DNA of 36,642 nucleotides, taken from Planctomycetia bacterium (GTDB taxonomy: Bacteria; Planctomycetota; PLA2; JAEUHO01). The notes beneath the pieces were generated by a model, which was not told the origin of the DNA, ran no database searches, and saw nothing but the letters and a program-made list of their open reading frames with translations. Both the position numbers and the translations under genes were made by a program. The stretch is taken from contig JAEUHO010000515.1 in the NCBI GenBank assembly GCA_016795345.1, forward strand, positions 1-36,642, in the 5' to 3' direction. Positions within the stretch are counted from its first letter, which is position 1, and each line of letters begins with the position of its first letter. Positions 1 through 36,642 of this stretch are shown here, piece after piece.

Positions 1-624
1 GACGGCCACGAGGCCGCCGCGCTCGAGGCCGCGGGCTTCACGCTGCGGCCCCCGGGACGCCATCCGGGCCAGGGCACCGCGAACCGCTGCGTCGCCTTCC
101 CCGACACCTACCTCGAGCTGATCCACCTCGTCGCGCGCCCAGAGGCCGAGGCCAACGAGCTGCGCCTCGACCGCCGGTCGGACTTCGCCGTCACCGGCCA
201 CTGCCCGTTCGGCATCGGGCTCCGCGCCGTCGTCCCCGACGACGAACGCGCGCCGTTCCACGCGTACCGCCCGCCGTGGGGCACGCCGGACTACCCGCCC
301 ATGCTCCTCCACCGCACGTGCCTCGAGCACCCCGGCCTGCCGATCGTCTTCGTGTCGCAGCCGCCGCACGGCACCACCGTCGACGGCATGCGCCCGGGCG
401 CGTGGCGAAGCCTCACGCCGGCCGCCCTGACGCACCGCTCCGGCGCCACCGGCATCGCCACCGTCGAGCTCACCGTCCCGGACGCGCGCGGCTGGCCGAT
501 CGTCCCGCCGCCGCCCCGGGTGACCCTCCGCGCGGGGCCGCGGTTCCACCTGACCGTGCGGCTCGCCGGCGCGATGCGCGTCCCCGTCGACATCACGCCC
601 TGGTGCACCCTCGCCCCGGCGTGA
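1..624 (+). CDS. Glyoxalase-like (VOC superfamily) protein, 5' end outside window
   Basis: The reading frame is open from base 1 to the TGA at 622-624, giving the last 207 residues of a protein whose start lies upstream. The stretch AAALEAAGFTLRPPGRHPGQ followed by TANRCVAFPDTYLELIHLV is the usual signature of the glyoxalase_3-type VOC domain: a beta strand, a gapped loop, then a strand carrying the metal-binding Glu (here YLELI). These proteins fold like glyoxalase I or extradiol dioxygenases, but their substrates are mostly unknown, so no reaction is assigned. The C-terminal 80 residues hold a proline-rich turn and strands that could be the second VOC half. The gene converges on the kinase gene ending at 706. 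The 81-base gap contains a dispersed-element copy and a 9-base inverted repeat. Family membership is fairly secure, function is not. Confidence 0.7.
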   Translation, partial: DGHEAAALEAAGFTLRPPGRHPGQGTANRCVAFPDTYLELIHLVARPEAEANELRLDRRSDFAVTGHCPFGIGLRAVVPDDERAPFHAYRPPWGTPDYPPMLLHRTCLEHPGLPIVFVSQPPHGTTVDGMRPGAWRSLTPAALTHRSGATGIATVELTVPDARGWPIVPPPPRVTLRAGPRFHLTVRLAGAMRVPVDITPWCTLAPA

Positions 625-626
625 GC

Positions 627-701
627 ACCCGGGGCCGCGGGACCGCGAGGCCCGCTCGCCTTCGGCTCCCCCGCGCGGCGTCGGCGTCCGGCGCCCCGGG
701 T
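627..701. repeat. Inverted repeat framing a convergent gap
   Basis: ACCCGGGGC at 627-635 is the exact reverse complement of GCCCCGGGT at 693-701. The arms are 57 bases apart and lie between the stops of the two convergent genes. The intervening bases hold a dispersed-element copy and further C/G-rich self-complementary stretches, so the whole gap could fold as a shared 3'-end structure. No U-tract is present. In a genome of this base composition some inverted repeats are expected by chance. Confidence 0.35.
639..660 (+). repeat. Dispersed GCGAGGCCCG element, intergenic copy
   Basis: Core at 645-654, preceded by GGGACC as in the copies at 16050, 22090 and 26542. It lies 20 bases after the stop of the glyoxalase-like gene. 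Confidence 0.6.
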
Positions 702-705
702 CCCG

Positions 706-2595
706 TCAGCGCGCCGTGGCCCGCGTCTCGTACGCCTTCTTGAAGCGCACGGCCTTCGACTGCCCCTCGGCCGCGGCGACCGCCCCGAACGACAACGTGC
801 CCTTCGACGTCGTCGAGACCGGCAGCGGGCGCCCCGCCTCGAGCACGGCCTCCAACGTCCCCGTGCCCTCGATCGCGGTGAGCGCGACGCCCGCCTTCGC
901 GGGACCTTCCCCGGCCTCCATGCGCTGGGGCGGCGAGGCGTAACGCACGTCCCCCACGATCGTCGCGCGGTCGCCGTCGCGCGCGACCAGCCGGCACGTC
1001 AGCGTCTGCTGGTAGCGGACGCCCGCGACCTCGAGGAGCTGCGTCGCGTCCCACTCGGCGCCGACGCCGACCGGCTCCGCGGGCAGCGGCAGGCTCAGCA
1101 TCCGCACGGTCTCCGCGAGCGCCATCCCCATCGCGGCCGCCGCGGGCGACGAACCCTCGTACCGCATCGCCACGTCCGTGGCCACGCCGCGGGACGTGAG
1201 GACCGACGTGCCGACGCCGCGGCCCAGCGCGTCGAAGATCCGCTGCGCCTCCGCGGCCTCCTCGCCGCCCTCGGTGGCGGCCCGCGGGACCTCGATCGTC
1301 CACGCGAGCGTCGCGCCCGCGGGCCCCACGCGCTCGACGGTCGCCGCCACGTCCTGCGTGAACCGCTGCGTGCTCGTCCGCTCCGGGACGCCCTCGACGG
1401 CCTGCGTCATGGTCTGGAGCAGGTCCATCGCAAGGACGGCCCGGCTGCCGGCGGGCGGCGCGAGCCTCAGCGCGGCGCGGGGCTCGGCGCCGGCGGACGC
1501 GAGGCGGAGCAGGACGCCGGGCGCTTGGTCGGGTTCGCGGTCGGGCGCGGCGGCCGTCGGCGGCGCGGCCGGCGCAGGGTCGCGCGAACGCAGGCCCAGG
1601 TACGCGAGGCCCGCCGCGGCCGCGAGCCCGACGACGGCGAACGTGCCCACGAACGCCGTGGAGCGCCGCGGGGCGGGGACGAACGCCTGGGTCGGCGCCG
1701 ACGCGAGGCCCGCGCGGAACGCCTCGACGAAGGCCACGCACCACGGGAACCGCGCCGCCGGGTCGGTGGAGAGCGCGCGCGCGAGCGCCGCCGCGCACGC
1801 CTCGGGCAGCGCGGGGCACTTCTCGCGCGCCGAGGGCGCCGTGCCCCGGGCCTTGCGTACCACGACCTCGACCGCCGACCCGCGCCCGAACGGCGGCTCG
1901 CCGACGAGCGCCTCGTACACCGTGGAGGCGAGCGCGTACTGGTCCGCGGACGGGCCCGTGGGCTGCCCGAGGGCCTGCTCGGGCGCCATGTAGACCGGCG
2001 AGCCGACGCCGGTGCCGGCCTCGGTCAGCTCGGGGCCGTCGGGGTCGGCCTCGAGGGCCTTCACGACGCCGAAGTCCGAGAGGAACACGTGGCCCTGCTC
2101 GTCGAAGAGGATGTTGCCGGGCTTCACGTCGCGGTGGACGACGCCCTGCCCGTGGACGTAGTCGAGGGTCTCGGCGACGCGCTGCAGCCACGGCACGACC
2201 TGCTCGGGCGACGACGTGCCGCGGGCCAGGCGGTCCTCGAGGGAGCCGCCGCCGAGGTACTGCAGCACGAAGAACGGCACCTCGTCCTCCTCGCCCTGCG
2301 CGAGGATGCGGACGATGCTCGGGTGCTCGAGGCGGACGAGCTCGGTGATCTCGCGGCGGAAGCGCGCGCGGAAGCCCGGCTCGGCCAGGAAGCGGACGTG
2401 GGGCACCTTCACCACGACCCGCCGGCCGAGGTTCTGGTCCTGGGCGAGGTAGACCGCGCCCATGCCGCCCTCGGCGAGGCGACGGTCCACGCGGTACGTG
2501 CCGAGGAGCGTGCGCCCCTGGAAGTCCACGTGGAACCGGGAGGGCACGTCGGGGGCCGGCGGCGCGCCGTCGGCGGGATGGTCGGGGGCGGTCAC
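706..2595 (-). CDS. Membrane Ser/Thr protein kinase with C-terminal extracytoplasmic domain
   Basis: A 629-residue Hanks-type kinase. The kinase domain runs from about residue 34 to 290: glycine loop AEGGMG at 41-46, ATP lysine K63, catalytic HRD with D156 and N161, and DFG at 174-176. One membrane segment at about 312-336 is followed by about 290 residues outside the membrane, with two copies of a strand-rich pattern resembling DUF6263-type sensor regions. It should phosphorylate cytoplasmic proteins in response to an outside signal; neither ligand nor target can be read from the sequence. GTG is taken as the start because a TAGCCT -10 box lies only 7 bases upstream and no Shine-Dalgarno is seen. 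It follows another membrane kinase gene by 78 bases. Two dispersed-element cores fall in the stretch encoding the membrane and juxtamembrane region. Confidence 0.88.
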   Translation of the reverse strand: MTAPDHPADGAPPAPDVPSRFHVDFQGRTLLGTYRVDRRLAEGGMGAVYLAQDQNLGRRVVVKVPHVRFLAEPGFRARFRREITELVRLEHPSIVRILAQGEEDEVPFFVLQYLGGGSLEDRLARGTSSPEQVVPWLQRVAETLDYVHGQGVVHRDVKPGNILFDEQGHVFLSDFGVVKALEADPDGPELTEAGTGVGSPVYMAPEQALGQPTGPSADQYALASTVYEALVGEPPFGRGSAVEVVVRKARGTAPSAREKCPALPEACAAALARALSTDPAARFPWCVAFVEAFRAGLASAPTQAFVPAPRRSTAFVGTFAVVGLAAAAGLAYLGLRSRDPAPAAPPTAAAPDREPDQAPGVLLRLASAGAEPRAALRLAPPAGSRAVLAMDLLQTMTQAVEGVPERTSTQRFTQDVAATVERVGPAGATLAWTIEVPRAATEGGEEAAEAQRIFDALGRGVGTSVLTSRGVATDVAMRYEGSSPAAAAMGMALAETVRMLSLPLPAEPVGVGAEWDATQLLEVAGVRYQQTLTCRLVARDGDRATIVGDVRYASPPQRMEAGEGPAKAGVALTAIEGTGTLEAVLEAGRPLPVSTTSKGTLSFGAVAAAEGQSKAVRFKKAYETRATAR

Positions 2596-2602
2596 GCCCG
2601 CG

Positions 2603-2608
2603 AGGCTA
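2603..2608 (-). promoter_or_regulatory. Candidate -10 box, near-leaderless start of the kinase gene
   Basis: TAGCCT on the minus strand, 7 bases before the GTG at 2595. It suggests the kinase has its own transcript starting at or next to the start codon. No convincing -35 was found. Confidence 0.4.
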
Positions 2609-2673
2609 CCCTGCCGGCGGTGCGGCCCGCGAGCCCCGCGCCGCGCGTCGCGGGCGGACCGACCGGCGCGGGG

Positions 2674-5600
2674 TCAGTTCGCGCGCGGCGCGCCGACCAC
2701 GGGCGCCAGCAGCCGCAACGCGACGTCGAGGGCGGCCGCGCGGCGGCGCGCGTCGAGGTCCGGGCGCGCGCGCAGCACGGCGACGGCGGCCTCGGGGGTC
2801 GCCGCGTCGTGGATCACGGCCTCGACGAGGTCCTCGACGGCGGCCTCGAGGGCCAGCGCCTCGTCGGCGACGGCCACGCGCGCGCGGAGCGGCGTGATGC
2901 ACCAGAGGCGGGCGGTGTTGTCGCCGCTCGCCGACGCGATGGTCGAGCCGTCGGGCGAGAACGCCAGCGCGAACACGTAGGCCTTGTGGCCGCGCAGCAC
3001 GAGCAGCTCGTCGCCGGTCGCCGAGTCGTGGACGCGGATGGTGCCGTCGTCGCCGCCGGTCGCGACGCGCGTCCCGTCGGGCGAGAACGCGACCGCATAG
3101 ACGCGGCCGACGTGGCCGCGCAGCGTGGCGCGGGTGAGGCCGGTCGAGGCCTCGGCGATCCGCCCGAGGCCGTCGTCGCTCGCGCTGGCGACCAGCGTGC
3201 CGTCGGCGGAGATGGCCACCGAGCCCGGGGCGCGCCGGTGCGGCTCGAACGTCGCCGACGGGACCGCCGCGCCGATCGCGCGCAGGTCCCAACCGCCGTC
3301 GTTGAAGCCCGCGAGGACGCGATCGCCGTGGACGGCCACGCTGTGGGTGACCCGCCCCTTCCCGACGACGCCCGGGCGCTTGACGAGCGTCACGGCGTCA
3401 CGGACGCACAAGCCGCCGGTCGGGTCGCTCGGCGTCAGGAGCGCCGAGCCGTCGGGGGTGAACGCGAGCCCGCCCTCCATCCGGTCGGCGCCGTCGTCCA
3501 CGAGGGCCGTGCGGCGGCCCGTGTCGGCGTCGTAGCGCGCCAGGTGGTGCGGCCGCCCGAGCGTGACGATCGACCGGCCGTCCGGCGACCACGCGACGGA
3601 CTTCACGGCGCCGGTCGTCTCGAGGACGGCCAACGTCCGGCAGGTGGCGACGCTCCAGACCCGGACGGCCCCGTCCCACCCCGCGGTGGCGAGCCGCCGC
3701 CCGTCCGGCGAGAACGCGACGTCGTACAGGTACGGGTGGCGGTTGCCCTCCGCGAGCGACCGGTGCCCGCGCAGGACGTCGAGATCGGTGTCCGGCTCCG
3801 AGGGCCACGCGTGCAGGCCCCGCGCGTCCACCACCTCGAGGTCGCCGCCCGGGCGCACGCGGACCTGCGCGTGCGGCTCGACCTCGGGGGCCTGAAGGGC
3901 CCGCACCAGCCGGCCGTCGGCGACGTCGAACAGGCGGAGGATGCGCTCCGCCGACCACGTCGCGATCCGCTTGCCGTCGTCGCTCCACGCCGCCGAGCTG
4001 GCGCCCTGCTGGTGCAGGAAGAGCTCGCGACGGGTGCCGGTGGCGAGGTCCGCGACGATGGCACGGCGGTCCTCGCCCCACGAGACCACGCGGCGCGCCT
4101 CCGGGTCGAGCTCGACGCCGAGCGGCACGTGGTCGTGCTCCGCGACGACGCGCGCGGCGGCCCCGTCCGCGCCGGGCTGCATCAGCAGGATCGCGCCGTG
4201 GGCGGCGGCGCCGACCACCCGTCGCCCGGCGTCGTCCACGGCGATCCCGAGCCACGTCCAGTCGTCGGGCCCCGCGAGGAACGTCGCCGCCTTCGTCTCG
4301 AGGTCGAGCACGCGGACGCGGGGGGCCGCCATGCGCCGGCTCTCGACGAGGTACCGGCCGTTGCGCGACACGTCGAGGGCGTCGCACTCGCCGGCGAACG
4401 TGCCGCCCTTCACGAGCGGCTCCGCCGCGCCGGTGACGACGTCCACGCGCTCGAGCGTCCCGTCCGTGCGGGCCACGACGAGGTGCCGGCCGTCGGCGAG
4501 GAAGACCCCGCGCTCGACGGCGGACGCGCCGTCCACGCGCGCGACGATCGCGCCCGTGTCGGCGTCGACGACGATCGCGCCGCCGTCCGCCGTGCCGCCG
4601 GCGACGCGCGGCGTGCGGCTCGCGACCGCGCGCCAGCGCACGAGCGGCTGCGCGAACCGGACCACGCGCGCGGCGCGGTCGATGTTGGCGTCGAGGTGGC
4701 GCCACTCCCAGCCCCGCAGCGCCGGCGGCGCCCGGTCGAGGGCCGCGCGGGTGCCGAACACGTCGCCGGCCGCGAGGCCCTGCGCCGCGGCCCCCACCTG
4801 CGCGCGGTACGCCTCGCGGCGCACGTCCTCCGCCTCGCGGTCGGCCCGGCGTCGCTGCGCGTCGGACTCGAGCGCGAACCGCAGCGAGACGACGAGGCCG
4901 CCCACGAGCGCGAGCAGCGTCGCCAGCGCGCCGCCGACGAGGGCCCGGTGGCGGCGCACGAACGACCGCAGCAGGTACGCCTTCGTCGGCGCCCGGGCGA
5001 CGACGGGCTGCGACGCGAGGAAGCGGCGGAGGTCGTCGGCGAACGCCTGCGCCGTCGCGTACCGCCGGTCGCGCTCCGGCTCGAGGGCCTTCGCGATCAC
5101 GAGCGACAGGTCGGCCGGCATGCCGTCCACGACGTCGCGGAGCGCGGGCGCGGGCGCCCGGAGCGCCTCGGCCCACGCGGGCAGCGACTTCCACTGCGGG
5201 TCCCGCGGCAGCCGGCCCGCCAGCAGCTCGAACCCCAGGGTCCCGAGCGCGTGGACGTCGGTCCGCGTGTCCACGTGGCCGGCCACGCCCTCCACCTGCT
5301 CCACGCTCATGTAGGCGAGGGTGCCCACGAGGTCGCCGTCGCGCGTGTGCAACGTCCCGACCGCGGGCGCCTCGCCCAGCGTCCGCGCGACGCCGAAGTC
5401 GACGACCTTCGGCAGCCCGGCGTCGGTGACGAGCACGTTCGACGGCTTCAGGTCGCGGTGGACCACGCCGCACGCGTGCGCGTGGCCGACCGCGTCGGCC
5501 ACGGTCGCCAGCAGCGCGACACGCTCGCGCAGCGCCGAACCGCGGGCGCGGCACCACGCGTCGATCGGCGTGCCCTGCACCAGCTCCATCGCGATCCACG

Positions 5601-6093
5601 GCACGTCGCCGTGCACCGACGACCCCGCGTGGACCGCGTGCACCTGCGCCACCGACGGGTGCTGCAGCCGCGCGAGCACCTCGGCCTCGTGCGCGATGCG
5701 CTGCCGCAGGCGCTCGTCGCCCGCGGGCGAGCGGAACACCTTCAGCGCCACGGTGCGCCGCGGGCTCAGCTGCTCGGCCTCGTAGACCGCGCCCGCGCCG
5801 CCGACGCCGATCAGCCGCCGGATCCGGAACCCGGGGATCGCGTCGGCCGCCAGCTCCGTCGGCACGCCGCTGCCGACCACGGCGGCCGCGGGCGCCGCGT
5901 GCCCGAGCGACGGGTGCGCCTCGTGGGCGAGCAGCGCCGCCACCTCCGCGTGCAGCGTCCAGTCCTCGCCGCACTCGCGGTCGAGCGCGGCGCGCCGGTC
6001 GCCGCCGTCGAGCCGACGCACGCGGTCGTAGACGGCCCGTGCGCGGGTCGTCCAGACGGAGGGCGTGGCGTGGGGCTCGGCGCGCGGAGTCAC
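2674..6093 (-). CDS. Membrane Ser/Thr kinase with WD40 beta-propeller C-terminus
   Basis: A 1139-residue protein with four parts. Residues 15-60 form a helical module (RAALDRECGEDWTLHAEVAA) common at the N-terminus of planctomycete and myxobacterial kinases. Residues 90-350 are a Hanks kinase with K118, HRD at 212-214 and DFG at 232-234. Residues about 384-408 form one membrane helix, preceding a charged coiled stretch. From about 470 to 1070 there is a beta-propeller of WD40-like blades; the clearest carry LRGH...VAFSPDG...DGTIRV and SGDNTARLW. The last 70 residues are helical. The propeller should sit outside the cytoplasmic membrane and act as a binding or sensing surface. GTG at 6093 is the likely start: a weak TAGGGC -10-like box lies 5 bases upstream and no Shine-Dalgarno is seen. 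The gene precedes the other kinase on the same strand. Confidence 0.9.
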   Translation of the reverse strand: MTPRAEPHATPSVWTTRARAVYDRVRRLDGGDRRAALDRECGEDWTLHAEVAALLAHEAHPSLGHAAPAAAVVGSGVPTELAADAIPGFRIRRLIGVGGAGAVYEAEQLSPRRTVALKVFRSPAGDERLRQRIAHEAEVLARLQHPSVAQVHAVHAGSSVHGDVPWIAMELVQGTPIDAWCRARGSALRERVALLATVADAVGHAHACGVVHRDLKPSNVLVTDAGLPKVVDFGVARTLGEAPAVGTLHTRDGDLVGTLAYMSVEQVEGVAGHVDTRTDVHALGTLGFELLAGRLPRDPQWKSLPAWAEALRAPAPALRDVVDGMPADLSLVIAKALEPERDRRYATAQAFADDLRRFLASQPVVARAPTKAYLLRSFVRRHRALVGGALATLLALVGGLVVSLRFALESDAQRRRADREAEDVRREAYRAQVGAAAQGLAAGDVFGTRAALDRAPPALRGWEWRHLDANIDRAARVVRFAQPLVRWRAVASRTPRVAGGTADGGAIVVDADTGAIVARVDGASAVERGVFLADGRHLVVARTDGTLERVDVVTGAAEPLVKGGTFAGECDALDVSRNGRYLVESRRMAAPRVRVLDLETKAATFLAGPDDWTWLGIAVDDAGRRVVGAAAHGAILLMQPGADGAAARVVAEHDHVPLGVELDPEARRVVSWGEDRRAIVADLATGTRRELFLHQQGASSAAWSDDGKRIATWSAERILRLFDVADGRLVRALQAPEVEPHAQVRVRPGGDLEVVDARGLHAWPSEPDTDLDVLRGHRSLAEGNRHPYLYDVAFSPDGRRLATAGWDGAVRVWSVATCRTLAVLETTGAVKSVAWSPDGRSIVTLGRPHHLARYDADTGRRTALVDDGADRMEGGLAFTPDGSALLTPSDPTGGLCVRDAVTLVKRPGVVGKGRVTHSVAVHGDRVLAGFNDGGWDLRAIGAAVPSATFEPHRRAPGSVAISADGTLVASASDDGLGRIAEASTGLTRATLRGHVGRVYAVAFSPDGTRVATGGDDGTIRVHDSATGDELLVLRGHKAYVFALAFSPDGSTIASASGDNTARLWCITPLRARVAVADEALALEAAVEDLVEAVIHDAATPEAAVAVLRARPDLDARRRAAALDVALRLLAPVVGAPRAN

Positions 6094-6166
6094 GGGGAGC
6101 CCTATCGGCCGACCCGTGGGTCGCCGTGGAGCCCCCCGGGTCCGGGGACGCGGTCGGGTGCGCCGG

Positions 6167-6190
6167 CACGCGAGGCCCGGCCGGCGCCGC
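6167..6190 (+). repeat. Dispersed GCGAGGCCCG element, intergenic copy
   Basis: Core at 6170-6179 with flanks CAC and GGCCGG, the same flanks as the copies at 7798 and 17782. It lies between the VOC gene stop and the WD40 kinase start. Confidence 0.6.
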
Positions 6191-6204
6191 CCGTCCGCCG
6201 CCCG

Positions 6205-6723
6205 TCAGCCGCCCTGGAACAGCGCGAACGTCGCGCCGGTCGGGTCGCCGAGCACCGCGAACCGGCCGATCCCGGGGATGTCCATGCCCGCGACGTCCAC
6301 GCGGGCGCCGAGCTCACGGGCACGCGCGACCGTCGCGTCGACGTCGTCCACGCGGAGGTACGACAGCCAGTTCGGCGGGCAGACGGGCTGCCCGTTCCCC
6401 TGCGGGATCGCCATGCAACCGGCCACCTGCTCGCCGCCCTTCATGAACAGCGTGTAGGGCCCGGTCGGCATCTGCAGGTCCTGCGCCGACCACCCGAGCA
6501 GCGACGTGTAGAACGCCTTCGCCGCCGCCACGTCGTTCGTCATCACCTCGTGCCAGGCCCACGCCGGGGGCGGCGCGGCCGGGGCGGCCGGCTTCGAGGC
6601 CTTGGCCGCCTTCGGCTTCGCCTTCGCCGCCGGCTTCGCGCCCGCCTTGCCCTTCGCGGCCGGCTTCGCCGCCGCCTTGCCCTTCGCCTTCGCCTTCGCC
6701 TTCACCGTCGCCTTCTTCGCCAT
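6205..6723 (-). CDS. VOC-family protein with lysine/alanine-rich histone-H1-like N-terminal tail
   Basis: A 172-residue protein. Residues 1-55 are almost only Lys, Ala, Gly and Pro, in irregular AKAKAK / KPAAK repeats like those of bacterial histone-H1-like proteins. Residues 56-172 form a VOC domain: WHEVMTNDVAAAKAFYTSLL, a central WLSYLRVDDVDATVARARELG, and the ending FAVLGDPTGATFALFQ, which matches small stand-alone glyoxalase/bleomycin-resistance-like proteins. The reaction is unknown. The basic tail could hold the protein on nucleic acid or another polyanion. The start is well fixed: AAGGAG at 6730-6735 lies 6 bases upstream of the ATG, and a TACGAT box lies at 6749-6754. The gene is divergent from the DUF481 gene. 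Confidence 0.85.
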   Translation of the reverse strand: MAKKATVKAKAKAKGKAAAKPAAKGKAGAKPAAKAKPKAAKASKPAAPAAPPPAWAWHEVMTNDVAAAKAFYTSLLGWSAQDLQMPTGPYTLFMKGGEQVAGCMAIPQGNGQPVCPPNWLSYLRVDDVDATVARARELGARVDVAGMDIPGIGRFAVLGDPTGATFALFQGG

Positions 6724-6748
6724 GACGCGCTCCTTGGGGGGGGCGGGC

Positions 6749-6754
6749 ATCGTA
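6749..6754 (-). promoter_or_regulatory. Candidate -10 box of the VOC gene
   Basis: TACGAT on the minus strand, 25 bases before the ATG, leaving a short leader that contains the AAGGAG ribosome site. The same TACGAT hexamer precedes 14228 and 25076. Confidence 0.4.
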
Positions 6755-6794
6755 GGCCGCGGCCGGCGCCGTGTGTCACGGACGACGATCGGCG

Positions 6795-6815
6795 ACCGGG
6801 CCTCGCGTACCCGCG
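6795..6815 (-). repeat. Dispersed GCGAGGCCCG element, intergenic copy (minus orientation)
   Basis: Core at 6797-6806, read on the minus strand with flanks GTAC and GT. It sits in the divergent gap between the VOC and DUF481 genes. Confidence 0.6.
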
Positions 6816-6882
6816 CCCCCGAGCCTCCCCCAGCCGACCGGACCGGGCGATGAAGAATCCATGAAGCCGGGGGTCCCTGGCG

Positions 6883-6888
6883 TAGGAT
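6883..6888 (+). promoter_or_regulatory. Candidate -10 box of the DUF481 gene
   Basis: TAGGAT, 30 bases before the ATG at 6919. A GGAG ribosome site at 6908-6911 lies within the implied leader. No clear -35 was seen. Confidence 0.35.
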
Positions 6889-6918
6889 CCCGGCCTTCGT
6901 CCCCCCCGGAGCCCCCCC

Positions 6919-7776
6919 ATGTCGCCCGTCCGCGCGGCTTTCGTGGCCGCCCTCTCCTTCGTCGTCGCCGGCGCCCTCGCCGGCACCGCGTTCGCGGCCC
7001 CCGAGTCGGCGCCGTTCCTTCCCGGCGAGAAGCCCGATGCGGGCCGGGCCTCGGCCCACCTCGCCGGCGGCGCCGACTGCGGCCCCTGCATCGAGAAGTG
7101 CGATCCCGACGTCATGGTGCCGTGCGAGCGCGCCTGGAAGCTCAAGGCCGGCCTCGCGTTGAGCAGCACCTCGGGCAACACCGACACGTTCAGCCTCGTC
7201 GGCGACGTGCTCCTCACGCGCATCGCGAAGCCGTGGACGTTCAAGGTGGGCGGCGCGTTCGTCTACCAGGAGAACGAGGGCGACACGACCGCCGAGCGCT
7301 ACGCCGGGCTGCTCCGCGTCGAGCGCGACCTCGACCAGTGGACGTACGCGTTCGCGCAGCTGACGTACGACAAGGACGAGCCCGCGGGCCTCGACTACCG
7401 CTGGACGCCGACGGCCGGCGTCGGCCGCGTGTTGTGGCGCGCCCCGGACCAGGAGCTCAAGGCCGAGGTCGGCGGCGGCATGACGATCGAGAAGCGCCTC
7501 GGCCTCGAGGAGACGCAGGACCCGTCGGGCTACTTCGGCGTCCACTACTGGAAGTCGTGGGAGGACAAGCGGAAGTTCACCGCCGACCTCGACTTCACGC
7601 CGAACTTCGGCGACTTCGACCTCTCGCTCACGCGCCTCGCCCTCGCCTACTCGTGGCCGGTCGCGAAGGGCCTCAGCATCGTCGCGGGCGCGCGCTTCGA
7701 CTACGTGATCGAGCCGCCGGACGACCGCGAGTCGCTCGACACGCTGCTCATCCTCGGCGTCACCTACGAGATGTGA
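6919..7776 (+). CDS. DUF481 family outer-membrane beta-barrel protein
   Basis: A 285-residue protein with a clear signal peptide, cleaved after about residue 27 (GTAFA/APES). From about residue 72 onward it has alternating amphipathic strands typical of DUF481 (YdiY-like) proteins: WKLKAGLALSSTSGNTDTFS, repeated G-x-aromatic strands, and a final strand near the C-terminus. Members are predicted barrels in the outer membrane with poorly defined roles. An unusual feature is a four-cysteine segment between signal peptide and barrel (CGPCIEKC, then PCER) at about residues 54-70, which could form disulfides or bind metal. GGAG at 6908-6911 supports the ATG start. The gene ends at a strong hairpin shared with the convergent fusion gene. 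Confidence 0.85.
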   Translation: MSPVRAAFVAALSFVVAGALAGTAFAAPESAPFLPGEKPDAGRASAHLAGGADCGPCIEKCDPDVMVPCERAWKLKAGLALSSTSGNTDTFSLVGDVLLTRIAKPWTFKVGGAFVYQENEGDTTAERYAGLLRVERDLDQWTYAFAQLTYDKDEPAGLDYRWTPTAGVGRVLWRAPDQELKAEVGGGMTIEKRLGLEETQDPSGYFGVHYWKSWEDKRKFTADLDFTPNFGDFDLSLTRLALAYSWPVAKGLSIVAGARFDYVIEPPDDRESLDTLLILGVTYEM

Positions 7777-7797
7777 CCCGCGGCCCCGTCGCGACGC

Positions 7798-7816
7798 ACG
7801 CGAGGCCCGGCCGGTC
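7798..7816 (+). repeat. Dispersed GCGAGGCCCG element forming one arm of a terminator
   Basis: Core at 7800-7809. Its AGGCCCGGCCGG half is the left arm of the hairpin at 7804-7833. Confidence 0.6.
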
Positions 7817-7833
7817 GCGGGACCGGCCGGGCC
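7804..7833. terminator. Bidirectional hairpin between convergent genes
   Basis: A perfect 13-base-pair stem: GGCCCGGCCGGTC at 7804-7816 pairs with GACCGGCCGGGCC at 7821-7833, with a 4-base loop. It lies 27 bases after the DUF481 stop and 18 bases after the stop of the convergent fusion gene. There is no true U-tract on either strand (CCTTCGTTCC follows on the plus strand), so it may act by stem strength alone or protect 3' ends. Confidence 0.7.
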
Positions 7834-7851
7834 CCTTCGTTCCCGGGGCCG

Positions 7852-10128
7852 TCACTCCGCGGCGCGCGCGGCGCCCGCCGGGCGCACCGCGAGGTACGGC
7901 GGCGGCCACGGCAGGTTCGCGACGCCGTAGGTCGTGGCCGCCCGCATCGTGAGGTGCGGGTCGAGCAGGTGCGGCCGCGCCAGCGCGCACAGGTCGGCGC
8001 GGCCCGCCGCGAGGATCGTGTTGACGTGGTCGGCGCCCTGGACGCCGCCGACGGTCATCACGCGCAAGCCGGTCGCGTGGCGGATGCGGTCGGCGAACGG
8101 CACCTGGTACATGCGGCCGTACCGCGGCCGGCTCTCGAGGGCGTTGCCGCCCGACGAGACGTCCACGACGTCGCAGCCGTGGGCCGCGAGCGCGCGCGCG
8201 ATCTCGACCGCCTCCTGCTCGGTCGTGCCGGAGCCGTCGGGCATCCAGTCCGACGCGGAGATGCGGACGAACAGCGGCTTGTCGGCCGGCCACACCGCGC
8301 GGACCGCCGTCAGCACCTCGAGCGGGAACCGCAGCCGGTTCTCGAGCGACCCGCCCCAGTCGTCGGTGCGCCGGTTCGAGAGCGGCGACAGGAACGACGA
8401 CAGCAGGTAGCCGTGCGCCATGTGGAGCTCGACGACGTCGAAGCCGGCGCGGTGCGCGCGGTCCGTCGCGGCGGCGAACTGCGTCACGACGCGGTCCATG
8501 TCGGCGCGGTCCATGGCCTTCGGGACGGGCCCGTCGGGCAGGAACGGGACCGCCGACGGCGCGAGGAGCGGCCACCGCTCGGCGGGCGGGAGCGGGCGGT
8601 CGCCCTCCCACGGGAGCGCGCATGCGCCCTTGCGGCCCGCGTGGGCCAGCTGGACGCCGACCTTCCCCGCGCCGTGCGCGTGCGCGAACGCGACGATCCG
8701 CGCCCACGCCTCGGTCTGCGCCTCGTCCCACATCCCCGTGCAGCCCCGCGTGATGCGGCCCTCGGGGGCGACGTCGGTCATCTCGGCGAGCACGAGGCCC
8801 GCGCCGCCGACGGCGAGGCCGCCGAGGTGCACGAGGTGCCAGTCGCCCGGCACGCCGTCGCGCGCCATGTACTGGCACATGGGCGACACGACCACGCGGT
8901 TCGGGAGCGTCACGCCGCGCAGCGTGAGCGGCGCGAACATCGGCGGCGTCGACGACGCGACCGCGGGCGGCGCCACGGCCGGGGATGCCACGGTGCCGGC
9001 CCAGAACGTCGCGTTGGCCCGGGCGACGAGGGCGGGGTCGCGCTTCGCGAGGTTGTCGTAGGTGATGCGCTTGCTGCGCGTCATCAGGTTGAACGTGAAC
9101 TGCACCGGGTCCTGCCGCGACCAGCGCTCGACCTCCTCGAACCAGGTCTGGCTGGTCTTGGCGACGCTCTGCAGCCGCTCGACGTCGGGGCGGCGCGCGG
9201 CCTCGTACGCGGCGAGCACCTTCGGGACGTCCGCGGTGCCGTGGGTCGCGAACGCGTCGGCCAGCGCGATCGCGTCCTCCATGGCGAGCTTGGTGCCCGA
9301 GCCGATGGAGAAGTGCGCCGTGTGGACCGCGTCGCCGAGCAGCACGACGTTGCCGTCGGACCACCGCTCGCAGCGGATCTCGGGGAACACGCGCCAGACG
9401 GAGCGGTTCGTCAGCAGGCGGTGGCCGTCGAGGTGCTCGGCGAACAGCTTCCCGACGTAGGCGACCGTCTCGGCCTCGGTGGCGCGGTCGAGGCCCGCCC
9501 GCTTCCACGTCTCCTCGCGGCACTCGACGATCCACGTCGAGAGGTTGGGCTCGAACGGGTACGCGTGGACCGCGAACAGCCCGTGCTCGTTGGCCTTGAA
9601 GACGAACGTGAACGCCGTCAGGGGCTTCGTCGTGCCGAGCCACGCGAACCGGCACCGGCCCGAGACGATCGTCGGCCGGAAGCGGTCCACGCGGGCGGCG
9701 CGGACCGCGCTGTGGACGCCGTCGGCCGCCACGACGAGGTCGGCCGAGAGGTGCGGCGCGAGGTCCGCGACCTCCTCCTGGAAGCGCAGCGTGACGCCGA
9801 GGTCGCGGCAGCGGTCGTGGAAGATCTGGAGGAGGCGCTTGCGGGAGAGCCCGCAGAAGCCGTGGCCCGTGCTGCGCACCATGGTCCCGCCGACCCAGGT
9901 GTCGATGTCGCCCCAGTAGGCGAACGCCTTCCGGATCTCGCGGTACGTCTCGGGGTCGGCGCGCTCGAAGCCCGACAGCGTCTCGTCCGAGAAGACGACG
10001 CCCCAGCCGAACGTGTCGTCGGGGCGGTTGCGCTCGACCACCGAGATCCGGGTCTCGGGGAACGCCTTCCGCATGAGGATCGCGAAGTAGAGCGAGGCCG
10101 GCCCGCCGCCGATGCACGAGATCCGCAC
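7852..10128 (-). CDS. Bifunctional salicylyl-CoA 5-hydroxylase / NADH:flavin oxidoreductase-type fusion
   Basis: A 758-residue fusion. Residues 1 to about 375 are a class A FAD monooxygenase: IGGGPASLYFAILMRKAFP is the FAD-binding turn, VVAADGVHSAVRA the DG motif, and VLLGDAVHTAHFSIGSG the GD motif. Residues about 395-755 are an old-yellow-enzyme (NADH:flavin oxidoreductase) domain with SPMCQYMARDG, VQLAHAGRK and VELHMAHGYLL. This order matches the family annotated as bifunctional salicylyl-CoA 5-hydroxylase/oxidoreductase, related to SdgC of Streptomyces gentisate formation and to anthraniloyl-CoA monooxygenases. No CoA ligase or gentisate gene is nearby, so the substrate is inferred only from architecture. 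The GTG start has GGAGGG at 10134-10139, 5 bases upstream. The gene stands alone, with a TAGGCT box at 10183-10188. Confidence 0.85.
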   Translation of the reverse strand: MRISCIGGGPASLYFAILMRKAFPETRISVVERNRPDDTFGWGVVFSDETLSGFERADPETYREIRKAFAYWGDIDTWVGGTMVRSTGHGFCGLSRKRLLQIFHDRCRDLGVTLRFQEEVADLAPHLSADLVVAADGVHSAVRAARVDRFRPTIVSGRCRFAWLGTTKPLTAFTFVFKANEHGLFAVHAYPFEPNLSTWIVECREETWKRAGLDRATEAETVAYVGKLFAEHLDGHRLLTNRSVWRVFPEIRCERWSDGNVVLLGDAVHTAHFSIGSGTKLAMEDAIALADAFATHGTADVPKVLAAYEAARRPDVERLQSVAKTSQTWFEEVERWSRQDPVQFTFNLMTRSKRITYDNLAKRDPALVARANATFWAGTVASPAVAPPAVASSTPPMFAPLTLRGVTLPNRVVVSPMCQYMARDGVPGDWHLVHLGGLAVGGAGLVLAEMTDVAPEGRITRGCTGMWDEAQTEAWARIVAFAHAHGAGKVGVQLAHAGRKGACALPWEGDRPLPPAERWPLLAPSAVPFLPDGPVPKAMDRADMDRVVTQFAAATDRAHRAGFDVVELHMAHGYLLSSFLSPLSNRRTDDWGGSLENRLRFPLEVLTAVRAVWPADKPLFVRISASDWMPDGSGTTEQEAVEIARALAAHGCDVVDVSSGGNALESRPRYGRMYQVPFADRIRHATGLRVMTVGGVQGADHVNTILAAGRADLCALARPHLLDPHLTMRAATTYGVANLPWPPPYLAVRPAGAARAAE

Positions 10129-10182
10129 GTGGACCCTCCGCCGTTCCCTCGGCGCGGACGGCCCGCCCCGCAGGGGGGTGCG

Positions 10183-10188
10183 AGCCTA
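10183..10188 (-). promoter_or_regulatory. Candidate -10 box of the monooxygenase fusion gene
   Basis: TAGGCT on the minus strand, 54 bases before the GTG at 10128. The implied leader carries the GGAGGG ribosome site. The dispersed-element variant at 10198 lies just upstream. Confidence 0.3.
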
Positions 10189-10197
10189 CCCCATCGG

Positions 10198-10214
10198 ACC
10201 CGAGGCCCGTGCGC
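10198..10214 (+). repeat. Dispersed element, one-base variant (CCGAGGCCCG), intergenic
   Basis: The core at 10199-10208 differs from the others only in its first base; the copy at 35263 carries the same change. It lies in the 170-base gap upstream of the fusion gene, a gap that is otherwise G/C-rich with no gene seen. Confidence 0.5.
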
Positions 10215-10298
10215 CGATTGGGGCCCGCCGCGCCCCGGAGCCGACCGCCGGCCGCGGCCCGCCCGCCGGCGGCCGAGGACCTCCGCGGTCCGGGCCCC

Positions 10299-11639
10299 CT
10301 ACCAGTCGCCGTCCTTCGCGGCGCGCCACCACGCCCGCACCTTCTCGACGGCGGCGCGGTTCGCCTCGGGCGTCGCGTTCGAGCGGTAGCCGGTCGCCGC
10401 GAGGTCGAGCCGGCGGTAGACGAACAGGGCCTGGAAGGTCATCGCGAGCGCGTTCTGGGCCGCCGCTCGGACCGAGACGTCGGGGTCGAGCAGCGCGTCG
10501 ATCAGCGGGTCCACGGCCGCCCGGCGCCGGAACGTCCCGAGCACGCGGGCCGCCTCGGCGCGGGCCGTCTTGCCCGTCTTCAGCACGTCCACGACGGCGT
10601 CGAGGCCCGCGGGGTCGTCCTCGCGCCGCAGGACCTCGGCGGCCGCGACGCGCCGCGCCTCGTCGGGGCCCGTGAGCAGGGCCCGGACGTCGTCGGGGCG
10701 CAGGCCGCCGGGCACCTTCGCGAGGGCCTCGAACGCCGCCGCGGCGACGCCCGCGCCCGGGTCGTCGAGCAGCGTGCGCAGGACCGGCACCGCCTTCCCC
10801 CACGCCGACGTGCCGAGGTGCGCGATCACCAGGGGCAGGTACCACCCCTCGCGCTTCCCCTCGACGATCGCGACGAGCGCGTCGAGGACGGCCTCGGGGA
10901 GCCGCGGCCCGTTCGACAGCAGCGGGTTCATCCGCACGAACGCCTCGTACGGGAGGTCGGGCGACGCGAGCGCCGCGGCGAGGTCGGCCGCGCGCGCCTC
11001 GTCGCCGGTGCGCCAGAGGAACGCGGCGGCCAGCGCGCGGGTCGCCACGTCGGGCGACGACAGGAGCGGCCCGGCGACGCGCGGGGCCTCGCGGTCGTCG
11101 ACGAACTGCAGGTGGTACAGCGCGGGCCCGAGCACCGCCACGGGCGCGCCCGGGCGCACGAGCGCCCGCACGGCGGCGGTGACCGCCGCGTCGCGCAGGC
11201 CGGTCAGCTGCGAGAGCCCCATGGAGAGCGCCGTCGGGTCGGTCCCCTCCGCCTTCAGCACCGCCACCACCGCGGCGGAGCCCTTGGCGTCGCCCTGCCG
11301 CAGGAGGTGCGCGCCCGCGAACATGCGCACGTACGGCGCGTCCGACGCCGCCCACCGCTCGTAGACGGGTCTCGTCCGGTCGGCGGGGTAGCCCGCGACG
11401 ACCGACGTGCCGAACGACTGCGCGGCGAGCGGCAGCGTCGGGACCCGCTTCGCGAGCAACGGGAGCGCCTCCGGCGGGTGCGAGGCGAGCAACACGCGGT
11501 ACGCGTCGTACCGCGCCTGGGTGTCGTCGCCCGCGAGCGCCTCGACGAGGGCCGCGGGGTCGGCGTCGGCGGCGCGGGCCGGCGCGGGCCGCGCCAGCAC
11601 GACCGCCACGACGAGGACGAGGACGGCGGCGCGGCTCAT
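10299..11639 (-). CDS. Secreted HEAT-repeat protein
   Basis: A 446-residue protein with a signal peptide (hydrophobic residues 4-20, cleaved near ARA/ADAD). The rest is made of about ten helical pairs of HEAT/PBS-lyase type. The C-terminal ones are clearest: DEARRVAAAEVLRREDDPAG, then ARAEAARVLGTFRRRAAVDP and PDVSVRAAAQNALAM. Such solenoids bind proteins; no catalytic motif is present. The ATG at 11639 overlaps the TGA of the upstream vWA gene (ATGA), so the two are translated together and probably act together outside the cytoplasm. No Shine-Dalgarno is needed or seen. The long open frame running from this gene to about 13481 does not reflect its true start, because the signal peptide begins at 11639. 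Confidence 0.8.
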   Translation of the reverse strand: MSRAAVLVLVVAVVLARPAPARAADADPAALVEALAGDDTQARYDAYRVLLASHPPEALPLLAKRVPTLPLAAQSFGTSVVAGYPADRTRPVYERWAASDAPYVRMFAGAHLLRQGDAKGSAAVVAVLKAEGTDPTALSMGLSQLTGLRDAAVTAAVRALVRPGAPVAVLGPALYHLQFVDDREAPRVAGPLLSSPDVATRALAAAFLWRTGDEARAADLAAALASPDLPYEAFVRMNPLLSNGPRLPEAVLDALVAIVEGKREGWYLPLVIAHLGTSAWGKAVPVLRTLLDDPGAGVAAAAFEALAKVPGGLRPDDVRALLTGPDEARRVAAAEVLRREDDPAGLDAVVDVLKTGKTARAEAARVLGTFRRRAAVDPLIDALLDPDVSVRAAAQNALAMTFQALFVYRRLDLAATGYRSNATPEANRAAVEKVRAWWRAAKDGDW

Positions 11640-13357
11640 CCGCCCGACGTCGTCGGGCCCGACGACGTCCCCCCGCCGCCGTCGCGGGACGGCCGGTCCG
11701 TGGTGGGCGGCGGCTCGGTCGTCGAGCCGTCCTTCGGCCGCGGGGGCGGCGTCACCGTCCCGCGCACCGTCAGCAGGAACTGCGCGACGGACGCGCGCCG
11801 CGCCGCGACGGCGAACGGCGTCCCGCCGTACCGCGCCACGTGGGCCTTCCACACGCCGTCGAGGTCGGCGAGCGCGCGGTCCAGCGCGGGCCCGCCCGGC
11901 AGGTACAGCTCGCGCACCGGGCCCGCCCCGTGGCACAGCGGGAGGTCGGTCCACGACATGCCGACGAACGTCGTGTCGGGCCCGTACCGCCACGGCACCT
12001 CGGGCGGCTCGACGACGCGCTCCTTCTTCTCGGCCATGGCCGGCCCGGCGTCCTGGCACCAGCCGACGAACTGCACGAGGTTGACCCGCGTCACGTGGAG
12101 CATGACGCGCACGTGCTCCGCCACCGCGCGCCACCGCGGCTCGCACCCGTCGGGCAGCTTCTCGAGGTCGGCCTCGTGCTCGGCCCGGATCCGCTCGAGG
12201 GCCTCGAGGGCCTTGCCCGCGCGCGCGGCGCCCGCGGCGAACGCGAGGCCCGACATCGGCGACGTCGCGGTCCCGGCGGTCGCGCGCGCGAGGCGCCAGG
12301 CCCCGCCCGCGTTCTCGATGGACGGGCGGCTGCGGACGAGGCCGGCGTCGGCGGCCTTGCGCCACGTCGCGAGCACGAGGCGGTACGCCGGGTCGCGCCC
12401 CGCGGCCGCGACGACGTCGTCGCGCGCGGCGGCGGACGGCGCGAGGGGCTTCAGCCGCGCGGGCAGGAAGGCCTCGCCCGCGGGCGCGTGGTCGCCGGTC
12501 CCGGCGCAGAAGCGGCAGACGCCGTACGCCGAGCACTTGTGCCCGCCGCCCGGGCCGGCGTGGAGGAACACGCGCCCCTCCGTCGCCGCGGCGAGCCGCG
12601 TGAGCCCGTACGGCGCGTACCCGCTCGACGACTCCTCGTGGGCCTGCCCGCGCTGGAACAACCAGCCCCACGGCACCTCCGCGAACGCCGCGTCGCCGCC
12701 CGTCAGCGTCGTGCCCTTCGGCGCGCCGGTCCGCGGGTGCGAGAGCCAGTACGAGTCCGAGAGGAACGCCTCGCCCGCGAGCACGAAACACCGCACCCGC
12801 GCCCGCTCGAGCGACTTGACCGTGCCCTCGAGGTCGTCCTCGGCGTCGCCGTTCTCGAGCGAGACGAGCAGGACCTCGCGCGCGCCCGCGCGGCCGGCCA
12901 TCGCCTGCGCGGCGGCCCGCACGTCGGCATAGACGTTGCGCGTCTCGTTGCGCGCGAGGCGGAGCGCGTCGCGCACCGCGGCCGACACCGCGGCGCGGTC
13001 GCCGGTGGCCGGCAGCACGACGGGGTCCTTCGCCCCCACCCGGACGACGGCGACCTCGGTGGCCGCCAACGCCTTCTCGTGGCGGGCGAGCGCCGCGTCG
13101 AGCCGTTCGGCGAACCCCGCCGCGGCGAGCGTGGCCGACGGGTCGAGGACGATCGCCAGCGTGCGCGGGCCCGAGGCGACCCGCGGCGACGCGTCGAGCA
13201 CGAGGTCGAGCGCGCGCTCGATGCGGCGCCCCGACTCGGTGGCGTCGGCCGCCGTCGTCGTCGCCGGGTCGCCGCCCGCGCGGGCCCCCCGCACGCCGAC
13301 CCCGACGCCGACGAGGGCGGCCACGAGCGCGGCGGCGGCGAACGGGGAGCGGCGCAT
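11636..13357 (-). CDS. Secreted von Willebrand A-like protein with cysteine motif
   Basis: A 573-residue protein. The signal peptide spans residues 1-27. A vWA-like fold follows: RTLAIVLDPSATL is the first strand and MIDAS region (D-x-S-x-T rather than the usual D-x-S-x-S), then VYADVRAAAQAMAG, REVLLVSLENGDAEDD and RVRCFVLAGEAFL. In the middle, near bases 12513-12545, lies H-K-C-S-A-Y-G-V-C-R-F-C, which looks like a metal or disulfide site. The tail is Pro/Thr/Gly-rich. Similar vWA-like proteins occur in planctomycetes without assigned function. The ATG at 13357 lies only 8 bases after a TATCCT -10 box, suggesting a leaderless message. The stop overlaps the start of the HEAT-repeat gene. Confidence 0.7.
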   Translation of the reverse strand: MRRSPFAAAALVAALVGVGVGVRGARAGGDPATTTAADATESGRRIERALDLVLDASPRVASGPRTLAIVLDPSATLAAAGFAERLDAALARHEKALAATEVAVVRVGAKDPVVLPATGDRAAVSAAVRDALRLARNETRNVYADVRAAAQAMAGRAGAREVLLVSLENGDAEDDLEGTVKSLERARVRCFVLAGEAFLSDSYWLSHPRTGAPKGTTLTGGDAAFAEVPWGWLFQRGQAHEESSSGYAPYGLTRLAAATEGRVFLHAGPGGGHKCSAYGVCRFCAGTGDHAPAGEAFLPARLKPLAPSAAARDDVVAAAGRDPAYRLVLATWRKAADAGLVRSRPSIENAGGAWRLARATAGTATSPMSGLAFAAGAARAGKALEALERIRAEHEADLEKLPDGCEPRWRAVAEHVRVMLHVTRVNLVQFVGWCQDAGPAMAEKKERVVEPPEVPWRYGPDTTFVGMSWTDLPLCHGAGPVRELYLPGGPALDRALADLDGVWKAHVARYGGTPFAVAARRASVAQFLLTVRGTVTPPPRPKDGSTTEPPPTTDRPSRDGGGGTSSGPTTSGG

Positions 13358-13365
13358 CCGGGGGG

Positions 13366-13371
13366 AGGATA
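13366..13371 (-). promoter_or_regulatory. Candidate -10 box giving a leaderless vWA transcript
   Basis: TATCCT on the minus strand, 8 bases before ATG 13357, with no Shine-Dalgarno between them. Confidence 0.45.
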
Positions 13372-13384
13372 CCCCGGGCGGCGT

Positions 13385-13430
13385 CCGGGCCTCGCGGTCC
13401 CCCGCAGGGGCGGTGTCCCGAAGGGCCCGG
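13385..13430 (-). repeat. Dispersed GCGAGGCCCG element within a hairpin-forming gap
   Basis: Core at 13386-13395 on the minus strand with the full GGGGGACC-type flank. CCGGGCC at 13385-13391 can pair with GGCCCGG at 13424-13430, and an inner CCCCGCAGGGG can also fold. It lies downstream of the thioredoxin-like gene and upstream of the vWA promoter. Confidence 0.5.
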
Positions 13431-13448
13431 GGTCGCGCCGCAGCCGGC

Positions 13449-13475
13449 CGGACGCGGCCGGTCGGACGCGGCCGG
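13449..13475. repeat. Two tandem 13-base direct repeats
   Basis: CGGACGCGGCCGG occurs at 13449-13461 and again at 13463-13475 (period 14), just downstream of the thioredoxin-like gene's stop codon. No function is apparent. Confidence 0.5.
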
Positions 13476-13494
13476 CGTCACGCGGGTCCCGCCG

Positions 13495-14124
13495 TCAGTC
13501 GAACGCGCAGAGGCCCTCGAAGCCGGGGAACGGGCAGCCGTAGGGCTTCGTCTCCGCGGGGACCGGGTCGCGACCCTGGAGGATCGCGTCGAGCGCGGGG
13601 CCGAGGTACTCCTGCTTCGGCTTGATGAAGTCGTCGTCGAAGGAGCCGCGGTAGCGGATGCGGCGCTCGGCGTCGAGGATCACGATCTCGGTCGCCGTGC
13701 GCGCGCCCGCGCGCTTGATCACGTCCTGCTTCGGGTCGAGGAGCATCCGGTAGTCCGTGGCGCGGATGCGGCCCATCTTCTCGAACACCTGGTCGCGCGT
13801 GTCGTCCGGATGGCTGTCCACGGCGATGAACTCGACCCCGAGGGGGGCGTACTTCGCGATCGTCTTCTTGAGGCGGATCTCGAGCGCGTCCACGCAGGGG
13901 CAGTCCACGCTCCAGAAGTAGAGGACGGTGGCCTTCTTGCCCGCGGAGAGCTCGGTGAGCGAGCGGTCGCGGTGGCCGATGTCCTTCAGCGTGAAGTCGT
14001 CGATCCGCGTGCCGATCCGCGGGATCGGCGACGCCTCGGCGCGGGGCTCGAGCTGGGTGTAGACCGCGTACCCGGCGCCCAGGAGGAGGACGGCGAAGAT
14101 GACGATGTCGGGGCGGAGCCGCAT
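13495..14124 (-). CDS. Membrane-anchored thioredoxin-like (redoxin/TlpA-type) protein
   Basis: A 209-residue protein. Residues 6-22 form a membrane anchor. The rest is a redoxin fold: IDDFTLKDIGHRDRSLTEL, strand ATVLYFWSVDCPCVDALE with the active-site pair as CPC rather than CxxC, then VEFIAVDSHPDD, a cis-proline-type RTATEIVILDAERRIRYRG, and a C-terminal ETKPYGCPF carrying a third cysteine. Proteins with this tail (GxIDD...ETKPxGC) are common as cell-envelope redoxins; the partner is unknown. ATG 14124 is preceded by TACAGT 6 bases upstream, so the mRNA may be leaderless. The gene is divergent from the PolX-like gene across 103 bases. Confidence 0.82.
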   Translation of the reverse strand: MRLRPDIVIFAVLLLGAGYAVYTQLEPRAEASPIPRIGTRIDDFTLKDIGHRDRSLTELSAGKKATVLYFWSVDCPCVDALEIRLKKTIAKYAPLGVEFIAVDSHPDDTRDQVFEKMGRIRATDYRMLLDPKQDVIKRAGARTATEIVILDAERRIRYRGSFDDDFIKPKQEYLGPALDAILQGRDPVPAETKPYGCPFPGFEGLCAFD

Positions 14125-14130
14125 CCCCGG

Positions 14131-14136
14131 ACTGTA
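14131..14136 (-). promoter_or_regulatory. Candidate -10 box giving a leaderless redoxin transcript
   Basis: TACAGT on the minus strand, 6 bases before ATG 14124. Confidence 0.4.
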
Positions 14137-14214
14137 CCCGGGGCGCGGGGGGCCGCGGCCGGGCGGACGGGCGACCCGGGAGGCGTTCCGGGAGGCGCCC
14201 CGGGAGGGCGCGAG

Positions 14215-14220
14215 TACGAT
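14215..14220 (+). promoter_or_regulatory. Candidate -10 box giving a leaderless polX-like transcript
   Basis: TACGAT, 7 bases before ATG 14228, with no Shine-Dalgarno. It argues against the in-frame start at 14099, which would lie upstream of this promoter. Confidence 0.45.
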
Positions 14221-14227
14221 CCCGCCG

Positions 14228-16000
14228 ATGGTCCCGACGCCGCCCGACAACGAGACGCTCGCGGCCCTCTTCGCCGAGGCCTCCGACCTCCTCGAGCTGA
14301 CCGGCGACAACCCCCACCGGGTGCGGTCGTACGCGTCCGTGGCGCGGATCCTCGAGGGGCTCCCGCGCCCCGCGGCGACCATGCTCGCCGACGGCACCCT
14401 CACCGACGTGAAGGGCATCGGCGAGGGCACGGCGGCCCGCGTCCGCGAGATCGTCGAGACGGGGCGGCTCGGGCTGCTCGAGGAGCTCCGCGCGGCGGTG
14501 CCCCCCGGGCTCGGCGAGGTGCTCGAGGTGGAGGGCCTCGGCCCGAAGCGCGTCCGCGAGATCTGGCAGCAGCTCGGCGTGACGAGCCTCGCGGAGCTCG
14601 AGTACGCGTGCCTCGAGAACCGGCTGCGCGACCTCAAGGGCTTCGGCGAGAAGACCCAGGCGAACGTGCTGAAGGGCATCGGCTTCCTGAAGCGCGCGCG
14701 CGGCCGCCGGCTCGTGTCGCAGGCGCGCGCCGCGGCCGAGCGCTGCCTCGGCCGGCTCCAGCGCGAGCCCGCCGCGCTGCGCCTCGCCGTGGCCGGCGCC
14801 GTGCGGCGCATGGTCGCGACGGTCGAGGGCGTCGACCTCGTCGCGACCGCCCACGACGCCGCCGCGCTCCTCGCGACGTTCGCCGGCATGACGTTCGTCG
14901 CGAAGGTCGTCGCGCAGGGCCCGGCCTCGGCGTCGGTCGTGCTCGAGGACGGCACGCCCGTGACGCTGACCGTGGTGCCGGAGGAGGCGTTCTTCGCCGC
15001 GCTCTTCGTGCGCACGGGCTCGCCGGCCCACGTCGCGCGCGTGGCGGAGGCCGTCGCGGCACACGGCCGCACGCTCACCGAGCGCGGCCTCCTCGAGGGC
15101 CCCTACGTCGTGCGCCTCGAGGACGAGGACGACGTCTACGCCGCCGCCGGGCTCGCGCCCGTCCCGCCCGAGCTGCGCGACGAGGCCGACCCCGCCCCGC
15201 CGCCCGACGACCTCCTCGTCGCGCGCGACGTCCGCGGCGTGCTCCACGCCCACACGACGTGGAGCGACGGCGCGTTCTCCGTCCGCGAGATGGCGGAGCG
15301 CGCGGCCCAGCTCGGCTTCGCGTGGTTCGCCGTCTGCGACCACTCCATGGCCGCGTCGTACGCGCACGGCCTCGACCCGGCCCGCGTCCGCGCGCAGTGG
15401 GACGAGATCGACGCGCTCAACGCGTCCGGCGAGGTCCCGATCCCGGTGCTCAAGGGCATCGAGACCGACATCCTCCCCGACGGCGACCTCGACCTCCCCG
15501 CCGACCTCCTCGCGGGCTTCGACGTCGTCGTGGGCAGCGTCCACTCCGCCATGAAGCAGGCCCCCGCCGTCATGACGGAGCGGCTCCTGCGCGCCGTGCG
15601 CCACCCCATGATCCACGTGCTCGGCCACCCGACGGGCCGCCTCCTCCTCGGCCGCGAGGGCTACGCGTTCGACCTCGAGCGCGTCCTCGACGCCTGCGCC
15701 GAGGCGGGCACCGCCGTCGAGTGCAACGCCAACCCCCACCGCCTCGACCTCGACGAGCCCGGCCTCGCCGCCGCCGTCGCGCGCGGCGTGAAGGTCGCCA
15801 TCGACCCCGACGCGCACGACGTCCGCGGCCTCGAGGACGTCGTCTACGGCGTCGGCACCGCGCGCCGCGCGCGCCTGCGCCGCGGCGACGTCCTCACCGC
15901 GCTCGACGTCGACGCGTTCCGCGCCTGGTGCGCCCGCCGCCGAGGCCTGCCGCCGCCCGCCCCGTGGCCGACCCGGCCCGCCGCGGAGGACGGCGCGTGA
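14228..16000 (+). CDS. polX: PolX-like protein: HhH region, degenerate polymerase X palm, PHP nuclease domain
   Basis: A 590-residue protein with the normal PolX order. Residues 8-160 are helix-hairpin-helix units (LTDVKGIGEGTAARVREIV; LRDLKGFGEKTQANVL). Residues 165-310 are the polymerase palm, and 335-580 the PHP domain. The PHP site looks complete: H340/H342 (LHAHTTWSDG), D371-H372 (CDHS), E412 (GIETDILPDG), HPTGRLL, ECNANPHRLDL and IDPDAHD. The palm is not: where PolX proteins carry G-[DE]-[ILV]-D, this has TVEGVD (198-203), so Gly201 replaces the first catalytic Asp. The third Asp (V-D-L-R-V-V in family members) is Thr246 in PVTLTVV. The GS of GSxRR is GA. It is probably a PHP nuclease with a non-catalytic palm. 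Its stop overlaps the endonuclease III start (GTGA), linking it to base-excision repair. Confidence 0.88.
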   Translation: MVPTPPDNETLAALFAEASDLLELTGDNPHRVRSYASVARILEGLPRPAATMLADGTLTDVKGIGEGTAARVREIVETGRLGLLEELRAAVPPGLGEVLEVEGLGPKRVREIWQQLGVTSLAELEYACLENRLRDLKGFGEKTQANVLKGIGFLKRARGRRLVSQARAAAERCLGRLQREPAALRLAVAGAVRRMVATVEGVDLVATAHDAAALLATFAGMTFVAKVVAQGPASASVVLEDGTPVTLTVVPEEAFFAALFVRTGSPAHVARVAEAVAAHGRTLTERGLLEGPYVVRLEDEDDVYAAAGLAPVPPELRDEADPAPPPDDLLVARDVRGVLHAHTTWSDGAFSVREMAERAAQLGFAWFAVCDHSMAASYAHGLDPARVRAQWDEIDALNASGEVPIPVLKGIETDILPDGDLDLPADLLAGFDVVVGSVHSAMKQAPAVMTERLLRAVRHPMIHVLGHPTGRLLLGREGYAFDLERVLDACAEAGTAVECNANPHRLDLDEPGLAAAVARGVKVAIDPDAHDVRGLEDVVYGVGTARRARLRRGDVLTALDVDAFRAWCARRRGLPPPAPWPTRPAAEDGA

Positions 16001-16797
16001 CCGCCGCGACGCCGCCCCCCGAACCGTCCCGGGACGCGGTCCCGTCGAAGGACCGCGAGGCCCGGCCCGCGGCGCTCCCGCGCCAGACGGCTGCGCTGCC
16101 GCGCCGGACGGAGGCACGCCCCCGCCGCAAGGCGACGCGCCGCGCGCCGCGCCGCCGGCCCGACGCGAAGGCGCTCGGCAACGCCACGCGCACGTGGGAC
16201 GCGCTCCGCGCCGCCTACCCCGACGCGCGCTGCGCGCTCGACCACGCCACGCCGTTCCAGCTCCTCGCGGCCACCGTGCTCTCGGCGCAGTGCACCGACG
16301 CGCGCGTCAACAAGGTGACGCCGGCCCTGTTCGCGGCGCTCCCGACGCCCGCGGCCATGGCCGCCGCGCCGATCGAGACGATCGAGGCGCTCGTCCGCAC
16401 CACGGGCTTCTTCCGCAACAAGGCGAAGAACTTGAAGGCCGCGGCGCAGCGGATCACGGACGTCTTCCACGGCGAGGTCCCGTCCGGCATGGACGACCTC
16501 CTCACGCTGCCCGGCGTCGCCCGCAAGACGGCCAACGTCGTGCGCGGGACCGCGTTCGGGCAGGCCGACGGCGTCGTCGTCGACACCCACGTCTTCCGCC
16601 TCGCGCACCGCCTCGGGTGGTCGAAGGGCAAGACCCCCGTCCACGTCGAACGCGACCTCATGGCGCTGTTCCCCCGCGAGGCCTGGATCGACCTCTCCCA
16701 CGTCCTGATCCACCACGGTCGGAGGATCTGTGCGGCGCGCAAGCCGAGGTGTGGAGAATGCCCGGTGCGCACGTCCTGTCCCTCGGCCCTCGCCTGA
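15997..16797 (+). CDS. nth: Endonuclease III with basic N-terminal extension
   Basis: A 266-residue DNA glycosylase/AP lyase that removes oxidised pyrimidines. The core starts near residue 60 (ALGNATRTWDAL). It has the HhH LLTLPGVARKTANVV with the lysine nucleophile, VVDTHVFRLAHRLG with the catalytic Asp, and the 4Fe-4S loop C-x6-C-x2-C-x5-C (CAARKPRCGECPVRTSC) at the end. The GTG start overlaps the PolX-like stop by four bases, implying coupled translation. The first 58 residues are rich in Pro, Arg and Ala, absent from the usual 210-220-residue enzymes, and contain a dispersed-element copy read as DREARPAA, followed by two near-repeats of an ALPR unit. An internal start near residue 60 cannot be excluded, but no ribosome site is seen there. 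Confidence 0.92.
   Translation: MTAATPPPEPSRDAVPSKDREARPAALPRQTAALPRRTEARPRRKATRRAPRRRPDAKALGNATRTWDALRAAYPDARCALDHATPFQLLAATVLSAQCTDARVNKVTPALFAALPTPAAMAAAPIETIEALVRTTGFFRNKAKNLKAAAQRITDVFHGEVPSGMDDLLTLPGVARKTANVVRGTAFGQADGVVVDTHVFRLAHRLGWSKGKTPVHVERDLMALFPREAWIDLSHVLIHHGRRICAARKPRCGECPVRTSCPSALA
16050..16072 (+). repeat. Dispersed GCGAGGCCCG element inside the nth N-terminal extension
   Basis: Core at 16055-16064 with full GGACC and GCCCGC flanks, nearly identical to the intergenic copy at 26542. It is translated as REARP at residues 20-24. Confidence 0.6.
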
Positions 16798-16811
16798 CCC
16801 GCCCCCTGCCC

Positions 16812-17888
16812 ATGCCCCACACGTTCGTCGTCCCCACCCGTCTCGCCCCGTCGTACGCGGCGGTCGCCGCCGAGGTCGGGGCCGAGGGCCTCGTCGTCGC
16901 CGAGGGCGCGCCCGAGGCGGAGTGGCCGGTGGGGCTCCTGCACGTCCACGAGGACGGCACGTCGGCTCGCGGCATCGAGGTCGAGCGGACCGCCGACGCG
17001 ATGATCGTGCGGATCCCGACCGCCGCGGCCCCCATGGACTGGGACCTCGGGATGCGGTTCGTGCGCGCGTTCGCGGGCCTCCTCGACGCGCCGATCCGCC
17101 GCCCGGAGCGCGAGGCCCCGTACGACCCGATCGAGCTGGTGGCCCGCTACAACGGCAAGGCCCTCGTGGCCCTGCTCGCCGCGGAGTTCGACGCGACGGC
17201 CGCGGCCGCCGAGGCCGAGCCCGTCACCCTCGAGGGCGCGGTCCGGCCCGTCGTGCTCGGGCCCGCGACCCTCGCGCGCCTCCGGGCCGACGGTCCGCCC
17301 GAGGAGCGCGGCCTGCGCCTCGCGACGTTCGTCGGCCGCGTGCAGTGGATCGAGCAGGAGGACTGCGCCGTCGCGAACGTCCTCGAGTTCGTGAGCCCCG
17401 ACGGCCGCCCGTTCTCCGCGGCCACGATCGTGCCGGGCCGCCGCCTCTTCCTACCCGCGAGCCCCCACGTGCTCCTCGCCGAGCCCGGCAGCGCCGACGC
17501 GCCGCTCGTCGTGCCCCGCGCGAGCCTCGCGACGTGGATCGGCGAGGGCCTCGTCGAGTGGGTGGACGAGGTGCAGCCGATCGTGCTGCTCCACCGCGGC
17601 TCCGCCTGGGACGACGCGTGGGACCGCGCGACGGCGCACGTGATCGTGCGCGTGCAGCGCACCGTCGGCGACGTCGAGCCCGCGGCCCCGCCCGAGGACG
17701 ACGACGACTTCGAGCTCGAGGAGCTCGACCTCGACGACAGGCCGAAGCCGAAGCCGTCGGCGACGGCGGCCCCGGCGCCCGCACGCGAGGCCCGGCCGCC
17801 GTCCGACGACGACGAGCCCACGCACGAGGGCCCGCGCCCGCCGCTGCCGCCCCCGCCGCGCAAGAAGCCCTGGTGGCGCTTCTGGTGA
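16812..17888 (+). CDS. Unrecognised protein with acidic/proline-rich tail ending WWRFW
   Basis: A 358-residue protein of no family I recognise. The first 265 residues look globular, mixed alpha/beta, starting PHTFVVPTRLAPSYAAVAAE, with a tryptophan motif MDWDLGMRFVRAFAGLL and a second block MDWD...RVQWIEQEDCAVANVLEF. From about residue 290 it becomes very acidic (EDDDDFELEELDLDD), then Pro/Lys-rich, ending in KKPWWRFW, a terminal aromatic-basic cluster that could be a docking signal. There is no signal peptide or membrane helix, so it is probably cytoplasmic. The tail includes a dispersed-element copy (AREARPPSDD). ATG 16812 follows the nth stop by 14 bases, so it is the third gene of the polX-like/nth operon. 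Only 18 bases separate its stop from that of the convergent gene. Confidence 0.7.
   Translation: MPHTFVVPTRLAPSYAAVAAEVGAEGLVVAEGAPEAEWPVGLLHVHEDGTSARGIEVERTADAMIVRIPTAAAPMDWDLGMRFVRAFAGLLDAPIRRPEREAPYDPIELVARYNGKALVALLAAEFDATAAAAEAEPVTLEGAVRPVVLGPATLARLRADGPPEERGLRLATFVGRVQWIEQEDCAVANVLEFVSPDGRPFSAATIVPGRRLFLPASPHVLLAEPGSADAPLVVPRASLATWIGEGLVEWVDEVQPIVLLHRGSAWDDAWDRATAHVIVRVQRTVGDVEPAAPPEDDDDFELEELDLDDRPKPKPSATAAPAPAREARPPSDDDEPTHEGPRPPLPPPPRKKPWWRFW
17781..17801 (+). repeat. Dispersed GCGAGGCCCG element inside a disordered protein tail
   Basis: Core at 17785-17794 with GCAC and GCCG flanks, as at 6167 and 7798. Encodes REARP. Confidence 0.6.
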
Positions 17889-17906
17889 CGACGTCGGCCT
17901 GAGCGG

Positions 17907-20900
17907 TCAGGGCAGCACGAGCCGCCGTTCCCGCGTCGCGCCGGCGGCGGCCTCGAACCGCCACAGGACGCCCGCACCGGGCCCCGCGGGCATCACGAGC
18001 ACCGCGTGCGGCCCGGCGTCGAGCCCGTCCAGCGCGAACCGGCCCGCGGCGTCCGCGACGTACAACTCGCCGTCCACGACGAGGCGCGCGCCCGCGGCCG
18101 GCTCGCCCGCCGCGTCCACCACCTCGACCCGCACCGCGACCGTCCCCCACCGCGGCTCGTACGGCCCCGCGCCCACGATCGGCACGACGAGCGCACGCCG
18201 GCCCGGCGCACGGAACGTCACCGTCCCGCGCAGGCACGCGACGTCGAACCACCCCGCCTCGTCGACGGTGGGCGTGACGCGCACCGCCCGCTCGCCCTCG
18301 GGGCGCACGACGATCTCGGCGGCGCCCTCGGGACGCTTCACGCGCGCGACGGGCGCCGGGCGCGCCGCGCGCAGGTCCACCGCGACGGTCGCGCCGGTCG
18401 CGCCGTCCAGGACGACGTCGGCGACGACCGCACGGCCCGCGACGGTCGCGTGGAGCGTCAACGCGCCCGCGGCGTCGGTCAGGAGCGACGCGCCGTCGTC
18501 GTCCGCGTCCACGGCGTGGCCGTCGAACGTCAGGCGGGCGTCCTGCACGTCGAGGTCCGACGCCCACGTGATCCGGCGCCGCGGCCGGGGCCCGAGCGTC
18601 GCGCGGCGCACGCCGTCCGGCCCGGGCGGCGCGAGGGCCACTCCGTGGTCGTGGAGCGAGACGACCATCACCTCGGCGTCGGCGGGGGCGCCGCGCGCCT
18701 CCTCGAGCGTCGCGGAGTCGCCGCGCGCGTACAGCCGCACGTTCGTCGCGCCGCCCGCGTCCACCTCGACCGGCGCCTGCGCCGCGACGACGACCTCGAC
18801 CGCCACGTCGCGCCCCGCGACGGCCACGACCTCCGTGCGGGCGAAGGTGGTCGCGGCGAAGACCTCCGAGGGACGGACCTCGTACCGCCCCGCCGGCACC
18901 GGCAGGCGCGCCTCCCCGACGACGACGCGCGCCGCGCCCTCCCCCGCCGGCTCGTCCTCGGTCCACGCGTCGTACCAGCGCCCGTCCTCGCCGACGAGCG
19001 CCACGCGCACGTCCGCCACCGCCGCGCCCGCGGCGTCGCGCGCGCGCACGCGCACGAACGCGTCGGGTTCGGGGAGCGCGGGCCGCACGCCCGCGAGCCG
19101 GACGACGAGGTCGCGGCCGGGCGTCACGCCGTCCACGCGGAGCCAGGCGCCGGTGAGCGGGTGGATGGCCGTGACCTCGCCGCCGGGCGTCACCCCCCAC
19201 AACGTGAACCGGCCGTGGTCGTCGGTGACGGCGCGCGGGCCTCGCGTCTCCTGGAACTGCCGCACGACGGCGCCCGCCACGGGCCGGCCCCGCGGGTCGG
19301 TGACGACGCCGGCGAGATCGGCGCCCGGGCGCAGCACGATCACGGCGTCCGCGCCGCCGAAGCGCTCGAAGACGTCGTCCGCGACGTGGAGCGCGCCGCG
19401 GTGGCCGGGCGCGCTCACCCAGAGGTAGGCGTCGACGGTCGGGACGTGCGCGATCTCGAAGCGGCCCTCGGCGTCGCCGGCGACGACCGCCGCCGACGGC
19501 CCGTGGCCGCAACCGAGGTAGAGGTCGACGACGGCGCCGGCGACGCCGCGCCCGAGCGGGTCCACGACGCGCCCGCGGAGCGTGCGCCCCCGTTCGAGGG
19601 TCAGCCGCTCCGGCGGACGGGCCCCGTACGCGTGGCGCATCGCGTACCCGGGCGCGACCGCGACCCAGTGCGCATCGTTCCACGAACGGTCCCACGGCAC
19701 CCGCGCGACGCCGGCCGCGTCGGCGCGCCCCTCCGCGAGGAGCACGTCGCGGCCGAACGCGGCGTCCGACGCGTCCTCCGGGAACCACCGCAGCACCGCG
19801 CCGGGCACCGGTAACCCGGTGACGGCGTCCACGAGCAGCGACGCGACGGCGAGGTCGCCCGTGTCCTGCGGGCCGGGTGCGTCGCCCGGGAACGGGCCGT
19901 CGGCCGGGCTCACGACGTCCGCGCTCGGCCGCGGCAGCGTCACCGCGAACGACCGGGCCTCGCCGTCCCCGAGCGTGAACGTCGCCGTGGCCCCGGCGCC
20001 GTCGTCCGCGACGACGACGAGCGTGTGCACGCCCGCGGGGACGCCGCCGATCGACGCACGCCCCGCGACGACGTCGAACCGCGTCCCGGCGAGGAGCGCG
20101 CGACCGGAGACGGGCGCGCCGTCCGCGGCGTGGACGATCACCGTGATCGCGCCGGCGGGCCACACGACCTCGTGCCGCCCCGGAGTCTCGAAGCGCCGGA
20201 CGACCGACAGGAGCCCCGGCGGCGCGATCCACGCGACGCAGGGCCCGTCGAGCGCGACGGGCGTCTCGATCTCCGCGCCCTCGAGGCCTCCTCTCCCGAC
20301 GAGCGACCTCGCGTCGAGCGCGGTGACCGGGACCGACGCGCCGCCGGGCCCGACGAGCGCCAGCGTGACCGGGCCCGTGGCCCGCTCGCCCTCGACGGGC
20401 ACGTCGAGGTTCACGGTCACGCGGCGCGCCTCGTGACGCGGCGGCAGCACGACCGGCACGACGCGCGTCGTCTCGGCCGCGCCGTCCTTCGCCTCGAAGT
20501 CCACCACGAGCCACGCCGGGCCCTCGACCTCGGTCGTGAACGTGTCCGGGTCCGGGCCGTCGTCCACCGGCATGTACCGCACGTCGGCCCCGAGCCCGAG
20601 GCTGACGTCGTCGTACGGACGCTTCGAGACGAGGTGGATCGTCGTCGTGCGCTCCGTCGGTGGCGCGAGCCGCGCGAGGCGCGCGCCGTCCACGACCGGG
20701 CCGACCTCGGCCACCGCGTGGAACCCGCGCGCGTTCGCGACCACCCGGACCGAGGCCGTCGGGTCCACGCAGGGCACGCGGGCGTCCGCGTCCTTCGGCG
20801 CGCCGACGTGCGCCGAGGCCGCGGGGCCGCCGCGCACGACGATCCACGCGTCCGCGCCGCCGTCCGGCAGGCCCTCGAACCGCAACGGCACCCGCGGCAC

Positions 20901-22148
20901 GGCCTCGAGGTCGAGCGTCACGGCCTCGTCGGCCTTCACGACGCCGCGCCGCGACGCGACGGCGCACGGGTCGAGCGGGTCGTCGCCCGCGACGACGAAC
21001 GCGCCCGCCGGCACCTCGAGTTCGTCCTGGAAGCGGCCCGCGGCGTCGTCCCACGGCAGGCGCGCGCGGGTCGTGACCCCGTCCGGGCCGGTCCACGTCA
21101 CGCCGACGGACGGCTTCGCGTCCGCGCCCTTCGGCCCGCGCACGGCGAGCGTGACCGTGGTGGTCCCCGCAGGCTCGACGAGGCCGTCGTCGCCGAGCGT
21201 GAGGTCGGCCGCGACGTCGGGCGAGAGCCGGACGTGGACGCCGCGGCCCTCGTCGGCCTCCGACGTGGTCCGCGGCCACACGACGAGGATCTCCTCGCCG
21301 GGTTCGACCCCCGCCAACGAGAACGTCCCGTCGGCGCCCGTGGTGGTGACCGGCCCGCGCGGGAACCCGTCGGCGCGCACGACGACGCCCGCGAGCGGCG
21401 CGCCGGCCGCGTCCTTCAGCCGCCCCTGCAGCGTGACGCCGCGCTGAAGGACGAGTTCCTCGGCCGCCGTCCCCGACAGGCCGTTGACGCCGTGGACTTC
21501 CGTCACGAACCCGGGCGCGGTGATCCACAGGTTCCACCCCTCGTCCGGCGCGTCCTCGAAGACGACGCGACCGTCGGCGTCCGTGACGTAGGTCGAAAGC
21601 GCCGGCGCATGGGGGCAGCCGTCGGCCGGATAGGCCTCGACGCGCGCGCCGGCGACGGGGCGGTCGTCGGTGTCGGCGACGCGCGCCACGATGCGGATGC
21701 CGCGCCGCAGGCGCACGACCGCGGGCAGGCGGCCGAACTCGTGGACCGGCGCATAGCCGTGCGCGACCACGACGAAGTGGCCCCGTAGGCCGTCGTCGGG
21801 GATCTCGAGCGACGCCACGCCGAAGCGGTCCGTCGCCTGCTCCGCGACGACGACGTCGTACCGCGTCTCGCCGGCGTCCACGTCCTCCTCGTACATCGCG
21901 ACGCGCGCGCCGACGACCGGAGCGCCCGTCGCCTCGTCGACGACGATCGTCGCGTCCACGTCGCCGTCGGGCAGGCGCCGGTCGTACGGGCGCACCTCGA
22001 CGCCCTCGTCCGGCGCGCCGGTGGCGCCCCGCCCCACGAGCGCGCCGCCCACGAGGAACATCGCGACGATGACGCGACCCCACCGGCGCGGGACCGCGAG
22101 GCCCGGCTGCCGCGGCGGCGCGCCCCGTGTGAGCACCGATCGGATCAC
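17907..22148 (-). CDS. Large secreted protein of carboxypeptidase-regulatory-like (Ig-like) domains
   Basis: A 1413-residue protein made of beta-sandwich repeats of the CarboxypepD_reg type: unit pattern G-x-V-x-D-x-x-G-x-P-V-A-G-A-x-V, then T-D-x-D-G-x-F-x-L. A block of about 230 residues at 64-290 recurs at about 766-1000 in the same order (VDEATGAPVVGARV vs VDAVTGLPVPGAVL; APGF/APGH; LRGRVVD), so the protein grew by duplication. Likely a cell-surface or secreted scaffold; no enzyme motif is seen. The start is taken as GTG 22148, which overlaps the stop of the upstream gene (GTGA) and gives an Arg-rich region plus hydrophobic VIVAMFLVGGALVG as an export signal. The Arg-rich part includes a dispersed-element copy (GLAVPRR). 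A later ATG at Met33 within the hydrophobic stretch is a less likely start. Confidence 0.8.
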   Translation of the reverse strand: MIRSVLTRGAPPRQPGLAVPRRWGRVIVAMFLVGGALVGRGATGAPDEGVEVRPYDRRLPDGDVDATIVVDEATGAPVVGARVAMYEEDVDAGETRYDVVVAEQATDRFGVASLEIPDDGLRGHFVVVAHGYAPVHEFGRLPAVVRLRRGIRIVARVADTDDRPVAGARVEAYPADGCPHAPALSTYVTDADGRVVFEDAPDEGWNLWITAPGFVTEVHGVNGLSGTAAEELVLQRGVTLQGRLKDAAGAPLAGVVVRADGFPRGPVTTTGADGTFSLAGVEPGEEILVVWPRTTSEADEGRGVHVRLSPDVAADLTLGDDGLVEPAGTTTVTLAVRGPKGADAKPSVGVTWTGPDGVTTRARLPWDDAAGRFQDELEVPAGAFVVAGDDPLDPCAVASRRGVVKADEAVTLDLEAVPRVPLRFEGLPDGGADAWIVVRGGPAASAHVGAPKDADARVPCVDPTASVRVVANARGFHAVAEVGPVVDGARLARLAPPTERTTTIHLVSKRPYDDVSLGLGADVRYMPVDDGPDPDTFTTEVEGPAWLVVDFEAKDGAAETTRVVPVVLPPRHEARRVTVNLDVPVEGERATGPVTLALVGPGGASVPVTALDARSLVGRGGLEGAEIETPVALDGPCVAWIAPPGLLSVVRRFETPGRHEVVWPAGAITVIVHAADGAPVSGRALLAGTRFDVVAGRASIGGVPAGVHTLVVVADDGAGATATFTLGDGEARSFAVTLPRPSADVVSPADGPFPGDAPGPQDTGDLAVASLLVDAVTGLPVPGAVLRWFPEDASDAAFGRDVLLAEGRADAAGVARVPWDRSWNDAHWVAVAPGYAMRHAYGARPPERLTLERGRTLRGRVVDPLGRGVAGAVVDLYLGCGHGPSAAVVAGDAEGRFEIAHVPTVDAYLWVSAPGHRGALHVADDVFERFGGADAVIVLRPGADLAGVVTDPRGRPVAGAVVRQFQETRGPRAVTDDHGRFTLWGVTPGGEVTAIHPLTGAWLRVDGVTPGRDLVVRLAGVRPALPEPDAFVRVRARDAAGAAVADVRVALVGEDGRWYDAWTEDEPAGEGAARVVVGEARLPVPAGRYEVRPSEVFAATTFARTEVVAVAGRDVAVEVVVAAQAPVEVDAGGATNVRLYARGDSATLEEARGAPADAEVMVVSLHDHGVALAPPGPDGVRRATLGPRPRRRITWASDLDVQDARLTFDGHAVDADDDGASLLTDAAGALTLHATVAGRAVVADVVLDGATGATVAVDLRAARPAPVARVKRPEGAAEIVVRPEGERAVRVTPTVDEAGWFDVACLRGTVTFRAPGRRALVVPIVGAGPYEPRWGTVAVRVEVVDAAGEPAAGARLVVDGELYVADAAGRFALDGLDAGPHAVLVMPAGPGAGVLWRFEAAAGATRERRLVLP
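19236..19248 (-). repeat. Dispersed element core inside the large regulatory-like protein
   Basis: Exact core at 19236-19245 with short flanks only. It lies just before a TDDHGRF strand, in a loop of one beta unit. Because G-L-A and R-G-P-R codons readily create this string, chance is possible. Confidence 0.3.
22087..22115 (+). repeat. Dispersed GCGAGGCCCG element at the start of a secreted protein
   Basis: Core at 22096-22105 with GGGACC and GGC flanks. Read on the minus strand it encodes QPGLAVPRR, the positively charged part of the export signal of the 1413-residue protein. Confidence 0.6.
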
Positions 22149-22672
22149 GACAGCGGCTTCCAGGGTCGGCGCGTCTCGATCAAGAGCGCGATGGTCCCGA
22201 GCGCCGGCAACGCGCCCGACAACGCCGCAACCCCGAGCGCGTGGCCGACGTCCAACCCGCGCGCGAGGACACCGTGGGCCAGCAGGCCCGCGAACGCGGC
22301 CCACGGGACGACGAGCGCCACCATCAACATGATCGCGCCCACGATCCGCCCGCGGCGCCCCGCCAGCGCGAACAGGCCGCCCGCGCACACGAACAGCATC
22401 GCGTACGCGGCCCACGGCCCCGCGTGCTCCCACCAGGAGCGCGACACGGGCGCCCCGTCGGGGTCCTTCCCGGCGCGGGACGCGAGTGCGAGGGCGATCA
22501 CCGAGCACCCGAGGGCGAAGCAACCGGTGACCCCGAGCGCTGTCCACGCCGCCACCGAGCGCCCCCACGGCGTGAAGCGGCGTGCGACCTCCGCGAGGGG
22601 TGAGCGGGCGCCCGCGTCCGGCCGCGGGCGTCGGCGCGCGGGTCGTCGGTCGGCGGACGGGCCTTGCGTCAT
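22145..22672 (-). CDS. Small integral membrane protein, about four transmembrane helices
   Basis: A 175-residue protein. After a basic, disordered N-terminus (residues 1-38) come four hydrophobic helices: AAWTALGVTGCFALGCSVIA, HAGPWAAYAMLFVCAGGLFA, GRIVGAIMLMVALVVPWAAF, and VAALSGALPALGTIALLI. The C-terminus is short and cytoplasmic or periplasmic. No family is recognised and no conserved charged residue sits inside the helices, so transport cannot be argued. It lies 37 bases after the repeat-protein gene and overlaps the start of the 1413-residue protein, so all three are probably one transcript. It may help export or anchor its neighbours, which is inference from position alone. Confidence 0.7.
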   Translation of the reverse strand: MTQGPSADRRPARRRPRPDAGARSPLAEVARRFTPWGRSVAAWTALGVTGCFALGCSVIALALASRAGKDPDGAPVSRSWWEHAGPWAAYAMLFVCAGGLFALAGRRGRIVGAIMLMVALVVPWAAFAGLLAHGVLARGLDVGHALGVAALSGALPALGTIALLIETRRPWKPLS

Positions 22673-22709
22673 CGACGGGTCGCTCCGCGAGGCATCGTCG
22701 CACGGGGCA

Positions 22710-25031
22710 TCATCGCACGGGCGCCACGCGGCGGGGCCAGGCGTCGAGGAAGCCGAGGCGGCCGCGCGCCACGTCGCGGCCGCGCGCGACGTTCGGGCCG
22801 CCGCCGGGGCCCCGCGGGCCGTCCTTGCCCCATGCCTTGCCGTCGCCGGCGTCGGCGTCGGGGACGGGGTCGCCGCCGCCCGCGGGCCGGCGCAGATAGC
22901 GGTCCGCGCCGCCGAGGTCGAGGAGGAACGACGTCTGCGGCAGGAAGAACGTGAAGCCCGAGCCGCGGCTCGGGACCGCGTAGTCGGGCCGTTCGTCGAT
23001 CGCGCCGAACGCGAGCGCGCCCGCGTTCGCCACGTAGACGTCGTCGCCGCCCTCGTCGAGGAGCCAGCCGTGGCTGCGGACGTTGGCGCAGCCGAGGCTG
23101 ATGATGTCGGCCTCGTAGCGGTCGTTGCCCGCGCGGTCGAAGACGAACGCGTTCACGACGTCCCAGCCGAAGCCGACGCCCGCGCCCGCCTTGGGCCCGA
23201 GGTCCACCTTCGCCCAGTCGAGGAGGAGGTGCTGGTCGTCGCCGCCCTCGTCGACGACGGCGCCGACCGCGAAGTGCGCGCCGGAGCCGTGGCTGAAGTA
23301 GACGCTGCGGTACGCGTCGTTGCCGCCGCCGTCATAGAGGAGGCCGGTGCCGAACCAGAAGCCGCAGCCCTGGCTGAAGTTGCCGGCGTCGTAGGTGTCG
23401 TCGCCGTCGACGTCGAGGAGCGCGCCGAGGCCGCCGGCCCAGGCGTGGCCGTCGTTCACGTCGCCGCGCCGGCCGAAGCCCGCGCCCTGCGCGCACGACG
23501 ACACGATCTTCTGGTCGCTGTGGTAGTCGGCGCGGCCCTTCCCCGCCGTCTCCGGTTTCGGGTCGGCGGCGTAGCGGTCGTTGCCGGCGCGGTCGGCGAG
23601 GACCCCCGCGCCGCCCGGCCCGCCGTACCCCTGGCCGTCGCCCTCGAGCAGCCGGTACTCGTCGTCGCCCGCCACGTCGAGCAGGAGGCCGACGCCGAAC
23701 GTGCCGGCGCCCTGCCCGGTGAGGCACGCGTACTCGTCGTCGCCGCCCTCGTCCACGAGCACGCCGACGCCGAGGAACCCCGCGCCGAGCGAGAGGCGGT
23801 CGCCCTTGTAGTACGTGTGCGTGTCGCCCGCGACGTAGAGGACGCCGCAGCCGAGGATGCCCGACGCGACGAGGCCCGCCGTGCGCTCGGCCTCGGGCTC
23901 CTGGAGCTCGATGCCGTAGTCCTCGCCGATGCGGTCGCCGCCGACGCGGTCGGTCAGGACGAGCGCGAGCGACAGCGGGCGGTCGGGCGCGGTGTGCGCG
24001 ATCCCGCCGCTCCAGTTGTTCGACGCCCACGCGCGCACGACGAGGAACGGCGCGTCGGCGGTCTGCGTGTTGACGCCGGAGTTGTCGAAGAGCACGGTGC
24101 CCCAGGGCGTCGGGAGCCGGAGCTCGAACGAGGGGAGCTCCTTCGGCTGGCGCACCTTCGTCGGCGGCTTGCCGTCCTCGCCGGCCTCCTCGACCTCCTC
24201 CGTCGGCCGCGCGGCCGCGAGCTCCCACCGCGCGCGCTGGACGGCCTCCATCGCCTTCAGGCTGCCGTAGGCGAGCGCGTGTTCGTCGAGCACGCGGGCG
24301 ACGTCCTCCCACAGCGGCACCGTGCGGGCGTCGTCCTCGCGGGCCGCGAGCGGCGGGTTGAGCGCCGCGAACACCGCCGCCCGCTGCGCGGGCGTCACGT
24401 GGCGCAGGCCCACGTCGATCCAGCGGCGCGCGTCGATCGTCGCGAGCACGAGCCGCGCGAGCGGCAGGTGGTACACGTCGGGCACGACCTTCACCCGCTC
24501 CGCGAGCGCCTTCGGGTCGGCGGCGAGCGGGTCGCCGGCGGCCACGAGGAGCCGCGCGAGCGCGTCGGCGAGCGGATCGGCGGCGGCGGGCTTCGGCTCG
24601 TGGAGGCCGAAGCCGAAGCCGCGGATCCCGCCGATGCGGCGGTCCACGCCGAGCGCGACCGCGAGCCGGTACAGCGCGCCGGGCCCTTCCTTCGGCGCGA
24701 CGGTCATCTGCTCGGTCGTCAGCACGTCCTCGACGACGTTGCCGAGGGTGCGCGTGAACGCGTACGTGCCGCGCGCGTCGGCGAGCAGGTCGTCGAAGAA
24801 CGGCGCCTTGAACGGCACGACGTGCGGGTACCGCGGCCACGTCGTCTTCGGCCGGAACCCGAGGTCGGCGTCCGCGAGCCCCGCCTCCTTCACGACCTCC
24901 GCGAACACGTCGGGGGCGGGCTCCGCGGACGCGGCGGGCGGCGCGGCGTGCGGGGCGGGGGGCGCGTCGGCGGCGCGCGCGACGGCACCCGTCGCGAGGA
25001 GCGCGACGAGGCCCAGGGTGATCGACCGCAT
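22710..25031 (-). CDS. Secreted protein with ten Asp/Gly-rich D-x-x-G-[DN]-D-x-Y repeats
   Basis: A 773-residue protein. A signal peptide covers residues 1-20 (LATGAVARA). Residues 35-380 form an alpha-rich unknown domain. Residues about 390-718 hold ten copies of a unit of 25-50 residues: G-x-L-[LVF]-D-x-[GA]-G-[ND]-D-x-Y, then G-x-G-x-G-x-x-x-G, for example GVLVDEGGDDEYACLTGQGA and GLLLDVAGDDEYRLLEGDGQ. Spaced Asp and Gly in register suggest a beta-solenoid with calcium sites, somewhat like RTX repeats but with a different consensus. The tail is Gly/Arg-rich. ATG 25031 is fixed by GGGAGG at 25038-25043 and the signal peptide; an in-frame start at 25058 would add nine residues without a ribosome site. 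First gene of the operon ending at 17907. Confidence 0.8.
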   Translation of the reverse strand: MRSITLGLVALLATGAVARAADAPPAPHAAPPAASAEPAPDVFAEVVKEAGLADADLGFRPKTTWPRYPHVVPFKAPFFDDLLADARGTYAFTRTLGNVVEDVLTTEQMTVAPKEGPGALYRLAVALGVDRRIGGIRGFGFGLHEPKPAAADPLADALARLLVAAGDPLAADPKALAERVKVVPDVYHLPLARLVLATIDARRWIDVGLRHVTPAQRAAVFAALNPPLAAREDDARTVPLWEDVARVLDEHALAYGSLKAMEAVQRARWELAAARPTEEVEEAGEDGKPPTKVRQPKELPSFELRLPTPWGTVLFDNSGVNTQTADAPFLVVRAWASNNWSGGIAHTAPDRPLSLALVLTDRVGGDRIGEDYGIELQEPEAERTAGLVASGILGCGVLYVAGDTHTYYKGDRLSLGAGFLGVGVLVDEGGDDEYACLTGQGAGTFGVGLLLDVAGDDEYRLLEGDGQGYGGPGGAGVLADRAGNDRYAADPKPETAGKGRADYHSDQKIVSSCAQGAGFGRRGDVNDGHAWAGGLGALLDVDGDDTYDAGNFSQGCGFWFGTGLLYDGGGNDAYRSVYFSHGSGAHFAVGAVVDEGGDDQHLLLDWAKVDLGPKAGAGVGFGWDVVNAFVFDRAGNDRYEADIISLGCANVRSHGWLLDEGGDDVYVANAGALAFGAIDERPDYAVPSRGSGFTFFLPQTSFLLDLGGADRYLRRPAGGGDPVPDADAGDGKAWGKDGPRGPGGGPNVARGRDVARGRLGFLDAWPRRVAPVR

Positions 25032-25056
25032 GGAAGTCCTCCCGACCGGGCCCCCC

Positions 25057-25066
25057 ACCGTACGAT
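25057..25066. promoter_or_regulatory. Overlapping divergent -10 boxes
   Basis: On the plus strand TACGAT at 25061-25066 lies 9 bases before ATG 25076. On the minus strand TACGGT at 25062-25057 lies 25 bases before ATG 25031, with a ribosome site between. The two boxes share a GTAC centre, so polymerase should occupy only one at a time. Confidence 0.4.
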
Positions 25067-25075
25067 CGGGACGCC

Positions 25076-26539
25076 ATGGCGACGACCCCCGTCTATCGGC
25101 CCGTGACCCCCGCGATCGTCGCCGCCCTCGAGGGGGTCGTGGGCGCGGCGAACGTCGTGCGCCCCGGCCCGGACCTCGACCGCTTCTCCCACGACGAGAG
25201 CGAGGACCTCTTCGCGGCGCCCGAGGTGGCCGTGCGCCCCGGCTCGACCGCCGAGGTCGCCGCGGTCCTCGCGCTCGCCCACCGCGAACGGGTCCCCGTC
25301 ACCCCCCGCGCCGCCGGCACCGGGCTCTCGGGCGGCGCCCTCCCCCTCCACGGCGGCATCGTCCTCTCCGTCGAGCGCATGGACCGCATCCTCGAGGTGG
25401 ACGAGGCCAACCTCGTCGCGGTCGTCCAGCCCGGCGTCGTCACCGAGCGCCTGCAGCAGGAGGTCGAGGCGCGCGGCCTCTACTACCCGCCCGACCCCGC
25501 GAGCCGCGGCTCCTGCACCCTCGGCGGCAACATCGCCGAGAACGCCGGCGGCCCCCACTGCGTCAAGTACGGCCTCACGAAGGACTACGTCCTCTCCCTC
25601 GAGGCCGTCACCGCCGACGGCCGCGTCTTCCGCACCGGCGGCAAGGTGCGCAAGGACGTCGCGGGCTACGACCTCGCGCACCTCCTCGTCGGCAGCGAGG
25701 GCACCCTCGCCGTCGTCACCGAGGCGACGCTCCGGCTGATCCCGCTCCCGCGGTTCCGCCGCGTCGTCTTCGCGCCCTTCCCCGACCTCGACGCGGCCGC
25801 CCGCGCGATCCCGGCCCTCGCGCGAGCCCGCATCACGCCGTCGGCCCTCGAGCTCATGGAGCGCTCGGCGCTGGCCGCCGCGCAGGCCCACCTCCAGCGC
25901 TCGATCCCCGGCGGCGAGGCCGAGGCGAGCCTCATCGTCGAGGTCGACGGCCACGACGAGGCCGTCGTCGAGGCCGACCTCGTCCGCGTCGGCGAGGTGC
26001 TCGCCGAGGCCGGCGCCAGCGACGTCGTCCTCGCCGACTCGCCGCAGAAGGAGCGCGACCTCTGGCGCATCCGCCGCTGCATCGGCGAGGCCGTCAAGAA
26101 GATCGCCTCCTACGTCGAGTGCGACACCGCGGTCCCGCCGTCGAAGGTCCCGGACCTCCTGCGCGGCGTGCGCGCCGCCGCCGCGCGGCACGGCGTCCGC
26201 CAGATCTCCTACGGCCACGCCGGCGACGGCAACCTCCACGTCAACGTCCTCTCCGACGACCCCGACCCCGGCCACCGCGAGCGCGCGCTGCGCCCCGCCA
26301 TCGAGGCGATCTACGCCGTCGCGACGTCGCTCGGCGGCACGATCACCGGCGAGCACGGCGTCGGCTGCGTGGCCGCGCGCTACCTCCCCACGTGCCGCGA
26401 CGCGAACGCCATCGCGGTCATGCGCGCGGTGAAGCAGGCCCTCGACCCCGCGGGGATCCTCAACCCCGGCAAGGTCCTCGACGGCCCCGACTTCCACGCG
26501 ATCCCGCGCCGCCCGCGGCGCCGGACGGCGACCCCGTGA
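25076..26539 (+). CDS. glcD: FAD-linked oxidase, glycolate/lactate oxidase GlcD type
   Basis: A 487-residue flavoprotein oxidising 2-hydroxy acids such as glycolate or D-lactate. The FAD_binding_4 domain covers about residues 45-225, with RAAGTGLSGGALPLHGGIVL as the phosphate-binding loop, then GSCTLGGNIAENAGGPHCVK and GYDLAHLLVGSEGTLAVVTE. The FAD-oxidase C domain follows, with SYGHAGDGNLHVNV and the ending GTITGEHGVGC...ALDPAGILNPGK. These are all standard GlcD landmarks at normal length. GlcD usually works with GlcE and the iron-sulfur subunit GlcF; neither is present, but a 2Fe-2S protein gene follows 22 bases later. The promoter is probably the TACGAT at 25061-25066. Substrate (glycolate or D-lactate) cannot be settled from sequence. 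Confidence 0.88.
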   Translation: MATTPVYRPVTPAIVAALEGVVGAANVVRPGPDLDRFSHDESEDLFAAPEVAVRPGSTAEVAAVLALAHRERVPVTPRAAGTGLSGGALPLHGGIVLSVERMDRILEVDEANLVAVVQPGVVTERLQQEVEARGLYYPPDPASRGSCTLGGNIAENAGGPHCVKYGLTKDYVLSLEAVTADGRVFRTGGKVRKDVAGYDLAHLLVGSEGTLAVVTEATLRLIPLPRFRRVVFAPFPDLDAAARAIPALARARITPSALELMERSALAAAQAHLQRSIPGGEAEASLIVEVDGHDEAVVEADLVRVGEVLAEAGASDVVLADSPQKERDLWRIRRCIGEAVKKIASYVECDTAVPPSKVPDLLRGVRAAAARHGVRQISYGHAGDGNLHVNVLSDDPDPGHRERALRPAIEAIYAVATSLGGTITGEHGVGCVAARYLPTCRDANAIAVMRAVKQALDPAGILNPGKVLDGPDFHAIPRRPRRRTATP

Positions 26540-26540
26540 A

Positions 26541-26565
26541 CGGGACCGCGAGGCCCGGCCCGTGA
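26541..26565 (+). repeat. Dispersed GCGAGGCCCG element filling a short intercistronic gap
   Basis: Core at 26548-26557 with the longest shared flanks (CGGGACC and GCCCG). It fills the whole 22-base gap between the GlcD-type gene and the GTG start of the NifU-like gene. Confidence 0.65.
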
Positions 26566-27434
26566 CGGTCCCCCCCGCGCTCGCGCGCCTCGCGCCGGCC
26601 TACCTCGCGCGCCTCGTCGCGCCGGCGGGCCTCGGCGACCTCGTGCCCGCGGACCTCGCGGGCGAGGTCGGCAGCGTGGTCGGCGGCGGCGGCGTGCGCG
26701 TGATGCTCCGCGTCGCCGCGCGGCCCGGCGCCGCGCCGCGCGCGACCGCGCTCGCGTTCCGGTCGCTCGGCAGCCCGTCGGCCCACGGGCCCGGCGCGGT
26801 GCTCGTCGAACGCGGCACGGGCGCGACGCTCGACGACCTCGCGGCGCTGCGCCGCGCCGATCTCCTCGCGCCGCTCGGGCCCGTGCCCCCCGCCGTCGAA
26901 CGCGCGGCCGACCGCTGCCTCGACGCGCTCGACCGCGCGCTCACCGACGGCGCCGCGGCCGCGCGGACCGACGCGCCGGGCCTGCTCACCTGCCGGTGCC
27001 TGGGCGTCGGCGACCGCGAGATCCGGCGCGCCGTGGCCCGCGGCGCCACGACGGTCCCGATGATCGGGCTCGACTGCGCGGCGGGCACGGGCTGCCACTC
27101 GTGCTGGCCCGACCTGCGCGCGCTCCTCCTCGAGACGACGACGGAGCGGACGGCCCCCGGGCCTCGCGTCCCGCCCCCCCCGACCGCGCCGCCGACCGCC
27201 CCCCCTTCCCTGCACGCGGCGATCCGCGCGCTCGTCGCGCCGTTGTGGCACGCGCAGGGCGTGACCCTGGGCGAGGTCGCGACCGACGGCGGCGCCGTGC
27301 GCCTCACGGTGGCCGCCACGGCGCCCGACGCGATGGCGAGCCCCATCGGCGCCGTCGCGCTGGCGCAACATGCGCTGCGCGAAACGATGGACGAGGCCGT
27401 CCGCGTGGTCCTCGGCGACGCGGCGCCGCGGTGA
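26562..27434 (+). CDS. NifU-like three-domain protein keeping only the central 2Fe-2S cysteines
   Basis: A 290-residue protein with the NifU domain order. Residues 30-130 match the IscU/NifU-N scaffold (GEVG, then FRSLG, ATLDDLAALRRADLLAPLG, PP), but the three cluster ligands are gone: the Cys of P-V-C-G-D is Gly41 (its Asp is Gly43), the Cys of F-G-C is Ser71, and the Cys after PP is Ala115. Residues 141-190 are an intact BFD-like 2Fe-2S domain with C144, C146, C178 and C181, spaced as in Azotobacter NifU. Residues 216-290 resemble the Nfu domain but lack its C-x-x-C. It therefore probably carries one stable 2Fe-2S cluster and cannot assemble new ones as NifU does. A Pro-rich linker at 199-215 holds a dispersed-element copy. 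GTG start, 22 bases after the GlcD-type gene, so it may serve that oxidase as electron carrier (inference). Confidence 0.75.
   Translation: MTVPPALARLAPAYLARLVAPAGLGDLVPADLAGEVGSVVGGGGVRVMLRVAARPGAAPRATALAFRSLGSPSAHGPGAVLVERGTGATLDDLAALRRADLLAPLGPVPPAVERAADRCLDALDRALTDGAAAARTDAPGLLTCRCLGVGDREIRRAVARGATTVPMIGLDCAAGTGCHSCWPDLRALLLETTTERTAPGPRVPPPPTAPPTAPPSLHAAIRALVAPLWHAQGVTLGEVATDGGAVRLTVAATAPDAMASPIGAVALAQHALRETMDEAVRVVLGDAAPR
27156..27172 (-). repeat. Dispersed element in the linker of the NifU-like protein
   Basis: Core at 27158-27167 (minus orientation), encoding APGPRV at the start of the proline-rich interdomain linker. Confidence 0.5.
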
Positions 27435-27526
27435 CCGGAGACCCGGGACCGCCGGCGCGCGGCGGGGCTCGCGTCGGCGGCCGGATCGGCCGATGCAGAA
27501 GGAGGAGACGCGCGCTCCACGGAAAG

Positions 27527-27555
27527 TTCGGGGCCGTCGGTCCCGGTCCTATACT
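27527..27555 (+). promoter_or_regulatory. Candidate promoter of the DUF2203 gene
   Basis: TTCGGG at 27527-27532, a 17-base spacer, then TATACT at 27550-27555, a good -10 match. It lies 25 bases before ATG 27581, in the 146-base gap after the NifU-like gene. The rest of that gap holds no gene that I can support. Confidence 0.45.
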
Positions 27556-27580
27556 TCACGCGTCCCCGGGGGCCTGACGC

Positions 27581-28039
27581 ATGACGCGCACCGCGACGAA
27601 GCCGACGTTCTCCGTGGCCGAGGCGAACCGCACGCTGCCCCTGGTGCGCGCGATCGCGCAGGACATCGTCGCGGAGTTCGGGCGGCTGAAGGAGATCGGG
27701 CGCGACCGGCGGGCCCTCGAGGTCGAGGTCGCGTCGAACCCGAAGGCCCGTCCGCGGATGGACGCGCTGAAGGCCGACATCGACGAGGGCGCGACCCGGA
27801 TCGACGCGTACATCAAGGAGCTCTCGGACCTCGGCGTCGAGCTGAAGGACCCCGAGCGCGGGCTGGTGGACTTCCCCTCGGAGCGCGCCGGCCGGGCCGT
27901 CTGGCTGTGCTGGAAGCTCGGCGAGGAATCCGTCGCCCACTGGCACGGGATGGACGAGACGTTCTCGGACCGCCGCCCGATCGAGGCCGGCGGCAAGCGG
28001 CCGGAGCGGCGCGCGACGGGCGAAGGCCCCGCGACGTGA
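27581..28039 (+). CDS. DUF2203 family protein
   Basis: A 152-residue mostly helical protein. PTFSVAEANRTLPLVRAIAQ at the start, a charged helical middle, and RGLVDFPSERAGRAVWLCWK then LGEESVAHWHGMDETFSDRR near the end are characteristic of DUF2203, a small family widespread in planctomycetes, Firmicutes and others with no established function. The conserved His/Trp/Asp cluster near the C-terminus suggests a binding site but nothing more can be said. The ATG follows a good -10 box by 25 bases. The stop overlaps the GTG of the next gene (GTGA), so the two are coupled. Confidence 0.82.
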   Translation: MTRTATKPTFSVAEANRTLPLVRAIAQDIVAEFGRLKEIGRDRRALEVEVASNPKARPRMDALKADIDEGATRIDAYIKELSDLGVELKDPERGLVDFPSERAGRAVWLCWKLGEESVAHWHGMDETFSDRRPIEAGGKRPERRATGEGPAT

Positions 28040-28500
28040 CCCCCGCCCGGCGGCCGCTCGCGGGCCGCACGCTCCTCGTCGTCGGCGCCGCGGACCCGGT
28101 CGCGAGCAGCGCCGCGCTGCACGCCGCGGCGCGGGGCGCCGCGGTGGTCGCGGCGGGCCCCGACGTCCCGAAGGTGATCCTGACCGCCGGCCTCATCGCG
28201 GCCACGGGCGCGACGGGCCGCGTCGTCGAGGAGGCCGCGCCGCCCCTGCTCGGGGCCGCGCTCGTCCGCGCGGCGGTCGCGGCGCTGGGCCCGGCCGCGG
28301 CGCCGATCACCGACGTCGTCGTCGCGGACGCGGTGTTCGCGACGCCGGCCCTCGCCGCCGCCGCGGGGTCCGACCTCGTCGCCGCGCTCCCGCCGGGCGC
28401 GCGCCTCCACCGCGCCGAGGCGGCGCCGACGGACGGGCCCAAGGCCGCGGGCCGCCGGATCGCCGACGGCCTGCTCGCGCCGCCCGGCCCGCCGCGCTAA
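28036..28500 (+). CDS. Short Rossmann-like protein (SDR fragment-like)
   Basis: A 154-residue Ala-rich protein. GRTLLVVGAADPVASSAALH followed by AAARGAAVVAAGPD is the first beta-alpha-beta of a Rossmann fold, and ITDVVVADAVFATPALAAA could be the fourth strand region. The length is well below the 240-260 residues of short-chain dehydrogenases, and no YxxxK catalytic pair is visible, so it is either a reduced nucleotide-binding protein or a decayed SDR. GTG 28036 overlaps the DUF2203 stop by four bases, and the ferredoxin gene starts 9 bases after its stop, so it belongs to the same transcript. Function unknown. Confidence 0.6.
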   Translation: MTPARRPLAGRTLLVVGAADPVASSAALHAAARGAAVVAAGPDVPKVILTAGLIAATGATGRVVEEAAPPLLGAALVRAAVAALGPAAAPITDVVVADAVFATPALAAAAGSDLVAALPPGARLHRAEAAPTDGPKAAGRRIADGLLAPPGPPR

Positions 28501-28509
28501 CGTCGCCGC

Positions 28510-28896
28510 GTGGACGCCGCGCCCCCGCCCCCGCCGTCGCCCTCCCCGTCGCCGTCGCGCGCGCCGTTCGCGGCCCACGTGGTCGTCTGCCACGGCACCT
28601 CGTGCACGGAGCGCGGCCAGGGCCTGCCCGCGCGCGAGCTGCGCAACGCGCTGTTCGAGGGCGGGCTGCAGGGCGCGGTCCGCGTGACGAAGGCCACGTG
28701 CCTCAACCTGTGCAACCTCGCGCCGAACTGCGTCGTGTACGGCGCGGGCCCCACCGACGCGGCGCCGGCGGGCGGCGCGTGGTACGCGGGCCTCACGCCG
28801 TCGAAGGTGCGGCGCATCGTCGACGAGCACCTGAAGGGCGGGCGGCCCGTCGCCGACCTGCTCGTGCGCTGGGACCATCCCGACGTCGCGACGTGA
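28510..28896 (+). CDS. Thioredoxin-like 2Fe-2S ferredoxin
   Basis: A 128-residue protein. After a Pro/Ser-rich leader (1-20) comes the thioredoxin-like ferredoxin fold: VVVCHGTSC with C27 and C32, then VTKATCLNLCNLAPNC with C64 and C68, the four cluster ligands, plus an extra C74. AWYAGLTPSKVRRIVDEHLK and GGRPVADLLV close the domain, as in Aquifex Fd4-like and NuoE C-terminal domains. It should carry one electron via a 2Fe-2S cluster; the redox partner is unknown, though the 2Fe-2S NifU-like protein and GlcD-type oxidase lie upstream. GTG is used as start because no ATG exists before the core. The gene ends at a hairpin shared with the convergent folE. Confidence 0.82.
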   Translation: MDAAPPPPPSPSPSPSRAPFAAHVVVCHGTSCTERGQGLPARELRNALFEGGLQGAVRVTKATCLNLCNLAPNCVVYGAGPTDAAPAGGAWYAGLTPSKVRRIVDEHLKGGRPVADLLVRWDHPDVAT

Positions 28897-28925
28897 CGCG
28901 AGGCCCGGTCGCCGCCGGGCCCGCG
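28895..28925 (+). repeat. Dispersed GCGAGGCCCG element forming a terminator arm
   Basis: Core at 28898-28907, overlapping the hairpin at 28902-28921. Confidence 0.55.
28902..28921. terminator. Hairpin between convergent ferredoxin and folE genes
   Basis: GGCCCGG at 28902-28908 pairs with CCGGGCC at 28915-28921 across a 6-base loop. It lies in the 42-base gap between two stop codons and resembles the 7804-7833 hairpin in being built on the dispersed element. There is no U-tract. Confidence 0.5.
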
Positions 28926-28938
28926 CCCCGGGACGCCG

Positions 28939-29589
28939 TCAGACCGTCGGGCCGCGCAGGATCTGCAGGAACTCCTGCCGCGTGCGCGCGTCGGTCCGGA
29001 ACCGCCCGCGCATGCACGACGTGACGGCGCGGCTGTTCTGCTTCTCGACGCCGCGCATCATCATGCAGAGGTGCGCGGCCTCGATGACGACGCCGACGCC
29101 CGCGGGCGCGAGGATCTCCTCGACGGCCTCGGCGATCTGCATCGTGAGCCGCTCCTGGACCTGCAGGCGGCGCGCGAAGCAGTCCACGATCCGCGGGAGC
29201 TTCGACAGGCCCACGATCTTGCCGCGGGGCAGGTAGGCGACGTGCGCGCGGCCGAAGAACGGCAGCAGGTGGTGCTCGCAGAGGCTGTAGACCTCGATGT
29301 CGCGCACGACCACCATCTCGTCGGCGTCGTGCTCGAAGACGGCGCCGTTCAGCACGTCCTTCGGCGCCTTGGCGGCGCCCGCGGTCAGGTACGCGAGGCT
29401 CTGCGCGACCCGCAGGGGCGTCTTGCGGAGCCCTTCGCGCGTCGGGTCCTCGCCCAGCCGGCGCAGGAGCTCGCGGACGAGGTCCTCGGAGGTCGCGGCG
29501 GCGAGGGAGCCTTCGCCGGCGGACGTCGCGCCCCCGGCGGGCACCGGGGTGGCGGGCGGCGAGGAGGGCGAGCGGCGGCGAGGGGCCAT
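28939..29589 (-). CDS. folE: GTP cyclohydrolase I
   Basis: A 216-residue enzyme converting GTP to dihydroneopterin triphosphate, the first step of folate and pterin synthesis. After a 30-residue Pro/Ser/Ala leader, the fold is complete: [40 protein letters not shown] with zinc ligands C104 and H107, [33 protein letters not shown], and [17 protein letters not shown] with the third zinc ligand C175. ATG 29589 is preceded by a TACCCT box 10 bases upstream (29605-29600) and has no Shine-Dalgarno, so a very short leader is likely. Earlier in-frame codons would lie upstream of that box. No other folate gene is in the window. Confidence 0.95.
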
Positions 29590-29599
29590 GGCGCGGGTC

Positions 29600-29605
29600 A
29601 GGGTA
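29600..29605 (-). promoter_or_regulatory. Candidate -10 box of folE
   Basis: TACCCT on the minus strand, 10 bases before ATG 29589; the leader would be about three bases. Confidence 0.35.
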
Positions 29606-29633
29606 TCGGGCGGCGCGGCCGGTGGCCCGGGGC

Positions 29634-29652
29634 GACCGGGCCTCGCCGTCCG
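29634..29652 (-). repeat. Dispersed GCGAGGCCCG element in a divergent promoter region
   Basis: Core at 29637-29646 (minus orientation), in the 201-base gap between folE and the first lipoprotein gene, upstream of both predicted promoters. Apart from this copy and the two promoters I see nothing else in the gap. Confidence 0.55.
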
Positions 29653-29726
29653 ACGCCGGGGCGCCCGCCGTCCCTCCGGGCGCGGCGCGGCCGCCGCCGT
29701 CCGGCCCGGGACCGGCAGGGACGGGG

Positions 29727-29755
29727 TTTCGCGCCGGGCCTCCCCCGTGTAGACT
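29727..29755 (+). promoter_or_regulatory. Candidate promoter of the lipoprotein cluster
   Basis: TTTCGC at 29727-29732, a 17-base spacer, and TAGACT at 29750-29755, 35 bases before ATG 29791. Confidence 0.4.
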
Positions 29756-29790
29756 CCGCCGTTCGGCCCCCCGGGGCACGGAGGCGCGGC

Positions 29791-30138
29791 ATGAGGCTCT
29801 TGGCGAAGTTCTGCACGGTGATCCCCTCGCTCGTGGTCGCGGCGGCCCTCTCGGGCTGCTCGAGCACGTCGGCGACGGTGTGGGAGTTCGGCGGCGGCGA
29901 CGGCCGCGCGCGCGACCAGGCCCAGCCCATCGAGGTCGTGCAGGACCCCGGGCAGATGTCGTACCGGACCGTCGGCCACATCCGCGCGGGCGGCAACACC
30001 CACGCGTACGACGCGATGGAGCGCCTGAAGGACGAGGCCCGCAAGCTCGGCGCGCACGCCATCACGAACGTGCACCGCGTCACGGGCACCGACGAGGCGA
30101 TCTACGAGGCCGACGCCATCCAGTGGACCGGCTGGTAG
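29791..30138 (+). CDS. Small lipoprotein, YbjQ/DUF4156-like
   Basis: A 115-residue lipoprotein: basic start, hydrophobic core, and lipobox LSGC with the lipidated cysteine at residue 23. The mature part has [20 protein letters not shown] followed by [20 protein letters not shown], the pattern of small proteins in which a helix of a heavy-metal-binding-like (YbjQ) or DUF4156 fold precedes an L-G-A-[HN]-A-[IV] strand. Role unknown; it should sit in the periplasm attached to a membrane. GGAGG at 29780-29784 fixes the ATG. The stop overlaps the start of the next lipoprotein gene by 16 bases if that begins at GTG 30123. Confidence 0.78.
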
Positions 30139-30524
30139 CCCTCCCCGCTGTGGGCTGGGCGCTCGTCGGCGCCCTGCTCGCCGGCTGCGCGTCACGCGAC
30201 GCGGGCCCCGCCTACGGGCCGCCCCCGAACCTGGCGCCCGCGGCGTCCTCCGACCTCGGGCAGATCGAGGCGGCGGTGCGCCGGTACGCGGCGGAGCACG
30301 GCGGCCGGCTCCCGACGACCCTCGACGACCTCGTGAACGAGACCGGCCCCGACGGTTCGCCGTACCTCCGGCGCGTCGCGCGCGACCCGTGGGGCGGCCG
30401 GTACGACTACGCCATCGAGAGCTCCCGCGCCGGCACCTTCGACCTCCGCTCCTACGGCCCCGACCGCCTGCCCGCGACCGGCGACGACGTCGTCGCGCGC
30501 GGCGCCGTGGCCCGTCCCGACTGA
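30123..30524 (+). CDS. Lipoprotein with GspG-like (pseudopilin C-terminal) domain
   Basis: A 133-residue protein. GTG 30123 gives a proper lipoprotein signal (MDRL, hydrophobic stretch, LLAGC); GTG 30150 is possible but would leave no charged residue before the hydrophobic stretch. The mature part, [20 protein letters not shown] followed by [26 protein letters not shown] and [17 protein letters not shown], matches the C-terminal half of type II secretion major pseudopilins (DPWG...Y.Y, then SxGxDG...DDI). The pseudopilin prepilin helix is replaced by a lipid anchor, so it is not expected to assemble as a pilus. A calcium-binding loop like that of GspG is plausible around G-D-D-V. Confidence 0.72.
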
Positions 30525-30568
30525 CGCCCCCGACCCCCGTAACGGCCCCGACCGAACAGGACTCCCCC

Positions 30569-31039
30569 ATGACCCTCCGTCGCCTCGCTCCGATGTTCGC
30601 CCTCGTCCTCGCCGGCTGCTCGGGCGGGATGGCGCTCCCGCCCCCGCCGGTGGTGCCGACGCCCGCCGCGAACCGCGCCCCGACGACCGAGGTGAACCAC
30701 CCGCTGTCGGCGCGCCAGCGCATCGACGACCACGCGGCGCGGCTCGCCGACGGCGTCGCCCGCTACCGCGAGGTGAGCGGCTCCGCGATGCCGCAGTCCA
30801 TGCGCGACCTCGCGATCACCATGGGCGCCGACGGCCGGCCCTGCTTCACCGAGATCCTGAAGGACCACTGGTTCCAGCCCTACGCGTACTCCGTCGTGGA
30901 CGAGCGCTCGGGCCGCTTCCAGCTGACGTCGGCCGGCGCCAACGGCCAGTTCGGCGACGGCGACGACCTCACGGCGGTCCGCGGGCCCGGCGACGCGCGC
31001 GTCGAGACGTACGGCTTCACCGCCCGCGCGGGCGAGTAG
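30569..31039 (+). CDS. Second lipoprotein with GspG-like C-terminus
   Basis: A 156-residue lipoprotein with signal [18 protein letters not shown] Pro-rich spacer is followed by [20 protein letters not shown] and [20 protein letters not shown], then [20 protein letters not shown] and [17 protein letters not shown]. The last segment is the GspG-type SxGxDG..GxxDDI loop, more diverged than in the upstream neighbour, which suggests the two genes are an old duplication. AGGA at 30558-30561 lies 7 bases before the ATG. It stands 44 bases after the previous gene and 17 bases before the GHMP kinase gene, on the same strand. Confidence 0.72.
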
Positions 31040-31056
31040 CGCGGGCGGCGCGGGGC

Positions 31057-32163
31057 GTGCCCTCGCCGCGCGTCCGCACGGAGTTCGCGTACGAGGGCCG
31101 CTACGGCGGCCCGCCGAAGGGCTTCGTGTCGGCCCGCGGCCGGCTGCTGCTGCTCGGCGAGCACGTCGAGGTCGGCGGCGGCCCGGTGCTCGCTCTGCCG
31201 CTGCGCCTCGGCGTCACGTGCGCGTGGGGCCCGCGCCCCGACCGCTCGGTGCGCATCGTCGCCCTCGACGCGAAGGCGGGCGACCGGTTCGTCCACGGCG
31301 CGTACGCGAAGTCGGGCCGCCGGTGGGCCGACCTCGTGCGCGGGGTCTGCGCGGCCCTCGAGGCCGAGGGCGTGCGGCTCCCGGGGATCGACCTCGTCGT
31401 CGCGGGCGACCTCCCCGCGCGCCGAGGCCTCGGCTCGTCCGCCGCGTTCCTCGCCGCGATCGTGCGCGCGTTCGACGCCGCGCGCGGCGACGACCCGACG
31501 CCGCCCTCGACCGTCGCCGACGTCGTCACCGAGGCGGAGCGCACGTGGGGCGGCGCCGACGCGACGCCCCTCGACGGCTACGTCGCGGCGGTCGGCGAGC
31601 CCGGGACACCCGTCCTCGTCGATGCCGCGCGCCGCACCCACGAGGCGTTGCCCTGGCCCGCGGGCCTCGAGGCCGCCCCCATCGACACCGGCGTCCACCC
31701 GGCGCGCGCCGACACGCCCTGGGCCGAGCGGAAGGCGGAGCTCGACGAGGGCCTGAAGCGCCTCGCGCACGCGCGCGAGGCCGCCCGCTCCGCCGGCACG
31801 GCGGCGGACGACGCGCGCCTCCTCGACCGCCTCCCCGAGCCGTTCGTGCGCCGCGCGCGCCACCACGTCACCGAGGTCCGCCGCGTGCTCGAGGGCGCGC
31901 AGGCGCTGCGCCGCGGCGACGCCGCGGCCCTCGGCCGCCTCGTCGACGAGGGCCACCGCAGCCTCGCGCGCGACTTCCAGTCCTCCACGCCCGCGATCGA
32001 GGCCCTCGTCGCGACGCGCCGCGCGCTCCCGGGCGTCCTCGGCGTGCGTCTCCACGGCCTCGGCTGGGGCGGATGCCTCCTCGAGGTACGCGAGGCCCGT
32101 CCGCCCTCACCCGACGACGACGCCTCCGCCCCCTCCGACGACGACGCGCCCGCGACCGCGTGA
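31057..32163 (+). CDS. GHMP-family sugar kinase, galactokinase-like
   Basis: A 368-residue kinase with the three GHMP landmarks: SARGRLLLLGEHVEVGGGPV near residue 26, DLPARRGLGSSAAFLAAIVR at 119-138 as ATP loop, and LHGLGWGGCLLEV near the C-terminus. In galactokinase the first motif reads G-R-[VT]-N-L-I-G-E-H-T-D-Y-N-x-G; here T-D-Y-N is replaced by V-E-V-G, so the sugar pocket differs. The region ATPLDGYVAAVG corresponds to the galactokinase MDQ loop, with Asp kept. It could phosphorylate galactose, another sugar, or a sugar-like compound. The last 27 residues are Asp/Ser/Pro-rich and begin with a dispersed-element copy (REARP). GTG 31057 is the only start before the domain. The stop lies in a 14-base triple repeat. 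Confidence 0.78.
   Translation: MPSPRVRTEFAYEGRYGGPPKGFVSARGRLLLLGEHVEVGGGPVLALPLRLGVTCAWGPRPDRSVRIVALDAKAGDRFVHGAYAKSGRRWADLVRGVCAALEAEGVRLPGIDLVVAGDLPARRGLGSSAAFLAAIVRAFDAARGDDPTPPSTVADVVTEAERTWGGADATPLDGYVAAVGEPGTPVLVDAARRTHEALPWPAGLEAAPIDTGVHPARADTPWAERKAELDEGLKRLAHAREAARSAGTAADDARLLDRLPEPFVRRARHHVTEVRRVLEGAQALRRGDAAALGRLVDEGHRSLARDFQSSTPAIEALVATRRALPGVLGVRLHGLGWGGCLLEVREARPPSPDDDASAPSDDDAPATA
32086..32105 (+). repeat. Dispersed GCGAGGCCCG element at the C-terminus of the GHMP kinase
   Basis: Core at 32090-32099, encoding VREARP where the conserved domain ends and the disordered acidic tail begins. Confidence 0.55.
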
Positions 32164-32192
32164 TCGCGACCGCGTGACCGCGACGGCGTGAC
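32151..32192 (+). repeat. Three tandem 14-base repeats with TGA in every frame
   Basis: CGCGACCGCGTGAT, CGCGACCGCGTGAC and CGCGACGGCGTGAC follow without gap. Each contains TGA (32161, 32175, 32189). Because 14 is not a multiple of three, the stops fall in all three plus-strand frames; the first ends the GHMP kinase. Confidence 0.85.
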
Positions 32193-32206
32193 GGCGGCGG
32201 GGCGCG

Positions 32207-33064
32207 CTACTTCGCCGCGGCCACGCGCACGAACCGCACGGGCGGCACGCCGAGGCATCCCTCGACCCCCTCGAGCCGGAGCCCTCCGTCGTCGTCGGGC
32301 ACGAGGCCGAGATCGGTCGGGATGTCCGCGTGATCGTCCCCGAAGCGCAACCCGCCCGCGTCGGCCTCCACGCGCCACGCGACCGGCGGACCGTCGAGCG
32401 CGACGCCGGCCCATCGCGCGGTCACCGGATCGCGCGTGAATCCCCAGTGACCGTCGAACGCCGTCCCCTCGAGCCTGACGACGACCGTCGTCGCCGTGAT
32501 CTCGATCGCGAGCCGCGCCTCGGACGCGTCCGAGCCCGGCGCCGCGCGCCACGCGCCCGCCCAGGGCGTCGCCACCGCGAGCAGGGGATCCGGCCGGTCG
32601 GGGAACCGACGCCGCAGGCGCGAGACGAGCGCTTGATCCCCCTCATCGGGCCCCGTGGCGCCCGCCGGGCGGACGTGCTCGAACCGGAGGCGCGTGCGCA
32701 CGGCGTCGAGCGCGTCGAGTTCGACGACCGTCGTCTCGTCGGCCGCGGGCCCCTCGACGACGAGCAGCCGCGGGGCCACGACCGCGAGCACCCGTTGCGT
32801 GGTCCAGCCGGCCGCGTCGGGCCGGGCCTCGCGGTCGCGGTGCCGCCGGATCGTCCCACCCGTCCGCAGGTCCACGATCGCCGCGCCGCCGTCGGTCGCG
32901 ACGATCCCCTCGACCGTCGTCATCGCGGCGAAGACGTCGGCACGGGGCGCGGAGATCACGACCGGCGGCGGCGGGGTGGGCGGGCGATCGGCGTGGGCGT
33001 CGTGGCGCTGCGCGAGCAGGAGCGCGGCGACGACCACGACGGCGAACCGACGAACGCGGCGCAT
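32207..33064 (-). CDS. Secreted protein of unknown function
   Basis: A 285-residue protein with a signal peptide (RRVRRF, hydrophobic 8-17, cleavage near AHADR). The mature part is mostly strands; one stretch (VFAAMTTVEGIVATDGGAAI, then VDLRTGGTIRRHRDREARPD) resembles single blades of a beta-propeller. The C-terminal half, RLAIEITATTVVVRLEGTAF and WRVEADAGGLRFGDDHADIP, resembles a lipocalin-like beta sheet. No family is recognised. GAGGAGG lies about 5 bases before the ATG at 33064. A dispersed-element copy is read inside the protein as DREARP at about residues 76-81, in a loop. It stands alone between the converging GHMP kinase and the tRNA-Leu gene. Confidence 0.65.
   Translation of the reverse strand: MRRVRRFAVVVVAALLLAQRHDAHADRPPTPPPPVVISAPRADVFAAMTTVEGIVATDGGAAIVDLRTGGTIRRHRDREARPDAAGWTTQRVLAVVAPRLLVVEGPAADETTVVELDALDAVRTRLRFEHVRPAGATGPDEGDQALVSRLRRRFPDRPDPLLAVATPWAGAWRAAPGSDASEARLAIEITATTVVVRLEGTAFDGHWGFTRDPVTARWAGVALDGPPVAWRVEADAGGLRFGDDHADIPTDLGLVPDDDGGLRLEGVEGCLGVPPVRFVRVAAAK
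32818..32840 (-). repeat. Dispersed GCGAGGCCCG element inside a secreted protein
   Basis: Core at 32823-32832 with GACC and GGCCCG flanks on the minus strand, read as REARP in a predicted surface loop. Confidence 0.55.
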
Positions 33065-33113
33065 CACGTCCTCCTCACCGGGAGACGGTCGGCGCGGCCG
33101 GCGGTTCGTCGCG

Positions 33114-33138
33114 GCGGGCCGGGCCTCGCGGTCCCCGG
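33114..33138 (-). repeat. Dispersed GCGAGGCCCG element, intergenic full-length copy
   Basis: Core at 33120-33129 with flanks GGGGACC and GGCCCGC, nearly identical to the copies at 16050 and 26542. It lies between tRNA-Leu and the secreted-protein gene. Confidence 0.65.
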
Positions 33139-33167
33139 AGCCGGACCGCGCCGGAGGATCCGGAGGA

Positions 33168-33254
33168 TGGTGCGAGCGGGGGGAGTCGAACCCCCAAGCC
33201 CTTGCGGGCACGGGCTCCTAAGACCCGCGTGTCTGCCAGTTCCACCACGCTCGC
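33168..33254 (-). tRNA. tRNA-Leu (anticodon UAG)
   Basis: On the minus strand an 87-base cloverleaf with encoded CCA. The acceptor GCGAGCG pairs with CGCTCGC plus discriminator A. The D-arm GGTGGAACTGGCAGACAC is typical of class II tRNA-Leu. The anticodon loop CTTAGGA carries UAG, the long variable arm is CCGTGCCCGCAAGGGC, and the T-arm is GGGGGTTCGACTCCCCC. It reads CUA and, by wobble, other CUN codons. No other tRNA is nearby. Confidence 0.96.
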
Positions 33255-33340
33255 GTGCGCGGAGTCCGAGCAGGATAGCCGCCCCCCATCGCGACGCCGC
33301 ATCGCCGCGCGGATCGGCCCCGCGGCGCGGCGCCCGCGCG

Positions 33341-33691
33341 TCAGCGGCCCAGCACGAGGTCGAGGGCGGCAAAGATCTCGGTCAGCGCCGTCGGGGTCAG
33401 CCGCCCGGCGCGGGCGCGCAGGAGGGACTTCGTCGTCGTGTGCACCTGATCGACGCGCGCGAGGGACTCGCGCGTCAGCCCGGACGCCCGCGCGTCGAGC
33501 CGGACCGTCCCCGGCTGCGTCGCGAACGCGAGATTCGACGTCAGGGGCACGACGACGATCGTCTCGAGGCGGCTGTCGTTGAACGGGTCGGACTGGAGGA
33601 CGACGACGGGCCGCCGAAAGCCGGGTTCGGAGGCCGCAGGCTCCGGCAGGTCCGCCCACCACACGTCCCCTTGGCGGATCAGTCCTCCCAC
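33341..33691 (-). CDS. MazF/PemK-type toxin endoribonuclease
   Basis: A 116-residue protein with the CcdB/MazF fold: IRQGDVWWADLPEP near the start, then GFRRPVVVLQSDPFNDSRLE, TIVVVPLTSNLAF, and ESLARVDQVHTTTKSLL. The R-P-V-V-V-L-Q-x-D and V-P-L-T-S-N motifs hold the usual RNA-cutting and dimer residues. Such toxins cut mRNA at short motifs when freed from their antitoxin. GTG 33691 has GGAGG 5 bases upstream and overlaps the antitoxin's end by 13 bases, so the pair is translated together, antitoxin first. It lies next to tRNA-Leu, a common insertion site for mobile DNA, though no attachment repeat or integrase was seen. Confidence 0.88.
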   Translation of the reverse strand: MGGLIRQGDVWWADLPEPAASEPGFRRPVVVLQSDPFNDSRLETIVVVPLTSNLAFATQPGTVRLDARASGLTRESLARVDQVHTTTKSLLRARAGRLTPTALTEIFAALDLVLGR

Positions 33692-33921
33692 GTGAGCCTC
33701 CGCAGGATCGCCGCCGCCGAGTCGAGGACGCCGGGCGCGACGTCCTGCGGCCGGTCGCCGATCGCCGCGTCGATCACGGCGCGGAGTGCCTCCGGTTCAT
33801 GGCGCGCCACGAACTCGCGGAGCGCCGCCGCGTAGAGCGCGCTGCGGCTCGAGCCGAGGCGCGCCGCGAGCGCTTCGCCGGCGGCGAACAGGTCGTTGGG
33901 GATGGAGACGGCGGTCTTCAT
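33679..33921 (-). CDS. Ribbon-helix-helix antitoxin of the MazF-type pair
   Basis: An 80-residue protein. MKTAVSIPNDLFAAGEALAA is the beta strand and first helix of an RHH DNA-binding domain, followed by RLGSSRSALYAAALREFVAR as the second helix. The acidic, disordered C-terminus (PGVLDSAAAILRRLTWED) should wrap around the toxin. RHH antitoxins dimerise, bind a palindrome in their own promoter and block it. The start is taken as ATG 33921, not the in-frame codon at 33966: the RHH strand begins there and a TATAAC box lies 7 bases upstream inside the palindrome CCCCTGG...CCAGGGG. This makes it a leaderless, autoregulated gene. Confidence 0.88.
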   Translation of the reverse strand: MKTAVSIPNDLFAAGEALAARLGSSRSALYAAALREFVARHEPEALRAVIDAAIGDRPQDVAPGVLDSAAAILRRLTWED

Positions 33922-33922
33922 A

Positions 33923-33942
33923 CCCCTGGTTATACCCAGGGG
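33923..33942. promoter_or_regulatory. Palindromic operator over the toxin-antitoxin -10 box
   Basis: CCCCTGG at 33923-33929 and CCAGGGG at 33936-33942 are exact inverted arms around TTATAC. On the minus strand the centre holds TATAAC (33934-33929), 7 bases before the antitoxin ATG. Bound antitoxin would cover the promoter and the start codon. Confidence 0.65.
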
Positions 33943-33995
33943 AGAGGCGGTGGGGCGAGGGCGCATGCCCGTACTCGCGCGAGTCGGCTCGCGAG

Positions 33996-34008
33996 ATACA
34001 GGATGTAT
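33996..34008. promoter_or_regulatory. AT-rich palindrome upstream of the dehydrogenase operon
   Basis: ATACA-GGA-TGTAT, exact 5-base arms, in an A/T-rich island that is unusual for this window. A possible -10 box TATTCT (34006-34011) overlaps its right arm. It lies between the toxin-antitoxin promoter and the E1alpha promoter and could bind a regulator of either. Confidence 0.4.
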
Positions 34009-34043
34009 TCTGCAAGGACAATCCGAAGGCCGTCCCGCCTTCG

Positions 34044-34073
34044 TTGGACCGGCTCTCCCTCCGCCCGTATCCT
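34044..34073 (+). promoter_or_regulatory. Candidate sigma-70-type promoter of the 2-oxoacid dehydrogenase operon
   Basis: TTGGAC at 34044-34049, an 18-base spacer, then TATCCT at 34068-34073, the best -35/-10 pair in the window. The implied leader to ATG 34152 is about 70 bases and contains CCCGAG...CTCGGG arms that could form a small stem. Confidence 0.55.
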
Positions 34074-34151
34074 CCGGCCGCCGTGGTGCGCGCGCCCGCC
34101 CGAGACGGCTCCTCGGGTCCGTGACGCCCCCGGTGCCGGAGACCGACCCCG

Positions 34152-35261
34152 ATGGCCGAGATGCTCCAGGTCCTCGATGCCGCGACGAAGGCCGCCAAGC
34201 TGCCGCTCGGGCTCACGCCCGACGACTGCAAGACGATGTACCGCGCGATGCTGGCGACCCGCCTGTTCGACCAGCGCGGCATGAACCTCCAGCGCCAGGG
34301 CCGCATCGGCTTCTGCGTGCCGTCCATGGGACAGGAGGCGAGCCAGATCGGGACCGCCTTCGCCGCCCCGAAGGACGACTGGATCTACCCGTCGTACCGC
34401 ACGCACTCCATCGCGATCCTGCGCGGCGTGCCGTTCCGCACGCTCATCGACCAGCTCTACGGCAACGCCACCGACATCGTGAAGGGCCGGCAGATGCCGA
34501 ACCACTTCTCGCTGCGGCAGTGGAACCTGGTCTCGATCTCGTCGCCCATCGGCACGCAGATCTCGCAGGCCGCGGGCACCGCGCGCGCGATCCAGATCCG
34601 CGGCGAGCAGAAGGCCGTCTGGACGTACTTCGGCGACGGCGGCACGTCCGAGGGCGAGTTCCACTGCGGCATGAACTTCGCCGGCGTGTGGAAGGCCCCC
34701 TGCATCTTCGTCTGCGAGAACAACCAGTGGGCCATCTCGGTCCCGGTGCGCCAGCAGACGGCGAGCGAGTCGTTCGCGGCGAAGGCGATCGCGTACGGCA
34801 TGCCCGGCGTCAAGGTGGACGGCAACGACGTCCTCGCCGTGTACCAGGCCGCCAAGGAGGCCCGCGAGCGCGCGATCGCCGGCGGCGGGCCCACGCTGAT
34901 CGAGACCTTCACCTTCCGCCAGGGCCCCCACTCGTCGTCCGACGACCCGAAGCGGTACCAGCCGCCCGAGATGCTCGAGACGTGGAAGAAGAAGGACCCC
35001 ATCGCGCGGTTCCAGGCCTTCCTCGAGAAGAAGAAGCTCTGGACCCCCGAGTGGGAGAAGGCGCTGACCGACGAGATCACGGCCGACCTCGCGAAGGCCG
35101 TGGACGCCGCCGAGCAGACGCCCGCGCCGGCCGTGGACACGATGTTCGACGACGTCTACGCGACGCTGCCGCCGCACCTCGTCGAGCAGCGCGAGGCCGT
35201 CCGCCAGCAGATCCGCACGAGCGGCGCCATCCAGGACACCGGCGGCAAGTTCCCGCTCTGA
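34152..35261 (+). CDS. 2-oxoacid dehydrogenase E1 component alpha subunit, branched-chain type
   Basis: A 369-residue thiamine diphosphate enzyme subunit that decarboxylates a 2-oxoacid with the beta subunit. The TDP motif begins at Gly161 (FGDGGTSEGEFHCGMNFAGV, then CENNQWAIS). Upstream are SMGQEASQIGTAFA and WIYPSYRTHSIAILRG. The phosphorylation-loop equivalent FRQGPHSSSDDPKRY is of the branched-chain (BkdA/BCKDHA) kind, S-S-D-D-P, rather than the pyruvate kind. It probably acts on branched-chain 2-oxoacids, though pyruvate cannot be excluded. First gene of an E1alpha-E1beta-E2 operon, with a promoter at 34044-34073. No obvious Shine-Dalgarno precedes the ATG; the sequence there is GACCCCG. 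Confidence 0.9.
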   Translation: MAEMLQVLDAATKAAKLPLGLTPDDCKTMYRAMLATRLFDQRGMNLQRQGRIGFCVPSMGQEASQIGTAFAAPKDDWIYPSYRTHSIAILRGVPFRTLIDQLYGNATDIVKGRQMPNHFSLRQWNLVSISSPIGTQISQAAGTARAIQIRGEQKAVWTYFGDGGTSEGEFHCGMNFAGVWKAPCIFVCENNQWAISVPVRQQTASESFAAKAIAYGMPGVKVDGNDVLAVYQAAKEARERAIAGGGPTLIETFTFRQGPHSSSDDPKRYQPPEMLETWKKKDPIARFQAFLEKKKLWTPEWEKALTDEITADLAKAVDAAEQTPAPAVDTMFDDVYATLPPHLVEQREAVRQQIRTSGAIQDTGGKFPL

Positions 35262-35297
35262 CCCGAGGCCCGCCGCGCGATGCGCCCCGCCGGGGCG
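35261..35297 (+). repeat. Dispersed element variant followed by a small hairpin
   Basis: The variant core CCGAGGCCCG at 35263-35272 starts directly after the E1alpha stop. It is followed by CGCCCC-GCC-GGGGCG at 35283-35297. The 127-base gap to E1beta has no gene; the hairpin may tune mRNA levels between the subunits. Confidence 0.4.
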
Positions 35298-35388
35298 GCG
35301 CGCGCGGCCTCCCTCCCCCGCAGCCCCCACCTTCCCAAGCCCCGACGGCCCCCGACGGGCCCGACCCGGACCGCGCAGGAGACCTCCG

Positions 35389-36366
35389 ATGCCCGAGATG
35401 ACGTTGCTGGCGGCGATCAACGACGCGTTGAACATCGCCATGGCCAAGGACGAGCGCGTGGTGATGCTCGGCGAGGACATCGGCAAGAAGGGCGGCGTGT
35501 TCGGCGCCACCGCCGGCCTCCACGAGAAGTACGGCGACCTGCGCGTGATGGACACGCCGCTGTCGGAGAACGGCATCCTCGGCACCGCGGTCGGCATGGG
35601 CCTCTACGGCCTGCGGCCGGTGCCCGAGATCCAGTTCCTCGACTTCATCTACCCCGGCTTCGACCAGATCGTCTCGGAGATGGCGAAGTTCCGCTACCGC
35701 TCCGGCGGCGAGTACCCCTGCCCGTGCGTCGTGCGCTCGCCCTCGGGCGGCGGCATCAAGGGCGGCCACTACCACTCGCAGTCGGCGGAGAGCTACTTCA
35801 TCCACACGCCGGGCCTGCGCGTGGTGATGCCGTCCACGCCGCGCGACGCGAAGGGCATGCTGCTCGCGTCGATCTTCCAGGACGACCCGGTGATCTTCCT
35901 CGAGCCGAAGGCGCTGTACCGCCACGCGAAGGAGGAGGTCGAGTCGGGCTACTTCGAGGTCGAGCTCGGCAAGGCCCGCCTCGTCAAGGCCGGCGACGCG
36001 GTCACGCTCGTCAGCTGGGGCTCGATGGTCGTGACCTGCGAGCAGGCCGTCGCGAAGGCCGCCGAGAAGGGCGTCTCGGTCGAGCTGATCGACCTGCGCA
36101 GCCTCCTCCCGTGGGACACCGACGCGGTGATGGCGTCGGTCAAGAAGACCGGCCGCCTCGTGATCGCGCAGGAGGCCCCGCGCACGCTCGGCTTCGCCAG
36201 CGAGATCGCGGCCACGGCCGCCGAGAAGGCCATCGACTCGCTGCGCGCGCCGATCGCCCGCGTCTCGGGCTTCGACACGCCGTTCCCGTACACGCTCGAG
36301 CACGTCTACAAGCCCGACGCGCAGCGCATCCTGAACGCGATCGACTACGTCGCGCGCTACGACTGA
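35389..36366 (+). CDS. 2-oxoacid dehydrogenase E1 component beta subunit, branched-chain type
   Basis: A 325-residue subunit. TLLAAINDALNIAMAKDERV and VVMLGEDIGKKGGVFGATAG open the pyrimidine-binding domain; DTPLSENGILGTAVGMGLYG and RPVPEIQFLDFIYPGFDQIV follow. GGHYHSQSAESYFIHTPGLR then VVMPSTPRDAKG, and FLEPKALYR, match branched-chain E1beta proteins closely. The transketolase C-terminal domain begins near residue 200 (AVTLVSWGSMVVTCEQAV) and ends in the HVYKPDAQRILNAI tail. CGCAGGAGACCTCCG upstream supplies an AGGAG ribosome site for the ATG. Together with E1alpha it forms the alpha2beta2 E1. Confidence 0.93.
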   Translation: MPEMTLLAAINDALNIAMAKDERVVMLGEDIGKKGGVFGATAGLHEKYGDLRVMDTPLSENGILGTAVGMGLYGLRPVPEIQFLDFIYPGFDQIVSEMAKFRYRSGGEYPCPCVVRSPSGGGIKGGHYHSQSAESYFIHTPGLRVVMPSTPRDAKGMLLASIFQDDPVIFLEPKALYRHAKEEVESGYFEVELGKARLVKAGDAVTLVSWGSMVVTCEQAVAKAAEKGVSVELIDLRSLLPWDTDAVMASVKKTGRLVIAQEAPRTLGFASEIAATAAEKAIDSLRAPIARVSGFDTPFPYTLEHVYKPDAQRILNAIDYVARYD

Positions 36367-36443
36367 CGCGCCCCCCACCGAGCCCCCCCACCGTCCCCCC
36401 CGCTCCGGCCCCTCGACCAGCAACGCACCGCGGAGACGTCCCC

Positions 36444-36642
36444 ATGGCGTTCGAGTTCAAGCTTCCCGACATCGGCGAGGGCCTCACCGAGGGCGAGATC
36501 ACGAAGTGGCTCGTCACCGAAGGCCAGACCGTCACGGCCGACCAGCCGATGGTCGAGGTCCTCACGGACAAGGCCACCGTCGAGATCACCGCGCCCCGCG
36601 CGGGCGTCATCGAGAAGATCCTCGTCCCCGGCGGCACGAAGG
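36444..36642 (+). CDS. 2-oxoacid dehydrogenase E2 (dihydrolipoyl acyltransferase), 3' end outside window
   Basis: The first 66 codons of an E2 subunit: FEFKLPDIGEGLTEGEITKW opens the lipoyl domain, and VEVLTDKATVEITAPRAGVI carries the lipoylated lysine in the D-K-A motif. The peripheral-subunit-binding and acyltransferase domains lie beyond the window. GGAG at 36432-36435 precedes the ATG by 8 bases, and the E1beta stop is 77 bases upstream. The E2 takes the acyl group from E1 and passes it to CoA; an E3 gene may follow. Confidence 0.92.
   Translation, partial: MAFEFKLPDIGEGLTEGEITKWLVTEGQTVTADQPMVEVLTDKATVEITAPRAGVIEKILVPGGTK

Follow-up and report, generated by a model that had tools for sequence, protein, structure and literature searches.

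The locus studied here raises the question of what a NifU-derived protein does once its scaffold cysteines are gone, and what part it plays beside a GlcD-type oxidase. We analyzed a stretch of 36,642 nucleotides (the window), which is one contig (C153) of a genome, G000, that is 88% complete, and compared it with 11 other genomes of the same family (f1) and with a sister family of the same order (f2). Orthologs of the window protein are present in 10 of the 11 other f1 genomes (11 orthologs with that of the window), at 35-59% identity; the relatives identified in a named collection are without exception uncultured Planctomycetota. No ortholog is visible in the remaining f1 genome (G011), where glcD runs into the contig end and the position of the gene lies beyond it; gene loss in this genome was therefore dismissed.

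Domain architecture and cysteine content

The gene and the parts of its product to which our analysis refers are the following:

26562-27434, + strand: NifU-derived gene without scaffold cysteines, 290 aa, GTG start (open reading frame, Pfam, TIGR02000, AlphaFold)
26595-26960, + strand: IscU-like N-domain, residues 12-133, with the conserved VGGxGVR loop (NifU_N in 11 of 11 orthologs, Foldseek to IscU, ligand columns)
26985-27146, + strand: BFD-like [2Fe-2S] domain, residues 142-195 (Fer2_BFD, E=1.3e-11)
within 26991-27104, + strand: codons of the cluster ligands C144 (26991-26993), C146 (26997-26999), C178 (27093-27095) and C181 (27102-27104) (sequence, invariant columns)
27210-27431, + strand: degenerate Nfu-like C-domain without CxxC, residues 217-290 (hhalign)

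A preliminary description of this DNA had proposed that three NifU-type domains occur in order, and this is borne out by profile and by fold. Using Pfam, Fer2_BFD matches residues 144-189 of the window protein with 45 bits against a cut-off of 26, and NifU_N matches with E=2.7e-4 and 21.5 bits, which is slightly below its 22-bit cut-off; both domains are matched by all 11 orthologs, with a best NifU_N value of 1.4e-9. For the C-terminal part, profile-profile alignment to canonical Nfu domains (hhalign) gives 88% probability and E=2.8e-6, and PF01106 is matched weakly by 4 of the 11 orthologs (best 0.011). The N-domain of the AlphaFold model (pLDDT 86.9, pTM 0.86) has an IscU fold, with Foldseek matches to IscU crystal structures at E=6e-6 and a TM-score of up to 0.84 by target length. 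The outer domains therefore both resemble those of NifU, the first of them by fold as well as by profile. The full-length profile of canonical NifU (TIGR02000, NifU_proper) gives 54.2 bits over residues 29-208, below its curated cut-off of 273.3.

NifU contains nine conserved cysteines in a 3 + 4 + 2 arrangement (PMC2644719), and only the central four are kept in f1. Our alignment places Gly41, Ser71 and Ala115 of the window protein in the three scaffold columns and Ala/Ala in the columns of the Nfu CxxC, i.e., the same positions named in the preliminary description, and the residue after G42 is a Gly in place of the Asp that accompanies IscU/SufU-type ligands. All five of these cysteines are absent from 11 of 11 f1 orthologs, whereas C144, C146, C178 and C181, in the CxC...CxxC pattern of the BFD domain, are invariant in all 11. 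These four are the cysteines named in the preliminary description; 31 residues separate the second from the third, compared to 32 in a canonical relative (L096, counted by eye). The f1 protein shares the domain order and BFD cysteine pattern of NifU of the Azotobacter/Helicobacter type (TIGR02000), but differs from it in lacking five of the nine conserved cysteines and in having glcD, not nifS, as its neighbor. We thus class it as a NifU-derived [2Fe-2S] protein, which has the NifU architecture and the IscU fold without the NifU ligands, score and partner gene or the IscU ligands.

The loss of all catalytic ligands, together with the fast evolution of the outer domains, could be read as a decaying pseudogene or as a sequence error. 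We rejected this reading as exceedingly improbable, since the gene is found in 11 genomes, where none of the relatives retains the scaffold cysteines and where 45 positions are invariant, including all BFD ligands, and since the fold is predicted with confidence and selection is evident, with a dN/dS below 0.5 (approximately 0.3-0.4) in five of six closer ortholog pairs and with weaker constraint (approximately 0.67) for the window versus G001. The GTG start is common to all 11 orthologs. In addition, the loop that once carried a scaffold cysteine (GxxGSxVGGxGVR) is among the best-conserved stretches of the f1 orthologs, and its strong conservation suggests, at the level of sequence, a surface put to new use rather than decay.

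An engineered protein provides the closest comparison. In the Azotobacter vinelandii variant CA-NifU (C35A/C62A/C106A/C272A/C275A), the five positions equivalent to those changed in f1 are likewise not cysteine, and the only remaining site, the core [2Fe-2S], is still held, with 1.98 Fe (PMC13382767). CA-NifU is a laboratory mutant, whereas the f1 proteins are natural, with Gly, Ser, Ala and others at these positions and with changed surrounding loops. Regarded as natural versions of CA-NifU, the f1 proteins very probably bind one permanent [2Fe-2S] cluster and lack scaffold function; occupancy of the BFD site is what this analogy leads us to expect.

The glcD locus

The two genes that flank the NifU-derived gene in the window are:

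25076-26539, + strand: glcD-type FAD-linked oxidase, 487 aa, putative partner (FAD_binding_4, FAD-oxidase_C, glcD profile)
27581-28039, + strand: DUF2203 gene, immediately downstream of the NifU-like gene in all 11 loci (Pfam E=8.8e-35, gene order)

The upstream enzyme contains both FAD domains (Pfam FAD_binding_4, E=1e-44; FAD-oxidase_C, E=5e-65) and matches the glcD profile with 418 bits, below the cut-off of 568, as a GlcD-type catalytic subunit. Among solved structures, its closest relative is LctD from the Ldh-EtfAB complex (7qh2_C, 1.8e-101), and no Fe-S domain was matched in this flavoprotein by Pfam and curated-profile searches. In the window, glcD ends at 26539 and the NifU-like gene starts at 26562, which agrees with the 22-base gap noted earlier. 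A survey of the f1 loci demonstrated that glcD is directly upstream of the NifU-like gene in 11 of 11, with a 4-nt overlap in three genomes, a gap of 3-44 nt in seven and a gap of 355 nt in one, i.e., overlapping or within 44 nt in 10. An adjacent nifS gene was not found in any of the 11 loci, where the neighbors are glcD and DUF2203; the tie of DUF2203 to the NifU-like system is one of gene order only, and DUF2203 also lies beside glcD in three of five f2 loci.

Several other genes occur in this region of the window. A divergently oriented gene at 22710-25058 (- strand) encodes a 782-aa protein without a Pfam match, which is found beside glcD in all f1 loci with enough contig (46-80% identity). 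Approximately 1 kb downstream, 28510-28896 (+ strand) encodes a thioredoxin-like [2Fe-2S] ferredoxin with a weak Pfam match (E=4.6e-4), present near the locus elsewhere only in the same-genus genome G001. At 33341-33966 (- strand), a putative MazF/PemK-type toxin gene overlaps a small putative antitoxin gene of the ribbon-helix-helix type, judged by eye.

The locus also lacks a partner expected of a GlcDEF-type enzyme. The absence of a GlcF gene nearby, noted in the preliminary description, extends to the entire G000 assembly (88% complete), which contains zero CCG domains (PF02754). No CCG or GlcF-type protein was found in 8 of the 11 gene-bearing f1 genomes, G000 included, so that the GlcF Fe-S subunit is missing from G000 and seven others; CCG proteins are present in the other three. 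Compared to the GlcDEF glycolate oxidase and the LctBCD lactate dehydrogenase, the f1 locus shares the GlcD/LctD-type catalytic flavoprotein but has no GlcE, GlcF or adjoining etf gene, and the NifU-like protein is found in the partner position. Four-cysteine motifs of the BFD type have been described in flavin dehydrogenases with overlapping genes (PMC4575208), i.e., the opine and D-hydroxyproline dehydrogenases (OdhABC), which resemble f1 in having a motif of a similar general kind and overlapping genes; there, however, an alpha subunit that binds FAD carries the motif, and the dehydrogenase belongs to another family (PMC4575208). Bacterioferritin-associated ferredoxin (Bfd, PF04324), a one-electron carrier, shares the [2Fe-2S] domain family with f1, but the f1 BFD domain lies between two NifU-derived domains, and its gene adjoins that of a flavin dehydrogenase, not bacterioferritin.

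The tight coupling to glcD, the missing GlcF and the BFD-type motifs of flavin dehydrogenases lead us to infer an electron relay. According to this proposal, the NifU-derived protein would no longer build iron-sulfur clusters, and its BFD domain would hold one permanent [2Fe-2S], which the SUF system presumably provides. The ligand-free IscU and Nfu domains would stay as a framework, and the old cysteine loop, now fixed as VGGxGVR, would probably serve in docking. Produced along with the neighboring GlcD-type FAD dehydrogenase, the protein would most likely relay single electrons from GlcD to the next acceptor, as the counterpart of GlcF in GlcDEF. We see an even chance that the f1 protein shuttles electrons between GlcD and a further carrier, and the reading as a whole, that of a former scaffold with one fixed [2Fe-2S] serving GlcD as a one-electron relay, is about equally balanced between right and wrong. 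Physical contact between the NifU-like protein and GlcD is presumed from gene order, and the direction of electron flow at GlcD is likewise presumed. A 2020 paper stated that the electron acceptor of glycolate oxidation had not yet been worked out for any bacterium (PMC7486775); if the link with GlcD is true, the f1 protein is a candidate electron acceptor for a GlcD-type enzyme.

Possible competing electron routes and iron-sulfur supply

The relay reading is weakened by the sister family and by the presence of ETF. In f2, the same glcD locus occurs without the NifU-like gene, with glcD beside folE in 5 of 5 loci and DUF2203 between them in 3 of 5; thus either f1 acquired the NifU-like gene or f2 lost it, and a GlcD of the f1/f2 type can function in its absence. 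The main rival acceptor for GlcD electrons is ETF, since LctD, the nearest solved relative of this GlcD, uses EtfAB (PMC9232219), and since ETF-alpha is present in 13 of 13 genomes tested and an ETF-QO-type domain in 12 of 14. The electrons of GlcD could then go to ETF as in LctD, and the NifU-like protein would merely be co-expressed for another process, e.g., iron or redox functions with DUF2203 or general ferredoxin duty. We regard this as possible but rather unlikely, given that the NifU-like gene is coupled to glcD, with 4-nt overlaps included, and not to etf genes, and that the ETF-QO homolog of f1 lacks one 4Fe-4S cysteine in 8 of 8 genomes.

Examination of this homolog (L161-L167, L170) showed that the missing residue is the final cysteine of the 4Fe-4S motif CxxCxxC, which reads CVDCKAT, CVDCRAT or CIDCKAT, compared to the usual CVHCKTC in two f2 genomes (L168-L169). 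By its sequence, the flavoprotein electron route therefore seems to have been remodelled in f1; a tie between this change and the NifU-like protein is speculative.

The preliminary description had also suggested an assembly protein turned into an electron carrier or sensor. Loss of cluster assembly with retention of the [2Fe-2S] site is well supported, and a carrier is plausible from gene order; the sensor part has fared less well. A fuse or sensor would lose its redox- or oxygen-labile [2Fe-2S] in oxidative stress and thereby shut down the GlcD pathway, in line with a proposal made for Bfd, whose BFD-type cluster is sensitive to reactive oxygen species (PMC12363616), and the invariant surface loop is a possible effector face. 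As Pfam found no output or DNA-binding domain in the window protein, we consider such a role improbable.

Residual iron-sulfur delivery, in which a cluster received in the core domain is handed on to another protein, would fit the NifU ancestry and the neighborhoods of other lineages with lost scaffold cysteines, which still adjoin nifS (f23) or an isc cluster (f40), and transfer of [2Fe-2S] from GrxD to the NifU core domain is possible (PMC13382767). The core cluster of NifU is, however, tightly bound, and the GrxD transfer is one-way into NifU (PMC13382767); no f1 member retains either transient site, and the neighboring GlcD is a flavoprotein without a matched Fe-S domain. A delivery or maturation factor is accordingly given little credence. 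G000 also contains its own SUF genes, with two SufB/SufD-type matches and with sufS, an intact sufU (three cysteines) and sufT on contig C384, the latter three identified by reading their sequences. This leaves no vacant scaffold role, and the NifU-like protein is not required as a scaffold in G000, where it is the only BFD protein found. Elsewhere in this genome (contig C556, approximately 1583-1894, - strand; L042/L139), a small NifU_N protein is encoded beside a fur-like gene; it keeps the first two scaffold cysteines and has Ala at the third (KRHALR).

NifU homologs with few or no scaffold cysteines across Planctomycetota

We searched the f1 profile against 392 Planctomycetota genomes and read selected loci, chosen by score and family, so that the counts given here are not frequencies. 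In canonical NifUs, which come from 23 genomes of 11 families, the three scaffold cysteines are complete, and a NifS-like gene adjoins most of those examined. A second set consists of 47 NifU homologs from 10 families (f1, f11, f19, f23, f28, f40, f47, f53, f80 and f82), which retain no more than one cysteine across the three scaffold columns and have all four BFD cysteines in 47 of 47. Within this set, f23 and f80 retain the Nfu CxxC, f11 has lost both the scaffold and the Nfu cysteines, and no Nfu domain is recognizable in the alignment in f19, f28, f47, f53 and f82. In f23 (L014, L079, L082, L090, L092), the IscU-site cysteines are gone, the Nfu CxSC is intact and a nifS-like gene adjoins; f23 NifU may be an intermediate type, with cluster assembly on the Nfu domain only.

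These sequences leave undecided whether the cysteine loss across the phylum had a single origin. The tree branch between canonical and cysteine-less proteins is weak (72/21), some rows are very long, and f23 and f80 are placed near canonical NifU with support, so one loss and several losses are not separable. Planctomycetota may have repeatedly turned the NifU scaffold into a dedicated plug-in [2Fe-2S] carrier, with the IscU domain as a docking module and with partners that differ by lineage (GlcD in f1, thioredoxin in f28, the isc cluster in f40 and NifS in f23), a proposal that we put forward tentatively, as one that may well prove wrong. In the loci examined, NifU beside glcD was not found outside f1.

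We found no description of cysteine-less NifU proteins in the open-access literature. These proteins are natural separation-of-function forms, in which the transient sites are gone and the permanent core cluster is left, and they offer a way to ask what the core [2Fe-2S] domain itself does, a role so far probed by engineered mutants. An annotation as "NifU" in Planctomycetota is not evidence of cluster assembly or nitrogen fixation.

Individual families show further neighborhoods. An acnB-like gene (aconitase B, by eye) lies near 4 of 17 f11 loci (L036, L085, L086, L145), and on this count aconitase B was rejected as a general partner in f11. In all three f28 loci (L099, L155, L156), the gene for a short cysteine-less NifU_N-BFD protein directly adjoins a thioredoxin gene of the same orientation. 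In f40 (L038, G058; 513 to about 6620), an iscR-iscS-iscU-iscA-hscB-hscA-iscX cluster, its genes named by reading their sequences and no fdx gene seen among them, ends with a cysteine-less NifU-BFD gene, and the protein encoded by this last gene has a long C-terminal extension that appears TPR-like by eye.
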